The notes beneath the pieces were generated by a model. The model ran no database searches, was not told where the DNA came from, and saw only the letters and a list, made by a program, of their open reading frames with translations. From Phenylobacterium immobile (ATCC 35973) (GTDB taxonomy: Bacteria; Pseudomonadota; Alphaproteobacteria; Caulobacterales; Caulobacteraceae): a DNA stretch of 64,000 nt. Shown here piece by piece: positions 1-64,000 of this stretch. The stretch is from positions 186,001 through 250,000 of the forward strand of contig NZ_CVJQ01000002.1 in NCBI RefSeq assembly GCF_001375595.1. The letters are read 5' to 3'. The position numbers were made by a program, and so were the translations under genes. The stretch's first letter is position 1. Each line of letters opens with the position of its first letter.

Positions 1-756
1 CTGCAGGCGACGCAACGGATCCCGGGCTTCGGCATGCCCGACGCGCAGGCGCCCTTCACCAACGACGCCTTCATGGCCGCGCTCGGCGCCCTGCCGCTCA
101 TGGCTCAACCCGGCGACCGCTGGCTCTATTCCCTGGGGTCCAACATCCAGGGCGTCCTGGTGGCGCGCGCCTCCGGCCTGTCCCTGCCCGACTTTCTAGC
201 CCGCCGGGTCACCGGCCCGCTGGGTATGAGCGACACCGCCTTCTTCGTCCCGCCCGAGAAGCTCTCACGGCTGGCCACCGCCTACATGCCCAGGAACGGC
301 CAATTGGAGCTCTACGACGCCCCGAACGGCCGATACGCCAAGCCGCCCAGCTTCGCCGCCGGCGACTCCGGGCTTGTCTCGACTCTTGACGACTACCTGG
401 CCTTCGCCCGCTTCCTGATGACCGGCCAGGCGCCTGACGGGCGGCCACTCCTCTCAGCCAGATCTCTGGACGAAATGAAGACCAACCACCTGACGAAGAC
501 CCAGCGCTGGTGGGGCCGCCAGATCCTGACGCTTCGTCGCGGTTGGGGCTACGGGATGGGCGTCGTCATGACCCCGACGCCAGAGGGTCTGCGAGCCGGC
601 GCCTACGGCTGGGACGGCGGCTTCGGGACCAGCTGGTTCAACGACCCCGCCCGCGACCTCACCGCCATCCTCCTGACCCAGCGCCTCTTCGACACCCCCG
701 ACCCGCCCCAGATCCACAAGGACTTCCAGGCCGCGGCGATGAAGGCTTTGGTCTAA
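1..756 (+). CDS. serine hydrolase, beta-lactamase class C / DD-peptidase family (5' truncated)
   Basis: The reading frame is already open at base 1, so the true start and the nucleophile SxxK motif lie upstream of the window; the first internal ATG is at 34. The visible 252 residues match the C-terminal two thirds of the serine beta-lactamase-like fold (COG1680). The Y-S-x-G-S-N stretch (YSLGSN) sits where the Tyr of the YxN motif falls, and GWDGGFGTSWFNDP sits where the third (K/H)TG element falls. Members are esterases, peptidases or penicillin-binding homologues, and substrate cannot be inferred. It is followed by about 110 bp of noncoding DNA before the toxin module. Confidence 0.85.
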   Translation: MQATQRIPGFGMPDAQAPFTNDAFMAALGALPLMAQPGDRWLYSLGSNIQGVLVARASGLSLPDFLARRVTGPLGMSDTAFFVPPEKLSRLATAYMPRNGQLELYDAPNGRYAKPPSFAAGDSGLVSTLDDYLAFARFLMTGQAPDGRPLLSARSLDEMKTNHLTKTQRWWGRQILTLRRGWGYGMGVVMTPTPEGLRAGAYGWDGGFGTSWFNDPARDLTAILLTQRLFDTPDPPQIHKDFQAAAMKALV

Positions 757-865
757 AGTCGTTTGTTCGCGTTTTGTTCTTGACATCGAATAGCCTACGA
801 GCTAGAGTCTAGCTTGGGGAAAGACGCGGACGGCCGCGATTTCAATATTTATAGGGGAAAAGCGG

Positions 866-1492
866 ATGGCGCTGCGCCAACCGGAGCGCACCCGTGCGCC
901 TGCCAGGTCGTCAACTCCCTGGCGAGGGCCTTCCGGGTCGGCACGACCCTACAATGCTCTACAACAGCAGAATTCCAGGGAACTCGCCGCGCTCCGCCGC
1001 CAGCAGGCGGAGTTCGCCGAAATACGCCGGCAGATTGATCGCCAGAATCAATTGCTGGCTCTCCCCGCTCTCGCGCCAGTCGCCGCAGTCCTGGGGTTGG
1101 AAGGTGCTGGCTTAGCCGCCGCTATGCTGGCGAAGCCAGCGATCTCGACGGGCCAATTGGTCCTCACCAGACGCATGCCACCGCTCAGAGGGGAGACGTG
1201 GGCCACGCGGGCGGGCAAGAAGGCCCACGCCGAGATGAGGGCCCGCGTTCGCGAGAAGCCTGGTTGGGAATCCGAACGCTATACGAAGACGAACGACGGT
1301 GGATACGTTCGGCCCGACATCAGCGCCCCTGTTCGCAGCCAAGCGAAGAATGGGGAGCGCTTCTTGATGGAGCTCAAACCTGACACGCCATACGGACGAA
1401 AAGCGGCGGCGAAGGCAGTGAAGAGCTACGAGGAGTGGACGGGAAACAAGGCGCGAGCGATCTTTTACAAGCAAAGCGACTACCGTGAGTAG
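866..1492 (+). CDS. small toxin with restriction-endonuclease-fold C-terminus
   Basis: A 208-residue protein starting at an ATG preceded by AGGGGAAA. Residues 35-62 are Gln/Arg/Glu-rich and look coiled-coil, 63-92 form an Ala/Leu hydrophobic stretch, and 110-208 look like the nuclease module found at the C-termini of polymorphic toxins: Gly-Lys-Lys-Ala-His near 117, Arg-Pro-Asp151, then Glu169-Leu-Lys171-Pro and a basic helix 177-190. Asp151...Glu169-x-Lys171 fits a PD-(D/E)xK active site. No secretion or repeat domain is attached, so this is an orphan or minimal toxin. Its stop overlaps the next gene by 8 bp, the arrangement expected for a toxin and its immunity partner. Assignment rests on motif reading, not a search. 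Confidence 0.6.
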   Translation: MALRQPERTRAPARSSTPWRGPSGSARPYNALQQQNSRELAALRRQQAEFAEIRRQIDRQNQLLALPALAPVAAVLGLEGAGLAAAMLAKPAISTGQLVLTRRMPPLRGETWATRAGKKAHAEMRARVREKPGWESERYTKTNDGGYVRPDISAPVRSQAKNGERFLMELKPDTPYGRKAAAKAVKSYEEWTGNKARAIFYKQSDYRE

Positions 1493-2057
1493 ATCTCTCT
1501 TCGCCAAGGCCCTTGACGCTGCGCTTCGGCCGATTGGATTTGAGCGGAACAAGGATGATTGGACCCGAATTCGCGGCGACTTCGAAGCGACCATCAATCG
1601 GCAGTCGAGTTGGTTGGGCGGAGTAGCCGTAAATTGCGCGCTCAAGGATCTCGTCACTGAAAGACTTTATCTTGAGATCTTTCCGGAAGCGGTCGTGTTT
1701 CCTGTCCCTTACCGTCGCATGGGTGAATTTATTGAAGGGCATGACGGCTGGTGGGCGACGGAAGACCCAGATGCGGCGGCGGATATGGCCACAGCCGTCC
1801 TCAACAACGTCATCCCTTGGTTCGAGCAACCATGGCCACTCGAGGTGCAGGCCCGCGAGTGGTATTTTCGCGAACGGCAACTCGAACGACTGCGGGGTGG
1901 AGGCGGCTTTGGCGCCATCGGCCTCGTGCTCACCTTGCACCGGATGGGCGAGTTCGATGATGTGCGGAAGCTTCTGAACGCACCCACCCCTCGGACCGCA
2001 ATCGAGTCCAACGTCAAAAACTTCGCGCGCGTTCGCGAGTATCTGGGTTACGCATGA
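1485..2057 (+). CDS. DUF4304-type protein, probable immunity protein
   Basis: A 190-residue soluble protein starting at a GTG that overlaps the end of the toxin-like gene by 8 bp. The opening (FAKALDAALRPIGFERN, then a Trp-Thr-Arg segment and INRQSSWLGGVAVN) is the pattern of DUF4304 proteins: an amphipathic helix, a GFxR turn and strands with an N-x-Q-S core. DUF4304 proteins often sit immediately downstream of contact-dependent toxins and act, or are predicted to act, as immunity proteins. The translational coupling here supports that role. Other frames across this gene also look open but lack its consistent domain pattern. Confidence 0.65.
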   Translation: MSRSLFAKALDAALRPIGFERNKDDWTRIRGDFEATINRQSSWLGGVAVNCALKDLVTERLYLEIFPEAVVFPVPYRRMGEFIEGHDGWWATEDPDAAADMATAVLNNVIPWFEQPWPLEVQAREWYFRERQLERLRGGGGFGAIGLVLTLHRMGEFDDVRKLLNAPTPRTAIESNVKNFARVREYLGYA

Positions 2058-2115
2058 CAGGCTCTGTCTGCCTATAGGTGGCGCACTGTGAACCGCCAGT
2101 CTCGGAGACGCCGCG

Positions 2116-2850
2116 ATGCCTGATGACAAGCCGCCGCGCCTGGCGGTCCTGATCGACGCCGAGAACGCCTCGCCGCGGATCGCCGAGGCCCTGTTTACTG
2201 AGATCGCCACCCTGGGCGAGGCCTCGGCCCGGCGCATCTATGGCGACTTCGCCAGTCCGCAGATCGCCGGCTGGACCAAGGTGCTGTCGCGCTTCGCTAT
2301 CCAGCCGCAGCAGAACTTCGCCAACACCAAGGGCAAGAATTCCGGCGACATCGCCCTGGTCATCGACGGCATGGACCTGCTGCACTCCGGCCGGTTCGAC
2401 GGGTTCTGCCTGGTCTCGTCCGACGCCGACTTCACGCGCCTGGCCTCGCGCATCCGCGAGGAGGGCGTCGATGTCTTCGGCTTCGGCGAACAGAAGACTC
2501 CGGAGAGCTTCCGCCAGGCCTGCACCCGCTTCATTTACACTGAGAACCTAGGCCCACCCGTCGAGGTCGCCGACAGCGGCGCGCCCAAGTCCGCCGGACG
2601 CGTGGCCGGACCGGATAAGCGCAAGCCAGCAGAAGCCGCACGCCTCATCGCCGGGATCATCGCTGATATGGACGAAGAAGGCGGCTGGGTGGCCGTCGGC
2701 GGCGTCAGCAATCGTTTGCGCAACGCCTATCCGGACTTCGATCAACGGACCTATGGCTTCGCCAAACTATCCGACCTCATCAAGGCCACCAGCCGATTTG
2801 AGGTTGAGCGAGGAAAGGATGGAGTGATGCGCATTCGGGACCGCGCCTGA
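2116..2850 (+). CDS. NYN-domain protein with C-terminal OST-HTH/LOTUS domain
   Basis: A 244-residue protein. Residues 8-150 are a NYN (PIN-like, LabA/DUF88) domain: VLIDAENAS near the start gives the first acidic residue, SGDIALVIDGMDLL the middle one and SSDADFTRL the third, together forming the metal site of this RNase fold. Residues 175-240 resemble an OST-HTH (LOTUS) domain, a winged helix known to bind RNA or proteins. The combination NYN plus OST-HTH is widespread in bacteria and thought to act on RNA, but specific targets are unknown. The stop codon overlaps the ATG of the next gene (TGATG), so the two are probably translated together. Confidence 0.85.
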   Translation: MPDDKPPRLAVLIDAENASPRIAEALFTEIATLGEASARRIYGDFASPQIAGWTKVLSRFAIQPQQNFANTKGKNSGDIALVIDGMDLLHSGRFDGFCLVSSDADFTRLASRIREEGVDVFGFGEQKTPESFRQACTRFIYTENLGPPVEVADSGAPKSAGRVAGPDKRKPAEAARLIAGIIADMDEEGGWVAVGGVSNRLRNAYPDFDQRTYGFAKLSDLIKATSRFEVERGKDGVMRIRDRA

Positions 2851-3503
2851 TGGGCGAGCTTGTTCTCACCACCTACGACTGGGCGCCGCCGCCGCCGCGC
2901 GGCTATGTCCGCGACCTGCGCATCCGTTGGGCGCTGGAGGAGGCGGGCCTGCCCTATCGCGTCGCCTCGACCCCCTTCCGCGAGCGGGGGCCGGACCATC
3001 TCGCCCACCAGCCCTTCGGCCAGGCGCCGTGGCTGACCGACGGCGACCTCTCCATCTTCGAAAGCGGCGCGATCCTGCTGCACCTGGGTGAACTGAGCCC
3101 AGTCCTGCTGCCGACCGCCCCCGCCGCCCGTAGCGAGACCATCGAGTGGCTGTTCGCCGCCCTGAATTCCGTGGAGATGGCCACCCAGCCCTGGGTGCTT
3201 TTCAAGTTCTCCAACGACACCGACCCGGCCAATCCGAACTGGAAGCGCTGCGATGACTTCGTGAAGTTGCGCCTTGACCGCCTTGAGCCGGTGTTGGCCC
3301 AGCGCGAACATCTCGCCGCCGACGCCTTCACCATCGCGGACCTGATGATGGCCGACGTCCTGCGCATCGTTGACCGCTTCGACGGCCTTTCCGCCCATCC
3401 CGCGACGAAGGCCTACGTCGACCGCGCGGTCGAACGGCCGGCTTTCCAGAAAGCCTACGCCGACCAGATGGCGCACTTCGCCGCTGCGGATGGGAAGGCC
3501 TAA
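2850..3503 (+). CDS. glutathione S-transferase family protein
   Basis: A 217-residue cytosolic protein with the two-domain GST layout. Residues 1-85 form a thioredoxin-like domain with the FESGAI segment that binds the gamma-glutamyl moiety of glutathione (family motif ES-x-I). Residues 95-210 are the all-helical domain, including the N-cap motif region FTIADLMMADVL. The N-terminal catalytic Ser/Cys/Tyr cannot be assigned with certainty. It starts at an ATG that shares one base with the previous stop codon and ends convergently, overlapping the pgsA stop by 4 bp. Confidence 0.88.
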   Translation: MGELVLTTYDWAPPPPRGYVRDLRIRWALEEAGLPYRVASTPFRERGPDHLAHQPFGQAPWLTDGDLSIFESGAILLHLGELSPVLLPTAPAARSETIEWLFAALNSVEMATQPWVLFKFSNDTDPANPNWKRCDDFVKLRLDRLEPVLAQREHLAADAFTIADLMMADVLRIVDRFDGLSAHPATKAYVDRAVERPAFQKAYADQMAHFAAADGKA

Positions 3504-4123
3504 AGCCCCTTCAGGGCCTTGCGTGTCTGTTCCCAATACTGGGCGCCGGTGATCAAGGTGACGATCGCGGCCAGCCAGAACAGGACGTCGGCGGTCACGG
3601 TCGCCGGACCGCGGATCGAGGGCTCGTCCGTCAAGCCGAAGGCGCCCCAGGCGGCGACGACAAGCTGGGCGGTCAAGGCGACCATCTGTAGGGCCGTCTT
3701 CCACTTGGCCAGCCGGGTCACGGGCAACTTCACACCCTTGGCCGCGCCCACTTCACGCAGCGCGCTGACGGTGAATTCGCGGAACAGGATCAGACCCGCG
3801 GGCAGCAGGACCATAGGCTGCGGACCCAGGGACATGAGGCCCAAGATCGCGCCGCAGACCAGCACCTTGTCGCCGATCGGGTCGAGGATCGCGCCCCACA
3901 TCGACATGGCGTCGAGCTTGCGCGCCAGCCAGCCGTCGAAATAGTCGGTGATCGCCGCCAGGACAAAGGCGTAGACAGCCCATCGCTGCAGGGCGAACTG
4001 CGCCTCGGGCGTCAGATTGGCCGACAGGTACGGCACCGCGCCCGAAGCCGCCGCCAGGGCCACGAACATGAACAGCGCCATGACCAGGCGCAGCGACGTC
4101 AGGATGTTCGGCAGGGATTTCAT
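3500..4123 (-). CDS. pgsA: CDP-diacylglycerol--glycerol-3-phosphate 3-phosphatidyltransferase
   Basis: A 207-residue inner-membrane enzyme that makes phosphatidylglycerol phosphate, the committed step to phosphatidylglycerol and cardiolipin. The CDP-alcohol phosphatidyltransferase signature is complete: D60-x2-D63-G64-x2-A67-R68-x8-G77-x3-D81-x3-D85, the residues that bind two divalent metals and CDP. Several hydrophobic helices flank the motif, and the length is usual for PgsA. It belongs to a run of minus-strand genes with uvrC upstream, and pgsA and uvrC are near neighbours in many alphaproteobacteria. Confidence 0.95.
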   Translation of the reverse strand: MKSLPNILTSLRLVMALFMFVALAAASGAVPYLSANLTPEAQFALQRWAVYAFVLAAITDYFDGWLARKLDAMSMWGAILDPIGDKVLVCGAILGLMSLGPQPMVLLPAGLILFREFTVSALREVGAAKGVKLPVTRLAKWKTALQMVALTAQLVVAAWGAFGLTDEPSIRGPATVTADVLFWLAAIVTLITGAQYWEQTRKALKGL

Positions 4124-4196
4124 AAAGATGGTTCCATCGGCGTATGGCGAAGCTGTAGCTTGTTCAACGCGCGCCGTCGCTAAAGGCGCCCGCGTC

Positions 4197-4826
4197 TCAG
4201 CGCTTCGAAAACCCGAACGGCACCAAAACCAGAACCGGCTCGCCTAGGTCCGCTGGGCCGTTGCCCTGGCGAGATTGAACCTTGATCCACCCCGCCTTGG
4301 CCGCACGCAGCGCAGCGCCTCCAAAGTCCATGCCTGAGGGTCCTTCGCCCAACACCCGACACGCGTCGAGGACGCCGTCCCGCCCGCGACTGCAAGCCAG
4401 CAACGCCCCGCCAGTCGCTCCGGCGTCATAAGCCTTCACGGGATAATAGGGCCCGGCACCGGTGGTCCCATAGGTCTTGTCCATCTTGAATTTCACCGTC
4501 AGGGCGCGTGGCGGGAGATACTCAACCGGCCCATCAACCGATGGCGAAACGTAGCTCTCCGCAAGCCGAACCTTCTCCAGCAAAGTCATAGCGGCCGCGC
4601 CAAAGCCGTAACCTGCGGGACCTTCCATTGCGACGGCGCATCCGGTAACGGCCTGACCCCGACGAACGCAATGCAGCACCACGCGCCCTCCTAGATTCCC
4701 CGCCTTTGCGGCCTCAGGATAGCTAGCTGCGATTTCATCCAGGCTGGGCAAGGTCTCGAAGATCTCTGCGGTGGCGCTCTTCGAGCTCGCAAAAGCAAGG
4801 AGAATGATCAGGGCGAGCAGCCGCAT
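4197..4826 (-). CDS. periplasmic protein with two TonB-C-like repeats
   Basis: A 209-residue protein with a cleavable signal peptide (hydrophobic residues 2-13, Ala-rich site near 20). Two internal segments resemble each other: about 47-90 (GGRVVLHCVRRGQAVTGCAV ... GYGFGAAAMTLLEKV) and about 137-183 (GGALLACSRGRDGVLDACRV ... GMDFGGAALRAAK). Both share the pattern V/L-x-C, a Gly/Asp turn, x-C-x-V, E-G-P-x-G and an Ala-rich helix, which is the TonB C-terminal fold found in stand-alone periplasmic proteins of Caulobacterales. The paired cysteines in each repeat may form disulphides. Function is unknown. It lies 9 bp downstream of the uvrC stop and could be cotranscribed. Confidence 0.7.
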   Translation of the reverse strand: MRLLALIILLAFASSKSATAEIFETLPSLDEIAASYPEAAKAGNLGGRVVLHCVRRGQAVTGCAVAMEGPAGYGFGAAAMTLLEKVRLAESYVSPSVDGPVEYLPPRALTVKFKMDKTYGTTGAGPYYPVKAYDAGATGGALLACSRGRDGVLDACRVLGEGPSGMDFGGAALRAAKAGWIKVQSRQGNGPADLGEPVLVLVPFGFSKR

Positions 4827-4835
4827 ACTTCCCCC

Positions 4836-6707
4836 CTACTTCCGAAAGTACGCGTAGATCCGTTCCGCCAGCGGCTGGCTCACGCCCGCCACCTTCATCA
4901 GATCCTCCGCCGAGGCCCGCGAGACCCCCGCCGCCGAGCCGAACGCATGCAGTAGGGCCCGTTTGCGCCCCGGCCCCACGCCGTCGATCTCGTCCAGCGG
5001 GTTCTTCTTCATGTCCATCGCCCGCTTGGTGCGGTGCGTGCCGATGGCGAAGCGGTGAGCCTCGTCGCGCAGGCGTTGCAGATAGTAGAGCACCGGCGAC
5101 TTGGGCTCGAGCATGAAGGGCGGCTTGCCCGGGAGGAAGAACCGCTCCAGGCCGGCGTCGCGATCCGGGCCCTTGGCCACGCCGACCACGGCGATGTCGT
5201 CGACGCCCAGGTCCGCCATGATCTCCAGCGCCGCGCTCAGCTGCCCCGCCCCGCCGTCCACCAGCACGAGGTCGGGGCGGACAGCGCCCGCGCCCTCCTC
5301 CTCTTCCTTCACCAGGCGGGCGAAGCGGCGGCGCAGCACCTCGCGCATCATGCCGAAGTCGTCGCCCGGGGTAAGCTCGGTGCTCTTGATGTTGAACTTG
5401 CGATACTGGCTTTTCTGGAAGCCTTCCGGCCCGGCGACGATCATCCCGCCGACGGCGTTCGTCCCCATGATATGGCTATTGTCGTAGACTTCGATGCGCT
5501 CCGGCTGACCCTCCAGGCCGAAGGCTTCGCAGACGCCGGCGAGCAGCTTTGATTGAGCGGAACTCTCGCTCATCCGTCGACCGAGAGCCTCGCGGGCGTT
5601 GGTGAAGGCGTGCTCCACCAGCTGTTTCTTCTCGCCGCGTTGGGGCCTGGCGATCTCGACTTTGCGGCCGCTCTTCTGAGTGAAGGCCTCGGCCAGCAAG
5701 GCCTCCTCGGCGGGGACGACATTGACCAGGATGACCTTGGGGATCGGCTTGTCGTCGTAGAACTGGCCCAGGAAGGCGCCCATGATGTCCGCGTCTTCAT
5801 CGGCCTTGTCGACCCGGGGGAAGTAGGCGCGGTTGCCCCAGTTCTGGCCCGCGCGGAAGAAAAACACCTGCACGCAGGCCTGGCCGCCCTCGGCGTGCAG
5901 AGCGAAGACGTCGGCTTCCTCCACTGTCTCAGGATTGATCTGCTGTTCTTGAGCCACGCTGGCCAAAGCCCGGATCCGATCGCGAAGACGTGCGGCGCGC
6001 TCGAACTCCATCTCGTCAGAGGCCGCCTGCATCTCCGCCGACATCCGGCCCATCACCGCCCGGCTCTTGCCGCGCAGGAAGTCCTCCGCCTGCTCGACCA
6101 GGGCCGCGTAGTCGTCAAGAGCGACAAGCCCTGTGCACGGCGCCGCGCAGCGCTTGATCTGGTGCAGCATGCATGGGCGGCTACGACTATCATAAACACT
6201 GTCAGAACAAGACCTTAGAAGAAAAGCCTTCTGCAAAGTGTTCAGCGTCCGGTTCACCGCGTTGGCGCTCGCGAACGGCCCGAAGTAATCGCCCTTGATG
6301 GTGTGGGCGCCACGGTGCTTGCGCAGCTGTGCGGCCGGGTGCTCGCGCCGGATGACGATCTCGGGGAAAGACTTATCGTCCCTCAAAAGAACATTAAAAC
6401 GCGGCTTCAACTGCTTGATAAGATTAATCTCAAGTAGCAACGCATCGGTCTCAGTCCGCGTCGTTACGAACTCCATGGACCGCGTCAGGTCGACCATGTG
6501 AGCGATACGCTGGGTGTGGAAACGACCTTGGGCGTACTGGATCACGCGCTTCTTGAGCGACCGCGCCTTGCCGACGTAGAGCACCTCGCCGCCCTCGCCC
6601 ATCATGCGATAGACGCCCGGCCGATCCGGCAGGCGTGTCACCTCGTCCTTGATCAGGGCTGCGCCGATCAGGGGCGTCCCTCCGGCGGCGACGGGCGTAT
6701 CAAGCAT
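4836..6707 (-). CDS. uvrC: excinuclease ABC subunit C
   Basis: A 623-residue UvrC, which makes both incisions around bulky DNA lesions in nucleotide excision repair with UvrA and UvrB. Visible parts in order: the GIY-YIG nuclease (PGVYRM ... LYVGKA near residues 30-48), a Cys-rich segment (RSCSDSVYD ... CAAPC), a UvrB-interacting UVR motif near 205-240, the RNase H-like endonuclease domain ([16 protein letters not shown]) and tandem helix-hairpin-helix motifs at the C-terminus ([14 protein letters not shown]). Length is typical. Two short stretches, 6182-6243 and 6375-6475, use A/T-ending codons quite unlike the rest of the gene (see findings). Confidence 0.97.
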
Positions 6708-6749
6708 GGCGCCAATATAGGCCGCTTCGCGCGTCCTGGGAGAGGCCGA

Positions 6750-8540
6750 TCAGAGTCTCGCCGCCCCAGCCGCAATCTCGGCGTGAATGGCTGGCGTCAG
6801 GGGCGAATAGCCGCGCGCCCCATCGTGGAAGAACAGCGGATCGTTGGTGCTCGCCGGGTCGTAGCCGTCGTTAACGAGGTCTAGCTTGCGAATCTTGAAG
6901 GTGCCGGTCGTATCCATCGCCGGCAGCAGGCGGATGAACATCGGCTGGGCGTAGCCGGGAAGCTCCCGGGCGACATGATCGGCCAGGGCGGCCGTGGAGA
7001 ACGCCGCAGGCTCGACGACCAGGCCCGCCATGCCGGCGCGGCCCTCGGCGCCAGGAACGGCCACGCCATAGACCGTCGCCTGCAGCACGCCCGGCGCTCC
7101 CATGAGCCGCTCGGCGACTTCGTTCGTTGAGACATTCTCACCTTTCCAGCGAAAGGTGTCGCCCACCCGGTCGACGAAATAGAGATAGCCCTCGGAGTCG
7201 CCGCGCATCAGGTCGCCGGTGGCGAACCAGGCGTCCCCCTTTCTGAACACGTCGCGCAGCACCTTTTTCTCAGAGGCGGCCTTGTCCGCGTAGCCCGCGA
7301 ACTGGCTCCGCGCCGTGGCGCCGATCTCGCCGATGCACTCGCCGACTTCGCCGGGCTTGCACTCTATGCAGAAGCCGTCGGGACCCCGCACTGGCGTCTC
7401 GGTCTCCACGTCAAAAGCCACCAGCCGCACATTGAACCGCGAGCGTAGCCACGCCGGCGCGCGACCCACCGCTCCCGGCTTGCCGTCGAAATTGAACAGC
7501 GAGACATTGCCTTCCGTCGCACCATAGAACTCCAGGATCTCGGGAATGGCGAACCGATCGGTCATCACAGACCAGATGTCGGGGCGCAGGCCGTTGCCGA
7601 AGGCCATGCGGATCTTGTGGCGCCGCTCCTCAGGCGCTTCCGGATGGTTGACCAGGTAGCGGCACAGCTCGCCGATATAGACGAACATCGTGCAATCTTC
7701 GGCGATCACCTCCTCCCAGAAATGGGAGACCGAGAACTTCTTGCGCAACACCACAGAGCCGCCGTTCAGCAGCGCCGCGCCCATGGCGCAGAGACCGCCT
7801 GTGGCGTGATAGAGGGGCAGGGCGACATAGATCCGGTCTTCGGCCCTTGCGCCGGTCGCCCCGGCGAAGCCGCGCATATAGAGCTGCGCCCGAACATGGG
7901 TGATCCGCGCCGCCTTCGGCAGGCCGGTGGTGCCCGAGGTGAAGATCAGCAGCGCCGTATCAGAACCCTTCAGCCCAGCGCGAACCTCGCGGTGCGGCGC
8001 CACGGCGCTGGCGCTGCGCAGCGCGAGCTTCAAGTCGCGGAAGCCTTCGGAGGGCTCGTCCAGGGTCCAGGCCTCGATCGGACGCGCCAGGCCTTCGCGC
8101 ACCGCCTGCAAGGCTTGCGCCGTTTCGATATCGACAATGACCTGCGTCGCGCCGCAGAGGCTAAGGCAATGGGCCAGGGGCGCCCCGGCCAGCTGGTTGT
8201 TGATCAGGGCGGTTACGACGCCAACCTTGCTCAGCCCGTACCAGATGGCCAGGTACTCCAGGCGGTTCGCCGCAAACAGCGCGACGGTCTGACCCCGCGC
8301 CAGGTTCACGTTCCGCGCCCAACTGGCATATCGGTTGGCCATCTCGTCCAGCTGGCCATAGGTCGCCTCATGGCCCTCGCAACGGATCGCCAGACGCGAA
8401 CGATGAACGGCGACGGCCGCTTCAAGATCATCGCAGATCAGTTTGTCGCTGTCGGACGCCGCTGAACCAACGCGGCGGAGCGTCCGCAGGAGGCCGCGCA
8501 AGAAACGCCAGTCGCGCTTCAGCGACGCGGTCACACCCAT
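6750..8540 (-). CDS. long-chain / very-long-chain acyl-CoA synthetase, FATP type
   Basis: A 596-residue AMP-forming acyl-CoA ligase. The ATG at 8540 was chosen because it follows GGAGGAA and begins MGVTASLKRDW; a longer frame upstream lacks such a site. The P-loop motif LLIFTSGTTGLPKAARITH and the A8-type motif FRWKGENVSTNEV with GDLMR just before it identify an ANL enzyme that adenylates a fatty acid and passes it to CoA. The late segment (FKIRKLDLVNDGYDP) is typical of the fatty-acid transport protein subgroup, also used for bile-acid or sterol-side-chain substrates. Substrate is not determinable here. Confidence 0.9.
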   Translation of the reverse strand: MGVTASLKRDWRFLRGLLRTLRRVGSAASDSDKLICDDLEAAVAVHRSRLAIRCEGHEATYGQLDEMANRYASWARNVNLARGQTVALFAANRLEYLAIWYGLSKVGVVTALINNQLAGAPLAHCLSLCGATQVIVDIETAQALQAVREGLARPIEAWTLDEPSEGFRDLKLALRSASAVAPHREVRAGLKGSDTALLIFTSGTTGLPKAARITHVRAQLYMRGFAGATGARAEDRIYVALPLYHATGGLCAMGAALLNGGSVVLRKKFSVSHFWEEVIAEDCTMFVYIGELCRYLVNHPEAPEERRHKIRMAFGNGLRPDIWSVMTDRFAIPEILEFYGATEGNVSLFNFDGKPGAVGRAPAWLRSRFNVRLVAFDVETETPVRGPDGFCIECKPGEVGECIGEIGATARSQFAGYADKAASEKKVLRDVFRKGDAWFATGDLMRGDSEGYLYFVDRVGDTFRWKGENVSTNEVAERLMGAPGVLQATVYGVAVPGAEGRAGMAGLVVEPAAFSTAALADHVARELPGYAQPMFIRLLPAMDTTGTFKIRKLDLVNDGYDPASTNDPLFFHDGARGYSPLTPAIHAEIAAGAARL

Positions 8541-8835
8541 GGCTTCCTCCGGTTCTTGGCGCCGACCTTGGACGGGAGAGATCGGTATGGTCAAGCCGGC
8601 CCCCCGCGCAAATAAGGTCATTGGAGGGCTTCGGCGTCTCGATTTGGTCACGATGCGGCGTGGTGCGTGGAGCGCCCTTAATGGTTAAGTCTAAATCCCG
8701 CCATTTTCCGATCTATCCCGTAAAATTCCGCTTCGGTGCTCGTGGTCGACTACCAGTATCTATAGATCAAGTGTTCGGAACCTTGCTTGATCGCCTGCCG
8801 TTGTTCACTTCGACAAGAGGTTAGGGAGACCGATC
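8541..8835. other. 295-bp intergenic region with divergent promoters
   Basis: This is the region between the acyl-CoA synthetase (leftward) and the amber-interrupted gene (rightward). It contains a 10-bp perfect palindrome ATCTATAGAT at 8758-8767 and an inverted repeat GATCAAG (8765-8771) / CTTGATC (8786-8792) with a 14-bp spacer, lying 44-78 bp before the rightward start codon. These are plausible operator sites, but no regulator can be assigned. No ORF with a convincing start was seen. Confidence 0.4.
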
Positions 8836-9756
8836 ATGCAAACCCGTTCAGACAACATCGGCGAGACCGAATCGACCTTCGCCCCCGTGCCCACCTGGGA
8901 ACGTAGCGCCAAGCGCAACAAGTCCCTGTTCGGCGCTCGCAAGCCCGCGGCGACGCACACCCCGAGCGCCGTCGAAGCGCCCTTGAGCGAATCGTCGTTG
9001 AGCGAGTCGTCTCTGAGCGTTGAACCGCGCAGCTTTGCGCCGGCCGCGACCAAGACCATCGTCACTGAGCCCACTTACCGCTCCGTCACGCCACGCACAG
9101 TGACAAGCATCGATGAAAGCCCTGCGCCGGTCGTGGACGCCCGGGATTAGGACACGCGCGGCCTGACCGGCGGAGACACCTTCGCCGCCGCCCCGATTTA
9201 CGCCTCGCAACCACGCAAGACGGCTAGCGCCCGCAAGGGCGGCGTCTCCGGCATGGCCATCGCCGCCGGCGTGGCTGCGGTCGGTGTGATCGCCGCCGGG
9301 GCCTGGTACGCCAGCCAACCGCGTGGCGCGGTCGAGACCATTACACCCAGCACGCCCGTCCAGACGGCGTCAATGACCGCGCCCGCCGCCCAGCCGGCGG
9401 CCCCCCTCGTTGCCCCCGTCGAGACCGCGCAGGCGCCGCTTGCCGCCACAGTCGCCCAACCGGTCCGCGTGGCCCGCGCCGCTCCGACGCGCGCCGCCGC
9501 CACGAGCGCTGACGAGATGGGCATGAGCGCCAGCGCCACCCTGCCGGCGAGCCCGATCCCGTACGGAGAGATTCCGCAGGTCTCAACCGGTGGGACAGTC
9601 GCGCCGGCGCCGGTCCCCGCCAGCACGACCGCAGCCATGACGCCGGCCGCGGCGGCCCCCGCCACCGTCGCGCCGGCCCAGCCCACTCCAGTCAACCCGA
9701 CGCCCGAGGCGGCCAGCCAACCGGGCGCCGACATGACCAGCAACCCGACGCCGTAA
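8836..9756 (+). pseudogene. Ala/Pro-rich single-pass membrane protein interrupted by an in-frame TAG
   Basis: One continuous reading frame of 307 codons with a single amber stop at 9148-9150. The first half (104 residues from the ATG at 8836, preceded by AGGGAGA) is Ser/Glu/Ala-rich and holds a short tandem repeat (L-S-E-S-S at 8983-9021). After the TAG the frame continues without other stops through 34 residues (DTRGLTGGDTF ... KGGVSG), a transmembrane helix (MAIAAGVAAVGVIAAGAWYA, ATG at 9253) and a 140-residue Ala/Pro/Thr-rich tail. The halves read as one cytoplasmic-head, periplasmic-tail protein broken by a nonsense mutation or a base-call error. Re-initiation at 9253 is possible but its upstream sequence is a poor ribosome site. 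Function is not recognised. Confidence 0.7.
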
Positions 9757-9784
9757 GCGCCACGCGATCTGTCAAAAGCGAGAA

Positions 9785-9810
9785 GGGCGGCCAGCTTGGC
9801 CGTCCTTTTT
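9785..9810 (+). terminator. Rho-independent terminator
   Basis: GGGCGGCCA (9785-9793) pairs with TGGCCGTCC (9797-9805) around a GCT loop, with one G-T pair, followed directly by TTTTT. It sits 29 bp after the end of the amber-interrupted frame. Confidence 0.85.
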
Positions 9811-9921
9811 CGTTTCGCCGGCGCCCGATTTCTGCGATGGGGCGCTCCTCACATCGCAGCGCGTTGGGCGGAAGGGTTATGTCCGCCGCCTTCGCTCAGT
9901 CTTCCGTTGGGGGCGTCCGGC

Positions 9922-10128
9922 ATGTTCAAACTGTCTTCCCAGACCGTGTCAGAATGGGGCAGCGCCTGCCTCGTCTTCATCTGCGGCGCCGTCGCGGGCC
10001 GTCACGCCGCCGACGGCATGAACCTGATCCAGTGGGCCGGCGCCATCGCCGCGGTCCTGGGATCGGTAACCGTCGCCGTCGCGGTTCGCGTCTGGCCGGA
10101 TCAGGCCGCCCACGCCCGCGACGATTAA
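9922..10128 (+). CDS. small two-helix membrane protein
   Basis: A 68-residue protein from the ATG at 9922 (MFKLSSQTVSEWGSACLV). An upstream in-frame start near 9796 is rejected because it lies inside a terminator. Hydrophobic segments at about 14-26 and 38-57 suggest one or two membrane helices, with a short charged C-terminus. No family was recognised, and the Shine-Dalgarno is weak (GGGGGCG). It converges with thiC 22 bp downstream. The call as a gene rests on regular GC3-rich codon use and the hydrophobic pattern. Confidence 0.55.
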   Translation: MFKLSSQTVSEWGSACLVFICGAVAGRHAADGMNLIQWAGAIAAVLGSVTVAVAVRVWPDQAAHARDD

Positions 10129-10150
10129 GGTCGCGGGCGGGGCGGGCCGA

Positions 10151-12193
<2,043 letters not shown>

Positions 12194-12215
12194 CTAGGCT
12201 AAAACCGCGCCTGGA

Positions 12216-13064
12216 TCAAAGGCTGCCGGACGCGAACGTATCGCAGGCCGCGGGATCGCCGTTCTCCACGCCCCGACGAAACCAACGCATGCGTTGCGCG
12301 GAGGAGCCGTGGGTGAAACTGTCGGGCGCGACGCGGCCCTGCGCCTGCTGCTGCAGCCGGTCGTCGCCGACGGCCGCCGCAGCGCGGAGCCCGTCCTCGA
12401 CGTCGGCCGGCGCCAGCGCCACCTGGCCGCCCGAGACCTGGGGCGCGCGGGCCACCCAAACGCCGGCGTAACAGTCGGCTTGCAACTCCAGGCGGACGGA
12501 TCCGGACTCCGCGCCCTGTCTGCCGAGGCGCTGCGCCTGTTCATCGGCGCCCAGCAGATGCTGCACGTGGTGACCTATCTCATGGGCGATGACATAGGCG
12601 CGCGCCGCCTCGCCACCCGCCCCGAGCTTGGTCTCCAGGTCCTGCCAGAAGGCGAGGTCCAGGTAGACCTTCTGGTCGCTCGGGCAATAGAAGGGGCCCA
12701 TGGCCGACTGGCCGAGGCCGCAACCGGTGCCGGTCGACTGGTCGTACAGCACCACCGCCGCCGGCGACTGGTATTGCTGGCCGGCCTGCTTGAAGACGCC
12801 GGACCAGACATCGTCCACCGAGGTCGAGATCACGTCGACGAAGCGGCCCGCCTCGTCGGCCGGCCCCCCACGCACGCCTTCCTGTTGCTGGGCCTGACCG
12901 CCGCCGTTGACGACGCTCATGGTCGTCGACGGATCGATGCCGAAAACGAAATAGCCAATCAGCGCCAAGACCACCCCGCCGGCGCCAAGCCCGCCGACGC
13001 CGACCGGCCCCAGGCCGCGCCGATCCTCCACATTTCCGGAACCCCTACCGCCGCTCCAGCGCAT
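12216..13064 (-). CDS. neutral zinc metallopeptidase (YpfJ / COG2321 family)
   Basis: A 282-residue protein with a Gly/Arg-rich N-terminus, one membrane helix at about 24-44 and an extracytoplasmic domain. The zinc-binding HEIGHH at 161-166, followed by QHLLG and the downstream ELQADCYAG segment (glutamate ligand), define the family. The YLDLAFWQDLETKLGA and CPSDQKVYLD blocks are also characteristic. The ATG at 13064 is preceded by AGGAGA. The substrate is unknown and homologues are often annotated as putative neutral zinc metallopeptidases. It lies upstream of the riboswitch region but is transcribed toward it. Confidence 0.9.
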   Translation of the reverse strand: MRWSGGRGSGNVEDRRGLGPVGVGGLGAGGVVLALIGYFVFGIDPSTTMSVVNGGGQAQQQEGVRGGPADEAGRFVDVISTSVDDVWSGVFKQAGQQYQSPAAVVLYDQSTGTGCGLGQSAMGPFYCPSDQKVYLDLAFWQDLETKLGAGGEAARAYVIAHEIGHHVQHLLGADEQAQRLGRQGAESGSVRLELQADCYAGVWVARAPQVSGGQVALAPADVEDGLRAAAAVGDDRLQQQAQGRVAPDSFTHGSSAQRMRWFRRGVENGDPAACDTFASGSL

Positions 13065-13125
13065 TGCTCGTTCTCCTGTCCGCAGACCTGAACCATAACG
13101 CCGCCGCGCGCGAGACGCTCCGGGC

Positions 13126-13500
13126 CTACCGACGCGCGCGCGTCACGGCCTCCACCCGAGCCCTTGAGGCCGCCAGCGCAGCGTCAGGTATGGCGATCAT
13201 GCCCGACGCCGGCTGAAGCGGCGCGCTGGCGGCCAGCGGCGAACCCTGAATTGATGGCCATTGCATTAGGTTGACCGCATCATCAGCCCGCCGGCGCGTC
13301 TCCAGCGCCATCATCTCATTCTGTCGCAGGATGTCGCGCTGCTCGAGTTGCGACTGCTGCGCCCGCAGCACGTCGAGCTCGATCTGCGCTGCGCCGCCCT
13401 GCGCGCCGGCTTCACCGGAAAGCGCCAGGAACATGGCGAGGCAGATCAGCAACGATTTCTTACAGACCATGTCCGCCACAACCGCCCGGCCCGGCTTCAT
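13126..13500 (-). CDS. small secreted coiled-coil protein
   Basis: A predicted 124-residue protein. Residues 11-34 read as a signal peptide (MVCKKSLLICLAMFLALSGE, AGAQ cleavage), so the start could instead be the internal ATG at 13470. The mature region 38-75 is Gln/Leu/Arg-rich with heptad-like spacing (LRAQQSQLEQRDILRQNEM), followed by a Pro/Ala tail. No family was recognised. Neither candidate start has a strong Shine-Dalgarno. The IS element begins 18 bp upstream of the first candidate start, so insertion may have displaced the original promoter. Confidence 0.55.
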   Translation of the reverse strand: MKPGRAVVADMVCKKSLLICLAMFLALSGEAGAQGGAAQIELDVLRAQQSQLEQRDILRQNEMMALETRRRADDAVNLMQWPSIQGSPLAASAPLQPASGMIAIPDAALAASRARVEAVTRARR

Positions 13501-13511
13501 GCCGCGCGCGA

Positions 13512-13517
13512 TCTAGG
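13512..13517. repeat. left target-site duplication of the IS element (TCTAGG)
   Basis: TCTAGG at 13512-13517 abuts the left inverted repeat, and the identical TCTAGG at 14538-14543 abuts the right one. Exact 6-bp duplication at both ends defines the insertion boundaries. TSD length is within the range seen for IS481-family elements. Confidence 0.9.
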
Positions 13518-14451
13518 TGTCGTTTCCAAGAAGGTTGTTCACCCTTGTCCAGGGTGAGAGTCCGCCGATGCCGGCGTGAGGTCGGCTGAGGTTGTAGGCG
13601 TCGATCCAGGGTCCGATGGCTTGGGCGCGTTCAGCCGATGAGCTGTAGGGCTTGGCGTAGGCCCACTCCCTGAGGCTGGTCTGGATGAAGCGCTCGGCCT
13701 TGCCGTTGGTCCTGGGCGTGTACGGCCGGGTGCGGACGTGGCGGGCGCCGGCGGCCTGCAGGGCGTTGGCGAAGAGCTTGGAACGGTAGGCCGAGCCGTT
13801 GTCGGTCATCACCCGCTCGACGCGGACGCCGCAACGGCCGAGCCAGGCCAGGGCGCGTTCGAGGAAGCCGGTGGTGTCGAGTTGGCCTTCCGAAGACAGG
13901 ATCTCGGTGTAGGCCAGGCGCGAAGCGTCATCGACGCAGACGTGCAGGAAGTCCCAGCCAGCGCGGCGCGAGCGGCCGAGCTGGCGGTCGCCGGTGACGC
14001 GGTGGCCGGCGACGTCGAAGCGGCCGAGCTTCTTGATATCCAGATGGATCATCGCGCCCGGTCGGCTGTGCTCGTAGCGGATCACCGGCGGCTTCGGATC
14101 GAGCGCGGCCAGCTTGCCCAGCCCCTGCCGGCGCAGGATAGCCCCCACCGTCGAGCGGGCCATGCCCAGCGTCCGGGCGATCGCCGGACCGGTCATCCGC
14201 TGACGCCGCAGTTGCTCGATCTCAGCCACACGAGCCGCAGCCACCTTGCGCGGACATCGTCGCGGCGCCGAGCTGCGGTCGTGATGCCTTCGCTCGCCGC
14301 CGCGACGATGCCGGGCGATCCATTTGCGCGCTGTCCGCAGCGACACCCCTGCCGCCTCCGCCGCCGCCTTCGCCGTCCAGCCTTGCGACACGCGCCGCGC
14401 CAGCAGCGCTCGACCCCCAGGCGTCAGACGGGCATTCTGGTGGACGTTCAT
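13513..14451 (-). CDS. IS481-family transposase
   Basis: A 312-residue DDE transposase. The N-terminal third has two helix-turn-helix segments (TAKAAAEAAGVSLRTARKWI and MTGPAIARTLGMARSTV). The integrase core carries the catalytic triad: Asp in MIHLDIKKLGRF, Asp in VMTDNGSAYRS and Glu in RTNGKAERFI. Translation runs through the left inverted repeat, and the final Thr and the TAG stop use bases of the target duplication (13513-13517), so the host site supplies the stop codon. The start ATG lies 86 bp inside the right end. The gene looks functional. Confidence 0.95.
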   Translation of the reverse strand: MNVHQNARLTPGGRALLARRVSQGWTAKAAAEAAGVSLRTARKWIARHRRGGERRHHDRSSAPRRCPRKVAAARVAEIEQLRRQRMTGPAIARTLGMARSTVGAILRRQGLGKLAALDPKPPVIRYEHSRPGAMIHLDIKKLGRFDVAGHRVTGDRQLGRSRRAGWDFLHVCVDDASRLAYTEILSSEGQLDTTGFLERALAWLGRCGVRVERVMTDNGSAYRSKLFANALQAAGARHVRTRPYTPRTNGKAERFIQTSLREWAYAKPYSSSAERAQAIGPWIDAYNLSRPHAGIGGLSPWTRVNNLLGNDT

Positions 14452-14537
14452 CCGGGACCTTCCGGGTTAGGAGTTGGAGCTTTGCAACCCCAGCCTCTCA
14501 GCCCTGTCCCGGGTGAACAACCTTCATAGCTTCGACA
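13518..14537 (-). mobile_element. complete IS481-family insertion sequence, 1,020 bp
   Basis: The element is bounded by imperfect inverted repeats of about 43 bp. Both ends start TGTCG, then seven unlike bases, then the identical 15-mer GAAGGTTGTTCACCC, then a partly matched segment ending TGAGAG. It contains one transposase gene on the minus strand and is flanked by 6-bp direct repeats. The intact ends, intact transposase and exact duplications suggest a fairly recent insertion. The insertion point is the stop codon of the HxlR-family gene, which keeps a stop because the duplication contains TAG on its strand. Confidence 0.93.
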
Positions 14538-14543
14538 TCTAGG
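14538..14543. repeat. right target-site duplication of the IS element (TCTAGG)
   Basis: This is the second copy of the 6-bp target. It also contains the TAG stop codon (14539-14541, minus strand) of the HxlR-family regulator gene. Confidence 0.9.
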
Positions 14544-14931
14544 CCGCCCGTTTCTCGCCCGCGGCGTCAGCCTCGCTGTCATAGGCGGTGCGCGAGGCTA
14601 TGACCTCGTCGATATGTGCGCCGGCCCAGTCGGCGATGCCGCGAAGCGGGATGACAAGGGTGCGGCCCAGGGGGGTCAGGTCGTAGTCCACGCGCGGCGG
14701 AATCGTTGGGTAAACAGTGCGCCGGACTAGGCCGTCGCGCTCGAGCCCGCGCAGAGTGAGGGTGAGCATGCGTTGCGACACCCCGCCGATCCGGCGCTTG
14801 AGTTCATTGAAACGCATCGTACGATGGGCCAAAGAGCCAATGACGAAGACGCTCCATTTATCTCCGATGCGCGCGAGGATCTGGCCCGTAATCTTGCAAT
14901 CGCCGCTGATACCCAGTTCGGTCGGTTCCAA
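14539..14931 (-). CDS. HxlR-family winged-helix transcriptional regulator
   Basis: A 130-residue protein with the HxlR signature: CKITGQILARIGDKWSVFVIGSL, then MRFNELKRRIGGVSQRMLTLTLRGLERDGLVRR (recognition helix and wing) and VDYDLTPLGRTL. The start is a TTG at 14931 with an excellent AAGGAGG 7 nt upstream. HxlR proteins often sense electrophiles or aromatic aldehydes and regulate a divergent gene; here the divergent gene is the extradiol dioxygenase at 15037. Its ribosome-binding segment is part of a 17-bp motif repeated at 16168. The IS element inserted at its stop codon leaves the protein intact. Confidence 0.9.
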   Translation of the reverse strand: MEPTELGISGDCKITGQILARIGDKWSVFVIGSLAHRTMRFNELKRRIGGVSQRMLTLTLRGLERDGLVRRTVYPTIPPRVDYDLTPLGRTLVIPLRGIADWAGAHIDEVIASRTAYDSEADAAGEKRAA

Positions 14932-14948
14932 AATTGTGCCTCCTTGCG
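14932..14948. promoter_or_regulatory. candidate HxlR operator, copy 1
   Basis: AATTGTGCCTCCTTGCG overlaps the HxlR Shine-Dalgarno and lies in the divergent promoter region before the dioxygenase. A copy with one mismatch is found at 16168-16184 before the Gfo/Idh gene. Regulator assignment is inferred from position. Confidence 0.4.
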
Positions 14949-15036
14949 ACTTCGCCCAGACTATATAAGAGCTTTAGTTCTGAATTGAAACCGAGCAGGT
15001 CCCGGAGTGGGCCGCTTCATTGAGGAAGGCGCTACC

Positions 15037-16023
15037 ATGGGTTACGTGAGAAGCAATTCGGCCGACCGGGCGTCTGTGACGCAGCTTGGCTATGTGGGTT
15101 TCGGTGTCTCGGACATGGCGGCCTGGCGCGATTTCGCCGGCAACCTGCTGGGTCTCCAGGAAGTGGGCGAAGCTGAGGACGGCTCGGTTTTCCTCCGTCA
15201 CGACGGCTATCATCGCCGTATCGAGCTGCGCCCCACGGGCGAGGACGATCTGGTCTTCTCGGGCTGGGAAGTGAAGGACCTGGAGTCGCTCGCCCAGATG
15301 GCCGACCAGATCCGCGCCTATGGCATTGAAGTCACGCAGGGCACGGCCGAAGAGTGCGCCCGTCGCATGGTCGTGGGCCTCATCAAGTTCACGGATCCGG
15401 ACGGCCTCCCCGTCGAGATCTATTGCGGCGCCTTCGTCGATCACAAGCCCTTCGTCTCGCCCCGCGGCGTGCGCGGTTTCAACGCCGACAGCATGGGCCT
15501 GGGCCACATCCTGGTGCAGGTCGCCAACGTTGAAGAGTACGTCCGCTTCTACACTGAAGTGCTGGGCGCGAAGCTCTCGGACTACATCCAGTTCAACCCG
15601 CAGGTCCGGGCCACGTTCATGCACGTGAACCCGCGCCACCACTCCCTGGCCGTCGTGCCCCGGCGTCCGGCGGTTGAGGGCGAGCCTGCGCCCAAGCGCC
15701 TGAACCACTTCATGCTTGAAGTGAAGGATCTGGACGATGTCGGCCTGGGCCTCGGTCTGTTCCAACAGCGCGGCATCCCGACGGGCGCCATCGGTCGTCA
15801 CACCAACGACAAGATGACCTCGTTCTACGGCAACACGCCTTCGGGCTTCAACGTCGAGTACGGCTTCGGCGGCCTGCAAATCCTCGACGAGGACAAGTGG
15901 GAAGTGGTTCAACACCGGGCCGCTTCGATCTGGGGTCACGGCATGGTCCAAGCCCGTCCGGCGCCCGCTGCGCCGCAGGCGATGGCCTCGGCCAACGCCG
16001 CGCCGGCCAAGCAACCGGCGTAA
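15037..16023 (+). CDS. type I extradiol (VOC) ring-cleavage dioxygenase, BphC-like
   Basis: A 328-residue two-domain vicinal-oxygen-chelate protein; the ATG at 15037 follows GAGGAAGG. In the C-terminal domain the iron ligands are present: His157 (GLGHILVQV), His224 (LNHFMLEV) and Glu274 (FNVEYGFGG), together with second-sphere residues matching His195, His241 and Tyr250 of BphC (NPRHHSLAV, GRHTNDKMTSFYG). It should therefore be an active Fe(II) enzyme cleaving a catecholic ring next to a hydroxyl. The Ala/Pro-rich tail after residue 305 is unusual. It is transcribed divergently from hxlR and followed by a strong terminator. Confidence 0.9.
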   Translation: MGYVRSNSADRASVTQLGYVGFGVSDMAAWRDFAGNLLGLQEVGEAEDGSVFLRHDGYHRRIELRPTGEDDLVFSGWEVKDLESLAQMADQIRAYGIEVTQGTAEECARRMVVGLIKFTDPDGLPVEIYCGAFVDHKPFVSPRGVRGFNADSMGLGHILVQVANVEEYVRFYTEVLGAKLSDYIQFNPQVRATFMHVNPRHHSLAVVPRRPAVEGEPAPKRLNHFMLEVKDLDDVGLGLGLFQQRGIPTGAIGRHTNDKMTSFYGNTPSGFNVEYGFGGLQILDEDKWEVVQHRAASIWGHGMVQARPAPAAPQAMASANAAPAKQPA

Positions 16024-16035
16024 GCCAATCGACAA

Positions 16036-16098
16036 GGGAAGCCGGCAGTCCGGCTTCCCGGCACAGAGAAGCGGGCCGCTCACGCGGCCCGCTTTTTT
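16036..16098 (+). terminator. double hairpin terminator after the dioxygenase gene
   Basis: Two perfect stems occur: GGGAAGCCGG (16036-16045) with CCGGCTTCCC (16050-16059), and AAGCGGGCCGC (16069-16079) with GCGGCCCGCTT (16084-16094). The second runs into six T residues and is the likely terminator. The first may be a 3'-end stabiliser. Confidence 0.85.
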
Positions 16099-16167
16099 GT
16101 TGCGCGAGACACATCGTCGGGCGGGCCCATTGGCGTGCTCGGGCCAGCGCCTTGTCACTAGTTACGC

Positions 16168-16184
16168 AATTGTGCCTTCTTGCG
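16168..16184. promoter_or_regulatory. candidate HxlR operator, copy 2
   Basis: AATTGTGCCTTCTTGCG matches the 14932-14948 copy at 16 of 17 positions and sits 80 bp before the Gfo/Idh start. Here it is preceded by CGC, giving CGCAA-N10-TTGCG symmetry. Confidence 0.4.
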
Positions 16185-16263
16185 GGGCCGCAGTATTCAT
16201 TATAGCTCCAGTACCCGTTTAGAACCAAGGGGCCGAGCAGCGCCCCGGGCAGAGGAGGAAACG

Positions 16264-17352
16264 ATGAGTGAAAAATTGAAACTTGGCGTCGTGGGTTTAG
16301 GAGTGGGGGTCACGGGACACATTCCGGCTGCACGTCTCGAGGGATTCGAGGTTGTCGCTCTGGCGGCGCGCACAGCTGACAAACTCACCGAAGCGGCGGA
16401 CCGCTTAGGAGTGGAGGGTCGCTATACCGATTTCGAAGCGCTCCTGGCCCACCCGGGCCTGGACGCCGTCGCCATCACGACCCCGCCGGCGCCACATCAC
16501 GACATGGTTCTGAAAGCCCTCGACGCCGGCTTGCATGTGATGCTGGAGAAGCCCTTCGCCCTCAACACGGCTGAAGCGACGGAAATGCGGGCGCGCGCAG
16601 CGGCGAGTGGCCGCACGGCGATGATCGCTCACGCCTTTCGCCATGCGCCCGCTCGTGCCTACGTCAAATCCCTGATCGACGAAGGCTATATCGGGACCTT
16701 GCAGGGCATCTCCATGACCTTCTTCGTCGGTCCAAAAGAGCCTCCGCTTCCGGCGCCGGCACGGAGCCACTGGCGCCTTGGCATGAAGACCGGCGGCGGC
16801 TTCTCGACGGGCCAGATGTCAACGTTCTTCGACAGCATCATCGATTGGTTCGGCCCGGTGAAGGCGATCAACGGCCGCACGATCGCACCGAAGCCGGGTG
16901 CGCTCCAGGCTGATGGCAGCGCTCTGGACGGCGACAGCGGCGTCACAGCCACTTTCGAGCTGGCGAACGGCGCCTGGGGCGCCATTTCGGCCTCGAGCGC
17001 ATCACCCTTCGGCCCCGGCGGCAGGATCAACATCCTGGGTAGTGAAGGCGCTCTGGAAATCGTTCAGCCCATCCTCGTGGCCAGCGATGCCGAGACGGTG
17101 TCCGGGGGCAGGTTCGCCGATGGCCCTCAGATCAGGCCGCTCGAGATCCCGCCCGCCTTCATCCTGCCGACTCTTGAAAACGATCCGAAGCCGGCGATCT
17201 ACCGCGCCTATAGGAAGCTCTATCTCGATTTCTCTGCGGGCATAGGCGCTGGAACCTCTCCGGCCCCGAACTTCGATGACGCCTATCAGCTTCAGCGTAT
17301 TTCGGATGCTCTGCACGAATCCAACGCCACTGGCGCCTGGGTGAACGTCTAG
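16264..17352 (+). CDS. Gfo/Idh/MocA-family NAD(P)-dependent oxidoreductase
   Basis: A 362-residue protein starting at an ATG after GAGGAGGAAACG. The Rossmann opening GVVGLGVGVTGHIPAARL and the EKPFALN motif (nicotinamide-proximal Lys-Pro) are those of the Gfo/Idh/MocA family, followed by the alpha/beta C-terminal domain. Members oxidise sugars or inositols, and a subset acts on dihydrodiols. Next to an extradiol dioxygenase and oxygenase subunits, a dihydrodiol or related diol is a reasonable but unproven substrate. It sits alone between two terminators, with a possible shared HxlR site upstream. Confidence 0.88.
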   Translation: MSEKLKLGVVGLGVGVTGHIPAARLEGFEVVALAARTADKLTEAADRLGVEGRYTDFEALLAHPGLDAVAITTPPAPHHDMVLKALDAGLHVMLEKPFALNTAEATEMRARAAASGRTAMIAHAFRHAPARAYVKSLIDEGYIGTLQGISMTFFVGPKEPPLPAPARSHWRLGMKTGGGFSTGQMSTFFDSIIDWFGPVKAINGRTIAPKPGALQADGSALDGDSGVTATFELANGAWGAISASSASPFGPGGRINILGSEGALEIVQPILVASDAETVSGGRFADGPQIRPLEIPPAFILPTLENDPKPAIYRAYRKLYLDFSAGIGAGTSPAPNFDDAYQLQRISDALHESNATGAWVNV

Positions 17353-17365
17353 GCCCGACCGAAAG

Positions 17366-17394
17366 GCCCGCCGACCTGTTTCAGGTCGGCGGGC
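17366..17394. terminator. perfect 13-bp hairpin between convergent genes
   Basis: GCCCGCCGACCTG (17366-17378) pairs with CAGGTCGGCGGGC (17382-17394) across a TTT loop. There is no T-tract on either side, so it may work as a Rho-assisted or bidirectional 3' end. Confidence 0.65.
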
Positions 17395-17419
17395 GCTACG
17401 TCATCCTACGGACGCTGGA

Positions 17420-18385
17420 TCAGACCTTGCTGATCTCGTTCAAGGTCGCCAGCACGGCCGGATCAAGGTCCAAGTCAGCCGCGCCAATATTGGCTTCCAG
17501 CTGGGCCATGTCCTCAGGACCGATCACCGCGCTCGCCACAGCCGGCTGAGCGATCAACCAGGCCAGCGCCAAGTGTGGACTGGAAATGCCGCACTCGGCC
17601 GACAAGGCTTCGACCTTTTTGGCGAGCTCGATCTGTCGTTCGTTAAAACCCGCGCCGCCCCAGCGCTGGGCGCCGGCGAAGGCGCGGCCGTCGGTGGCGG
17701 CGCCGGCGAACAAGCCGCCCGCCAGCGGGCTGAAGACCGTCAGCGACAGGCCGGCGGCCAGGACCGCGGGGATGACCTCGGCTTCGGGCGTGCGGAGCGC
17801 CAAGTTGTAGGGAATCTGGTTCGCCACGGGCGGCCGGGCGCCCATCTTGTCGGCTTTCCACAGCGCGTCCGTCAGACGCCACGCCGGATAGGTCGACAGC
17901 GCATAGTAACGGATTTTGCCCTGGCGGACGAGATCGTCAAAGGCCGCCACCGTCTCGTCGATCGGCGTCGTCACGTCCGGATGGTGAGCGTAGTAGATGT
18001 CGATATGGTCGGTGTCGAAGCGCTTCAAGCTGCGCTCGATCTGTTGGAAAATGTGACGGCGCGAGAGACCACGGTCGTTCACGCCCTCACCTACCGGTTC
18101 CATCACCTTCGAGGAGAGGATGATGTCATTGCGGCGACCCTTGATGGCCTTGCCGACGATCTCTTCAGAAGAGGCGCGATCCTTCGCGGCCGGCGCGCCA
18201 GGACGATCAAAATGGGGTTGGTTGCCGTAGCTGTTGGCCACGTCGATGTGGTTGATGCCGAACTCAAGGGCGCGGTCGATGAGCTTGAGCCCATCCTTCT
18301 CAAGGGGCGCGACGCCGAAGGTCGCAGTGCCCAGAGCGAGTGCGGAGACGCGAACGCCCGTACGGCCGAGTTGATTGTATTTCAT
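17420..18385 (-). CDS. aldo/keto reductase
   Basis: A 321-residue (beta/alpha)8 oxidoreductase; the ATG at 18385 follows AGGAGG. The catalytic tetrad positions are visible: Asp and Tyr in HIDVANSYG, Lys in ILSSKVME and His in IYYAHHPDV, so the enzyme looks active with NADPH. It is the last gene of a three-gene leftward operon (rhodanese-like, oxygenase alpha-like, AKR) with a 20-bp gap to the gene before. AKRs can reduce or rehydrogenate ring-derived carbonyls. The actual substrate is unknown. Confidence 0.9.
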   Translation of the reverse strand: MKYNQLGRTGVRVSALALGTATFGVAPLEKDGLKLIDRALEFGINHIDVANSYGNQPHFDRPGAPAAKDRASSEEIVGKAIKGRRNDIILSSKVMEPVGEGVNDRGLSRRHIFQQIERSLKRFDTDHIDIYYAHHPDVTTPIDETVAAFDDLVRQGKIRYYALSTYPAWRLTDALWKADKMGARPPVANQIPYNLALRTPEAEVIPAVLAAGLSLTVFSPLAGGLFAGAATDGRAFAGAQRWGGAGFNERQIELAKKVEALSAECGISSPHLALAWLIAQPAVASAVIGPEDMAQLEANIGAADLDLDPAVLATLNEISKV

Positions 18386-18405
18386 GGTCGTTGACCTCCT
18401 GGGCC

Positions 18406-19587
18406 CTAATTTTGGTTTTGTTGACTGGAAAGCGGCGCGCCCTCTTCTGCGGAGGGCTTGCGAATCATCAGTTGAAGCTTGTCCTCGTGGACGGCCGGAT
18501 CGACAGGCGCGTCGATCTCCGCCTGCCACCAGGCGTAGAAGCTGCGCTGCCCCATCTCGCTGACGAGATCAGAGATCTGGCCGGGGTAGTTGGATCGGCG
18601 CTCATGGCCGAGGCCCATCTGCAGGTTGAGCCCTGCGCGGCGGCGGCGGCGTCCGCGGCTGATCTTCGTGATTTGCGACCAGACCGCCTCGTGGTCCTGG
18701 GTCTCCATGCCGGTAGGCCCAAAATGCAGACTGCAACGGCGACGCTTGGCGTCCCTCACCGACTGCGGATCATTGGCGGCGACAAGACAGTAGGTATGAA
18801 CCTCCGTCTCATTCGCGCTGACCGGATGCCAGACGTGCAGGACGCCGATGTCTCCATCGAACGACAGGTTCGGGAAGATCGTTGCGCTGAGCGCCTTCAC
18901 CTCCGTCTCGGCATATTCGGCGCTCAACATCACCACGCCGCCGCCAGCCGCGGCCTGGAAGCCCTCGGTCAAGTTGGGTTCGCCCTTGTCTAGGGCGTCC
19001 GTCGTGGCCTTGGTGACGGTCAGGCGGCGGTACTGGTCGCCGCAGTAGGTCTCGACACCAAGCTTCCAGTTGCAGGTGAGCCTGGTCTTCAACGGCAGTT
19101 CGCCGTGAAAGACGACGCCGCCGGCGAAACTGTCGGCGATCAGGTCGAAGTACCAGGCGAACTCGCCCAGCTGCTCGCGGAAGGTCCGTGAGCCGCGGCC
19201 CACAAAGACGAAGCCGCGGTCAACCACCGCAGCGCCCATGCTTTTCAGTGGCACGCTGCCCTTGGCGCCGTCGCGGGTGTAGGCCCACCCGTGGCAGCCG
19301 CAGATCAGCTCTTCTGCGGAGCCTCGCGGCTCGGCGACAATCGACTCTTCCGAGCGCGCGCAGCGGTTCTCGTAGGCGCCGAGCACCCCGGCCGAATCCC
19401 GCCACAACACGACGGCCTTTCGGCCGACGCGCGTGACGTAGAATGCGCCGGGCTGTTCAACCCAACTCGCCGGACCGCCGAACAGCCAAGAGCGTGCGAA
19501 CGGTCCGTCGAGCTCCCGGCCGAGCAGGCCGGGATCGGAGTAGACTTCAGGACTGAGTTCGGCGGCTACGGTGTCGTAGTACGCCAT
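18406..19587 (-). CDS. ring-hydroxylating oxygenase alpha-subunit homologue lacking iron-site histidines
   Basis: A 393-residue protein with the two-domain layout of Rieske non-heme iron oxygenase alpha subunits: N-terminal Rieske domain (about 40-150) and C-terminal catalytic domain. Family landmarks are clear (LCNWKLGVE-like TCNWKLGVET, YCGDQY, CGCHGWAY), but key ligands are changed. The Rieske C-x-H is Cys76-Ala-Arg78, with Cys96-x2-His99 retained at the canonical x17 spacing. The catalytic D-x2-H-x4-H is Asp184-Gln-Tyr-Arg187-x4-Thr192. One cluster His and both mononuclear-iron His are therefore missing. It is otherwise full length with no frameshift, and lies 5 bp after the rhodanese-like gene. 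It probably cannot act as a normal oxygenase; a regulatory, scaffolding or new catalytic role is possible. Confidence 0.88.
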   Translation of the reverse strand: MAYYDTVAAELSPEVYSDPGLLGRELDGPFARSWLFGGPASWVEQPGAFYVTRVGRKAVVLWRDSAGVLGAYENRCARSEESIVAEPRGSAEELICGCHGWAYTRDGAKGSVPLKSMGAAVVDRGFVFVGRGSRTFREQLGEFAWYFDLIADSFAGGVVFHGELPLKTRLTCNWKLGVETYCGDQYRRLTVTKATTDALDKGEPNLTEGFQAAAGGGVVMLSAEYAETEVKALSATIFPNLSFDGDIGVLHVWHPVSANETEVHTYCLVAANDPQSVRDAKRRRCSLHFGPTGMETQDHEAVWSQITKISRGRRRRRAGLNLQMGLGHERRSNYPGQISDLVSEMGQRSFYAWWQAEIDAPVDPAVHEDKLQLMIRKPSAEEGAPLSSQQNQN

Positions 19588-19592
19588 CGATC

Positions 19593-19970
19593 TCAGCTAG
19601 CGGCTTTCTTCACCGGCGGCGGCTGGATGCCGTCCGAGATGGTTTCCGTGGTCTTGTCAGCTTCGATCCAGGCGTCATAGCCGCCGTCGAGGATCGCCAC
19701 GCCTTCGGTGTAGAAGCCAGAGTCCAGAGCAGCTTGAGCCGCTTCCAGGGACATGCCTTGGCCGTCGTCGTCGACGAACACCAGCTTGCGGTCCTTCGGG
19801 ACCTGGGCGTTGCGGCTGACGACTGAAGTCGCCGGCAGGTTCAGGGCGCCAGGGACGCGACCGCCGAAATAGTCGAAGGGCGGACGAACGTCGACGATCT
19901 GGGCGTCCGACGTGTTGATGAGCTTTTCGACGTCTTCAACGCTAAGACGCGCAATGTCGTTAGAAGCCAT
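19593..19970 (-). CDS. rhodanese-like domain protein without catalytic cysteine
   Basis: A 125-residue single-domain protein from the ATG at 19970, which follows GGGGAGG. The rhodanese fold is recognisable: AQIVDVRPPFDYFGGRVPGA near 24-42, then a strand and the active-site loop, then VAILDGGYDAWIEA. In active sulphurtransferases the loop is C-x2-G-x2-S; here it is Asp67-Asp68-Asp69-Gly70-Gln-Gly-Met-Ser, so the persulphide-forming Cys is replaced by Asp and persulphide chemistry is not expected. It is the first gene of the operon with the defective oxygenase alpha homologue, and a MarR-like operator lies about 100 bp upstream. Confidence 0.85.
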   Translation of the reverse strand: MASNDIARLSVEDVEKLINTSDAQIVDVRPPFDYFGGRVPGALNLPATSVVSRNAQVPKDRKLVFVDDDGQGMSLEAAQAALDSGFYTEGVAILDGGYDAWIEADKTTETISDGIQPPPVKKAAS

Positions 19971-20270
19971 TGTAGTACCTCCCCGCCCCCGTTTCGGGTG
20001 GCAAAAATTCGAGTGTCCCGTGCCTCGGACAGCGCCTCCGCTACGGGCGTCCGAAGGACTAGAATGTGTGGCTTGACATGGCAAGGGTCGGCGACAGATT
20101 TTCGCGGCGCCCCTGTCTCAGGCTAAGCTGGAAGCGCCAATTTCCTGAGGAAAGGCAATATGTTAGCTAGACCGCGGCAACCGCGCGCGCGCGGGCTTAA
20201 CTTGACCTCAATAGACGGTTTTACCGCTCAGGCTTGGTTGCCGGACATCCAATAGTCAGCTCGCCCAGTC
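19971..20270. other. 300-bp intergenic region upstream of the rhodanese operon
   Basis: It holds the promoter of the leftward operon, including the near-palindrome at 20072-20085. The rest, from 20090 to 20270, lies downstream of the marR stop and includes an AT-richer patch with an alternating GC run (GCGCGCGCG near 20190). No ORF or terminator with a T-tract was found. Confidence 0.4.
20072..20085. promoter_or_regulatory. candidate MarR operator before the rhodanese operon
   Basis: CTTGACATGGCAAG is a near-perfect palindrome differing by one base from the TTGCCATGGCAA core that precedes the marR gene. It lies 102 bp upstream of the rhodanese-like start, so it could overlap the promoter. 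Confidence 0.55.
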
Positions 20271-20882
20271 CTAGCTGGCGAAGCCTTCCATCGGCATCCG
20301 CGGCTCGGCGCGCTCGCGGGACGGCGAGGCTGCTGGGCTGGCCGCAGGACGAGCGTCCGAATGCGCCTGGATCGCGCCCGCGCGCAGCGCGTCAATGAAC
20401 AGGCTCGAGCCTGATGGCAGCTTTTCCTGGTTCATCAAGGGACCGAGAATGGTCCCGAACGCCTGGGCGTTTTCACCGATCAAATCGGCGAAATGCTTGT
20501 AGTAGGCCCGCAGAAACGGCTGGCTGGCGAGGTCGTAAGTCCGCACCCCCTCGGGCGTCAGGACCGCATAGGTGGCCCGACGGTCGGCCTCGGAGACCTC
20601 GCGCACCAGGAATCCCTTGGCTTGCAGAGCGTCCACCTGCCGGCTGATCCGGCTCTGGCTAAGAAGCGTGCCCGTCGCCAGGTCGATCAGCCGCATCCGG
20701 CCGTCGTTGTTCTTGAGGATGTGCAGGATCTCGAATTCCGGCAGCGACACGGGCGCCTCGGCCTTCAGCGCCTTATCCACCTGATCGGTGACCACCTTGA
20801 ACGCCTTGAGGAAGAGCCCCCAGACCATCCATTGCTCCCGCGGCGGGAATTCCAGAGCGGGCGCATCCGGCGACTTGGACAT
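20271..20882 (-). CDS. MarR-family transcriptional regulator
   Basis: A 203-residue regulator. The winged helix is seen as LPEFEILHILKNNDGRMRLIDLA, then LLSQSRISRQVDALQAKGFLVRE and the wing SEADRRATYAVLTPEG. The Pro/Ala-rich tail after 170 is longer than usual. MarR proteins dimerise on palindromes and release DNA on binding phenolic ligands. A palindrome (TTGCCATGGCAA) lies 80 bp upstream, implying autoregulation, and a close copy precedes the next operon downstream. The neighbourhood of ring-cleavage and oxygenase genes suggests an aromatic effector. Confidence 0.92.
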   Translation of the reverse strand: MSKSPDAPALEFPPREQWMVWGLFLKAFKVVTDQVDKALKAEAPVSLPEFEILHILKNNDGRMRLIDLATGTLLSQSRISRQVDALQAKGFLVREVSEADRRATYAVLTPEGVRTYDLASQPFLRAYYKHFADLIGENAQAFGTILGPLMNQEKLPSGSSLFIDALRAGAIQAHSDARPAASPAASPSRERAEPRMPMEGFAS

Positions 20883-20956
20883 GGGTCAGGATCCTTGGCG
20901 AGGCTCTCGACAGACTCAAACGACGTACGCTGTCAGGCTACCGAAACTTAGGGCGG

Positions 20957-20978
20957 CATATTTGCCATGGCAAGTATG
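20957..20978. promoter_or_regulatory. candidate MarR autoregulatory operator
   Basis: The 12-bp perfect palindrome TTGCCATGGCAA (20962-20973) is extended by CATA on the left (20957-20960) and TATG on the right (20975-20978), leaving only one unpaired position per arm (20961, 20974). It is about 75-95 bp upstream of the marR start. Confidence 0.65.
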
Positions 20979-21030
20979 ACGTATAGACGGCGCAGATAGC
21001 ACTGCGATCCCGTGGGCGCTTCAAACGCAA

Positions 21031-21063
21031 ACGGCGCGGGCTGCCTATGACAACCCGCGCCGT
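21031..21063 (-). terminator. hairpin after the oxygenase beta-subunit gene
   Basis: On the minus strand ACGGCGCGGGTTG (21063-21051) pairs with CAGCCCGCGCCGT (21043-21031), leaving one mismatch, and is followed by TTTGCGTTTG. It lies 25 bp past the beta-subunit stop. Confidence 0.65.
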
Positions 21064-21087
21064 CGCTGATAGGCGTTGGCCTGAAGC

Positions 21088-21633
21088 TTAGAAGAAGTTG
21101 CTCAGGTTGCGGGAGAGCAGAACGGTCTGCTCCAGATAGATGTTGCGGGTCTTGATCTTCAGTTCGCCGTCGACACGGACCAGCTCGTCAACGCGATGGC
21201 CGATCCAGTTGTCCTCTTCCGAGTTCAGACGCGTGCGATAGAAGTGGAAGTTCGAGGTGACCTTCAGCTTCTCGCCGTCATTCTCAAGAATACGGACGTT
21301 GTTGACCAGGTGGCGCTGGCGCGAGGGCGGATCTTCAGCCCAGGCGTAGCCGGTGTCGAGCTTCTTGATGCGGGCGACCAGCATGGCGTGGTCGTCGTCG
21401 AAGAAGGCGATTTCACCTGGACGCGTGAATTCGCGGTCCAGCTCGTTGCTGGTCTTCGTGCGACGAACCGGCATGAAATAGTGGCAGTCCTCGGTGAACA
21501 GCTTCAGCCATTCCGCGTAGTCGCGGTTGTCGAGGAGGCCAGCTTCCACGTAATAATATTGCTCGATTTCGTGCTGCAGCAGCAGGGCGTCGAGGTCCAG
21601 CTTCACGGCCGGCTTTTCAATCACGTCAACCAT
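21088..21633 (-). CDS. aromatic-ring-hydroxylating dioxygenase beta subunit
   Basis: A 181-residue cone-fold (SnoaL/NTF2-like) protein. The pattern EIEQYYYVEAGLLDNRDYAEWLKLFTEDCHYFMPV is the classic opening of BphE/NdoC-type small subunits, and LKIKTRNIYLEQTVLLSRNLSNFF is their usual end. Beta subunits are structural and pair with a catalytic alpha subunit to form alpha3beta3. No canonical alpha gene is in the window, and the only candidate partner is the His-deficient homologue at 18406-19587. It has its own Shine-Dalgarno (AAGGAGAA), a separate promoter region and a terminator. Confidence 0.92.
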   Translation of the reverse strand: MVDVIEKPAVKLDLDALLLQHEIEQYYYVEAGLLDNRDYAEWLKLFTEDCHYFMPVRRTKTSNELDREFTRPGEIAFFDDDHAMLVARIKKLDTGYAWAEDPPSRQRHLVNNVRILENDGEKLKVTSNFHFYRTRLNSEEDNWIGHRVDELVRVDGELKIKTRNIYLEQTVLLSRNLSNFF

Positions 21634-21974
21634 TCCTGTTGTTCTCCTTATCGGCCAAGGCCGTATTTAAAGCACGTGTCAGACCATCCCCATCGGGGTC
21701 GCGAGCTTGTCTTGCAGTGCGCGTTTAAAGAGCTGCGCCCGCCCGCGTTTCCCCCAAAAGCCGAGTTGCAGCCATTACGACCACATTCTTGCTGAGGCAA
21801 GGACTATCATCTTCACGTCTGATGTAAATGGCCTTCTAGCGCGTCCGGCCTCGCCATCCTCGCCGTCCCGAAGCATGGCTGGGAACAGCCGCGCGGGGCA
21901 CAGCTTTACTGTCTGGGGACGCCGACGCTATCACTCCCCGCCCGCCCCGGCCGCCAATGAGAACAGAGATCGCC
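21634..21974. other. 341-bp intergenic region, divergent promoters
   Basis: The region lies between the leftward beta-subunit gene and the rightward hypothetical gene. It is AT-richer than its surroundings around 21660-21830. There is a CACGTG-like GCACGTGTC at 21671 and an imperfect ATCCCCATCGGGGT inverted repeat near 21689. The TTGCCATGGCAA motif is not present. No convincing ORF or RNA gene was recognised. Confidence 0.35.
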
Positions 21975-22355
21975 ATGACCGTCGAACTTTCCGTCGCGAC
22001 CTACGGCTTCACCGTCCAGCGCAAGATCGCCGCCGACTCCTTGGAGTTTCGGATGTCCGACAAGGGCTGGAAGGATTCGGTCTGCCTCATCCATGGGCCA
22101 GACCCTTTGGAGATTCGCTGCGGCGTGCTGAGCGAAATCTGCGCGCCGGATCTGATGCAAGTCCCGGCCAAGGTTTACGGCGCCGATGGCGAACTGCGCG
22201 GCGAGTGGAGCGTGACAGGGGTCGACACCCAGACGGCCCAGGGCGCCGACGCTTTTCTCTACTTTGAAAACGACAACGGATTCTGGGAGGGTGTGACGCT
22301 CGCCTTCAGCCGAGATCGACTGGCGATCCATGAATTTGAGATAGATCCATTGTAA
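21975..22355 (+). CDS. hypothetical protein, 126 aa
   Basis: A small soluble acidic protein (MTVELSVATYGFTVQRKIAA ...) with alternating hydrophobic residues suggesting a beta-rich fold, e.g. FLYFENDNGFWEGVTLAFS. The ATG at 21975 was chosen over an in-frame ATG at 21957 because GAGA lies at a workable distance; both are plausible. No family was recognised. It is the first gene rightward in the cluster, followed by the GlcG/HbpS-like gene after a 149-bp gap containing two hairpins. Confidence 0.6.
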   Translation: MTVELSVATYGFTVQRKIAADSLEFRMSDKGWKDSVCLIHGPDPLEIRCGVLSEICAPDLMQVPAKVYGADGELRGEWSVTGVDTQTAQGADAFLYFENDNGFWEGVTLAFSRDRLAIHEFEIDPL

Positions 22356-22452
22356 TTTAACAGATAATCTGTCGGGTCCGCACGATCTGATACAGATGTA
22401 ACCCGCTGAAATTCTGGATCAGGCAGAATAGAAACCTAGCTTTGCTGAACCA

Positions 22453-22479
22453 CTTGCCATCGCCTCGGACGATGGCAAG
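22453..22479 (+). promoter_or_regulatory. 10-bp inverted repeat carrying MarR half-sites
   Basis: CTTGCCATCG (22453-22462) and CGATGGCAAG (22470-22479) are perfect reverse complements around CCTCGGA. The arms include TTGCCA and TGGCAA, the half-sites of the palindrome upstream of marR, here spaced by 13 bp. It could be an operator or an RNA hairpin. Confidence 0.45.
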
Positions 22480-22482
22480 GTG

Positions 22483-22499
22483 CCCTCCTTCATGGAGGG
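22483..22499 (+). promoter_or_regulatory. hairpin sequestering a Shine-Dalgarno
   Basis: CCCTCC (22483-22488) can pair with GGAGGG (22494-22499), which is the ribosome-binding site 5 nt before the ATG at 22505. A stable stem here would restrict initiation. Confidence 0.5.
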
Positions 22500-22504
22500 T
22501 TAAT

Positions 22505-22915
22505 ATGTCTGATCCAGTCGATCTCGTTCTCAAGGCGGCCGCCGAACACGCCAAGACGCTCGAACTGCGCGGCATCAGCATCGCGATTGTCGATACCGGC
22601 GGCGTGCTTTTGGCGTTCCGCCGCGCGCCGGGCATGCCGGGTCTCACCGCGGTGGTGGCCGAAGCCAAGGCCTGCACCTCGAACTTCACGGGAATGCCGA
22701 CGGCGCAGCTCGCCAAGGTCCAGGATCGCTGGCCCGGCCTCACCAATCCAATCTCTGCCCGCCTCGCTGAGCGCTTCACGCTCTACGCGGGGGGCCAGCC
22801 GGTGCGCGACCTCGCCCCCATCGGCGGCATTGGCGTCTCGGGCGGCACCCCTGAGCAGGACGACGAGATCGCCCTTCACGCCATCGAGGCCGCAAGGGCG
22901 GCGGCCAGCGCCTAG
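22505..22915 (+). CDS. GlcG/HbpS-family protein (DUF336, haem-degrading-like)
   Basis: A 136-residue protein of the GlcG/HbpS family: ISIAIVDTGGVLLAFRRAPG, AEAKACTSNFTGMPT, then PIGGIGVSGGTPEQDDEIA. The fold is known from HbpS (a haem-binding sensor partner) and from uncharacterised proteins in catabolic operons (GlcG, PduO C-domain). The role here is not determinable. The start ATG at 22505 has an ideal GGAGGG, which can be hidden by a hairpin. The gene precedes the paired MFS transporters and shares their direction. Confidence 0.88.
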   Translation: MSDPVDLVLKAAAEHAKTLELRGISIAIVDTGGVLLAFRRAPGMPGLTAVVAEAKACTSNFTGMPTAQLAKVQDRWPGLTNPISARLAERFTLYAGGQPVRDLAPIGGIGVSGGTPEQDDEIALHAIEAARAAASA

Positions 22916-22936
22916 AGTCTTACAAGCTTTGTTACA

Positions 22937-22962
22937 GAGGCCGCCGTTGCCGCGGCGGCCTC
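22937..22962 (+). terminator. GC-rich hairpin between the GlcG-like and transporter genes
   Basis: GAGGCCGCCG (22937-22946) pairs perfectly with CGGCGGCCTC (22953-22962) around TTGCCG. No T-tract follows, but an A-rich stretch does, so it may attenuate rather than terminate. Confidence 0.5.
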
Positions 22963-23010
22963 AACCGATAGAATAAAACGACAAAAAGAATAAAAATCGG
23001 GAGGTTAACA

Positions 23011-24540
23011 ATGCCGGCAGAGGCCAGAATCCGTCCCCCCGTGGGGCTGCTGACCAAGGTGCTGTACAGCTCCGGCGCCATGGCGAACCAGATAAAGCAG
23101 CAGGGCTTATCGATGCTCTTGCTGCTTTTTTACAATCAGGTGGTGGGTCTGGATCCACGTCTGATCTCCACCGCCATCATGATCGCCCTGATCTTCGACT
23201 CCATCGTTGATCCCCTGGTGGGCCAGATATCAGACAATTTCCGGTCGAGGCTTGGCCGGCGCCATCCCTTCATGTTCACCGCAGCCGCGCCGGTCGCGGT
23301 CGCCTTCTTCCTCATCTGGAATCCGCCGCACGGTTGGTCCGAAGGGGCGATCTTCGCCTACATGCTCACCTGTCTGCTGACGATCCGGCTGTTCGACACC
23401 TTCTTCGAATTGCCTTCGACCGCGCTCGCGCCAGAACTGGTCAGCGACTACGACCAGCGGACCAGGCTGCTGGCGATGCGCCAGGCGTTCGGCATCCTCG
23501 GCACGCTCGCCCTGCAGGTGAGCGTCTACCAGATCTTCATGCGACAGCATGCCGACGGCAGCGGCGGCGTCACGGTTCGCGAGGGCTACCCCGCCTTCGC
23601 CCTGGCCGCTGGCCTTTTCATCTTCGTGGTCATCGTCTTGTCCAGCGCCGGGACATTCCGGCAGATCCCGTTCCTCACCCAACCGCCCAAGCGTCCTGAG
23701 AAGGTCAACCTCGCCGCCATGGCCAGGGAAATCGGCGCCACCGTGCGGAACCGGTCCTTCGCGGTTGTCTGCATCGCCGGCATGGTGCTGGCGATCGGCA
23801 GCGGCATCACCACCAGCCTCAACGTCTACATGGGCCTCTTCTATTGGGGCTGGAACCAGAACCAGCTGACCATCCTGGTGGTGTTGCAAGTGATCTCCGG
23901 CATCGGCGGGGCTTTTATCGCCCCTGCGCTGGCGAAGCGCTTCGGCAAGCGGATCGGCGGCATCACCACCGGGACCATCGGGATCACGCTGTCGACCACG
24001 CCGGTCATTCTCGACCAGCTCGGCTTCATGCCCGCGCGGGGCGAAGACATCCTGTTCTACACCATGATGGTTTTCGTGCTGTCGACGCAGGCCTTCATGC
24101 TGGCGACCAGCGTGGCCATCCAGGCCATGATCGCCGACGTGGTCGAAGACGCTGCGGTGAAGACCGGTCGGCGTAGCGAGGGCCTGCTGTTCTCCGCCGA
24201 CAATCTGTTCAAGAAGGCGGTGTCCGGCGTCGGCGTCCTTGCCGCCGGCCAGATGCTGCACTTCGCCAACTTCCCGGAGAACGCCAAGGTCGTCGGCGTG
24301 TCGGCCGACGTTCTCAGCCACCTCGGCTGGACCTACGTCTTCGCCCTATGGTGCTTCAACGGCGGTTGCCTGGTGACGCTGTCGTTCTACACGATCGATC
24401 GCAAGAAACATGAGGCCAACGTCGCCAACCTGGAAGCGGCGGGCCTGGCTGCGCGCGAGGAGCCCGCCCTGGGCGCAGCGCGGGATAATCCGGCGCCGCT
24501 CTTCGGAACGGAGCCGGGCGTGCAGCCCAAACCAAGCTGA
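23011..24540 (+). CDS. MFS transporter, GPH-type sugar:cation symporter family (copy 1)
   Basis: A 509-residue inner-membrane transporter with about 12 hydrophobic segments, starting after GGGAGG. The N-terminal region (KQQGLSMLLLLFYNQVVGLD, DSIVDPLVGQISDNFRSRLG, RRHPFMF) matches the glycoside-pentoside-hexuronide:cation symporter pattern, including the conserved D-x3-DP-x2-G segment in helix 2. Such carriers are also found in sphingomonad and Caulobacter catabolic clusters for non-sugar substrates. It is followed 60 bp later by a close paralogue, so the pair arose by tandem duplication. Confidence 0.9.
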   Translation: MPAEARIRPPVGLLTKVLYSSGAMANQIKQQGLSMLLLLFYNQVVGLDPRLISTAIMIALIFDSIVDPLVGQISDNFRSRLGRRHPFMFTAAAPVAVAFFLIWNPPHGWSEGAIFAYMLTCLLTIRLFDTFFELPSTALAPELVSDYDQRTRLLAMRQAFGILGTLALQVSVYQIFMRQHADGSGGVTVREGYPAFALAAGLFIFVVIVLSSAGTFRQIPFLTQPPKRPEKVNLAAMAREIGATVRNRSFAVVCIAGMVLAIGSGITTSLNVYMGLFYWGWNQNQLTILVVLQVISGIGGAFIAPALAKRFGKRIGGITTGTIGITLSTTPVILDQLGFMPARGEDILFYTMMVFVLSTQAFMLATSVAIQAMIADVVEDAAVKTGRRSEGLLFSADNLFKKAVSGVGVLAAGQMLHFANFPENAKVVGVSADVLSHLGWTYVFALWCFNGGCLVTLSFYTIDRKKHEANVANLEAAGLAAREEPALGAARDNPAPLFGTEPGVQPKPS

Positions 24541-24600
24541 GTTCAACGCGGCTGACGACGGGCGAAAGACCCACGTCGGCCCACCATTGGGAGGAAGTCC

Positions 24601-26127
24601 GTGGTCAACGAAACTAGGGTGCGCCCGCCCGTCGGCTTGCTCACCAAGATCCTTTACGGCTCCGGCGCCTCCGCCAACCAGATTAAGCAGCAGGGGCTCT
24701 CGATGCTCCTGCTGCTGTTCTACAATCAGGTGGTGGGTCTCGATCCGCGCCTGGTCTCCAGCGCGATCATGATCGCCCTCGTGTTCGATTCCGTGGTCGA
24801 CCCGCTGGTCGGCCAGATCTCGGATAATTTCCGCTCTCGGCTCGGTCGGCGGCACCCCTTCATGTATACGGCCGCGGCGCCGGTCTCGATCGCCTTCTTC
24901 CTGATCTGGAACCCGCCGCAGGGTTGGAGCGAGGGCGCGCTCTTCGCCTACATGCTCACTTGTCTGCTGACGATCCGGCTGTTCGACACCTTCTTCGAAC
25001 TGCCTTCGACGTCGCTCGCACCGGAATTGGTCAGCGATTACGACGGACGGACCAAGCTACTGGCGCTACGCCAGATGTTCGGCATCCTGGGCACGCTCAC
25101 CCTGCAGGTGAGCGTCTATCAGATCTTCATGCGACAGCACCCCGACGGCACCGGCGGGGTGACCGACCGCGCCGGTTACCCGGGCTTCGCGCTCGCCGCC
25201 GGCCTCTTCATCTTCACGGTCATCCTGATCTCGACCATGGGGACGCACCGGCAAATCCCCTACCTGTCCAAGCCGCCTGTTCGCCTGAAGAAGCCCAGCG
25301 TCCGCGACACTCTGAAAGAGATCATCGCCACTGTCCGCAACCCCTCGTTCGGCGTCGTGGCGACAGCCGGGATGGTGTTGGCCATTGGCACGGGCATCAC
25401 CTCCAGCCTCAATCTCTACATTGGGCTTTTCTACTGGGGCTGGACCCAGAACCAGCTGACGATCCTGGCGATCCTGCTGGTGACCTCCGGCATCTTCGGC
25501 GCCTACATGGCGCCAAAGGTTTCAAGGCGCCTCGGCAAGCGGGTCGGCGGGCTGACCACAGGCGCGATCAGCATCGTCCTGATGATCGCCCCGATCATTC
25601 TCGACCAGCTGGGCTTCATGCCGGCCCGCGGCACGGACGCCCTGTTTGGCATCCTGATGGGATTTGCGCTCACCACCCAGGCCTTCACCCAGGCCACCGC
25701 CATCGCCATCCAGGCGATGATCGCCGACGTCGTCGAGGACGCCGCCGTCCGCACCGGACGACGCAGCGAAGGCCTGCTCTTCTCGGCGGACAATCTGTTC
25801 AAAAAGGCCGTGTCCGGCGTCGGCGTCATGGCCGCCGGCCAGATGCTGCACTTCGCCAACTTCCCGGAAAACGCCAAGGTCGTCGGCGTCGACCCAGTGG
25901 TGCTGACCCACCTGGCCTGGACCTATGTCGGCGCACTGATCTGCTTCAACGGCGGCTGCCTTGTGACCCTGTCCTTCTATCGCATCGACCGGGCCAAGCA
26001 TGAGGCCAATGTCCGCACGCTCGAGGCTTCCGGCCTCGCCGCCCGAGAAGATCCGTCCCTGACGGCGGAGCGCGAGGCGCCCGCGCCTCTGATGGGAATA
26101 AACCCCGCGGTCCGGCCAGAAGGCTGA
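24601..26127 (+). CDS. MFS transporter, GPH-type sugar:cation symporter family (copy 2)
   Basis: A 508-residue paralogue of the preceding gene, beginning at a GTG after GGGAGGAA. The two proteins align end to end with long identical stretches in helices 1-2, in the FELPST region and in the segment before helix 11 (SEGLLFSADNLFKKAVSGVG). They differ mostly in the middle loop (about 225-245) and at the C-terminus. Synonymous differences are frequent, so the duplication is old and not an assembly artefact. The two probably have related but distinct substrates, or form a paired system. Confidence 0.9.
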   Translation: MVNETRVRPPVGLLTKILYGSGASANQIKQQGLSMLLLLFYNQVVGLDPRLVSSAIMIALVFDSVVDPLVGQISDNFRSRLGRRHPFMYTAAAPVSIAFFLIWNPPQGWSEGALFAYMLTCLLTIRLFDTFFELPSTSLAPELVSDYDGRTKLLALRQMFGILGTLTLQVSVYQIFMRQHPDGTGGVTDRAGYPGFALAAGLFIFTVILISTMGTHRQIPYLSKPPVRLKKPSVRDTLKEIIATVRNPSFGVVATAGMVLAIGTGITSSLNLYIGLFYWGWTQNQLTILAILLVTSGIFGAYMAPKVSRRLGKRVGGLTTGAISIVLMIAPIILDQLGFMPARGTDALFGILMGFALTTQAFTQATAIAIQAMIADVVEDAAVRTGRRSEGLLFSADNLFKKAVSGVGVMAAGQMLHFANFPENAKVVGVDPVVLTHLAWTYVGALICFNGGCLVTLSFYRIDRAKHEANVRTLEASGLAAREDPSLTAEREAPAPLMGINPAVRPEG

Positions 26128-26226
26128 ACGGTGCGCCTCGTCTGCGCTCTAGGAGTAGACGGGGCGAGACTGCTTGTGGCACATCAGCCTTGATCCAACG
26201 GGCGGCTTTGGCGCGCCCTAGCCTGT

Positions 26227-26311
26227 GCGGGCGTGGTGGAATTGGTAGACGCGCCGGACTCAAAATCCGGTTCCGAAAGGAGTGTCGGTTCGACCCCGAC
26301 CGCCCGCACCA
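26227..26311 (+). tRNA. tRNA-Leu, anticodon CAA
   Basis: An 85-nt class II tRNA. The acceptor stem GCGGGCG (26227-26233) pairs with CGCCCGC (26301-26307), followed by discriminator A and an encoded CCA. The D-loop includes GGTAGAC. The anticodon stem CCGGA/TCCGG encloses CTCAAAA, giving anticodon CAA. A long variable arm is present, and the T arm GTCGGTTCGACCCCGAC is complete. Confidence 0.97.
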
Positions 26312-26378
26312 TCATCGAAGGCCGGCGGCCGGCAGGCGACGTTCGACCAGGCGACGTTCGACGCTGAGCAGGCCCTCT

Positions 26379-27014
26379 CTAGGTCAGGATGCCCACCAGC
26401 GTACCCATGAAGGCGGTCACCGCCGCAATGATCGCGCGCGACAGCAGAACGAGCAGCGCCACAGACAGGATCGCGCAGATCCAGCCGACGATCACCGCCA
26501 GGCCGTCACGCTCCACCGCGCCGATCGCGAAGGCGGCGATGGCCAGGCTGGGCAGCATGTTGCCGAAGGGAATCGGCAGGAAGACGATGATCGACAGCAC
26601 GAAGCAGACCGCGCCGGTCAGGCGGTCCATCACGGGATTGAAAATGAAGGTCCAGCGCGGCCGCAGCCGCCGCTCCAGCTTGCGCAGGTAGGGGTTCAGT
26701 TTCTCGACCAGGCTCTTGAAATCATTGCGCGAGATCGTGCGGTCGAGCAGCACCTTCGGCATCCACAGCGTCCGACGACCAACCATCCACTGGGCGGTGA
26801 CAAACAACAGCGGCGCGCCCAGCAAGGCTGAAACGCCGGGCGGCATCGGCAAGACCAGGGGCGCTGCGAACACAAAGATCACCGCGCCGAACGCGCGATC
26901 TCCAAACACCGCCAGGATGTCGGTGATCGCGATCTTGCCACGACCGCGTTCGGCGATGGAGCCTAGTAGCTCGGAGACGCTCTTCTCGTGGGATGGCTCG
27001 GGCACCGCTGTCAT
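26379..27014 (-). CDS. ExoD-family membrane protein (exopolysaccharide synthesis)
   Basis: A 211-residue protein from the ATG at 27014; a longer in-frame start at 27077 would add a basic tail that is not typical. The N-terminal part (SVSELLGSIAERGRGKIAI) and the hydrophobic core (FVFAAPLVLPMPPGVSALLG ... LPIPFGNMLPSLAIAAFAIG) match the ExoD family, which in rhizobia affects exopolysaccharide production. Four or so membrane helices are visible. The biochemical function is not established. It stands alone between the tRNA and the divergent feo operon. Confidence 0.85.
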   Translation of the reverse strand: MTAVPEPSHEKSVSELLGSIAERGRGKIAITDILAVFGDRAFGAVIFVFAAPLVLPMPPGVSALLGAPLLFVTAQWMVGRRTLWMPKVLLDRTISRNDFKSLVEKLNPYLRKLERRLRPRWTFIFNPVMDRLTGAVCFVLSIIVFLPIPFGNMLPSLAIAAFAIGAVERDGLAVIVGWICAILSVALLVLLSRAIIAAVTAFMGTLVGILT

Positions 27015-27138
27015 CTGCGGCCTCGCGCGCGCCAGGGCAAGGCTCCGTTCGCGAAAACGGCGCGGCGATACGGTCAAGCCACACCGTTCGGCGCCTCACA
27101 GCGACCCGCCATTGAAAAGCTCGACGGTTGCGCCAATT

Positions 27139-27157
27139 AAATGATAATCGCTCGCAA
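27139..27157 (+). promoter_or_regulatory. putative Fur box upstream of feoAB
   Basis: AATGATAATCGCTCGCAAT has a perfect left half (AATGATAAT) of the 19-bp Fur consensus and a weaker right half. It lies 22 bp upstream of the feoA start, as expected for iron-dependent repression. Confidence 0.65.
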
Positions 27158-27178
27158 TGTTTGGGTCGGGATCGCGTC

Positions 27179-27493
27179 ATGACTGAACTGCCTGGGGATG
27201 TCGCCCTGCGCTCGCTGGGGTCGGCCAGCCCCGGCGACCGCGGCGTGATCGTCGAGGTTCGTCGCGAAACGACGCAGGCCCACCACGACCACGAGCATGG
27301 CCTCGATCCGGCGGAATTGGAGCGTCGGCTGCTGGAGTTCGGCTTTGTCGAAGGCGCCCATGTCGAGGTGCTGTTCGAGGGCGCGATCGGCCACGATCCT
27401 ATCGCGGTGCGCCTGGACGACATGCGCGTGGCGCTGCGCCGGCGCGACGCCGCCCAGATCTGGCTTCGCATGGATGAGGGCCAGGCCCGATGA
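27179..27493 (+). CDS. feoA: ferrous iron transport protein A
   Basis: A 104-residue protein with the SH3-like FeoA fold (ALRSLGSASPGDRGVIVEV ... LLEFGFVEGAHVEVLFEG, then PIAVRLDDMRVALRRRDA). FeoA is a small cytosolic partner thought to modulate the FeoB G domain. It has an insertion rich in His and Glu (TTQAHHDHEHGLD, residues about 32-44) that could bind metal and is not standard for FeoA. Its stop overlaps the feoB start (ATGA), and a putative Fur box lies upstream. Confidence 0.9.
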   Translation: MTELPGDVALRSLGSASPGDRGVIVEVRRETTQAHHDHEHGLDPAELERRLLEFGFVEGAHVEVLFEGAIGHDPIAVRLDDMRVALRRRDAAQIWLRMDEGQAR

Positions 27494-29373
27494 GCGAAGC
27501 TGTCGCCCACGCCGGACACGCGACCCGCGTCGCCCTGGTCGGCAACCCCAACTCCGGCAAGACCGCCCTCTTCAACGCGCTCACCGGCGCGCGCCAGAAA
27601 GTCGCCAACTACGCCGGCGTCACCGTCGAGCGGAAGGAGGGGCAGGCGACGACGGCGGACGGCGCGCACCTGTCGATCCTCGATCTTCCCGGAACCTATT
27701 CCCTACGCGCCCGCAGCCCCGACGAAGTGGTCACCCGCGACGCAATCCTGGGCCGCCTGGAGGGCGAGGCGCTTCCTGACGTCATCGTCTGCGTCGCCGA
27801 CGCCACGAACCTGCGGCTCGTCCTGCGCCTGGTGCTGGAGCTCAAGGCCGTCGGCCGGCCAATGGTTCTGGCCATGAACATGTATGACATCGCCCAGCGC
27901 CAGGGCCTGCGGATCGACCTCGAAGGCCTGTCGCGCGACCTGGGCTGCCCGATCGTCACCACGGTGGCGACCCGCAAGCGCGGCCTGGCCGAACTTACCG
28001 GCCAGGTCCAGGCGCTCGTCGCCTCTGGCGCCGTCGTCGCCGCCAACACCTGGCGCGAGCCGGACGCCGGCGAGCTGCGCGCCGCCCACCGCGAGGCCCA
28101 GCGCCTGCTCAAGACCTACGTTCGGCCGCCGGAGCACCCCGACACCCTGACCGGGCGCATCGATTCGGTGCTGCTGCACCCGGTGGCCGGCCTGCTGATC
28201 TTGCTGACCCTTCTGTTCGTGATGTTCCAGGCGGTGTTCAGCTGGGCGGGTCCGGCGCAGGACGCCATTGATGCGGGCGTCGCCGCGCTGGGCGGCCTCG
28301 CGGCGGCGGTCGCGCCGGACGGACTGGTCGAAAGCCTTCTCGTCGATGGCCTGATCGCCGGCGTCGGCTCTGTGCTGGTCTTCCTGCCGCAGATCCTGAT
28401 CCTCTTCCTGTTCATCATCCTGCTCGAAGACTTCGGCTACATGGCCCGCGCGGCCTTCTTGATGGACCGCATCATGGGCGGCGCCGGCCTGCACGGACGC
28501 GCCTTCATCCCCCTGCTCTCGTCCTTCGCCTGCGCCATCCCAGGCGTCATGGCGGCCCGGGTCATCGACAACAAGCGCGACCGGCTGACCACGATCCTGG
28601 TCGCGCCGCTGATGACCTGTTCAGCGCGGATCCCGGTCTACACCCTGATCATCGGCGCCTTCATTCCCAATCGATCCGTCGCTGGCGTGCTGAACCTGCA
28701 GGGCCTTGTGATGTTCGGCCTCTATGCGGCCGGCATCTTCTCCGCCTTGGCGGTCTCCTTCGTGATCCGCCACGTCTTCTGGCGCAGCGCCGTCGAGCCG
28801 TTCCTGATGGAATTGCCGACCTACAAGGTCCCCGACCCCAAGAACGTCATCCACAACCTCTTGCTGCGGGCCAAGATCTTCCTGAGCCGCGCCGGCCGGA
28901 TCATCATGCCGCTGATGATCTTGGTCTGGGCGCTGTCGACCTTCCCATTCGCGCCCGAGGACGCTACGCGGCCAGCCATCGACTACAGTTTCGCCGGCAT
29001 GATCGGCCAGGCGCTACAGCCGCTGTTCGCCCCAATCGGATTCAACTGGCAGATGGTGGTCGCCTTGATCCCGGGCTTCGCCGCCCGGGAGGTGGCCGTT
29101 GCAGCGCTCGGCACCGTCTACGCCGTCGCCAACGCCGATGAGGCGCCCGCCGCGCTCGGCACGGTGCTGGCCGGCGACTGGTCCCTGGCGACAGGCCTGT
29201 CGTTCCTGGCCTGGTACATCTTCGCCCCCCAATGCGTGGCGACGCTCGGCGTCGTGAAGCGCGAGACCAACTCCTGGCTCTGGATGTGGATCATGTTCGG
29301 CTACATGACCGCCCTCGCCTACCTGGGGTCGTTCATCGTCTACCACACAGCCGTGGCGCTGGGCTGGGGCTAG
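27490..29373 (+). CDS. feoB: ferrous iron transporter B
   Basis: A 627-residue Fe(II) permease. The N-terminal GTPase domain has G1 GNPNSGKT (18-25), G2 in NYAGVTVE, G3 DLPGTYSL and G4-like NMYD; a helical spacer follows, then the membrane domain with paired gate regions (LFLFIILLEDFGYMARAAF, IPLLSSFACAIPGVMAAR, TTILVAPLMTCSARIPVY with its conserved Cys). It lacks the C-terminal extension of the longer enterobacterial type. FeoB imports ferrous iron and is translationally coupled to feoA. The stop overlaps the convergent marR-like gene by 4 bp. Confidence 0.96.
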   Translation: MSEAVAHAGHATRVALVGNPNSGKTALFNALTGARQKVANYAGVTVERKEGQATTADGAHLSILDLPGTYSLRARSPDEVVTRDAILGRLEGEALPDVIVCVADATNLRLVLRLVLELKAVGRPMVLAMNMYDIAQRQGLRIDLEGLSRDLGCPIVTTVATRKRGLAELTGQVQALVASGAVVAANTWREPDAGELRAAHREAQRLLKTYVRPPEHPDTLTGRIDSVLLHPVAGLLILLTLLFVMFQAVFSWAGPAQDAIDAGVAALGGLAAAVAPDGLVESLLVDGLIAGVGSVLVFLPQILILFLFIILLEDFGYMARAAFLMDRIMGGAGLHGRAFIPLLSSFACAIPGVMAARVIDNKRDRLTTILVAPLMTCSARIPVYTLIIGAFIPNRSVAGVLNLQGLVMFGLYAAGIFSALAVSFVIRHVFWRSAVEPFLMELPTYKVPDPKNVIHNLLLRAKIFLSRAGRIIMPLMILVWALSTFPFAPEDATRPAIDYSFAGMIGQALQPLFAPIGFNWQMVVALIPGFAAREVAVAALGTVYAVANADEAPAALGTVLAGDWSLATGLSFLAWYIFAPQCVATLGVVKRETNSWLWMWIMFGYMTALAYLGSFIVYHTAVALGWG

Positions 29374-29861
29374 AACCCGCCGAGTTCCGGCGGTTCGCCT
29401 TCGCCTGCCAGCGAGGTGGCCGCGCCCTGGATCCGTAGCAGGAGACGCTTCAACAACTTGACCTCCTCAGGCTTGAGCCCGGCGATCAACGCCGCCTCGT
29501 AGGCGTGAGCCAGCGGTGCGATCTGTTCATAGAGCCGCTCCCCGGCGAGGTTCAGGGAAACGGTGTCGGCCGCGCGCAGCAGCATGCCGCGGTGCGCCAG
29601 GCCTTGCGTCGCCTGAGCCACGGTGAGGCCGTCCATCATCGTACGGCCGATCAACTCAGCCTCACGCAGCCGGCCATCCTCGGCCAAGGCGGACATGACC
29701 CGCCATTGCGGCACGCTCAAACCGAACCGCTCGCGATAAGCCCGCGAAATCAGGCCGGTGACCGCGCCCGACGCGACCGACAGCCGATAGGGAAGGAAAT
29801 CGTCCAACTCCAGCCGATCTTCGGCGAAGTCATCCGTAATCGTCTTGAACGCTGGTCGCAT
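29370..29861 (-). CDS. MarR-family transcriptional regulator
   Basis: A 163-residue regulator; the ATG at 29861 follows GAGGAAG. The winged helix reads SVPQWRVMSALAEDGRLREAELIGRTMMDGLTVAQATQGL, with the wing RGMLLRAADTVSLNLAGERLY. Ligand and targets are unknown. It converges on feoB with a 4-bp overlap, and nothing suggests it regulates feoAB. It differs clearly in sequence from the MarR protein at 20271-20882. Confidence 0.88.
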   Translation of the reverse strand: MRPAFKTITDDFAEDRLELDDFLPYRLSVASGAVTGLISRAYRERFGLSVPQWRVMSALAEDGRLREAELIGRTMMDGLTVAQATQGLAHRGMLLRAADTVSLNLAGERLYEQIAPLAHAYEAALIAGLKPEEVKLLKRLLLRIQGAATSLAGEGEPPELGGF

Positions 29862-29998
29862 GGCTTCCTCAAACGCGCGCGCGCGGCTTGTTGGAACCGC
29901 CGCTTCACGCCTGCTTCGCCCGAACGAGGGCGCCGAGCTTGAAGATCGCCAGGCCCGCATGCGGACGCCAGCCCGCAGACGCCTTCTGATGTGGATTG

Positions 29999-30030
29999 GC
30001 CAGCGCTGCCCTTTTGCGGGCAGCGCTGGC
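29999..30030 (-). terminator. strong hairpin after the aldo/keto reductase
   Basis: GCCAGCGCTGCCC (29999-30011) pairs perfectly with GGGCAGCGCTGGC (30018-30030) around TTTTGC. It lies 10 bp past the stop of the leftward aldo/keto reductase. No T-tract follows in that direction. Confidence 0.6.
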
Positions 30031-30039
30031 GCCGGAACT

Positions 30040-31020
30040 CTAAATCCGCTTCGCCGAAGGCACCGGGGGTGATCCGGCCGGATATCTTGCGCCCACTGTG
30101 GAACCAATCGGGAAGGCCGCCTCCAGCGTCGCGGTTTCGTCCGGCGTGAGGATGATGTCGTTGGCCGCCCAGTTACTTTCCAGATGGCTTACATGCCGGG
30201 TGCCAGGGATCGGCACGACGCCCTTTGACAACACCCAGGCCAGGCTGACCTGGGCGGTTGTCACCCCGCGCGAGGCGGCCACCGCCTCGATGGCGGCCCG
30301 GCGCAGGCTGTTGGCGGCGATGGCGTCGGCCTGGAAGCGCGGGTGCTGAAGGCGACGGTCGTTGGCCTCGACGATCTCGCTGTTGGCCAGGAAGCCGCGG
30401 CCCAGCGGGCTGTAGGCGACAAATCCGACGCCCAGCTCGGCGCAGGTCGCCAGGATGTCCTCTTCGACATCGCGGGTCCACAGGGAGTATTCGCTCTGCA
30501 GGGCGGCGATCGGCGCGACCGCCTGGGCGCGCCGCAGGATGTCGCTATCCACCTCCGAAAGTCCCAGCGCCAGGATCTTGCCCTCCGCCTTCAACCGCGC
30601 CATCTCGCCGACCGTGTCCTCGATCGGCGTCTGAGGATCGAGGCGGTGCATGTAGTAGAGGTCGATCCGGTCGGTCTTGAGCCGCGTCAGGCTGGCTTCC
30701 ACGGCCTGTCGGATATAGGCCGGGCTGGCGTCCAGCGTGCGGCCGCTGGTTTCGCGGTCCAGCCGATTGCCGAACTTCGTGGCGACCACGAGCCGGTCGC
30801 GCCGCCCGTCGATGGCCTTCGCCACCAGCCCCTCGTTGTGGCCGTTCCCGTAGATGTCGGCGGTGTCGAAGAAGGTGATTCCGAGCGCCATGGCCCGGTC
30901 CAGCGTCTTGAGCGACTCGGCCTCGTCGGCCTGGCCGTAGGTGTGCGACAGCCCCATGCAGCCGAAGCCTTGCTGGCTTACGGTCAGGGTGCCCAGCGTG
31001 CGTTGTGTGTTTGCGGCCAT
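30040..31020 (-). CDS. aldo/keto reductase
   Basis: A 326-residue enzyme; the ATG at 31020 follows GAGGAGG. Catalytic positions are in ITFFDTADIYGNG (Asp, Tyr), VVATKFG (Lys) and LYYMHRLDP (His), and the cofactor-binding end is VVPIPGTRHVSHLESN. It belongs to the AKR13-like group often annotated as pyridoxal or general aldehyde reductase. It is probably cotranscribed with the isoaspartyl peptidase gene 14 bp upstream. Confidence 0.92.
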   Translation of the reverse strand: MAANTQRTLGTLTVSQQGFGCMGLSHTYGQADEAESLKTLDRAMALGITFFDTADIYGNGHNEGLVAKAIDGRRDRLVVATKFGNRLDRETSGRTLDASPAYIRQAVEASLTRLKTDRIDLYYMHRLDPQTPIEDTVGEMARLKAEGKILALGLSEVDSDILRRAQAVAPIAALQSEYSLWTRDVEEDILATCAELGVGFVAYSPLGRGFLANSEIVEANDRRLQHPRFQADAIAANSLRRAAIEAVAASRGVTTAQVSLAWVLSKGVVPIPGTRHVSHLESNWAANDIILTPDETATLEAAFPIGSTVGARYPAGSPPVPSAKRI

Positions 31021-31034
31021 CAAGGCCTCCTCTT

Positions 31035-32084
31035 TCAGGGTTCGTCTTTGTAGATGCCGATGGTCAACGGTTGACCCTCGGCGATTCGGGCGCGGTACAT
31101 CCCCGAGGTGTTGAAACTCCAGGCCATCCGGCCGCCGGGCGCGACAGCGATGACGCCGCCATCACCGCCTATGGCGACGAGCTTCTTCTGCACCACCTCG
31201 TCGGCGGCCGCCTGCAGACTCAGGCCTTTGAGTTCGACCAGAGCGCAGATGTCGCGCGCCACGGTCAGGCGGATGAAATACTCGCCGGTGCCGGTCGCCG
31301 ACACCGCGCAGGAGGCGTCGGAGGCGTAAGTCCCCGCGCCGATGATCGGCGAGTCGCCGATCCGTCCCCAGCGCTTTGCGGTCACCCCGCCGGTGGAGGT
31401 CGCCGCGGCGACATGGCCCTGGGCGTCGAGCGCGACCACGCCGACCGTGCCAAGTTTGCCTTCGTCGTGGGCCAGGCTCACGCGTGCGTCCGGCGCGGTG
31501 GGCGCGCCGGCGGGGCGCGCGGGGGTCGGCAGGCCTTGCCGGGAAAGTTCGCGTTCAAGCGAGCGCCAGCGCCGTTCCGTGAAGAACCAGGATGGATCGA
31601 CCTGCTCTAGGCCCGCTTCCTTGGCGAAGGCGTCCGCGCCCTCGGCGGACAGCATCACATGCGGCGACTTCTCCATGACGGCGCGCGCCGCCGAGATGGG
31701 ATGGCGCGTCGTCGTCACCCGCGCTACGGCGCCAGCCTTCATCGTCGCCCCGTCCATGATGGCGGAATCGAGTTCATTGCGCCCATCGGCCGTGAAGACC
31801 GCGCCTCTGCCAGCGTTGAACAGAGGATCCTCCTCCAACACCCGGACAGCGGCCTCAGCCGCGTCGAGCGCCGAGCCGCCGGCCTTCAGCACCGCCGCGC
31901 CGGTCTCGGCCGCGGCGGCCATACCCTCGCGATAGGCCGCCTCCTGCTCGGGGCTTAGGTCTTTGCGGTCGATCACGCCGGCCCCGCCGTGGACGACGAG
32001 CGCCCATTTGGGCCCGGCCGCCTCCGCGCCATAGGCCGCGAGGCTCATCGCCAGCCCCGCCAATCCGATCGCCAACGCCCGCAT
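31035..32084 (-). CDS. isoaspartyl peptidase / type 2 L-asparaginase
   Basis: A 349-residue Ntn-hydrolase; the ATG at 32084 follows GGAGG and starts a signal peptide (MRALAIGLAGLAMSLAAYGA), so the enzyme is periplasmic. The precursor has the alpha part (LVVHGGAGVIDRKDLSPE, FNAGRGAVFTADGRNELD) and the autoprocessing site Gly-Thr in GKLGTVGVVALD, where Thr becomes the nucleophile of the beta subunit. Downstream GVTAKRWGRIGDSPIIGAG and STGTGEYFIR-like segments are conserved in the family. It hydrolyses isoaspartyl dipeptides and asparagine. Confidence 0.95.
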   Translation of the reverse strand: MRALAIGLAGLAMSLAAYGAEAAGPKWALVVHGGAGVIDRKDLSPEQEAAYREGMAAAAETGAAVLKAGGSALDAAEAAVRVLEEDPLFNAGRGAVFTADGRNELDSAIMDGATMKAGAVARVTTTRHPISAARAVMEKSPHVMLSAEGADAFAKEAGLEQVDPSWFFTERRWRSLERELSRQGLPTPARPAGAPTAPDARVSLAHDEGKLGTVGVVALDAQGHVAAATSTGGVTAKRWGRIGDSPIIGAGTYASDASCAVSATGTGEYFIRLTVARDICALVELKGLSLQAAADEVVQKKLVAIGGDGGVIAVAPGGRMAWSFNTSGMYRARIAEGQPLTIGIYKDEP

Positions 32085-32204
32085 CCATCCTCCATGGTCC
32101 GCTCCGCTCCAGCTTCGCCCGCGCTCGCCGCCGCGTCGACCGCAATCCAGCGACAAGCCACCGATCGCCTGTTAGCTACCGACCCATGCCGCGCAAGGAT
32201 CGCT

Positions 32205-32783
32205 ATGCTTCGCAAGCTCTATGACTGGGTAATGACGCTGGCCAGATCGCCGCGGGCGACGCCGGCGCTGGCCGCCGTGTCCTTTGCGGAAAGCTCGTTC
32301 TTCCCGGTGCCGCCGGATGTGATGCTGGCGCCGATGGTCCTGGCCAGGCCCGATCGCGCCTATTTCTACGCGTTCGTCTGCACCGCCGCCTCCGTCGTCG
32401 GCGGCATGCTGGGCTATGCGATCGGGGTTTTTCTTGAACCCATCGGACTCTTCATCCTCAAGCTCTTCGGCCACCCGGAAGGCCGCGAGGAGTTCCAGCG
32501 CTGGTTCGACCAGTTCGGTCTCTGGGTGATCCTTGCCAAGGGCCTGACGCCGATCCCCTACAAGCTTGTAACGATCACCGCTGGCTTCGCCCGCTTCGAT
32601 GTCTTCACCTTCATCTGGGCCTCGATCCTGACCCGCGGCGCGCGCTTCTTCATTGTCGCCAGCGTGCTGAAGTTCGCTGGCCCAGCCATGCTGGCCGAGT
32701 TTGAGCGGCGCCTGACACTCTATTCGCTGCTGTTGCTCGCGGTCTTCATCTCAGGCTTCATCGCCCTGAAGGTCTTTCTGTAA
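32205..32783 (+). CDS. DedA/YqaA-type membrane protein
   Basis: A 192-residue inner-membrane protein; the ATG at 32205 follows AAGGA. SFAESSFFPVPPDVMLAPMV, GYAIGVFLEP and GLTPIPYKLVTITAGFARF are the DedA/SNARE-associated (VTT) domain motifs, with the conserved Glu-Ser-x-x-F-P-x-P-P and the re-entrant G-x-T-P-I-P. Related proteins scramble or transport phospholipid or undecaprenyl phosphate. It is the first of a rightward set with dsbB-like and coq7 genes. Confidence 0.9.
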   Translation: MLRKLYDWVMTLARSPRATPALAAVSFAESSFFPVPPDVMLAPMVLARPDRAYFYAFVCTAASVVGGMLGYAIGVFLEPIGLFILKLFGHPEGREEFQRWFDQFGLWVILAKGLTPIPYKLVTITAGFARFDVFTFIWASILTRGARFFIVASVLKFAGPAMLAEFERRLTLYSLLLLAVFISGFIALKVFL

Positions 32784-32812
32784 CCTTCGGTTTGGGCTCA
32801 TATCGTCGGCAG

Positions 32813-33316
32813 ATGCTGCACCCGATCCTCAACCGCTGGCGCATGAGCGCCCTCATCGCCTCCGCCGCGATGCTGGCGACCGCCCACGCCTTCCAGACCT
32901 TCGGCGGCTACCAGCCCTGCACGCTCTGCCTGCGTCAGCGCGAAGTCTATTGGGTCGCCGCCGGCGTCGCCCTCGCGGCCATGATCGTGGTCCGCACTCC
33001 ACCTGGCGCGCGGCTGAAGGCCGTGGCGAACGCGCTGCTCGGTCTGGTCTTCCTCGTCGGCGCGGGCGTCGCGATCTACCACGCCGGCGCCGAATGGAAG
33101 TTCTGGCCCGGCCCCACCGCCTGCTCCAGCGGCGGGGTCGGCGTCTCGGCCGACGCCATGGCCGCGCTGGTCGGTGGCGAATCCATTCGCGCGGCGCGCT
33201 GTGACGAAGCCCCCTGGGTGTTCGCCGGCCTGTCGATGGCGGGCTGGAACGCACTGGCTTCCCTCAGCCTTGCTGTGCTCAGCCTGATCGCCGCCCTGCG
33301 CGAGCGTCGCCGGTGA
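32813..33316 (+). CDS. DsbB-family disulphide bond formation protein
   Basis: A 167-residue protein with four hydrophobic segments. The first periplasmic loop carries the redox pair in GGYQPCTLCLRQRE (C-x2-C), and the second carries Cys in PTACSSG and AARCDEAPW. This matches the quinone-linked DsbB arrangement that reoxidises DsbA. The ATG at 32813 was chosen over a TTG 21 bp upstream. Its stop overlaps the coq7 start (GTGA), coupling disulphide and quinone genes. Confidence 0.88.
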   Translation: MLHPILNRWRMSALIASAAMLATAHAFQTFGGYQPCTLCLRQREVYWVAAGVALAAMIVVRTPPGARLKAVANALLGLVFLVGAGVAIYHAGAEWKFWPGPTACSSGGVGVSADAMAALVGGESIRAARCDEAPWVFAGLSMAGWNALASLSLAVLSLIAALRERRR

Positions 33317-33873
33317 CCAAACCGATCCCATCGCGCCCTGGACAGGGCGCGCAAGGTCGCCGGGTCGCCGAATTGCTGCGCGTCGATCACGCCGGCGAAA
33401 TGGCCGCCGTCGCCATCTACCGGGGCCAGCGCGCCGTCTTCGGAAAGGCGGCGGGGCGTGAACACATCGCTGGTCAGCTCGCCGAGATGGAGAGCCACGA
33501 ACAGGCCCACCTCGATCGTTTCGACGCTATCCTCACCGAACGTCGGGTCCGCCCGACGGCGCTCGCGCCGCTCTGGCGCCTCGCCGGGTTCGCGCTGGGC
33601 GCGGGAACAGCGCTGCTTGGCGAAAAGGCCGCGCATGCCTGCACCGAGGCTGTCGAAGCCGTTATCGAGGCGCATTACGCCGAGCAGATCGTCGAGGTCG
33701 CGGCCCGAGAGCCCGACCTCGCCGCCGAACTCAGCGTTTTCCGCGACGAGGAACTCGCTCACCGCGATCATGCTGTCGCGCAAGGCGCCCACGGGGCGCC
33801 GGGCTATGCTCTGATGTCGGCCGTCATTCGCGCGGGCTGCCTCGCCGCGATCAAGGTCAGCGAAAAGGTCTAG
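33313..33873 (+). CDS. coq7: demethoxyubiquinone hydroxylase (Coq7 family)
   Basis: A 186-residue ferritin-like di-iron monooxygenase of ubiquinone biosynthesis, hydroxylating C6 of the quinone ring. Iron ligands appear in two E...ExxH sets: LLRVDHAGEMAAVAIYRGQ with AEMESHEQAH, and VEAVIEAHYAEQI with FRDEELAHRDH. Length is typical of bacterial Coq7. It starts at a GTG overlapping the dsbB-like stop. Many Caulobacterales use this enzyme rather than UbiF. Confidence 0.95.
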   Translation: MTKPIPSRPGQGAQGRRVAELLRVDHAGEMAAVAIYRGQRAVFGKAAGREHIAGQLAEMESHEQAHLDRFDAILTERRVRPTALAPLWRLAGFALGAGTALLGEKAAHACTEAVEAVIEAHYAEQIVEVAAREPDLAAELSVFRDEELAHRDHAVAQGAHGAPGYALMSAVIRAGCLAAIKVSEKV

Positions 33874-34009
33874 AAGCGTCGCATTTCGCTCGAGGCTATG
33901 CGCCGACGCTACCATACGCCGCGGCTGCCATACTTGATCATTTCACACAATCCGACCCACCTTGGCCTATGACGCTCGACAAGTTAAGTCCGCGTCCGGG
34001 GGCAGGCGA

Positions 34010-34363
34010 ATGATCGAGCGCAAACTCAACCTTCAACCGCTGGAAGAACTGGCCGCAGCGGCCAAGGCTGAGAACCTCACGCTGATCGAGCGTTCAACGC
34101 TCTACTCCGGCACGATCCACTACGGCGGCCGGATGATCATGTACCTCGACGAGCACCACGGCGGCGCTTGCGACTATGAGAAGACGATGTTGCTGGGCGC
34201 GCTTTCGACGCTGGCGATCCTGCTCGGCTTTTCGATCTACGCCGATGAAACGCCGAGCCGCGAGGCCCTCCTTCTCGGCCTTGAGCAGGACATGGCCAGC
34301 CTGAAGCAAGGCCTCTACGCTCTGGAGAACCAGGCCATCCGGCGCACCGCCTCACGCTTCTAG
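34010..34363 (+). CDS. hypothetical protein, 117 aa
   Basis: The frame starts at the ATG at 34010 (MIERKLNLQPLEELAAAAKA); a longer frame from a TTG at 33962 is less likely. The protein has a charged N-terminal helix, a short beta segment (YSGTIHYGGRMIMYLDEHHG), a hydrophobic stretch LLGALSTLAILLGFSIYA that may be a membrane or buried helix, and a C-terminal helix. No family was recognised. It converges with the HNH gene and overlaps it by 12 bp at the 3' ends. Confidence 0.6.
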   Translation: MIERKLNLQPLEELAAAAKAENLTLIERSTLYSGTIHYGGRMIMYLDEHHGGACDYEKTMLLGALSTLAILLGFSIYADETPSREALLLGLEQDMASLKQGLYALENQAIRRTASRF

Positions 34364-34912
34364 CTCAATGTCCCAGTAGAGGTAGTCGAGCCAGCTCTGG
34401 TGCAGGTAGTGCGGGGGAAATCGCCGCCCGCGGTCCTGTAGTTCGTGCGCCGTGGGTCGCCTGGGAACCTGGAACGGCTTCATGCCTGCTTCTCGGAGCG
34501 TGCGCCCGCCCTTGGCGAGGTTGCAGGGCGCGCAGGCCGTGACGATGTTTTCCCAACTGGTGCGGCCGCCCTTTGATCGCGGCAGCACGTGGTCGAAGGT
34601 CAGGTCGTCGCGACAACCGCAGTACTGGCAGCGGAAACGATCGCGCAGGAACAGGTTGAAGCGCGTAAAGGCGGGCGCGCGCTCCTGCGGCACAAAACTC
34701 TTCAGCGAAACCACGCTGGGCAGTTGCATCTCGAAGGAGGGCGATCGCACCGTCTGGTCGTAGGTGGCGATCACATCCACCCGGTCCAGGAAGACGGCCT
34801 TGACCACCTCCTGCCACGGCCACAGCGACAGCGGATAATAGCTGAGCGGACGATAATCGGCGTTCAGCACGAGGCAGGGCCACCCTGCCGGCGGGCGCTC
34901 AAGCACCTGCAT
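34352..34912 (-). CDS. HNH endonuclease family protein
   Basis: A 186-residue protein. Residues 90-145 hold the HNH core: CQYCGCRDDLTFDHVLPRS with the catalytic His in FDHV, then SWENIVTACAPCNLAKGG giving the second zinc CxxC and the Asn. The N-terminal part (PCLVLNADYRPLSYYPLSLW) is the conserved lead-in of a widespread group of housekeeping HNH proteins in alphaproteobacteria. The cellular role is unknown. It is not next to phage or restriction genes. Confidence 0.9.
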   Translation of the reverse strand: MQVLERPPAGWPCLVLNADYRPLSYYPLSLWPWQEVVKAVFLDRVDVIATYDQTVRSPSFEMQLPSVVSLKSFVPQERAPAFTRFNLFLRDRFRCQYCGCRDDLTFDHVLPRSKGGRTSWENIVTACAPCNLAKGGRTLREAGMKPFQVPRRPTAHELQDRGRRFPPHYLHQSWLDYLYWDIELEA

Positions 34913-35097
34913 GGCCGGGCCTCCCGACGCTGCCCGCGTGAGGGCGGGCGCCTAGGATGAGATTCGCAGGATCGAAGACCAACCCCCGTTCGCAAGATCG
35001 CCGAGGCGAATCAGCGCCTTCGGCCGATGCTAAAGATCATAGGAGAGATTTCGCGACGTCTCCATGACGGGACGCTGGCGAGGCGGTTCGCCCAAAG

Positions 35098-35122
35098 AAA
35101 AAGGACCCCCTTTCGGGGGCCC
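35098..35122 (-). terminator. Rho-independent terminator of the 30-residue ORF
   Basis: On the minus strand GGGCCCCC (35122-35115) pairs with GGGGGTCC (35110-35103) around a GAAA tetraloop, followed by TTTTTC. It is about 48 bp past the small ORF stop. Confidence 0.85.
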
Positions 35123-35169
35123 TCATCGAGATCGTCAGCCCGGGGAGGGCAGGCCTTCGATCCGCAGAC

Positions 35170-35262
35170 CTAGAACGTTTGGAACAGGCCGGCTGTCGCC
35201 GCCGTGCCAAGGGCCACCAGGAACGCAGGCCCGATCAGGTCCATAACTTTTGCGAAAGACAT
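35170..35262 (-). CDS. 30-residue hydrophobic small protein
   Basis: The frame ATG (35262) to TAG encodes 30 residues (MSFAKVMDLIGPAFLVALGT, then AATAGLFQTF). Residues 9-27 could span a membrane, and a short polar N-terminus precedes them. An AAGG lies at Shine-Dalgarno distance upstream, and a classic terminator follows downstream, so a dedicated short transcript is likely. It is too short for standard gene calling. No function was recognised. Confidence 0.6.
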   Translation of the reverse strand: MSFAKVMDLIGPAFLVALGTAATAGLFQTF

Positions 35263-35358
35263 CGACACACACCTTCAGTTGGCTCCCGCAACTCCCCGGG
35301 GAGGCGGGGGCGGCGGGCTTTGTTATTTGAACAATGCTCAGATAAGCGTCCATCTAAT

Positions 35359-35390
35359 CGATGTCAAGATGATCTATACGATGTCCAGAT
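35359..35390 (+). repeat. direct repeats CGATGTCNAGAT before the tetR gene
   Basis: CGATGTCAAGAT (35359-35370) and CGATGTCCAGAT (35379-35390) are 20 bp apart start to start, about two helical turns, and end 20 bp before the tetR start codon. This is a possible regulator or polymerase-proximal site. Confidence 0.45.
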
Positions 35391-35410
35391 TTCCGCTAAG
35401 GTCCGCCCCG

Positions 35411-36037
35411 ATGCGCGACCCAAAAGCCACAGCCGAACGCTCCTACCACCATGGCGACCTGCGCCGCGGCCTCGTCCTGGCCGCGCGCAAGGTCCTGGAG
35501 GCCGAAGGGCCCGCCGCCCTGTCGCTGCGGGCCGTCGCCCGGGAGGCTGGCGTCAGCCCCGCTGCGCCCTACCATCACTTCAAGGATAAGGGCGAACTGC
35601 TGGACGCGGTGGCCCATGATGGCTGGCTGCTGCTCCACCAGATCATGGCCGAGGCCAAGGCGCAGGGCGACCCTCAGGAGCGGCTGTTGTCGACCACCGT
35701 CGCCTATGTCGGTTTCGCCCGCGCCCACCCCGCGCTCTACCGGGTGATGTACGACGCCGCGCGCAACAAGGAGGCCCTGCCCCAACACCTGGCGGAAGGC
35801 GAAGGCGCCTTCGCCGCGCTGCGCAACACCATGATCGAAATGGGCGCCGACCCCAAGGCCGCCGAGCTCGAACTCTCGACCATCGCCGCCTGGTGCGCCG
35901 CCCACGGCCTGGCCGAGATGAGCGGCTTCGCCCAGTTCCGGCACCTGCGCGAGGACATGGGCGGCGAGCAGCGCTTCGCCCGCGCGATCTTGAGCCGGCT
36001 CCGCGTCTTCCGCCACCACCGGCCGCCTGTGACGTGA
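35411..36037 (+). CDS. TetR-family transcriptional regulator (WHG C-terminal domain)
   Basis: A 208-residue regulator; the ATG at 35411 was chosen, with another in-frame ATG at 35381. The N-terminal helix-turn-helix reads LSLRAVAREAGVSPAAPYHHFKDKGELLDAVA. The C-terminal half with YRVMYDAARNK and AAWCAAHGLAEM is the TetR_C_33/WHG type. The ligand is unknown. Its stop overlaps the gluQ start (GTGA), an unusual coupling of a regulator to a tRNA-modifying enzyme. Confidence 0.92.
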   Translation: MRDPKATAERSYHHGDLRRGLVLAARKVLEAEGPAALSLRAVAREAGVSPAAPYHHFKDKGELLDAVAHDGWLLLHQIMAEAKAQGDPQERLLSTTVAYVGFARAHPALYRVMYDAARNKEALPQHLAEGEGAFAALRNTMIEMGADPKAAELELSTIAAWCAAHGLAEMSGFAQFRHLREDMGGEQRFARAILSRLRVFRHHRPPVT

Positions 36038-36882
36038 GCGGGTTCACCACCCGCTTCGCCCCCTCCCCCACCGGATACCTGCACCGGGGGCACGCCTTCT
36101 CGGCCCTGACCGCGCACCAGGCGGCGCTCGAAGCCCAGGGCCGCTTCCTTCTGCGCGTCGAAGACATCGACCGCACTCGCAGTCGCCCGGAGTTTGAGGC
36201 CTCGATCCTTGAAGACCTCGCCTGGCTCGGCCTGACTTGGGAAGCGCCCGTCCGCCGCCAGTCCGAACACATGGCCCACTACGCCGCGGCGCTGGAGCAA
36301 TTGGCCGGACGAGGCGTGATCTACCGATGCTTTCGCACCCGCCGCGAGGTCGCAGACGCCATCGCCAGCGCCCCGCACGGCCCGATGGAGGCCTTCACTG
36401 GCGCGCCCCTGCCTGCCGATGAAGAGGCTCGGCGAATCGCCGCCGGCGAAGGCTTCGCCTGGCGGTTGTCGCTATCAGCCGCTGAAGCCGCCCTCGGCGG
36501 GTTCGGAGACCTCTGGTTCCTTGAGACGGGCGCGGGCCCGGCGGGAGAAGCCGGCGCTATCGTCGCGCGGCCCCAGGTCGGCGGCGACGTGGTTCTGGCG
36601 CGGAAGGATGTCGGCGTGGCCTATCATCTGGCGGTCGTCGTCGATGACGCCCTACAGGGGGTGACCCACGTCATCCGCGGCCACGACCTGTTCGAAGCCG
36701 CCCACGTCCAGCGCCTCCTTCAGGCGCTTCTGCAGCTGCCGACGCCGACCTACCGTCACCATGGCTTGCTTACTGGCCCGGACGGTCGCCGCTACGCCAA
36801 GCGGGACCAGGCCGAGACCCTGCGCGCCCTGCGCGAGCGAGGCGTGACCGCTGAAGACCTCCGCCGGGATCTGGGCTTCTAG
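36034..36882 (+). CDS. gluQ: glutamyl-Q tRNA(Asp) synthetase
   Basis: A 282-residue GluRS paralogue that attaches glutamate to queuosine at position 34 of tRNA-Asp. FAPSPTGYLHRGHAFSAL contains the HIGH-class ATP motif and RVEDIDRTRSRPEF the family signature. The KMSKS counterpart is RRYAKRDQAETL. It lacks the anticodon-binding domain of full GluRS, as expected from its length. It starts at a GTG overlapping the tetR stop, and the C-terminus overlaps convergently with the SelO gene by 4 bp. Confidence 0.93.
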   Translation: MSGFTTRFAPSPTGYLHRGHAFSALTAHQAALEAQGRFLLRVEDIDRTRSRPEFEASILEDLAWLGLTWEAPVRRQSEHMAHYAAALEQLAGRGVIYRCFRTRREVADAIASAPHGPMEAFTGAPLPADEEARRIAAGEGFAWRLSLSAAEAALGGFGDLWFLETGAGPAGEAGAIVARPQVGGDVVLARKDVGVAYHLAVVVDDALQGVTHVIRGHDLFEAAHVQRLLQALLQLPTPTYRHHGLLTGPDGRRYAKRDQAETLRALRERGVTAEDLRRDLGF

Positions 36883-38285
36883 GCGAGCCCCCAGGCCAGC
36901 CGTGCGACCTCGATGGCCGCCAGTTTCGCCTCGAAGGCCGACCAGTCGTCGCGCTCGGCGATCGGCGCCCAGATCGCTTCGATCTCGTCGTAGAGCAGTT
37001 CCTCAGGCTCGGCCCGGGAGAAGTAGGGATGCTGCAGCCGCTCAGGCCGCTCGGCCTGGAAGGTCGCCAGCAGCCCTCGGAAGGCCTGAGCCGCAGGGCC
37101 CACATACTGCGTCGCGCGCAACCCTTGCGGTTCTCGCCCGCAGAACCAGTCGAAGAAGAAGGGCTCCCACCGAAGATCCGGGCCCGCCTCTCCCAAGACA
37201 TTAAGGGACGCGCGGAATAGCGCCTCGTCAGCCTCAACCCCGCGGGACCCTACGCCCAGTCTGCGGGCGAAAGCCTCGCCCACCTCGCGGCGGTAGGCCG
37301 CCCCGAAATCATTCAGCGCAGCGATCACCGCGTCCTCGTTGGATATCCCGGCCAGGACGCCACCCAGTTGCTGCAGATTCCAGAACACGGCCTCCGGCTG
37401 GCGACCGAAGGCGTAAAGGCCCTGCTGGTCGAAATAGGCCGCCGTAAAGTTCGGATCGAAATGCGGGAGAAAGCGGTAGGGCCCATAGTCGAAGCTCTCG
37501 CCAGTGAGGCTCATGTTGTCGGTGTTGAGCACGCCGTGGACGAAACCCGCGGCGATCCAGCTGGCGGTAAGCCGGCCCATTCGCTGGACCAGCGTGCGCA
37601 ACAGCGCCGCGGCCGGGTCGTTGTCGCCGGCGAGCTCAGGGTAATAGGCGGCGATCACGTGATCGACGAGGGCGCGCAGGCGCTCTGGTTGCTCCTCGAA
37701 GGCGTGGCGCTGGAAACTGCCGAAGCGGATGTGGCTGTGCGACAGACGCACCATCACCGAGGAGCGTGTCGGGCTGGGCTCATCGCCGCGCACCAGGTCC
37801 TCGCCGGTCTCGATCAGAGACAATGTCCGCGAAGTGGGCGCACCCAGCGCCTCAAGCATGGCGGTCGCCAGGACTTCGCGCACGCCACCCTTCAACGTCA
37901 GGCGACCATCGGCCGTCCGTGACCATGGCGTGCGGCCCGACCCCTTTGTCCCCAGGTCGAGCAGGCGACCGGTCCCCGCCTCGCGCAGCTGGGCGAACAG
38001 GAAGCCCCGACCATCGCCGAGATCGGGGTTGTACATCCGGAACTGATGGCCGTGGTAGCGCAGGGCCAGCGGCGGGTCGAGGTTGTCCGGCAGCGGTTCG
38101 AACCGGCCGAAGTGAGCCACCCACTCCGCGTCCGAAAGGCTGTCCAGTCCCACTGTGGCGGCCGCCCGCTGGTTGCGGAACCGTAGAATGGTCTGCGGAA
38201 AATCCGCGGCGCGGACCGGATCGGCGAACCCCTCGCCAAGCTGCAGGTAGAGCGGGTCGGGCGCGTAGGCGACGGAGACGGGCAT
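36879..38285 (-). CDS. selO: SelO family protein adenylyltransferase (YdiU)
   Basis: A 468-residue pseudokinase-fold protein; the start at 38285 (MPVSVAYAPDPLYLQLGEGF) is favoured, with 38351 an alternative adding 22 residues. SelO proteins transfer AMP from ATP to Ser/Thr/Tyr of targets in redox stress. Motifs include LLDLGTKGSGRTPWSRTADG, the LKGGVREVL loop and the metal/active segment VHGVLNTDNMSLTGESFDYG. Bacterial forms lack the selenocysteine of animal SelO; here the C-terminus ends LAWGLA without it. Length is usual. Confidence 0.93.
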   Translation of the reverse strand: MPVSVAYAPDPLYLQLGEGFADPVRAADFPQTILRFRNQRAAATVGLDSLSDAEWVAHFGRFEPLPDNLDPPLALRYHGHQFRMYNPDLGDGRGFLFAQLREAGTGRLLDLGTKGSGRTPWSRTADGRLTLKGGVREVLATAMLEALGAPTSRTLSLIETGEDLVRGDEPSPTRSSVMVRLSHSHIRFGSFQRHAFEEQPERLRALVDHVIAAYYPELAGDNDPAAALLRTLVQRMGRLTASWIAAGFVHGVLNTDNMSLTGESFDYGPYRFLPHFDPNFTAAYFDQQGLYAFGRQPEAVFWNLQQLGGVLAGISNEDAVIAALNDFGAAYRREVGEAFARRLGVGSRGVEADEALFRASLNVLGEAGPDLRWEPFFFDWFCGREPQGLRATQYVGPAAQAFRGLLATFQAERPERLQHPYFSRAEPEELLYDEIEAIWAPIAERDDWSAFEAKLAAIEVARLAWGLA

Positions 38286-38365
38286 GCCTGCCAGATGAGG
38301 CCTGACAGCGCCGACGGCAAGCGCTGCGGGTCGAACCGGGACCATCGCCATGCTAGGCCGTCGCC

Positions 38366-39574
38366 ATGGCCCGGCGCATGACCCTCGAATTTCTGAAGAC
38401 CGAAGCGGCCTCTGGCATGATCCTGGCCGTCGCAGCCCTGTCCGCCATCATCCTGGCGAACTCGCCCTGGTCATCGGCCTATTTCAATTTCATCGACGCC
38501 GCCTTGACGATCCAGGTCGGCGCCTTCCGGCAGACCCATTCCTACCAGGATTGGATCAAGGAGGGCCTGATGGCGATCTTCTTCTTGGTCGTCGGTCTGG
38601 AGATCAAATACGAGATCCTGCGCGGCGAACTGGCCAATCCGCGTCGCCTGCTTCTGCCGGTGGCCGCGGCCCTGGGCGGAATGGCCGCGCCGGCGCTGGT
38701 CTATCTGGCGGTCAATCTGGGCCGTGGCGGCGCACCCGCCGGCTGGCCCGTGCCCATGGCCACCGACATCGCCTTCGCTCTGGCCGCCCTGGCCGTGGCG
38801 GGGCCCCGGCTGCCGCCCAGCCTGCGGGCCTTCCTGCTGACACTGGCCATCGTCGACGACTTGGGCGCGGTCATCGCCATCGGCGTGCTGTTCACCGACC
38901 ACGTCGAGTGGACCGCGGTCGGCGGCGCGGCCTCGGCGCTCGCCCTGATGGTGTTGCTGTCGCGTTGGAAGGCGGCGCCTTACCTGCTCTACGCCCTGGG
39001 CTTCCTTTTGGTCTGGGCCTTCACCTTGGAATCGGGGATCTCCACCTCGCTCGCTGGAGTCGCCGCGGCCGCCGCTGTGCCGATCTCGGCGCAGAAGCCC
39101 GGCCACAAGGGCTTGGTGGAGGAAATGATGCACAGCCTCCACCCCTACGTGGCCTATCTGATTTTGCCGCTGTTCGCCTTCGCCGCCGCCGGATTCACCT
39201 TCGAAGGCGCCGGCCCGCTCGCCGGTCCTGTTGGCCTGGGCGTCGCCGCCGGTCTGCTGATCGGCAAGCCCCTGGGAATCCTGGGCGCAACGGGCCTGAT
39301 CATCGGCCTGAAGCTGTCGCGCCGCCCCACCGGCGCGCGCTGGAGCGAGCTTGCCGGCGTCTCCATCCTCTGCGGGATCGGCTTCACCATGAGTCTGTTC
39401 ATCGGCCAGCTCGCCTTCACCGGCCCCGGCCAGGGGCAGGTCAAGGTCGGCGTGGTCCTGGGCTCGGTGGCTTCCGTCCTTCTGGGGGCGGCCCTATTGG
39501 CCTGGGCCCAGGCCAGGCGCGATCGCGAAGCTGCGGCCGACAGCGCCCTTGCCCCCGTTCGACGGCCTCGCTAA
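38366..39574 (+). CDS. nhaA: Na+/H+ antiporter NhaA
   Basis: A 402-residue inner-membrane antiporter exchanging two protons per sodium. Twelve-helix pattern; AIFFLVVGLEIKYEIL, MATDIAFALAALAVAG and the paired aspartates in FLLTLAIVDDLGAVIAI (counterparts of Asp163/164) are diagnostic. The discontinuous helix region with the invariant Thr-Asp is present. The start at 38366 has a weak Shine-Dalgarno, and an ATG four codons later is possible. It is divergent from selO. Confidence 0.95.
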   Translation: MARRMTLEFLKTEAASGMILAVAALSAIILANSPWSSAYFNFIDAALTIQVGAFRQTHSYQDWIKEGLMAIFFLVVGLEIKYEILRGELANPRRLLLPVAAALGGMAAPALVYLAVNLGRGGAPAGWPVPMATDIAFALAALAVAGPRLPPSLRAFLLTLAIVDDLGAVIAIGVLFTDHVEWTAVGGAASALALMVLLSRWKAAPYLLYALGFLLVWAFTLESGISTSLAGVAAAAAVPISAQKPGHKGLVEEMMHSLHPYVAYLILPLFAFAAAGFTFEGAGPLAGPVGLGVAAGLLIGKPLGILGATGLIIGLKLSRRPTGARWSELAGVSILCGIGFTMSLFIGQLAFTGPGQGQVKVGVVLGSVASVLLGAALLAWAQARRDREAAADSALAPVRRPR

Positions 39575-39603
39575 AGCCGCTGGATCAGTTTCTGGAGCTT
39601 CTC

Positions 39604-39696
39604 ATGTCGGCCGGCATCATTGGTCTTCTCGTCATCGCCGTGTTCATCGTCGGCTTCGCCCTGCTGAACCGCTTCGAGTTTGGCCGGTTCGACTGA
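39604..39696 (+). CDS. 30-residue single-span membrane protein
   Basis: The ATG at 39604 has a GGAG 8 bp upstream and encodes 30 residues (MSAGIIGLLVIAVFIVGFAL, then LNRFEFGRFD): one hydrophobic helix with a positive-inside C-terminal tail. It lies 29 bp after nhaA and 26 bp before the folM-like gene. It could be a transporter accessory subunit or an unrelated micro-protein. No function was recognised. Confidence 0.55.
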   Translation: MSAGIIGLLVIAVFIVGFALLNRFEFGRFD

Positions 39697-39722
39697 ACCC
39701 TGGGCGCGGCCGGTAGGGTCTG

Positions 39723-40463
39723 ATGGCCAGCCGCGGCGCGGCCCTCGTCACTGGCGGCGCGCGCCGGATCGGCCTGGCGCTGGTGATCGCCTGCGCTGAA
39801 GCCGGCTATGATGTCGCCATCCACTGCCGCAGCATCGACGAAGACGCCGAAGCCGCCGCCGGGGAAGTGCGCGCCCGCGGCCGCAGCGCGGCGATCCTCA
39901 CCTGTGATCTTCGCCAGGAAGCCGCTGTCGTCTCCCTGATCGGCGAAGCGGAGGCCGAGCTCGGACCAGTGACCCTTCTGGTCAACTGCGCCTCCATATT
40001 CGAGCACGACAGCATCGCCGATATGAACCGCGCGTCCTGGGACGTGCACATGGACACCAACCTCTGGGCGCCGATGGTGCTGTCCCAGGCCTTTGCGCGG
40101 CGCCTGCCCCCGGGCCACGAAGGGCTGATCGTCAATATCATCGACCAGCGGGTGTTGCGACCGACGCCGGACTTTTTCTCCTATTCCCTCAGCAAGGCGG
40201 CCCTGTTCGAGGCGACACGCATGCTGGCGCAGGCCTTCGCGCCGCGGATCCGCGTCAACGGGATTGGTCCGGGGCCAGTGCTGAAATCGATCCACCAGGA
40301 TGATGACGCCTTCGCCCAGGAAGCACGCTCCACCCTGCTTCGGCGTCCCGTCGAGCCTGCCGAGATCGCGGCGGCCTTGCGCTACCTGATTGACGCAAAG
40401 GCGGTCACCGGCCAGATGATCGCCGTCGACGGCGGCCAGCACCTGGCCGCCCACGGCGACTGA
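39723..40463 (+). CDS. SDR-family pteridine reductase, FolM-like
   Basis: A 246-residue short-chain dehydrogenase. The N-terminal TGGARRIG (T-G-x3-R-x-G, the pteridine-reductase variant of TGxxxGxG), the NCASIFE segment, YSLSKAAL (Tyr-x3-Lys) and the ending DAKAVTGQMIAVDGGQHLA fit FolM/PTR1 enzymes, which reduce dihydromonapterin or dihydrofolate using NADPH. The gene right after it encodes a FolB-like dihydroneopterin aldolase, supporting a pterin role. General SDR function remains possible. Confidence 0.85.
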   Translation: MASRGAALVTGGARRIGLALVIACAEAGYDVAIHCRSIDEDAEAAAGEVRARGRSAAILTCDLRQEAAVVSLIGEAEAELGPVTLLVNCASIFEHDSIADMNRASWDVHMDTNLWAPMVLSQAFARRLPPGHEGLIVNIIDQRVLRPTPDFFSYSLSKAALFEATRMLAQAFAPRIRVNGIGPGPVLKSIHQDDDAFAQEARSTLLRRPVEPAEIAAALRYLIDAKAVTGQMIAVDGGQHLAAHGD

Positions 40464-40476
40464 AGGCTCAGAGACC

Positions 40477-40887
40477 TTGGCCAACTCCCTGGAAAAGCCC
40501 GCGCCCACGCCCGCCGGAGCAGCGGACGCCCGCGTGGTCATCACCAAGATTTTCGTCACCGGCATCCGCATCGACGCGCAGATCGGCGTCTATCGACATG
40601 AGATGGGCCGCGCCCAGCCGCTGATCGCCGAGGTCGAGCTGGATGTGGCCGTCGCCGGCGTGGAGGTTCTGGCCGAAACCTTCAACTACGAGACGATCCT
40701 GACCACGGCCCGCGAGATCGCGGCCGCCGGCCATATCGCCCTGGTCGAGACCTTCGCCGAGCGCCTCGGCCGCGCCCTGCTGGCCGACCCGCGTGTCAGC
40801 CGCGCCCGCGTCCGCGTCGATAAGCCGATGGCCCTCGCTCCCGACGCCACGGGCGCCGGCGTCGAGATGACCCTGATCCGCAGCTGA
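40477..40887 (+). CDS. folB: dihydroneopterin aldolase/epimerase-like protein, FolB family
   Basis: A 136-residue protein starting at a TTG 14 bp after the SDR gene. After a 20-residue variable lead, ITKIFVTGIRIDAQIGVYRHEMGRAQPLIAEVELDV and FNYETILTTAREIAAAGHIALVETFAERL match FolB: an N-terminal strand, a catalytic-Lys region near the C-terminus (VRVDKPMAL) and the Glu of LVETFAE. FolB cleaves dihydroneopterin in folate synthesis or epimerises it toward monapterin. Pairing with a FolM-like reductase favours a monapterin-type branch. Confidence 0.88.
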   Translation: MANSLEKPAPTPAGAADARVVITKIFVTGIRIDAQIGVYRHEMGRAQPLIAEVELDVAVAGVEVLAETFNYETILTTAREIAAAGHIALVETFAERLGRALLADPRVSRARVRVDKPMALAPDATGAGVEMTLIRS

Positions 40888-40968
40888 CTCAGGTTTAATT
40901 TGGTCCGGGGGCTCACGGGCCCCATCTTTCATTCATCAGACGCGGTCATCGCGTCCTTGGAGAATGAA

Positions 40969-41388
40969 ATGAGCGAATCGCCTGTCGCGACCGCGCCGGA
41001 CGCGCCGATCCCGGCAACCGAAGATCGCACCCTGCCCGCCGTCGTCTACGGCCTTTACCTGCTCGGGCTCGCCACTGGCGGCGCTACGACGATCCTCGGC
41101 CTGATCATCGCCTATGTGAACAAGGGGTCGGCGAGCCCTGTGGCGCAGAGCCACTACACCTTCCTGGTCAACACCTTCTGGATGACCATTGGCTGGTTCC
41201 TGATCGGCGGCCTGCTGATCGTCTTCGGCTTCCCCCTCAGCTTCGTGCTGGTGGGCCTGCCGATCCTCGCTCTTGGCTGGGCGATCGTTGGGCTGGTCGG
41301 CCTCTGGTACGCCGTCCGCGCCATCGTCGGCGTCATCTACCTGGCTCGCGGCGAAGCCTATCCGCGCCCGCGGACGTGGCTGATCTAA
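40969..41388 (+). CDS. DUF4870-type small membrane protein
   Basis: A 139-residue protein from the ATG at 40969 (GGAGA upstream). After a 25-residue Pro/Ala-rich lead it has three to four hydrophobic helices (VVYGLYLLGLATGGATTILG, then a second span, then LVGLPILALGWAIVGLVGLW) with SHYTFLVNTFW between them, the usual DUF4870/Tic20-like arrangement. Function is unknown. Followed by a REP-like inverted repeat. Confidence 0.75.
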   Translation: MSESPVATAPDAPIPATEDRTLPAVVYGLYLLGLATGGATTILGLIIAYVNKGSASPVAQSHYTFLVNTFWMTIGWFLIGGLLIVFGFPLSFVLVGLPILALGWAIVGLVGLWYAVRAIVGVIYLARGEAYPRPRTWLI

Positions 41389-41400
41389 CCTGCGACGGCC

Positions 41401-41435
41401 GTCATCCCGGAAACGTACTTGGCGTCCGGGATGAC
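41401..41435. repeat. REP-like inverted repeat between convergent genes
   Basis: GTCATCCCGGA (41401-41411) and TCCGGGATGAC (41425-41435) are perfect 11-bp inverted repeats with a 13-nt loop. This GTCATCCCGG...CCGGGATGAC design is common in intergenic palindromic repeats of alphaproteobacteria. It may serve as a 3'-end structure for both neighbours. Confidence 0.7.
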
Positions 41436-41443
41436 GTGCGGCC

Positions 41444-42331
41444 TTAAGCCGGGGCCAGTTCCCGCCGCACCATCCGCGAATATTCATCCGCGAGGCTCAG
41501 CGAAATCTCGCCTGGAGTGAAATTGTACTCGCCGATCTGGCCCACCGGCGTCACTTCCGCCGCGCTGCCCGTCACGAAGCATTCGCTGAACTGCGACAGC
41601 TCTTCCGGCAAGATGTGCCGCTCGATCACCTCGATGCCGCGGGCCCGCGCCAGCTTGATCACGGTCTGCCGGGTGATCCCATTGAGGAAACAATCCGGCG
41701 TCGGCGTATGGATCACGCCGTCCTTGATGAAGAAGACGTTCGAGCCCGTGCTCTCCGCGATATAGCCGCGATAATCGAGCATCATCGCGTCGGTGTAGCC
41801 ATCCTTCTCGGCGACGTGTTTCGAGATGGTGCAGATCATGTAGAGGCCGGCGGCCTTGGCGTGGACCGGCTCGGTGTCCGGCGCTGGACGGCGATAGCGG
41901 GCCCAGGTCAAGCGAATGCCCTTCTTGCGCTCGTCCGGCGAAAAGTAGCTCGGCCAGGCCCACACCGCGATCGCCACGTGGATCTGGGTGCTCTGCGCCG
42001 ACACGGCCATCATCTCGGTGCCGCGCCAGGCGATCGGCCGGACATAGGCGTCGGTCAGGCCGTTCTTGGCGCAGGTCTGCTTGCAGGCCTCGTTGATCTC
42101 GGCCACGGTGAAGGGGATTTCGAAGTCCAGCATCTCCGCGGACTTGAAGAGGCGCTCGGTATGCGCGTTCAGCTCGAAGATCTCCCCGCCGTACATGCGC
42201 TCGCCTTCGAACACGGAGGAGGCGTAGTGGAGTCCGTGCGTCAGTACGTGCACCTTCGCCTCGCGCCAGGGCACGAACTGGCCATCCAGCCAGATCCAAC
42301 CATCGCGATCATCGAAGGGAACGATAGACAT
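41444..42331 (-). CDS. ilvE: branched-chain amino acid aminotransferase
   Basis: A 295-residue class IV PLP aminotransferase; the ATG at 42331 follows AGGAGG/TTGGAG. Fold-type IV features: WIWLDGQFVPWREAKVHVLT, HYASSVFEGERMY, a PLP-Lys region and YIAESTGSNVFFIKDG, plus LNGITRQTVIKLA. It makes or degrades Leu, Ile and Val by transferring amino groups to 2-oxoglutarate. It is divergent from the two-component system gene. Confidence 0.95.
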   Translation of the reverse strand: MSIVPFDDRDGWIWLDGQFVPWREAKVHVLTHGLHYASSVFEGERMYGGEIFELNAHTERLFKSAEMLDFEIPFTVAEINEACKQTCAKNGLTDAYVRPIAWRGTEMMAVSAQSTQIHVAIAVWAWPSYFSPDERKKGIRLTWARYRRPAPDTEPVHAKAAGLYMICTISKHVAEKDGYTDAMMLDYRGYIAESTGSNVFFIKDGVIHTPTPDCFLNGITRQTVIKLARARGIEVIERHILPEELSQFSECFVTGSAAEVTPVGQIGEYNFTPGEISLSLADEYSRMVRRELAPA

Positions 42332-42417
42332 AGGCTCCAAGCCTCCTTTAACCGGCCTCTTACAGCGCCCGGGGGCCGCTCAGTCAACCTCGACGGGATC
42401 CAACCCAGGAACCAATC

Positions 42418-43128
42418 ATGAGCGCTGTTGAGGCCGACGCCCGCGCCCGCCACCTGCTGGTCGTCGACGACGACGACCGGATTCGTGAGCTTCTGAAGGA
42501 ATATCTGGCCCGCGCCGGCTTCCGCGTGACCGCCGCGTCCGGCGGCGAAGGCGCGCGAAAACTGCTGCAGTCGCTCGACTTCGACCTCGCTGTTTTCGAC
42601 GTGATGATGCCGGGCGAAGACGGCGTCTCCCTGACCGCGTGGCTGCGCGAACAGCGGCCGCCGATGGGCCGGACACCCGTCCTGATGCTGACCGCCCGCG
42701 GCGAGGCCGCTGACCGCATCACCGGCCTCAAGGCCGGCGCCGACGACTACCTGCCCAAGCCCTTCGAGCCGGAGGAACTGCTGCTACGGATCGAGGCCGT
42801 GCTACGCCGCAGCCGCGATCGGCCGCTGGCCGCCGGCGAGACGCTCTCGCTCGGCCGTTGCCGGTTCGAAACCGGCCGCGGCGAGCTCACCTGCGACAGT
42901 GAGTCCGTGCGCCTGACGGAGGCCGAAATCGCTCTTCTCCGCCGCCTCGCCCGCACCCCGCACGAGGCGGTCGACCGGATGGACCTCGCCCACGGCGAGA
43001 TCGACCCCTCAGGCCGCGCCGTCGATGTCCAGGTCACGCGCCTTCGCCGCAAGATCGAGGCCGACCCCAAGGCGCCGCGCTATCTGCAGACCGTGCGCGG
43101 CGTCGGCTACCGCATCGTCCCCGATTAG
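42418..43128 (+). CDS. OmpR-family response regulator
   Basis: A 236-residue regulator. The receiver domain has the acidic pocket LLVVDDDDR, phospho-acceptor Asp61 (AVFDVMMPGEDG) and Lys in ADDYLPKPF. The C-terminal winged helix ends LQTVRGVGYRIVPD. The histidine kinase starts 14 bp downstream, so they form a pair. In several alphaproteobacteria this pair with an adjacent ilvE is called PetR/PetP-like. The target genes are unknown. Confidence 0.95.
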   Translation: MSAVEADARARHLLVVDDDDRIRELLKEYLARAGFRVTAASGGEGARKLLQSLDFDLAVFDVMMPGEDGVSLTAWLREQRPPMGRTPVLMLTARGEAADRITGLKAGADDYLPKPFEPEELLLRIEAVLRRSRDRPLAAGETLSLGRCRFETGRGELTCDSESVRLTEAEIALLRRLARTPHEAVDRMDLAHGEIDPSGRAVDVQVTRLRRKIEADPKAPRYLQTVRGVGYRIVPD

Positions 43129-43142
43129 GCGCGAACCCGGCC

Positions 43143-44483
43143 ATGCGCCCGCCTCGCGTCATCGCCCGCTGGCTGAAGCGCCAGGTCCCGAAGTCGCTCT
43201 TCGGCCGCTCCCTGCTGATCATTGTTCTGCCAGTAGCGATCATGCAGATCGCCGTGACCTACGTCTTCTTCGACGCCCACTGGCAGACCGTCACCAGCCG
43301 CCTGTCCGAGGGCCTGGCCGGCGACATCGCCTGGGCGGTGGAAAGTTACGGCGACGACGCCAGCCCCGCCGCCTTCGCCAAGCTATCGCAGCGGGCCGAG
43401 GACTCCATGGGCCTGTCCATCGCCCTGCAGCGCGATCGCGCGCTTCCCTCTAGTCCGCGCCATGCCTTCTTCGCGCCGGTGGACCGCGCCCTGCAACACG
43501 CCCTGTCTGAGCGGATCGACGCGCCCTTCTGGTACGACACCACCCGCTACCCGGCCTATGTCGACATCCGCGTGAAAGTCGACGGCGGCGTCCTGCGGGT
43601 GCTGGCCCCCCGCGATCGCGCCTTTGCGACGCAGGGCCACATCTTCGTCCTGTGGATGACGGTGGCGACCATTCTGCTCACCGCCGTCTCGATCATGTTC
43701 ATCCGCAACCAGGTCCGCGCCATCGAGCGGCTGGCCAACGCCGCAGAGGCCTTCGGCAAGGGCGAGGACATCGGCGCCTTCAAGCCGCATGGCGCGCGCG
43801 AAGTCCGCCGGGCGGCGGCCGCCTTCCTAGCCATGCGCGCCCGCATCCAGCGCCACATCGACCAGCGCACCGCCCTGCTGGCCTCCGTCAGCCACGATCT
43901 GCGCACCCCCCTCACCCGGCTGAAACTTGAGCTCGCCCTGGCTGAACCCACTCGGCGCACCGCCGATATGAAGCGCGACCTCGCCGAGATGGAGCACATG
44001 ATCGACGAATACCTCGCCTTCGCTCGCGGCGAGAGCGCCGAGGCCGTCGCATCCGTCGGCCTGCGCGGTCTTCTCGAGGAGGTCAGCGAGGGCGCCCGGC
44101 GCGCCGGGGCTACCGTGTCCGTCGTCATGCCCGACGACCTCGTGCTTGCGGTGCGGCCCAACGCCCTGAAGCGCGCGCTGTCGAACCTGATCATGAACGC
44201 CGCCGTCCACGCCGAGACTGTCCAGGTCAGCGTCACCCACAGGGCGCAGCGCATCGACATCGCCATCGACGACGACGGCCCTGGCATTCCCGAACACGCC
44301 TACGAAGACGCCTTCAAGGCCTTCAACAGGCTCGACGAATCCCGAAATCAAAACAGCAAGGGCGTCGGCCTGGGCCTCGCCATCGCCCGCGATGTCGCCC
44401 GCGGCCACGGCGGCGACATTGTTCTGGAGAAGTCGCCGCTAGGCGGCCTGCGCGCCGTGCTCCGCCTTCCGGGCGCGGGCTGA
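43143..44483 (+). CDS. sensor histidine kinase
   Basis: A 446-residue kinase. Transmembrane helices at about 21-42 and 167-187 bracket a periplasmic sensor of about 125 residues. A HAMP segment follows (190-240), then the dimerisation helix with phospho-His251 (VSHDLRTPLTRLKLELAL), an N box (NLIMNAAVHA), G1 DDDGPGIPE and G2 GVGLGLAIARDVARGHGG. The architecture is EnvZ-like. It is translated with the response regulator 14 bp upstream. Signal unknown. Confidence 0.95.
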   Translation: MRPPRVIARWLKRQVPKSLFGRSLLIIVLPVAIMQIAVTYVFFDAHWQTVTSRLSEGLAGDIAWAVESYGDDASPAAFAKLSQRAEDSMGLSIALQRDRALPSSPRHAFFAPVDRALQHALSERIDAPFWYDTTRYPAYVDIRVKVDGGVLRVLAPRDRAFATQGHIFVLWMTVATILLTAVSIMFIRNQVRAIERLANAAEAFGKGEDIGAFKPHGAREVRRAAAAFLAMRARIQRHIDQRTALLASVSHDLRTPLTRLKLELALAEPTRRTADMKRDLAEMEHMIDEYLAFARGESAEAVASVGLRGLLEEVSEGARRAGATVSVVMPDDLVLAVRPNALKRALSNLIMNAAVHAETVQVSVTHRAQRIDIAIDDDGPGIPEHAYEDAFKAFNRLDESRNQNSKGVGLGLAIARDVARGHGGDIVLEKSPLGGLRAVLRLPGAG

Positions 44484-44499
44484 CCTCGGCATGGCCGTC

Positions 44500-46457
44500 T
44501 TACAGGTCCGCCGTCAGGGCCACGAACAGGCGGCGGGGGGTGATGGGCGACAAGCCGCCCGCCGTATTGGCGACCCAGCCGCCCTTCCCGCCGACGTTCT
44601 GCAACTGGGCGCGCAGCGTCGCCGGACGACCGGCGATCTCGAAGCGCCGCCGCAGGCCCAGATCCAAGGTCACGTTGCCCGGCAGAGCCAGCTGTCGCCC
44701 GCCTAGAGCCGCATAGCCGCGCGGCGACACGGGCCGCGCGCCATAAAAGCTGAACGCCGCATCGACCGAGAACACCGGAGTGCCGAACGGTCGGTAGTCG
44801 AGGCTGACCCGCGCCGTGTCCCGCGGCTGGCCCACGGGCCTGTCGCCGATCAAGCCCAGACGCACGGCCTCACCCTCGACCCGTGGCGTCTGACGGACGT
44901 AGCCCGCGACCATGCTCAGCCCGCGCGCCACTTCCCCCGCCAGGGAGGCTTCGACGCCCTTGTGCCGCTCGACCCCCAGTTCGCGCCACATCCGGGTCGC
45001 GTCGAGATTGAAGTAGGGCTTCTCGATGTCGAACCAGCCGACCACCAACCGCAGGTTCTGGCGCAGGACCAGACGCGCGCCGAACTCGTGCTGGCGCGTG
45101 CGGATCGCCGCCGGCGGTTCGGCGGCGTTGGTCGCCACCTCCGGGGCCACCGGCGCCTCCTCCAGACCGCGTGTGATCCCGCATAGAGCGCCAGCCGCGA
45201 GGTCAGATTGACCGAGGCCGCGCTGTTCCACAGCCACGGTTTGGTGCGAACCACCGAGCGCGACCCACCGGGGGCCACCAACACCCGTCGGTAGTCCGAC
45301 CGCTGCACGCCCGCCGTCAGTTCACCCAGGCGGCGGAAGGCCAGCTGATACTGCCCGCCTAGCGACACCTGGCGGATGGCGTCATCGAAGTCCAGTCCAT
45401 AGGCCCAAGCGGGCTCGATTGGCGCAGTATCCCGGCCGATCGGCGTATTGGCGACAACCGCAGTGGCCGCCCCGCCATAGGTGCGGTTCACATCGCGCGC
45501 CCGTGCGGTCAGGTTCAGCGTATGCTGCAGATCTCCGTCAGGCAGCACGCCGGTCAGCCGCGCCTCGCCCGAGGCGCTGGTGTAGCCGAACGGCTTCAGG
45601 TTGGTGAACCGGCGGCTCGCCGCCACGCCGGCGGCGTCAACACCGAGGTAGGCGTCGGACTTCACCCCTTCGCTGTCGTTGTCGTACCAGAAGCCGCCGA
45701 CCCTGAGCGTCCACGCCGGAGTCAGCATGGTCGTAGTCATCACTCCGCCCTGGGAGAAGAGATTGGGGCTGCCCAGCCAGTCGGGACTGAAATTGCGGCC
45801 TTTGATCTGCGGCGGCAGCGCCGGGCCGCCCGGAAACACCAGGATCGAGCCCTTGTCATCGATGCGCTTGGTCACCGCGTAATAGGCGCGCACCTCGACC
45901 CGCTCGTTCGGCGTCCAGCGCGGCATCAGGGCGAAGCCGAACGAGGCGCGGCCCTCATCCTTCGGCAGCGGCTCATAGTGGGAGTAATAGAGCCCGTATC
46001 CCAGGCTCAGCCGCCCTTTGATGATCGGCTGCTGGGCGTCGAGTTCCAGGGCATAGCTCTTGAACTGGCCGACGGAGGCGAGGAGGCTGCGCACGGCCGC
46101 CTCCCCGGCCGGGCGTAGGCGATAGTCCGCCACCCCGGTGGGCGCGGGAAAGGGGTAGCTCTGCGCGGTCAGACCCACCCGGACCTGGGAGCCCGAGAGC
46201 AGTCGCGGGGAGAAGCCTCCTGGCGCGTCCACATAGAAGCCGTCCAGCCTCACATTGCCCGCCGCCGCCGGGCTGAAGCCGCGCGCGTCGTTGGGGGTGT
46301 ATAACCCCACTTGCTCATTGCCGATGTTGGTGCCGAAGGCGTCGTTCGCCTGGCGCACGGCGTTTTCCTGCGCCCGCTGCGCCTGGGCCTGGCCCCCGGC
46401 CAGGATCGCCACCAGGCAAAATCCCGCGCCCGTCATCAATCGTGTCATGGTTGCCAT
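44500..46457 (-). pseudogene. TonB-dependent receptor, frameshifted
   Basis: A TonB-dependent outer-membrane receptor of about 650 residues read in two frames. The first part (46457 down to about 45180) has a signal peptide (FCLVAILAGGQAQAQ), a plug domain (ANDAFGTNIGNEQVGLYTPN, DARGFSPAAAGNVRLDGFYV) and beta-barrel strands up to RLALYAG. The barrel then continues in another frame (ITRGLEEAPVAPEVATNAAE ... to the C-terminal barrel end LFVALTADL). The join lies at 45178-45180, where the run GGGATC is one base short of GG-N-ATC. This is a natural frameshift or a sequencing error. The start follows GGGGGGAAGG. Confidence 0.85.
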
Positions 46458-46798
46458 GACCTTCCCCCCAGACAGCAGACATCGTTGACCCTCCGCGAGA
46501 CAAACGCGGGAGCCTTGTTCTGAAAACAGCCGTCGACATCGCGCAAACGCGCTACGTCAATGAATTCAATTTCCGATTTTCTTGATCGTCATCTGATAGG
46601 CCTTCGAAGCGAGCAGCGTCGTGGTCGAAGGATCAGATGAGCCCGCAGCGACGACGCTGCGGGAAGCCCGCAGCGGCTAGAAAATACCGAAGTAATGGCG
46701 CTGCGAGTTGTTCATGTGGGCATACATACGCCGACAACCTTGGCCGACGCAACCGGGATAACGCGTTCGGTCGCGAGTTTGACGCCGGCGCAACCAGA
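46458..46798. other. 341-bp intergenic region
   Basis: Contains the promoter region of the TonB-dependent receptor and a perfect 9-bp hairpin CCCGCAGCG-ACGA-CGCTGCGGG at 46642-46663, plus a third partial copy of CCCGCAGCG at 46667. The AT-rich stretch around 46560-46590 could hold promoter elements. No ORF with a credible ribosome site was seen. Confidence 0.4.
46642..46663. terminator. GC-rich 9-bp hairpin
   Basis: CCCGCAGCG (46642-46650) pairs with CGCTGCGGG (46655-46663) around ACGA. No T-tract follows on either side. It could be a 3' end for the upstream proC operon (which ends at 46799 reading leftward) at a distance of about 140 bp, or a REP-type element. Confidence 0.35.
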
Positions 46799-47587
46799 CT
46801 ACGCGGCCAACTCCTTGGAGCGGCGGATGCACTGGGCGACGGTCTCACGCATCAGCGGAGGCAGTCCGTTGTGGCTGAGAAGGACATTCAACGCCGCTTC
46901 GGTGGTTCCTCCGGGCGAGGCCACTTGGCGGCGCAGGTCGGCCGGCTCGCCGCCGGTCTCCGCCAGCAGGGCCGCGGCGCCGGTGATTGTCGACCGCGCA
47001 AGCTTTGAGGCCTGCGCGGGGGTCAGGCCAGCGGTGACGCCCGCGGCCTCCAGGGCCTCGATGAAGGCGTAGAGATAGGCGGGCGCCGAGCCCGAAACGC
47101 CGGTCGCGGCGTGCATTTCGTCCTCGCTCGACAACTCCACCACCGTGGCCACCGGATCGAACAAGGCGTGCGCACGAGCCAGCGCCTCCGCGTCGGCGGC
47201 GAACAGGCTGGCCGTGCCACGGGCGATCGCACAGGCGGTCGTCGGCATCGCCCGCGCCGTCCGGCGCCCGCCAAAGCCTTGCGAGATCGCTTGAGTCTTG
47301 ACCCCGGCCGCCACGGACACGATCACCGCGTCGGCCGCGAGCTTGCTCTCGATCGATTTGGCGGCGTCGCGCCAGGCTTGCGGCTTGACCGCCAGCAGCA
47401 CGGTCTTCGCCGAGCCGATCTGCGCATCATCAGGCGCAACCCTCACGCCGGACGCCAACAGCGCCTCGCCGGGATGTCGCGTGATGACCAGGAGGTCTGT
47501 GGGCGCAAAAGCGTTTGTCTTGCGCCAACCGTCGAGCATCGCGCCGCCCATACGGCCTGCGCCAAGAATAAGGATCGGCGTTGTCAT
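46799..47587 (-). CDS. proC: pyrroline-5-carboxylate reductase
   Basis: A 262-residue NAD(P)H-dependent enzyme making proline from pyrroline-5-carboxylate. The Rossmann motif ILGAGRMGGAML opens the protein; VLLAVKPQ, GVSGSAPAYLYAFIEAL and VASPGGTTEAAL (substrate-binding) are typical. The ATG at 47587 is used; its Shine-Dalgarno is weak, and an upstream in-frame start at 47620 is possible. The next genes upstream are ybjN-like and ubiK-like, a conserved alphaproteobacterial block. Confidence 0.95.
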   Translation of the reverse strand: MTTPILILGAGRMGGAMLDGWRKTNAFAPTDLLVITRHPGEALLASGVRVAPDDAQIGSAKTVLLAVKPQAWRDAAKSIESKLAADAVIVSVAAGVKTQAISQGFGGRRTARAMPTTACAIARGTASLFAADAEALARAHALFDPVATVVELSSEDEMHAATGVSGSAPAYLYAFIEALEAAGVTAGLTPAQASKLARSTITGAAALLAETGGEPADLRRQVASPGGTTEAALNVLLSHNGLPPLMRETVAQCIRRSKELAA

Positions 47588-47672
47588 AATGCTTAAGCTA
47601 ACCGTCCGGTCGCGGATCACGAATGTGCGGATTGGCCGCGGCTGATCGGGTCCGCCGCGGCCGGGGTCCGGG

Positions 47673-48176
47673 TCAGGCTTCGCCGACGGTCTCGAACATG
47701 CAGGCCGCGATCGCGTCGGTCGGGGACTTGTCGCCCCGCAGCATGAAGTCGAAGGCCGGGAAGAAACGGTCGGCCGCCTCCACCGCCACGTCGATCATCG
47801 CCGCAGCCTGAGCGAGGCTGGGCTGGTCGCCGCTCATCAGCGCCATGCCGTGCCGGAAGATGATCTCGCCCTCGTCCCACAACTCGAAATGGCCCAGCCA
47901 CACGCGGGGATTGATCGCCGCAATCAATTCGCGGGCGGCCGCGCGGTGGGCTTCCGGCGTCGAGAGGTCCATGGACAGGCAAAGCTGCAGGCAGTCGCCT
48001 TCAGGCCGCCAGGCGAACCACAGCTCATAATCCTTCCAGTCGCCGGTCAGGCTGAAGGCGAGATCGCCGTCTTCCGTGCGGTCGAAGGGCAGGTTCTCAG
48101 CGGTCAGGACATGTTCGACCACGTCGAGCGGGTCGGACGTCGTCAGCGTGGCGTCATCGGAATGGGTAATGTCCAT
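47673..48176 (-). CDS. YbjN-domain protein
   Basis: A 167-residue cytosolic protein from the ATG at 48176 (AAAGGGG upstream). The opening DPLDVVEHVLTAENLPFDR and strands DLAFSLTGDWKDYELWFAW, then RVWLGHFELWDEGEIIFRHG and MIDVAVEAADRFFPAFDFML, are typical of YbjN proteins, which share a fold with type III secretion chaperones. It acts in an unclear regulatory role. It sits between ubiK-like and proC genes, as in other Caulobacterales. Confidence 0.88.
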   Translation of the reverse strand: MDITHSDDATLTTSDPLDVVEHVLTAENLPFDRTEDGDLAFSLTGDWKDYELWFAWRPEGDCLQLCLSMDLSTPEAHRAAARELIAAINPRVWLGHFELWDEGEIIFRHGMALMSGDQPSLAQAAAMIDVAVEAADRFFPAFDFMLRGDKSPTDAIAACMFETVGEA

Positions 48177-48315
48177 CAAGACCCCTTTCGCACTGGGCGG
48201 GGTGCGGAAGTCCGCAACCGACTCGCCTGCGAATCTGAAGGTAATGTGCTTAGGGCGTGCGACGTCAGCGTGATCTTTCGCCGCCCGGCAAACTTTGTGG
48301 TGTTTCGACGACCAA

Positions 48316-48576
48316 TCAGGCGCCGTCTCCCGCGTCTTCGTCCATCGGACCCGGCTCGGCGCCGCCACGCAAGGCGACGATCTCAGCGCGAAGCGCGGCG
48401 ATTTCCGCCTTCAGCACGTCCAGATCATCGCGGCGCACAAGATCGAACTCGGCGGCGATCCGGTCGGCCTGGGCCCGCATCGCGGTCTTGGCCTCTTCGC
48501 CGGCGGATTGAGCGAGGCCCATGGCCGCGGTGGTCAGCTTGGCGATTTCGTAAAAAAGGGGGTTCTGGGTCTGCAT
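48316..48576 (-). CDS. UbiK-like accessory factor (BMFP family)
   Basis: An 86-residue protein. The N-terminal amphipathic helix (NPLFYEIAKLTTAAMGLAQS) and coiled-coil C-terminus (DVLKAEIAALRAEIVALRGG) match the BMFP/UbiK family, a trimeric accessory factor for ubiquinone biosynthesis at the membrane. A short acidic tail follows. It is the first gene of a leftward set with ybjN and proC and is divergent from lgt. Confidence 0.88.
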   Translation of the reverse strand: MQTQNPLFYEIAKLTTAAMGLAQSAGEEAKTAMRAQADRIAAEFDLVRRDDLDVLKAEIAALRAEIVALRGGAEPGPMDEDAGDGA

Positions 48577-48718
48577 TTTCTACTCTGGCGCGCCTCATCG
48601 GCCGCGCCGGCCTCGTGGACGTCCCACTAATATGGGAAAGCGGTGATGAAAGCGAAGGCCTCGTCGTCTAAAGCTTGGTCGCCGTCCTTCTGGAGCCGCC
48701 TGGAGCAAGCCGCCCGCC

Positions 48719-49564
48719 GTGCCATTTCCTGAATTCGACCCTATTCTGTTGCGTATCGGGCCCTTCGCCATCCGGTGGTACGCGCTGGCCTATGTCGCCG
48801 GCATACTCCTGGGCTGGCGGTACGCCGCGACCCTGATCAAGCGGCCGACGCTCTGGGCCCCGCGCCTGGCGCCGATGTCTACGAACCAGCTCGACGACCT
48901 GATCCTGTGGGTCACCCTAGGCGTCGTTATCGGTGGCAGGCTTGGCCACGTGCTTTTCTACACCCCCGAACTGATCGTCCGCGATCCGCTCGAGATTCTC
49001 AAAGTCTGGAACGGCGGAATGAGCTTCCACGGCGGCCTGATCGGCGTCGGCGTCGCCCTGTCGCTCTTCGCCCGGGCCCAAAAAGTCGACCTGCTCCGCC
49101 TAGGCGATCTCGCCGCCGCGGCGGCCCCTATCGGCCTGTGCCTGGGTCGCATCGCTAACTTCATCAACGGCGAGCTGTGGGGCCGCCCCACCGACCTGCC
49201 CTGGGGCGTCGTATTCCCGAACGCCGGCCCCTTTCCGCGCCATCCGAGCCAGCTTTACGAGAGCGCCCTTGAGGGTGTTGTCCTGTTCCTGGTTCTCGCC
49301 ATCCTGATCTTCGGGCTCAAGCTGACCCGCCGGCGCGGCGTGATCGCCGGCGTCTTCCTGATCGGCTACGGCCTCATCCGCACCCTCCTGGAACAGGTCC
49401 GCGAACCCGATTTCGGCATGCCCGATTTCCCTCTGGGGCTGACGATGGGGATGATGCTTTCCGCCCCCATGGTGCTGGCGGGTCTTTTTCTCGTCTGGCG
49501 GGGCCTGGGCGAGCCGCGGCCCGCCCAATCGTCTGGGTCCGAAACGCCAGATCGCGCGGCATGA
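48719..49564 (+). CDS. lgt: prolipoprotein diacylglyceryl transferase
   Basis: A 281-residue inner-membrane enzyme that transfers diacylglycerol from phosphatidylglycerol to the lipobox cysteine of prolipoproteins. GMSFHGGLIGVG and the signature GRIANFINGELWGRPTDLPW (with the essential Arg, Asn and Glu) are complete; RHPSQLYESALEG is also conserved. Seven hydrophobic segments are visible. It starts at a GTG and overlaps the next gene by ATGA. Confidence 0.96.
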   Translation: MPFPEFDPILLRIGPFAIRWYALAYVAGILLGWRYAATLIKRPTLWAPRLAPMSTNQLDDLILWVTLGVVIGGRLGHVLFYTPELIVRDPLEILKVWNGGMSFHGGLIGVGVALSLFARAQKVDLLRLGDLAAAAAPIGLCLGRIANFINGELWGRPTDLPWGVVFPNAGPFPRHPSQLYESALEGVVLFLVLAILIFGLKLTRRRGVIAGVFLIGYGLIRTLLEQVREPDFGMPDFPLGLTMGMMLSAPMVLAGLFLVWRGLGEPRPAQSSGSETPDRAA

Positions 49565-50637
49565 GCGCTGGCGAGACCCTCACCGACCGACTCGCGGCGC
49601 AGATTGCTCAGGATGGGCCGCTAACGGTCGCGCAATATATGACGGCCTGCCTTCACGATCCTCAGCATGGCTATTATGCGACCCGCCCGGCGCTCGGAGA
49701 ACGCGGCGACTTCATCACCGCGCCGCTGATCAGCCAGATGTTCGGCGAGTTGATCGGCGTCTGGGTGGCGTCCGTGTGGATGCAGCTCGGCGAGCCTGCG
49801 AGTTTCCAGCTGGTCGAGCTGGGCCCCGGCGACGGTACGTTGATGGCTGACCTGCTGTGGGCGGCCGGCAATGCCCCGGGGTTCTCAGACGCTGCGGAAG
49901 TCTGGCTTGTGGAGTTGTCAGAACCGCTACGCGAACACCAGCGCGACAGGCTGACGCCGCTGGCCCCGCGCCTGCGCTGGGCCCAGTCCCTCGATGAAGT
50001 CCCCGGCCGCGCCAATACAATCTTCGTCTCGAACGAACTTCTCGACTGTCTTCCGCCGCGCCAGTTCATCCGAACGGCGGTGGGCTGGGCCGAACGGGTC
50101 GTCGGGCTCGACCCCCAAGGCGGCCTTCGGTTCGGCCTCGTTCCCTCCCCGCAGGACGCGTTGCCGCCGGACGCACCGGTCGGCGCGATCTTCGAGCGCT
50201 CTCCCGCCCAGGAAGCGCTGGGGCGAATTCTGGGCCAGCGAATCGTCAATGACGGCGGCGCTGCTCTGCTGATCGATTACGGTCGCGCCGAGCCTGGCTT
50301 CGGCGACACCCTCCAGGCGCTGCGCCAACATGCAAAGCTCGACCCTCTGGCGAACCCCGGCGAAGCGGACTTGACCGTGCACGCCGACTTTCCCTCTGTT
50401 CTCGCGGCGGCGCAGGCGCAGGGCGCGGCCACGGCGATCATCAGCCAGGCCGAATTCCTGGCGCGGATGGCCATAGGTCAACGGGCCGAAGCACTGGCGC
50501 GTGCGCGGCCGGAAAAGGCCGGCCTGATTGGCCGTCAGCTCAATCGTCTTATAGCCGCTGACCAGATGGGCGAGTTGTTTAAGGCCGCCTGCATCCACCG
50601 CCCAAACGCCGTCCCGCCTGCCTTCGAGTCTGCATGA
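49561..50637 (+). CDS. MidA/NDUFAF7-type SAM-dependent methyltransferase
   Basis: A 358-residue class I methyltransferase. The lead TDRLAAQIAQDGPLTVAQYM and TRPALGERGDFITAPLISQMFGELIG are family signatures, and VELGPGDGTLMADLLW is the SAM-binding motif I. Mitochondrial NDUFAF7 methylates an arginine of a complex I subunit; bacterial members may do the same or something related. It is translationally coupled to lgt and followed 10 bp later by pgeF. Confidence 0.92.
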   Translation: MSAGETLTDRLAAQIAQDGPLTVAQYMTACLHDPQHGYYATRPALGERGDFITAPLISQMFGELIGVWVASVWMQLGEPASFQLVELGPGDGTLMADLLWAAGNAPGFSDAAEVWLVELSEPLREHQRDRLTPLAPRLRWAQSLDEVPGRANTIFVSNELLDCLPPRQFIRTAVGWAERVVGLDPQGGLRFGLVPSPQDALPPDAPVGAIFERSPAQEALGRILGQRIVNDGGAALLIDYGRAEPGFGDTLQALRQHAKLDPLANPGEADLTVHADFPSVLAAAQAQGAATAIISQAEFLARMAIGQRAEALARARPEKAGLIGRQLNRLIAADQMGELFKAACIHRPNAVPPAFESA

Positions 50638-50647
50638 GCCTGTCCGC

Positions 50648-51427
50648 ATGACACTCACTGTCATCACCTCGCCGCGCCTGACCGAGGCCGGCGCTCGCCA
50701 CGCCTTCTTCACCCGCCAGGGGGGCGTCTCCCGTGGTCTCTATGCAGGCCTGAACGTTGGCGAGGGATCGGATGACCTGGCGGACCATGTCCGCGAAAAT
50801 CGCCGCCTCGCCGCCGAATTCTTCGGCTTGGCCGAAGACCGGCTGGCCACGAACTATCAAGTGCACTCCGCGGACGCCGTGGCCGTGAGCGACCTGGCCC
50901 AGCTCGCCGCGCCGCGCGCCAGAGCCGACGCCCTGGCCAGCAACCTGTCCGGGCTGGCCCTCGGAGCGCTCTCGGCCGACTGCGCGCCGATCCTGCTGTT
51001 CGACCCGCAAGCCAACGCCGCCGCCGCCGTCCACGCCGGCTGGCGCGGCGCTCTGAGCGGCGTCGCTGAACAGGCGGTCGCCCTGATGACGGAGCGGTTC
51101 GGCGCGGCGCCTGCGCGGATCGTCGCCGCTGTCGGCCCCTGCATTGGCCCGGCTTCCTATGAGGTCGGCCTCGAGTTTCGCGACCGATTCGTCGCCGCCG
51201 AGGCCGCCAACGAACGCTTCTTCGCTCCTGCCGAGGGGGCCGAAAAACGCCTGTTCGACCTGCCATCTTTCGTCCTGTCGCGACTGCGCGCCGCCGGCGT
51301 CGAGGCCTGCGAATGGACCGGCCATGACACTTGCGCCGACGAGGCGCGCTTCTTTTCCAACCGGCGCGCAGTCAAGCGTGGCGAGGCCGACTATGGCCGC
51401 CTCCTTTCGGCGATCGCCCTGGATTGA
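50648..51427 (+). CDS. pgeF: peptidoglycan editing factor PgeF (laccase-domain, YfiH family)
   Basis: A 259-residue zinc- or copper-binding protein. Motifs: [20 protein letters not shown], the Cys in [22 protein letters not shown] and [12 protein letters not shown], giving the two His and Cys ligands of the family. PgeF removes misincorporated residues from peptidoglycan precursors; homologues also act on purine nucleosides. It lies in an operon with lgt and a MidA-like gene. Confidence 0.94.
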
Positions 51428-51522
51428 TCCGACAAGGCGCGGTTGTGGCCGCGGCGCCATGGACTCAAGAGCGCGCCCTGCTACAAGCCGCCCCAATGGC
51501 GCGACGACATGGGCGGGGACCG

Positions 51523-52458
51523 ATGAAGCTGCTGGCTGGCAACTCTAACCGAACCCTGGCGGCCGCTGTCGCCACCCATCTGGATCTGCCGCTGACAAAG
51601 GCGCAGGTGAAGCGCTTCCCGGACAACGAAGTCTGGGTGACCATCGACGAAAACGTCCGCGGCGAGGACGTCTTCGTCCTGCAGTCCACCAGCTATCCCG
51701 CCAACGACAACCTGATGGAACTGTTGATCTGCATCGACGCGCTGAAACGCGCCTCGGCCCGCCGGATCACCGCCGTCATGCCCTACTTCGGCTACGCCCG
51801 GCAGGACCGTAAGACGGGCGGCCGCACGCCGATCTCGGCCAAGCTGGTCGCCAACCTGATCACCCGCGCCGGCGCCGACCGGGTCCTGACCATGGACCTG
51901 CACTCCGGCCAGATTCAGGGCTTCTTCGACATCCCGACCGACAATCTGCAGTCGGCCGTGCTGATGGCAAACGACATCAAGGCCCATTATCCCGCCACCG
52001 ATGAGATGCTGATCGTCTCGCCCGACGTCGGCGGCGTGGTCCGCGCCCTGGCCGTCGCCAGCCGGCTGAACGCCGAACTGGCCATCGTCGACAAGCGTCG
52101 CTCCGGTCCGGGCAAGAGTGAGGTCGCCAACATCATCGGCGACGTCGCCGGCCGCCGTCTGATCCTCTTCGATGACATCGTCGATTCGGCCGGTACGCTG
52201 TGCAACGCGGCCCAGTCGCTGATCGACGCCGGCGCGACCGAAGTCTCCGCCTACGTCACCCACGGCGTGCTCTCCGGCATCGCCGCCGAGCGGGTCTCAA
52301 AGTCGGTGCTGAAGGAGCTGGTCACCACCGACTCCATTGAGCTCGCCGACGAGGTCGCCGGCTGCGCCAAGATCCGCCGCGTCTCCTGCGCGCCGTTGAT
52401 CGCCGAAGCCATCCGTCGCATCGCCAACGAAGAGTCGGTCTCCAAGCTGTTCGACTGA
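51523..52458 (+). CDS. prs: ribose-phosphate pyrophosphokinase
   Basis: A 311-residue enzyme making PRPP from ribose 5-phosphate and ATP. The ATG at 51523 follows GGGG. Characteristic segments: [31 protein letters not shown] (ATP-binding flexible loop), [15 protein letters not shown] and the PRPP loop [14 protein letters not shown]. It is the last of the rightward housekeeping run, meeting a leftward permease gene 8 bp later. Confidence 0.96.
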
Positions 52459-52465
52459 TCCGACG

Positions 52466-53662
52466 TCAGGCGCGCCGCGGTCGGCGCAATCGCCGCGCCA
52501 GCCAGCTGAGCAGATCGCCAAGCTGTTCCGTCAGCCAGGCGACAGGATTCTGCCCCGGGAACTTCCGGCTTGAGGCGAAAACCAGCACACAGACGCTGGC
52601 GAACAGCAGGAACGGCAGGCCCTGAGCCAGGGCGGCCGAAACGACGCCCTTTTCCGCAAGGCCCTGACCGAACACGAGCGAGATCTGGAAGGCGAAGAGC
52701 AGGAGGCCGGCCACCGCCATGGCGGCGCCAGGGCCCGCCCGTTTCGCCGTGATCGCCAGCGGCGTCGCCAAGAGCGGCATCAGTGGCAAGGCCGCGGCCC
52801 GCGCAAGGCGCGAATAGAGCTCCGCCAGTAGGGTTTGCCGAGGTTGCGGCGGCGCGGGCTCGCCGAAGCCCTCGTGCGCCAGCTCCAGCAGCGTCAATTC
52901 ACTGGCCTCGCCGGCGCCGCGACGGCGCAGGAGCTGAGCGGCGGGCGCGAGGGGTAGTTTCAGGGTCAGGGTCGAAAAGGTAAGAACGTGTGCGCCCTGA
53001 TCTCGGCTGACGCCGGCCTGCTGGCCGTCGTGCAGCGCCAGCACCATCGTGCGGCCATCGGCGTCACGGCGCAGATCCGCCGCCGCGGCCGTCAGCACCT
53101 CCTCGCGGCCCTCCGGCGAGATCGTCCGCAGGAAGACGCCGCGCAGCCGCCCGCCGTCCAGGTCGACCTCATTGGCGATCATGAGCAGGTCGCCACTGGG
53201 CGCCAGAAGTTCGCCCGCCCGCAAGTCGCCGTTCCAACCGGCGTTGCGCGCAGCGTGCATGACCTCCCGGTAGGCATAGCGGCTGTAGGGCTGGATAAAG
53301 CCATAGAGCGCCAGGCTGAAGATCATGGTCGCCGCGCCCAGCAGGACGAACGGACGCGTGATCCGATCCAGCGACATTCCGGTGGCCAGCATGGCGTCGA
53401 TCTCCGACTGGCCGTTCAGCCGGTCGATGACGACGAAGAGCGCGATAAAGAAGGCGGCCGGCAGGGTCAGGCCGACGTAATGCGGCGTCAGGTCGACCAT
53501 CAACTGGAGCAGGTAGCTGAAGCCGTTGTGGGTAAGGGCCAACAGGTCCAGTGAGCGCAGCGTGCGCTCCATCAGGAACACCATCATGGTGCTAGCCAGC
53601 ACCGCGATCATAGGCGCGAGCGTCTGGCTCAGCAGATAGCGGTCGACACCGCGAAGACCCAT
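52466..53662 (-). CDS. LptF/LptG-family permease
   Basis: A 398-residue membrane protein. The N-terminal half has the LptF/G pattern (RYLLSQTLAPMIAVLASTMM, then helices with FIALFVVIDRLNGQSEIDAM, the ABC-coupling segment SEIDAMLATG), a beta-jellyroll periplasmic domain near 140-260, and two to three C-terminal helices. LptF/G transport lipopolysaccharide with LptB. It is cotranscribed with the GT4 gene 6 bp upstream, not with a second lptF/G gene, so it may be one of the essential pair or a third member for another lipid. Confidence 0.85.
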   Translation of the reverse strand: MGLRGVDRYLLSQTLAPMIAVLASTMMVFLMERTLRSLDLLALTHNGFSYLLQLMVDLTPHYVGLTLPAAFFIALFVVIDRLNGQSEIDAMLATGMSLDRITRPFVLLGAATMIFSLALYGFIQPYSRYAYREVMHAARNAGWNGDLRAGELLAPSGDLLMIANEVDLDGGRLRGVFLRTISPEGREEVLTAAAADLRRDADGRTMVLALHDGQQAGVSRDQGAHVLTFSTLTLKLPLAPAAQLLRRRGAGEASELTLLELAHEGFGEPAPPQPRQTLLAELYSRLARAAALPLMPLLATPLAITAKRAGPGAAMAVAGLLLFAFQISLVFGQGLAEKGVVSAALAQGLPFLLFASVCVLVFASSRKFPGQNPVAWLTEQLGDLLSWLARRLRRPRRA

Positions 53663-53668
53663 GCGAGG

Positions 53669-54934
53669 TCAGTCCGCTCGCAAGATGGCGGGGTTGGCGA
53701 GTGCGCTTCTGGCGCTCTGCCAGAAGGGCGTGGCTCGCCGGTCCCGCGAAGCGCTGCTTAGGCGGGGCGAACCGACGGCCTCGCAATAGATGTCTACGGT
53801 CTGGTTCAGGATCTGCGGCCAACGGTAGGCCGCGCTCTGCCTCAGCGCTTCCGCCCCCATCTCCGCCCGCCGCTCCGCGTCGCCCAGCAGGGCTGCAAGG
53901 GCGTCGGCGTAAGCCTGCGGATGGCTCGGCGCGCACAGCAGGCCCGAGCGGCCATGCTGCACCAGGGTGCGTGAGTTCGGGACATCGGCGCAGACCACCG
54001 GCAGGCCGGACGCCATGGCCTCCAGGTTGACGTTGCCGAAGGTCTCGGTGGTGCTGGGGTTGAAAAGGAGGTCGGCGCTGGCGATCGCCGTCGCCAGGTG
54101 CTCGCCGCCGAGGCGTCCGGTGAACACCGCTTGGGGCAGGTTCGCCTTGAACCACGGCGCCGCCGGGCCGTCGCCAATCACCAGGACGGAGGTGGGTCCC
54201 AGCGCCCGTTCCAGCCTGCGCACGGCATCGGCGAAGACGCCCAGGCCCTTCTCCATGACGAGGCGGCCCAGGAAGGCGATCACCGGGCGACCGTCAAGGC
54301 CTTGAGCGCCGCGCCATGCCGCGCTGCGCCGTTCCGGGTTGAACAGATCGCGATCGACGCCGCGGGGCCAGACCCGCACCTGGCCCGGCGCATTCGCCGC
54401 GACGATGTCGTCGGCGATCGAGCGCGTGGGCGCGAGCACATAGTCACAGCTGCTGTAGAAAGCCTGCACGCGGCTCTTCAGGTACGGCCTCAGCCAATCC
54501 AGGGCGTAGTAGCGAAGATAATCGTCGAAATGCGTGTGGACGCTCGCCACCACCGGCAGGTCGCGGCGTCGCGCCAATCGGATCGCCGCCTCACCCAGGG
54601 GATCCGGCGAAGAGACGTGGATGACGTCGGGCCGAAAAGCCTCGACATCGCGCCGGACCCAGAACGGCAGGCCCAGGGCCACGCGGTAGTCCGGCCGCAG
54701 GGGAATCGGCGCGGAGGGCACGGAGACCAGGTCGCCCACCGGCGGGAATGCGGGACGCGCGGAGGAGGGCGAGTAGACGCGAACCTGGAAACCCGCCTCG
54801 TTCAGGAGGTGCCCCACCAGGCGGTTCAGCGTCTTGTTGGCGCCGTCGAGGGTGTAATTGTAGTTGCCCGAGAATAGAGCAACGCGCAGCGGCCGACCGG
54901 CCGGCGCGATGGCGTAGGGCCGTTCGACGATCAT
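53669..54934 (-). CDS. GT4 family glycosyltransferase
   Basis: A 421-residue GT-B enzyme. The N-terminal half (RVALFSGNYNYTLDGANKTL) binds the acceptor. The C-terminal half has the retaining-glycosyltransferase signature: FLGRLVMEKGLGVFADA, then VIGDGPA and the E-x7-E motif in NPSTTETFGNVNLEAMASG. It is divergent from another GT4 enzyme across a 107-bp promoter region and cotranscribed with an LptF/G-like permease. A role in a surface glycolipid is plausible. Donor and acceptor are not determinable. Confidence 0.9.
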   Translation of the reverse strand: MIVERPYAIAPAGRPLRVALFSGNYNYTLDGANKTLNRLVGHLLNEAGFQVRVYSPSSARPAFPPVGDLVSVPSAPIPLRPDYRVALGLPFWVRRDVEAFRPDVIHVSSPDPLGEAAIRLARRRDLPVVASVHTHFDDYLRYYALDWLRPYLKSRVQAFYSSCDYVLAPTRSIADDIVAANAPGQVRVWPRGVDRDLFNPERRSAAWRGAQGLDGRPVIAFLGRLVMEKGLGVFADAVRRLERALGPTSVLVIGDGPAAPWFKANLPQAVFTGRLGGEHLATAIASADLLFNPSTTETFGNVNLEAMASGLPVVCADVPNSRTLVQHGRSGLLCAPSHPQAYADALAALLGDAERRAEMGAEALRQSAAYRWPQILNQTVDIYCEAVGSPRLSSASRDRRATPFWQSARSALANPAILRAD

Positions 54935-55041
54935 GCCGGCATCCCTTGAAAGCGGCTGCGGCGCCTCGGCGCCAGCCTGTCATGAAGCGGCCCTACAGGC
55001 GGGCTGAGCCGCCGAGCAGCGCGGCGGCCCGAAGGTGAGTG

Positions 55042-56202
55042 ATGCGGATCGTCGACGTTGCCGAGTTCTACGCGCCGGGCGGCGGCGGCGTACGCACCTA
55101 CATCGACCGCAAGTTCATCGCGGCCGCAGACGCCGGCCACGAACTCTTCGTCATCGCGCCAGGTCCGCGCGACGGCTTCGAGCCCCGTCCGGGCGGCGGT
55201 GTCGTCTGGGTGAAGGCGCCGGGCCTGCCCTTCGACGCCAGCTACTGGATGTTCGCCGCGGCGGCGCCTGTCCATGCCCACCTCGACCGCCTGGCGCCCG
55301 ACATGGTCGAGGCCTCCTCGCCATGGCGCGGCGCCTGGATCGTCGCAAAGTGGCCGGCGGCCCGGCCGCGCACGATGTTCGTCCATGCCGATCCTGTCGC
55401 CTCGTATCCGCAGCGCTTGTTTGCGCCGCACATAGATCCCGACCGGGTCGACCGACTCTGCGAACCGTATTGGGCGTACCACCGGGGTTTAGCCGCGCAC
55501 TTTGACAGTTCGGTTGCAGGCAGCGCCTGGCTGGCCAAACGCCTGCGCGACCACGGCTTGAGCGATGTCGAGGCGGTGCCTCTGGGCGCTGATGTCGGCG
55601 CCTTCTCGCCCGCCTTGCGTGACCCAGGTCTGCACGCTCGCCTGCTCGCCGACTGTGGCCTGCCGGCCCATGGCAAGGTCCTGGTGGGCGTCGGGCGCCA
55701 TCACCCGCAAAAGCGCTGGCCGATGCTGATGGCCGCTGTGGACCAGGCCTCAAGCACCGCCGCGCCCTTGGGCCTGATCATCATCGGCGAGGGCATGGAC
55801 CGCGCGCGGATCGAACGCGCCGCCCGGCGCCGTCCGCATGTTCGGTTGATGGACCGCACCCGCGACCGCGCGGCGCTCGCCGCGATCCTCGCCTCCGCCG
55901 ACGCCCTTCTGCATGGCAGCGAATCGGAGACTTTTGGCCTCGTGGTCGCCGAGGCCCTGGCGTCCGGCCTGCCGGCGGTCCTGCCCGACCGCGGCGCCTG
56001 CGCGGAGCTGGCTTCGCCCTTCGTCTCCGAGCTCTACCGCGCCGGCGATCCTGCGGCGGCGGCGGCGGCGATTCGACGACTCTTCGCCCGCGACCAGCCC
56101 GCGCTGCGCGCCGCCGCGGCCGACGCCGCGACCGGCGTCCGTAGCGACGCGGCCCATTTCCGCGACCTGTTCGCCTTCTATAGGCGACGCTTCGCGACAT
56201 GA
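55042..56202 (+). CDS. GT4 family glycosyltransferase
   Basis: A 386-residue GT-B enzyme; the ATG at 55042 (AAGGTGAG upstream) is preferred over a GTG one codon earlier. The acceptor end is FYAPGGGGVRTYIDRKFIAA. The donor domain has VGVGRHHPQKRWPMLMAAVD, IIIGEGMDRARIE and the E-x7-E pattern in HGSESETFGLVVAEALASGL. It overlaps the following membrane-protein gene (ATGA), and with the divergent GT4 gene forms a compact glycan locus. Confidence 0.9.
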   Translation: MRIVDVAEFYAPGGGGVRTYIDRKFIAAADAGHELFVIAPGPRDGFEPRPGGGVVWVKAPGLPFDASYWMFAAAAPVHAHLDRLAPDMVEASSPWRGAWIVAKWPAARPRTMFVHADPVASYPQRLFAPHIDPDRVDRLCEPYWAYHRGLAAHFDSSVAGSAWLAKRLRDHGLSDVEAVPLGADVGAFSPALRDPGLHARLLADCGLPAHGKVLVGVGRHHPQKRWPMLMAAVDQASSTAAPLGLIIIGEGMDRARIERAARRRPHVRLMDRTRDRAALAAILASADALLHGSESETFGLVVAEALASGLPAVLPDRGACAELASPFVSELYRAGDPAAAAAAIRRLFARDQPALRAAAADAATGVRSDAAHFRDLFAFYRRRFAT

Positions 56203-57083
56203 CCGACAAGATCGCGCCTTCACCGCCGCGCCGGTGGACCGTATGGGCGGCAGGCGCCCTGGCGGTTGGTCTTGGCGCAGCGGCCACGGCCCAGCTAAGC
56301 CGCGCTTCGGACGAAACCCTGGCCATGATCGGCCAGCTGTCACCCGCCGTCTGGGCGGCGTGGGTGGCGCTCTACCTGGTCCAACCGGTCGCCGACGCGG
56401 TCATTTTTCGGCGCCTCTGGGGCCTGAAGCTCGCCGACTTCGGCGTGGTCCTGCGGAAGGTCGCGATCAACGAGGTGCTGTTCGGCTATACGGGCGAACT
56501 CTTCTTCTACCTGTGGGCGCGGCGACGCGCGCGACTGGCCGCCGCAGCCTTCGGCGCCATCAAGGACGTCAATATCGTCTCCGCCCTCGGCGGCAATGTG
56601 CTGACCTTGGCGACCTTGGGCCTCAGCGCCCATGCCCTGAAATCCATCGACCTTGGCCGCCAGCTTGGCCCCCTGCTATGGCCCAGCCTGGCGGTCGTCG
56701 GGCTTTCCTTCGCGGTCCCGCTGTTCGCCCGCAGGCTGTTCTCCTTGACGCGGCGCGAACTCCTCTACGTCTCGGTCGTCCACGCCGCTCGCATGGCGGT
56801 CTCCAGCGCCCTGACCCTGCTGGTCTGGCGATCGGCCCTGCCGGGTGTCGAGCCGGGCGTCTGGCTGGCGCTGCTCGCCGGACGGTTGCTCCTGGCCCGC
56901 CTGCCCCTCGTCGCCAACAAGGACCTGGTGTTCGCCAACCTGCTGCTGGCCCTGTTCGGCGCCGGATCGCCCACAGCCATACTGCTGGCCACGTTGGCCA
57001 TCGCCACTTTGCTGACCCACCTGGCCGTCATCGTCGCGACCAATGTTCCCGGCCTCCTGCGGGCCATGCTGCGTCGCGCCTGA
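56199..57083 (+). CDS. integral membrane protein, UPF0104/LPG-synthase-flippase-like
   Basis: A 294-residue protein with about eight hydrophobic helices starting at 13-30. The layout (short cytosolic lead, LSPAVWAAWVALYLVQPVAD, INEVLFGYTGELFFYLWARR, then paired helices) resembles the N-terminal flippase domain of lysylphosphatidylglycerol-synthase-type (UPF0104) proteins, without a transferase domain. Family assignment is tentative. It is translationally coupled to the GT4 gene upstream, suggesting translocation or modification of a glycolipid. Confidence 0.65.
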   Translation: MTDKIAPSPPRRWTVWAAGALAVGLGAAATAQLSRASDETLAMIGQLSPAVWAAWVALYLVQPVADAVIFRRLWGLKLADFGVVLRKVAINEVLFGYTGELFFYLWARRRARLAAAAFGAIKDVNIVSALGGNVLTLATLGLSAHALKSIDLGRQLGPLLWPSLAVVGLSFAVPLFARRLFSLTRRELLYVSVVHAARMAVSSALTLLVWRSALPGVEPGVWLALLAGRLLLARLPLVANKDLVFANLLLALFGAGSPTAILLATLAIATLLTHLAVIVATNVPGLLRAMLRRA

Positions 57084-57211
57084 CCCGCGCCGGCGATCCG
57101 CCATGGCCACGCTTGCTCAGGATCGGTTTACCATGCGACGTCATAGTGCCGTCCGCCGCAAGAGGCGGCCCGAATCAAGCCCTTACTGAGCCTGTGCGCG
57201 AGGATACCTGA

Positions 57212-58252
57212 ATGTTCGCAACGCCCTTGAAGCGCCTCTTCGCCTTAGGCGCCCTGGCCGTCGCCGTGACCCTGGCCTCCTGCGCCTCCGAGCCGCCGCC
57301 TGCGCCACCGCCGCCGCCAATACCGTCCGTCGGCCTGTCGCCCCAGATCATTGAGATGGCCGGCGCCTACCGCGCCTATATGAATCGCGCGACCGGCATC
57401 TCGCCAACCTTCAGCAATGGCGACCAGATCGCCGGCAGTGTGCGCGCGGGCGCAAGCTACGAGCCGCAGCAGTTCCTGCGCGGCGCGATCGCCTACGGAG
57501 CCATCGTCGCACTACAGGATCCGAATTTTGTCTCCGGCGTGCGCGTCTACGCTCAAGACGCGACCCAGCGCCGGACGATCGCCTATGAAATCCTGCGCAA
57601 TCCCGCCTACGCCGCCGGCATCACGGGCGCCAACAGCGCCGCAGGCCTGGTGATCGCGGCCCTTGGCGCCGATGGCCGCGCGCTCCTCGACCAGGGCAAG
57701 GCGGTCAAGCAGTCGGCCTATGATGTGCAACGGCAAAGCTGGTCCAAGGCCGACGTGGCCGGCCGCGACGCACGTCTGGCGCTCGCCAAGCAGCTCTCCG
57801 CCACGGGTGGCTCCGCCGACTCGATGGAGCTCAATCGCCTGAGCCTCGCCGTCAATGGCGCCGCCATCAGCCCGCTCGGCATCACCGGCGAACCTAAGGA
57901 CGCGCCCTATTCGCCGCTCGTGGTCCGCAGCCTGGCGGTCGCAGCCCTCGCCGCCCTGGGCTACGCCAACGACGACAGCCTGGCCGCGGTGGTGCCGCTG
58001 ATGACCGACCCGGCCTCGGCGACCTGCTTCAACATGTCGAAGCTGAACCTCTACCAGTGCCTGGCCGTCTCCAAGCCGCACTACGAGGACGTCTTCTGCC
58101 TGGGGCAGCATGTGATGATCGACACCGGCCAATGCGTGATGAAGGCCGCCGGCGTGCTGGTCCCGGTGGAGGTCCGCCCGGCTCCGCTGCCGGTGAAGGC
58201 GGTGACCACCAAGGCCAAGCCGAAGAAGGCGCCGGCCAAGAAGAAGAGCTGA
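57212..58252 (+). CDS. lipoprotein of unknown function with Lys/Pro-rich tail
   Basis: A 346-residue lipoprotein: basic n-region (TPLKRLF), hydrophobic core and lipobox LASC (Cys at 24), then a Pro-rich linker ([11 protein letters not shown]). Residues 40-290 form an Ala-rich, helical domain with no recognised family. Four Cys between about 272 and 309 could pair. The C-terminus ([18 protein letters not shown]) is strongly basic and could bind cell wall or acidic lipid. The start follows GAGGA. Confidence 0.75.
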
Positions 58253-58280
58253 TCACAACAGCCTATCCGGCCTCTCCGCC

Positions 58281-58604
58281 GTGACCTGGCTCTACTACCT
58301 CGCCGCGGCCGTCGCCGAGATCGCCGGCTGCTTCGCCTCCTGGGCCTGGCTGCGGCTCGGTCGCTCGGCCCTTTGGCTCGCGCCGGGCCTGGCCTGCTTG
58401 GTGCTCTTCGCCCTGCTGCTGACGCGCGTGGACAGTGAGGCCGCGGGGCGGGCCTATGCGGCCTATGGCGGCGTCTATATCTCAGCCTCGATCGCCTGGC
58501 TGTGGCTCGTCGAACACCGCGTCCCGGATCGCTGGGATCTCGTTGGAGCGGTGATCTGCCTGGTGGGCGCCGGCGTTATCCTGCTGGGACCGCGCGCCGC
58601 CTGA
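58281..58604 (+). CDS. YnfA/UPF0060 family small membrane protein
   Basis: A 107-residue protein from a GTG, with four membrane helices. [39 protein letters not shown] and [20 protein letters not shown] fit the YnfA family, small multidrug-resistance-like proteins whose substrate is uncertain. It sits 28 bp after the lipoprotein gene. Confidence 0.9.
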
Positions 58605-58682
58605 CAGCGATCGGCGGCGAAGACGTCGGCAGGCGTTGCGTCCTCCAGGCGATTTATGTATGTACGCGCACCCTATTTCCGT

Positions 58683-58705
58683 CGCCGCGCGACCTCCGCG
58701 CGGCG
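58683..58705 (+). promoter_or_regulatory. hairpin in the rplY leader
   Basis: CGCCGCGCG (58683-58691) pairs perfectly with CGCGCGGCG (58697-58705) around ACCTC, then GCTTCGTTTT follows. It ends 20 bp before the rplY ATG. It could be a terminator of upstream transcription or an attenuator/leader for ribosomal protein L25. Confidence 0.6.
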
Positions 58706-58725
58706 GCTTCGTTTTGAGGCAGGCT

Positions 58726-59340
58726 ATGGCCGATATCGTTCTGAACGTTGAAGTCCGTGAATCGACCGGCACCGGCTCGGCCCGCGCCGCCCGTCGCGCC
58801 GGCTTGGTCCCGGGCGTCCTGTACGGCGGCGACAAGGCCCCGGTGGCCGTGACCGCCGTCGCCAAGGATTTCCGCAAGGCCCTCCACACGGGCAAGCTCC
58901 TGGGCCACCTGGTGACCCTGAAGAACGGCTCGGAAACCCAGTCGGTCATCGCCAAGGTCATCGACACGCACCCGGTGACGGATGAGCCGACGCACTTCGA
59001 CCTCTATCGGGTCGATCAACACCAACAGATCACGATCGCCGTGGCCCTGCACTTCGCCAACGGCGAAGAATCGCCGGGCCTGAAGCGCGGCGGCACGTTG
59101 AACGTCGTCTGGCACGAGGTTCAGGTCTCCTGCCACGCCGACGAAATTCCGGAAGAAGTCGTGATCGACCTGACGGGCCTCGACATCGGCGCCTCGGTCC
59201 ACGTCTCCGACCTCAAGCTGCCCAAGGGCGTCACCGCCGCCATGGACGGCGACGTGGTCGTGGCCACGGTTGCGGCGGCGTCGGCCCAGATGTCGGCCGA
59301 TGCGGCTGAAGACGCAGCCGCTGAAGGCGGCGAGGCCTAA
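58726..59340 (+). CDS. rplY: 50S ribosomal protein L25 / Ctc
   Basis: A 204-residue long-form L25. The N-terminal domain binds 5S rRNA (LNVEVRESTGTGSARAARRAGLVPGVLYGG) and the C-terminal Ctc-type domain follows (DEIPEEVVIDLTGLDIGASVHVSDLKLPKGV), ending in an acidic Ala/Glu tail. The ATG at 58726 follows GAGGCAGG. rplY-pth-ychF order is conserved widely. An unusually stable hairpin lies just upstream. Confidence 0.96.
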   Translation: MADIVLNVEVRESTGTGSARAARRAGLVPGVLYGGDKAPVAVTAVAKDFRKALHTGKLLGHLVTLKNGSETQSVIAKVIDTHPVTDEPTHFDLYRVDQHQQITIAVALHFANGEESPGLKRGGTLNVVWHEVQVSCHADEIPEEVVIDLTGLDIGASVHVSDLKLPKGVTAAMDGDVVVATVAAASAQMSADAAEDAAAEGGEA

Positions 59341-59376
59341 GAGCCTCTCGCCGCGGTCTCTGTTCGCGGGGATCGC

Positions 59377-60000
59377 ATGCTGCTCATCGTCGGCCAGGGC
59401 AATCCCGGCCAGAAGTACGAGGCAAACCGGCACAACGTCGGCTTCATGGCCGTCGATGAGATCGCACGTCGCTGGAATTTCTCCAGCGAACGCGCTCGAT
59501 TCGGCAGTCTGGCCCGCGAGGGCGAGATCGAAACCCCAAAGGGTCCGCAGCGCGCCCTCATCCTCAAGCCGCAGACCTTCTACAACGAGACCGGCCGCGC
59601 CGTGGGCGAAGCGGTGAAGTTCTTCAAGCTCGACGCCGCCGCCGACCTGGTCCTGTTCCACGACGAGATCGACCTGGCGCTTGGACGCTTCCGCATGAAG
59701 GCGGGCGGCGGGGCGGCCGGCAACAACGGTGTCCGCTCGATCACCGCCGCTGTCGGCGCCAGTTTCCGCCGCGCACGGCTGGGCGTCGGTCATCCGGGCG
59801 ACAAGGATTTGGTCTACGGCTACGTCCTGGCCGACTTTCACAAGGTCGAGCGCCCGGTGGTTGAGGAGATGCTTCGCGCCTGCGCCGATGCGGCGCCCTT
59901 CCTCGCCCTCGGCGAAGATGAGAAATACCAGACCGAGGTGATGCGGCTCGCCCCCGCCGCCAAGGTCGATCCCAAGAAGCTAGCTCGCGGCGAGAATTAA
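59377..60000 (+). CDS. pth: peptidyl-tRNA hydrolase
   Basis: A 207-residue enzyme freeing tRNA from prematurely released peptidyl-tRNA. The active-site segment GNPGQKYEANRHNVGFMAVDE carries the catalytic His, with the conserved Asn of PQTFYNETG and the Asp of LVLFHDEIDLALG; GGGAAGNNGVRSI is the substrate-binding loop. Lies between rplY and ychF. Confidence 0.97.
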   Translation: MLLIVGQGNPGQKYEANRHNVGFMAVDEIARRWNFSSERARFGSLAREGEIETPKGPQRALILKPQTFYNETGRAVGEAVKFFKLDAAADLVLFHDEIDLALGRFRMKAGGGAAGNNGVRSITAAVGASFRRARLGVGHPGDKDLVYGYVLADFHKVERPVVEEMLRACADAAPFLALGEDEKYQTEVMRLAPAAKVDPKKLARGEN

Positions 60001-60010
60001 GGACCCCGTT

Positions 60011-61108
60011 ATGGCTCTGAAAGTCGCCATCGTCGGCCTGCCCAACGTCGGCAAGTCCACCCTGTTCAATGCGCTGACCCAGACGGCGGCGGCGCAGTCG
60101 GCCAACTATCCGTTCTGCACCATCGAGCCCAATGTCGGCGACGTGGCTGTGCCGGAGCCGCGCCTGGAGGCGCTGGCCGCCATCGCCTCGTCCAAGGAGA
60201 TCATCCCGGCGCGCATCAACTTCGTCGATGTCGCCGGCCTGGTGCGCGGCGCGTCCAAGGGAGAAGGCCTCGGCAACCAGTTCCTGGCCAATATCCGCGA
60301 CTGCGACGCCGTGGCCTTCGTCACCCGCTGCTTCATCGACGACGACATCACCCACGTCGAAGGGCGCGTCGATCCCATCGCCGACCTGGAGACCATCGAG
60401 ACCGAGCTGATGCTGGCCGACCTGGAAAGCCTCGAGAAGCGCGTGGTCAATCTGGAGAAGCGCGCGAAGGCCGGCGACAAGGAGAGCGCCCAGACGCTGC
60501 GCCTGGTCCAGGCCGCCCTGACCGAGTTGAACGCCGGCCGCCCCGCCCGGAACGCCAAGGTCGCCGCCGAGGACGAAAAAGCCTGGCGGATGCTGCAGCT
60601 CTTGACCACCAAGCCCGCGCTCTATGTGTCGAACGTCGAGGAAGCCTCGGCGGCGGAGGGCAATGAGCTGTCGCGCTTGGTCGCCGAACGCGCGACGCGT
60701 GACGGGGCCGATTCGGTCGTCATCTCTGCGCAGATCGAAAGCGAGATCGCCCTCCTCGACCGCGCCGAACAGGCCGAGTTCCTGGAGACCCTGGGCCTCA
60801 GCGAGCCCGGCTTGAACAAGCTGATCCGCGAGGCCTACCACCTGCTGGGCCTGCAGACCTATTTCACGGTGGGCCCCAAGGAAACGCGCGCCTGGACGAT
60901 CCGCAAGGGCGACACTGCTCCACAGGCCGCCGGCGTCATCCACACCGACTTCGAGAAGGGCTTCATCCGCGCAGAGACGATCGCCTACGAGGATTACGTG
61001 CGCCTCAAGGGCGAGGCCGGCGCGCGCGAAGCCGGCAAGTTCCGCCAGGAAGGCAAGGAGTACGTCGTCCACGACGGCGACGTGCTGAACTTCCGCTTCA
61101 ACGTCTGA
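60011..61108 (+). CDS. ychF: GTP-dependent nucleic-acid-binding protein YchF/EngD
   Basis: A 365-residue Obg-family GTPase that binds ATP preferentially. G1 GLPNVGKST, the switch segment NYPFCTIEPNVG, DVAGLVRGASKGEGLGN and a coiled-coil domain near 130-180 precede the C-terminal TGS domain (FFTVGPKE-like TYFTVGPKETRAWTI ... HTDFEKGFIRAET). Located 10 bp after pth, as in many bacteria. Confidence 0.97.
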   Translation: MALKVAIVGLPNVGKSTLFNALTQTAAAQSANYPFCTIEPNVGDVAVPEPRLEALAAIASSKEIIPARINFVDVAGLVRGASKGEGLGNQFLANIRDCDAVAFVTRCFIDDDITHVEGRVDPIADLETIETELMLADLESLEKRVVNLEKRAKAGDKESAQTLRLVQAALTELNAGRPARNAKVAAEDEKAWRMLQLLTTKPALYVSNVEEASAAEGNELSRLVAERATRDGADSVVISAQIESEIALLDRAEQAEFLETLGLSEPGLNKLIREAYHLLGLQTYFTVGPKETRAWTIRKGDTAPQAAGVIHTDFEKGFIRAETIAYEDYVRLKGEAGAREAGKFRQEGKEYVVHDGDVLNFRFNV

Positions 61109-61112
61109 CCTG

Positions 61113-61793
61113 ATGATGGGCGAGACCGTCCTGCTGACCGCCCCGGACGGCTTCGCCTTCGACGCCTGGCATACAAGGCCCAGCGACGCCCGGCGTGGCG
61201 GCCTCGTCATCTGCCATGCGATCTGGGGCGTGACGCCCCACCTGCGCGCGCTGGCCGAGGAATACGCCGAGGACGGCTATGAGACGCTTGTTCCGAGCCT
61301 CTTCGACCGCCAACAACGCGGCTTCGCCGAAGCCGATACCGACCCGGCCCTGATGGCCCGTCAGACATCCCTCGCCGAGGCCGCCGGATGGGGCTCAGGC
61401 GTCCTCGATGCGGTCCAGGCGGCCATTGACGCCCTGAAGCCGCCAGTCTTCCTGATGGGCTTCTGCTTTGGCGGCACGACCGCCTGGCTGGCGGCGGCGC
61501 GATGCTCGGGCCTGTCGGCCGTCTCCAGCTTTTATGGGGGCCAGGTCATCGACTATCTGGACGAGACCCCGCAGGTCCCGACCATCCTGCACGTCGGCAA
61601 GACCGACGAGCTTATGCCGCCTGAGGACATCGAGGCGATCCGCGCCGCCCATCCGGAGTTGCCGGTCTACCCCTACCCCGCCGGCCACGCCTTCGTGGCG
61701 CCCAGCGGCTTCCACGCCGACAGCGCACGCCTGTCGAAGCTGCGGACGCTGGCGCTCTTCTCCCGCAACGGCGGCGGTCGCAGCGAGGTCTGA
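61113..61793 (+). CDS. dienelactone hydrolase family protein
   Basis: A 226-residue alpha/beta hydrolase. The nucleophile elbow is GFCFGGTTAWLA with Cys as in dienelactone hydrolase; the Asp of GKTDELMP and His of YPAGHAFVA complete the triad, and ICHAIWGVTPHLRALAEEYA is the family's oxyanion-loop region. The start is ATG-ATG at 61113/61116 with no good Shine-Dalgarno. It is not near the extradiol cluster, so general hydrolysis is as likely as dienelactone cleavage. Confidence 0.9.
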   Translation: MMGETVLLTAPDGFAFDAWHTRPSDARRGGLVICHAIWGVTPHLRALAEEYAEDGYETLVPSLFDRQQRGFAEADTDPALMARQTSLAEAAGWGSGVLDAVQAAIDALKPPVFLMGFCFGGTTAWLAAARCSGLSAVSSFYGGQVIDYLDETPQVPTILHVGKTDELMPPEDIEAIRAAHPELPVYPYPAGHAFVAPSGFHADSARLSKLRTLALFSRNGGGRSEV

Positions 61794-61827
61794 CACAAGG
61801 CCCCGCCCCGCTGCTAAGCTCGCGACC

Positions 61828-62571
61828 GTGCGGCCCGCCTTCGCCTTCCTCGCAGCACTGATCGCCATGCCGGCGCACGCCGGCGCGGTGCGCTGCCGGC
61901 TGGAGCACGGCGCGCTGGTCGCGCCCGCCGCGGTCGCCGGCATTGCGGGCGACTACATCATCGACACCGGCCAGGCCCACTCGATCCTGGCTGAGACCCA
62001 GGCTCAGGATGCAGGGTTCGACGGCGCCGCGGCGTTGGGCGACGTCCTCATCGCCGGCCAGGCGCTTGCCGGCCAAACCCTCGACATCGTCGATCTGGAC
62101 GGGCGCAGCCGCGACTTCGCCACCCCCATCGCCGGGGTGATCGGCGCCGACCTCCTCGCGGGCTTCATTTTCGACGTTCGCTTCAGCCCGTGCTGGCTCG
62201 CCTTGTGGCGGCCGGGCCAAGCGCCGAGGTTTCGCCCGACGATATCGCTGAGCCTGGATTGGATCGACGGCGCCCCCGCAATCTCCGCCTCGGTGGCGGA
62301 TGGGCCGACCGTGCGTTCGGGCGGCTTCACCCTCGCCACAGGGCTGGGGAGGGCCATCAGCCTGAGTCCTGCAACCGTGCGCGCCCCGGCCAGCGGCCAG
62401 GGCCGCCTACGCGCCCTGTCCTTGGCTGGTGACTTGTTCGAGAACCTGGACGCCGTCATAGGGCCGCCTAAGGCCGCCCTGGGCGATCTCGGCTCACCCG
62501 TACTCGCCCGCTATCGCCTCCGCCTGGATTTCCCCGCCCGACTCCTGCATCTCACGCCGGCCGAGCGCTGA
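61828..62571 (+). CDS. secreted retropepsin-like aspartyl protease family protein
   Basis: A 247-residue protein starting at a GTG with a signal peptide (RPAFAFLAALIAMPAHAGA). Residues 35-45 read GDYIIDTGQAHSIL, the DTG element of retropepsin-like aspartic proteases, and a hydrophobic GVIGADLL flap-like segment follows. A second half (LGDLGSPVLARYRLRLDF) resembles a degenerate repeat without a second DTG, so activity would require dimerisation or is absent. Function unknown. Confidence 0.65.
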   Translation: MRPAFAFLAALIAMPAHAGAVRCRLEHGALVAPAAVAGIAGDYIIDTGQAHSILAETQAQDAGFDGAAALGDVLIAGQALAGQTLDIVDLDGRSRDFATPIAGVIGADLLAGFIFDVRFSPCWLALWRPGQAPRFRPTISLSLDWIDGAPAISASVADGPTVRSGGFTLATGLGRAISLSPATVRAPASGQGRLRALSLAGDLFENLDAVIGPPKAALGDLGSPVLARYRLRLDFPARLLHLTPAER

Positions 62572-62583
62572 ACTCCAAACGCA

Positions 62584-62611
62584 AAAGGCCCCGGCGCGAG
62601 CCGGGGCCTTT
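62584..62611. terminator. bidirectional terminator
   Basis: AAAGGCCCCGGC (62584-62595) pairs with GCCGGGGCCTTT (62600-62611) around GCGA, with A- and T-runs on both sides. It separates the convergent protease-like gene and the cytochrome bc1 operon. Confidence 0.9.
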
Positions 62612-62633
62612 CCAGTTTCAAGAGCGCTGCGCC

Positions 62634-63479
62634 CTAGTGCGCGACGTTGCGCCAGATCCGCCGGTAGCTCGCGTAGAGCAGGCCGGCGAAGATGATCAGG
62701 TAGATCATCGCGCCGAAGCCGAACTGCTTGCGATCCTCCATCTTGGGCTCGGCGGCCCACATCAGGAAGGCGGCGACGTCGGTGGCCTGGTTCTTCACCG
62801 TCGATGGCGTGCCATCGTCGAAGGTCACCTTGCCGTCGGCCAGGGGCGGCGGCATGGCGATGAAGCCGCCTTTCGGCACGTTATGGTGGTCGCCCTTCCA
62901 GAACGCGGCGAGGTCGCCGGCCATGTAGGGATTGTAGTACTTGCCGGCCGGGACCTCGAGGGCCGCCGGCGGGTTCGGATAGCCGCTCACGATCGAGGCG
63001 ATATAGGCCGGGCCGCCTTCGCGGGCCTTGGCGATCACCGACAGGTCCGGCGGCAGGGCGCCGCCGTTCGAGGCGCGGGCCGCAGCTTCGTTCGGGAACG
63101 GAGATGGGAAGCGGTCGGCCGAGCTGGCCGGACGCTGGATCACGTCGCCGGTTTCCGAGTCGATGTCGTTGACCTGGATATCGGCGGCCAGCGCCTTCAC
63201 CACAGGGTTGTCGTTCGAGTTCGGATAGCGCGGATCGTAGAATGGACCGCCCTTGTCGCCCAGGTTGCGGAACGACAGCAGGTGCATCGCGTGGCAGGCC
63301 GCGCAGACCTCGCGATAGACCTTGTAGCCGCGTTGCAGCTGGGCCGCATCGTACTTGCCAAACGGACCCGCGAACGAGAAGTCGATCTTCGCCGGCTCCT
63401 CAGGGTGCGTCGCCGCCACGGCCGAGCCGCTGATCAGCGCGAGCCCCAAGGCCGCGAGGGCAAAACCTTTGCGCAGCAT
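62634..63479 (-). CDS. petC: cytochrome c1 of the bc1 complex
   Basis: A 281-residue haem c protein of respiratory complex III. A signal peptide (KGFALAALGLALISGSAVAA) precedes the haem-binding CAACHAM (Cys-x2-Cys-His) near residue 57; the axial Met is in the later IAMPPPLADG region. A C-terminal anchor (GFGAMIYLIIFAGLLYASYR) keeps it in the membrane. It lies 6 bp after the cytochrome b gene as a separate gene, not a fusion. Confidence 0.96.
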   Translation of the reverse strand: MLRKGFALAALGLALISGSAVAATHPEEPAKIDFSFAGPFGKYDAAQLQRGYKVYREVCAACHAMHLLSFRNLGDKGGPFYDPRYPNSNDNPVVKALAADIQVNDIDSETGDVIQRPASSADRFPSPFPNEAAARASNGGALPPDLSVIAKAREGGPAYIASIVSGYPNPPAALEVPAGKYYNPYMAGDLAAFWKGDHHNVPKGGFIAMPPPLADGKVTFDDGTPSTVKNQATDVAAFLMWAAEPKMEDRKQFGFGAMIYLIIFAGLLYASYRRIWRNVAH

Positions 63480-63485
63480 TGAGGC

Positions 63486-64000
63486 TCAACCCTTCTTTTC
63501 AGGCGACGCCACGGCGCCAGCCGGCGTCGAGGCGGGATGCGACAGGACCGGCTCGGAGATCGATTCCGGCACGGGCAACGGGGTCTCGGTCAGGCCCAGC
63601 AGCGGCGTGATCACGAGGAAGTAGGCGAAGTAGTAGAGGGTCGCGATGCGCGAGAGCCAGACGAAGCTGTTCAGGTCCGCGTCCAACAGGGTCAGCGTCT
63701 TGAAGTGGCCCAGCACCGGATCATCCGGCAGCTTGCCGCCGCAGTAGCCGAGCACGCAGCACGCCAGCACGAAGATGAAGAAGTACAGGCGCGCCGTCGG
63801 ACGGTAACGCATCGAGCGCACCCGCGAGGTGTCGAGCCAGGGCAGGATGAACAGCATGATGATCGCGCCGAACATGGCGATCACGCCGCCCAGCTTGTCC
63901 GGCACCGCGCGCAGGATCGCGTAGAACGGCAGGAAGTACCATTCCGGGACGATGTGCGCCGGCGTCACCAGCGGGTCAGCGGGGATGTAGTTGTCGGCAT
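63486..64000 (-). CDS. petB: cytochrome b of the bc1 complex (N-terminal part outside the window)
   Basis: The open frame runs to base 64000, so only the last 170 or so residues are seen. The visible part begins with [20 protein letters not shown], containing the PEWY motif of the quinol-oxidation site ([17 protein letters not shown]). Helices F to H follow, with a tail ([20 protein letters not shown] ...) after the last helix. The haem ligands would be upstream, along with the Rieske subunit gene. Confidence 0.95.

Follow-up and report, generated by a model that had tools for sequence, protein, structure and literature searches.

The gene at positions 18406–19587 (minus strand) of the window, the 64,000-nucleotide stretch of DNA analyzed here, encodes a homolog of Rieske oxygenase α subunits that is devoid of working metal sites. 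We favor, with a probability of about 0.4, the interpretation that its product is an expressed, metal-free pseudo-subunit, which would fold as an α subunit and act as a non-catalytic partner of the β subunit PpoD. The window comprises bases 186001–250000 of contig 2 (269 kb) in the six-contig, 3.33-Mb genome of Phenylobacterium immobile, a herbicide-eating soil bacterium. On the contig the open reading frame spans 204406–205587 (minus strand) and encodes 393 residues with no internal stop; its third-position GC content (0.81) is similar to that of the neighboring genes.

The calculated masses are 43,274 Da for this protein and 21,538 Da for PpoD. Table 2 of Hunold et al. (2021; PMC7907043) lists ppoc1 on scaffold 2 at 204405–205587 (minus strand), with a mass of 43.27 kDa and accession WP_091743116.1, and ppod at 207087–207633 (minus strand) with a mass of 21.53 kDa. 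Because the coordinates differ by no more than one base and the mass agrees, we identify the gene as that of PpoC1 from P. immobile strain E. The literature thus already covers the gene, the lack of a Rieske consensus and the probable inactivity of the protein. New relative to the main text of PMC7907043 are (i) the loss of the mononuclear iron triad, (ii) the missing gate loop and (iii) the recognition of ppoC1 as an α gene neighboring ppoD; a simulation against neutral decay of ppoC1 is also new here.

Metal ligands and pocket elements of PpoC1

PpoC1 matches the two expected Pfam domains in the order seen in active α subunits, Rieske (PF00355, 36.6 bits against a cut-off of 20.3) followed by Ring_hydroxyl_A (PF00848, 51.1 bits against 24.9). 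An AlphaFold model computed from a five-sequence alignment has a mean pLDDT of 41.5 and no credibly modeled catalytic domain, so that support for the fold comes from the profile matches. For residue-level comparison, PpoC1 was aligned (MAFFT) with 45 canonical α subunits, 19 from its own genome, 14 from related genomes and 12 from a plasmid collection. Near-duplicates, three open reading frames of locus L062 and the distant PpoC3 and PpoC8 were left out, and two cut copies were replaced by full-length versions. We refer to ligands by the numbers that we take to be those of naphthalene dioxygenase (NDO), having checked the letters at those numbers in the sequence. All seven ligand columns (Cys, His, Cys and His of the Rieske cluster; His, His and Asp of the mononuclear iron site) are intact in 45 of 45 canonical rows, with zero losses among the 19 intact PpoC-clade α subunits of the same genome.

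The Rieske motif of PpoC1 reads C-A-R ... C-G-C-H in place of the active-α consensus C-X-H ... C-X2-H. Cys76 is retained, and the first cluster histidine (NDO His83) is replaced by Arg78 (CGC, 19354–19356; this and all codons below are on the minus strand). The second loop, Cys96-Gly-Cys98-His99 (19291–19302), keeps both of its ligands, and Cys98 occupies the NDO Tyr103 column, which holds tyrosine in 45 of 45 canonical rows. The 2-His-1-carboxylate triad (NDO His208, His213 and Asp362) is absent altogether. Arg187 (CGC, 19027–19029) replaces His208; Thr192 (ACC, 19012–19014) has the spacing of His213, whereas the corresponding MAFFT column holds Lys193, neither of them a histidine; and His299 (CAC, 18691–18693) replaces the carboxylate ligand Asp362, with Ala301 at the position of NDO Glu/Asp364. 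PpoC1 contains no histidine at all in residues 1–98 or 162–250, and the ligand losses are thus explained neither by misalignment nor by a nearby substitute.

These results bear on an earlier note on this DNA, which had described Cys76, Arg78, Cys96, His99, Asp184, the GDQY motif, Arg187 and Thr192. All of these are confirmed from the sequence, as are CGC at codons 78 and 187 and ACC at codon 192. The suggestion that two of the sites each arose by a single CAC-to-CGC transition is compatible with the present-day codons. The note's count of one Rieske and both catalytic histidines missing is borne out and yet understated, since the third iron ligand has gone as well. Asp184 (19036–19038), which had been taken for the retained carboxylate ligand, instead falls in the NDO Asp205 column (Asp in 45 of 45 rows), which we take to be the bridging aspartate between neighboring subunits; the true ligand is Asp362, now His299.

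A further replacement affects the surface expected to meet the electron donor. Glu92 (19312–19314) stands where 43 of the 45 canonical rows have Lys or Arg (the other two have Glu and Leu) and, by counting from the Cys ligand, corresponds to K117 of cumene dioxygenase, a residue described as important for ferredoxin binding (PMC9361823). The loss of this charge also weighs against the idea that PpoC1 carries an unusual iron–sulfur cluster on Cys76, Cys96, Cys98 and His99, that is, on three cysteines and one histidine. The count of ligands in the two cluster loops would be right, and a cysteine has appeared at an otherwise invariant tyrosine. In bc1-type Rieske proteins, however, the cysteine at the place matching Cys98 forms a disulfide and is not a ligand, and we consider such a cluster very improbable.

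PpoC1 is also not the full-length homolog that it was first taken for: NDO residues 119–134 and 219–261 have no counterpart. The Gly112–Gly146 column span of the Rieske domain is 19 residues long in PpoC1 and 32–42 in the 45 canonical rows, and the Asp205–Phe301 span is 55 residues compared with 89–110. The NDO loop E221–A238, described as an active-site gatekeeper (PMC7907043), lies inside the second missing stretch, and the gate loop has therefore gone from PpoC1. Given that PpoC1 lacks one Rieske ligand, all three iron ligands, the gate loop and the positive charge for ferredoxin docking, it should not transfer electrons or activate oxygen in the usual manner, as judged from what is established for the family. 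The sequence thus supports the earlier view that PpoC1 lacks normal oxygenase activity, and PMC7907043 likewise remarks that the protein is without the Rieske consensus and 'probably not catalytically active anymore'.

We considered whether the changes could be a sequencing or assembly error, given that a single short-read assembly (PMC4432328) is the source. The replacements are scattered and accompanied by two deletions with the frame still intact, the 3.3-Mb genome was covered by 9.3 million raw 250-base reads (PMC4432328), and the mass listed in PMC7907043 agrees, though it derives from the same assembly. An error on this scale is extremely improbable.

Divergence and maintenance of the reading frame

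The divergence of PpoC1 extends beyond its metal sites. Identity to the 45 canonical rows is 24–33% over aligned residues, and of the 52 columns that 95% or more of these rows share, PpoC1 keeps 32 and has lost 20, several of which are not metal ligands. Canonical rows, each tested against rows less than 45% identical to it, have lost a median of 5% and a maximum of 13% of conserved columns; NDO itself has lost 7 of 53. In a maximum-likelihood tree of the 46 rows, the PpoC1 end branch (6.36) is by far the longest, and long branches make its placement unsafe. A sister relationship to the 19 PpoC α subunits of its own genome is rejected (p-AU 0.012), whereas a sister relationship to a wider, 28-member clade (the 19 PpoC proteins, YL-1 and eight α subunits from related genomes) is not (p-AU 0.518). 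Since the nearest relatives found for PpoD lie beside YL-1/PpoC-type α subunits, PpoC1 has probably not arisen lately by copying of the α subunits that usually accompany PpoD, and descent as a recent copy of a PpoC appears unlikely on these sequence comparisons.

Searches for an ortholog returned the gene's own genome and little else. That genome was the only match among 149 relatives (E 1e-30), 385 genomes of the class (1e-27) and 398 genomes of the phylum (1e-27); among 398 genomes of the order (1e-24) three matched, namely its own and two with ordinary-type α subunits, one already in the alignment and the other its near-copy. An exact-octapeptide pattern scan of an 84,980-species collection gave one weak partial match and no ortholog, every match in a plasmid collection (517 records) was less than 60% identical to PpoC1, and none of 7 records from a phage collection covered 80% of it. 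The genome samples overlap and each search has its cut-off, so a distant ortholog might be missed. An oxygenase clade sharing the Arg/Arg/Thr set, as the earlier note had envisaged, was not found in these overlapping samples at the cut-offs used, and no family of pseudo-oxygenases is thereby established.

An important question is whether a gene this altered is simply decaying. We simulated neutral change from three canonical starting genes under each of three settings until 20 of the 52 conserved columns had changed, in a scheme that covers substitutions only and holds conserved sites unchanged up to the point of loss. At 20 losses, 7 of 1800 runs over the nine settings were free of stops, and the mean number of stops ranged from 4.4 to 6.0 by setting. 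Were some 7 of these 20 losses put down to ordinary divergence, as the NDO value of 7/53 would suggest, about 13–14 losses would be the fairer comparison; for one starting gene, stop-free runs numbered 1 of 200 at 14 losses, 17 of 200 at 10 and 65 of 200 at 6. An earlier, looser simulation pointed in the same direction, with 0 of 100 runs stop-free in each of eight settings. The figure of 7/1800 argues that selection held the frame open for at least some of the period since the loss of catalysis; this would not hold if the majority of the conserved columns had already changed by then.

Expression has been reported as well. In PMC7907043, PpoC1 is named among the α subunits induced on L-phenylalanine, and not on pyrazon or phenazone, with peptides identified at >95% probability. 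The same paper is not fully consistent on detection, stating that 17 of 19 α subunits gave peptides while naming three as never detected. Simple neutral decay of ppoC1 is unlikely, and the earlier note's judgment to this effect is upheld by the open frame, the reported expression and the 7/1800 stop-free runs, with a margin that becomes smaller if fewer losses are counted. Hydrophobic-core retention was tried as a further sign of selection and does not discriminate, being 82% in PpoC1 and 77–81% in neutral runs.

The closest competitor to the PpoD-partner reading is that PpoC1 is an expressed relic, a former α subunit that has lost its job and is still translated with its neighbors to no present function. 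The very long branch, the loss of 20 of 52 conserved positions that include several non-ligands and the lack of an ortholog among the sampled genomes all fit this account, as does the presence of other α genes in clearly disrupted form (a Tn3-family element seems to have split one, and another is Rieske-less and lies beside a transposase gene). Against it are the absence of any stop, when neutral runs with equal losses nearly always carry them, and the reported expression. We regard a relic as possible, although we place it second.

The ppoD locus and a possible partner role

The genes ppoD, a MarR-type regulator, a rhodanese-like protein, ppoC1 and an aldo/keto reductase lie in a row on the minus strand, separated by gaps of 205, 300, 5 and 20 bases. 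A PF00866 search identifies ppoD (21088–21633), the PpoD of PMC7907043, as the sole β-subunit gene found in the genome. The MarR-type gene is at 20271–20882 and the aldo/keto reductase gene, which has AGGAGG upstream of its start, at 17420–18385. On the plus strand are genes for a Gfo/Idh/MocA-family oxidoreductase (16264–17352) and a BphC-type extradiol dioxygenase (15037–16023). A scan for promoters and terminators gave 1 and 2 sites, respectively, against 0.9 and 4.5 expected. An IS481-type transposase gene lies near the locus (13513–14451), with best plasmid matches that are 72% identical and come from Aminobacter. At 23011–26127 there are two tandem MFS_2 sugar-type transporter genes whose proteins are 77% identical; P. 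immobile is reported not to grow on most ordinary carbon sources (PMC7907043).

The rhodanese-like gene (19593–19970), which ends 5 bases before ppoC1, encodes 125 residues without a single cysteine. Where a catalytic cysteine would be expected, its loop reads VDDDG, as does one domain of 1yt8. Two apparently non-catalytic proteins are therefore encoded side by side, and the earlier description of an intact frame in normal surroundings holds for the frame (no stop in 393 residues) and not for this neighbor. A search of 119 genomes for relatives of the rhodanese-like protein gave one weak match besides itself.

It is also possible, in principle, that the emptied scaffold of PpoC1 binds an aromatic compound or a protein and tunes the pathway together with the adjoining MarR and rhodanese-like proteins. 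The tight packing of ppoC1 with the cysteine-less rhodanese-like gene and the MarR gene upstream are compatible with such a ligand-binding or regulatory function, and L-phenylalanine is the one of three carbon sources with which induction is named in PMC7907043. Deletion of the pocket gate loop is difficult to reconcile with it, and we think this function decidedly unlikely.

The start of ppoC1 is 1.5 kb downstream of ppoD on the same strand. The text of PMC7907043 states that no α gene is close to the β gene, although its own coordinates place ppoc1 1.5 kb from ppod. Elsewhere, loci of this type contain an intact α gene. Relatives of PpoD (E 1e-30 or better) occur in 15 of 248 related genomes, its own included, and in 13 of the other 14 genomes the surroundings of the gene (about 4 to 20 kb) include an α relative in every case (13 of 13) and, in 11 of them, a BphC relative as well; the two loci without the latter are L055, on a 4-kb contig, and L063. 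On the Rhodococcus plasmid pYLC1, a β subunit 62% identical to PpoD is encoded beside a canonical α subunit, a VOC-family protein and aldo/keto reductases. ppoC1 thus occupies a type of locus that in other genomes holds an intact α gene.

The earlier note had offered a regulator, a dominant-negative or scaffold subunit or a new chemistry as roles for the protein, all of them hypothetical. One PF00866 β subunit must be set against 19 intact PpoC-type α subunits in this genome, and this is the setting in which a partner role would make sense. PpoC1 would keep the α-subunit fold, take up no electrons and activate no oxygen in the normal way, and it could either hold the β subunit or fill places in mixed trimers. 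A native-gel size of ~200 kDa was taken in PMC7907043 to suggest that all expressed α subunits assemble with PpoD, the main text giving no gel position for PpoC1; a complex of three PpoC1 (43.3 kDa) and three PpoD (21.5 kDa) subunits has a calculated mass of 194 kDa and would fit. On the strength of these two values we take the PpoD partner as first choice. We also count in its favor the ligand losses set against 0 of 45 in canonical rows, the open frame, the single β gene, the 5- and 20-base gaps and the reported induction. Counted against it are the rejected tree with PpoD's usual partners, the longest branch, the lack of an ortholog in our searches, the low-pLDDT model, a core retention near that of neutral runs and the slightly inconsistent detection list of PMC7907043.

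A more specific role can be imagined, in which PpoC1 serves specifically to manage the one β subunit. By binding PpoD and either maintaining its solubility or restricting its supply, it would determine which of the 19 α subunits assembles when many are induced, as on L-phenylalanine. We consider this version unlikely.

Related systems and other α genes

Among NCBIfam models, the best for PpoC1 is HcaE, the α subunit of 3-phenylpropionate/cinnamic acid dioxygenase (NF042946), which matches in two stretches with an E value of 5.7e-51. The score of 173.9 bits lies far below the equivalog cut-off of 830, and the metal ligands of PpoC1 are gone. PpoC1 resembles the α subunits of α3β3 oxygenases of the NDO/biphenyl type (e.g. 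PDB 2gbw and 8k0a) in having both Pfam domains in order and in Cys76, Cys96, His99 and Asp184, and differs from them by four replaced metal ligands and two deletions. A different parallel is provided by the chlorophyllide a oxygenase of Micromonas, whose two metal sites were reportedly found by Kunugi et al. in 2013 to be divided between two chains. As described in PMC9615114, this two-chain enzyme shares with PpoC1 a Rieske oxygenase polypeptide that lacks one or other site; its chains complement each other, whereas in PpoC1 ligands are missing from both sites. No paper on Rieske pseudo-subunits was found by title or start of abstract among open-licence papers.

PpoC1 bears on the question of how one β subunit serves 19 α subunits and why most of these appeared dead in Escherichia coli. 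In PMC7907043, 17 α subunits were cloned with PpoD in that host and product was obtained from PpoC11 only. A pseudo-α subunit encoded adjoining the β gene, and left out of the E. coli constructs, is a concrete candidate for a missing factor. Should PpoC1 bind PpoD, it would represent a kind of non-catalytic oxygenase subunit for which we found no paper in the open-licence literature; should it do nothing, it would offer a conveniently situated example of a dead enzyme that is still expressed.

The genome contains further α genes worth recording. Four full-length PpoC-clade α subunits with all ligands present are encoded on contig 1 near 1.086, 1.290, 1.152 and 1.189 Mb (L006, L007, L009 and L014, respectively) and are absent from Table 2 of PMC7907043, bringing the intact PpoC-clade α subunits to 19 rather than 15. 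In L078, a Rieske-domain piece (726–1136) and an α C-terminal piece (5695–6711) flank a transposase gene of the Tn3 family, which looks like a single α gene broken in two, and a 7.1-kb stretch of L078 matches the 19-kb plasmid contig L079 at 96.5% identity. At L077:2248–3153, an α gene with a catalytic domain and no Rieske domain match adjoins a DDE_Tnp_IS240-type transposase gene.
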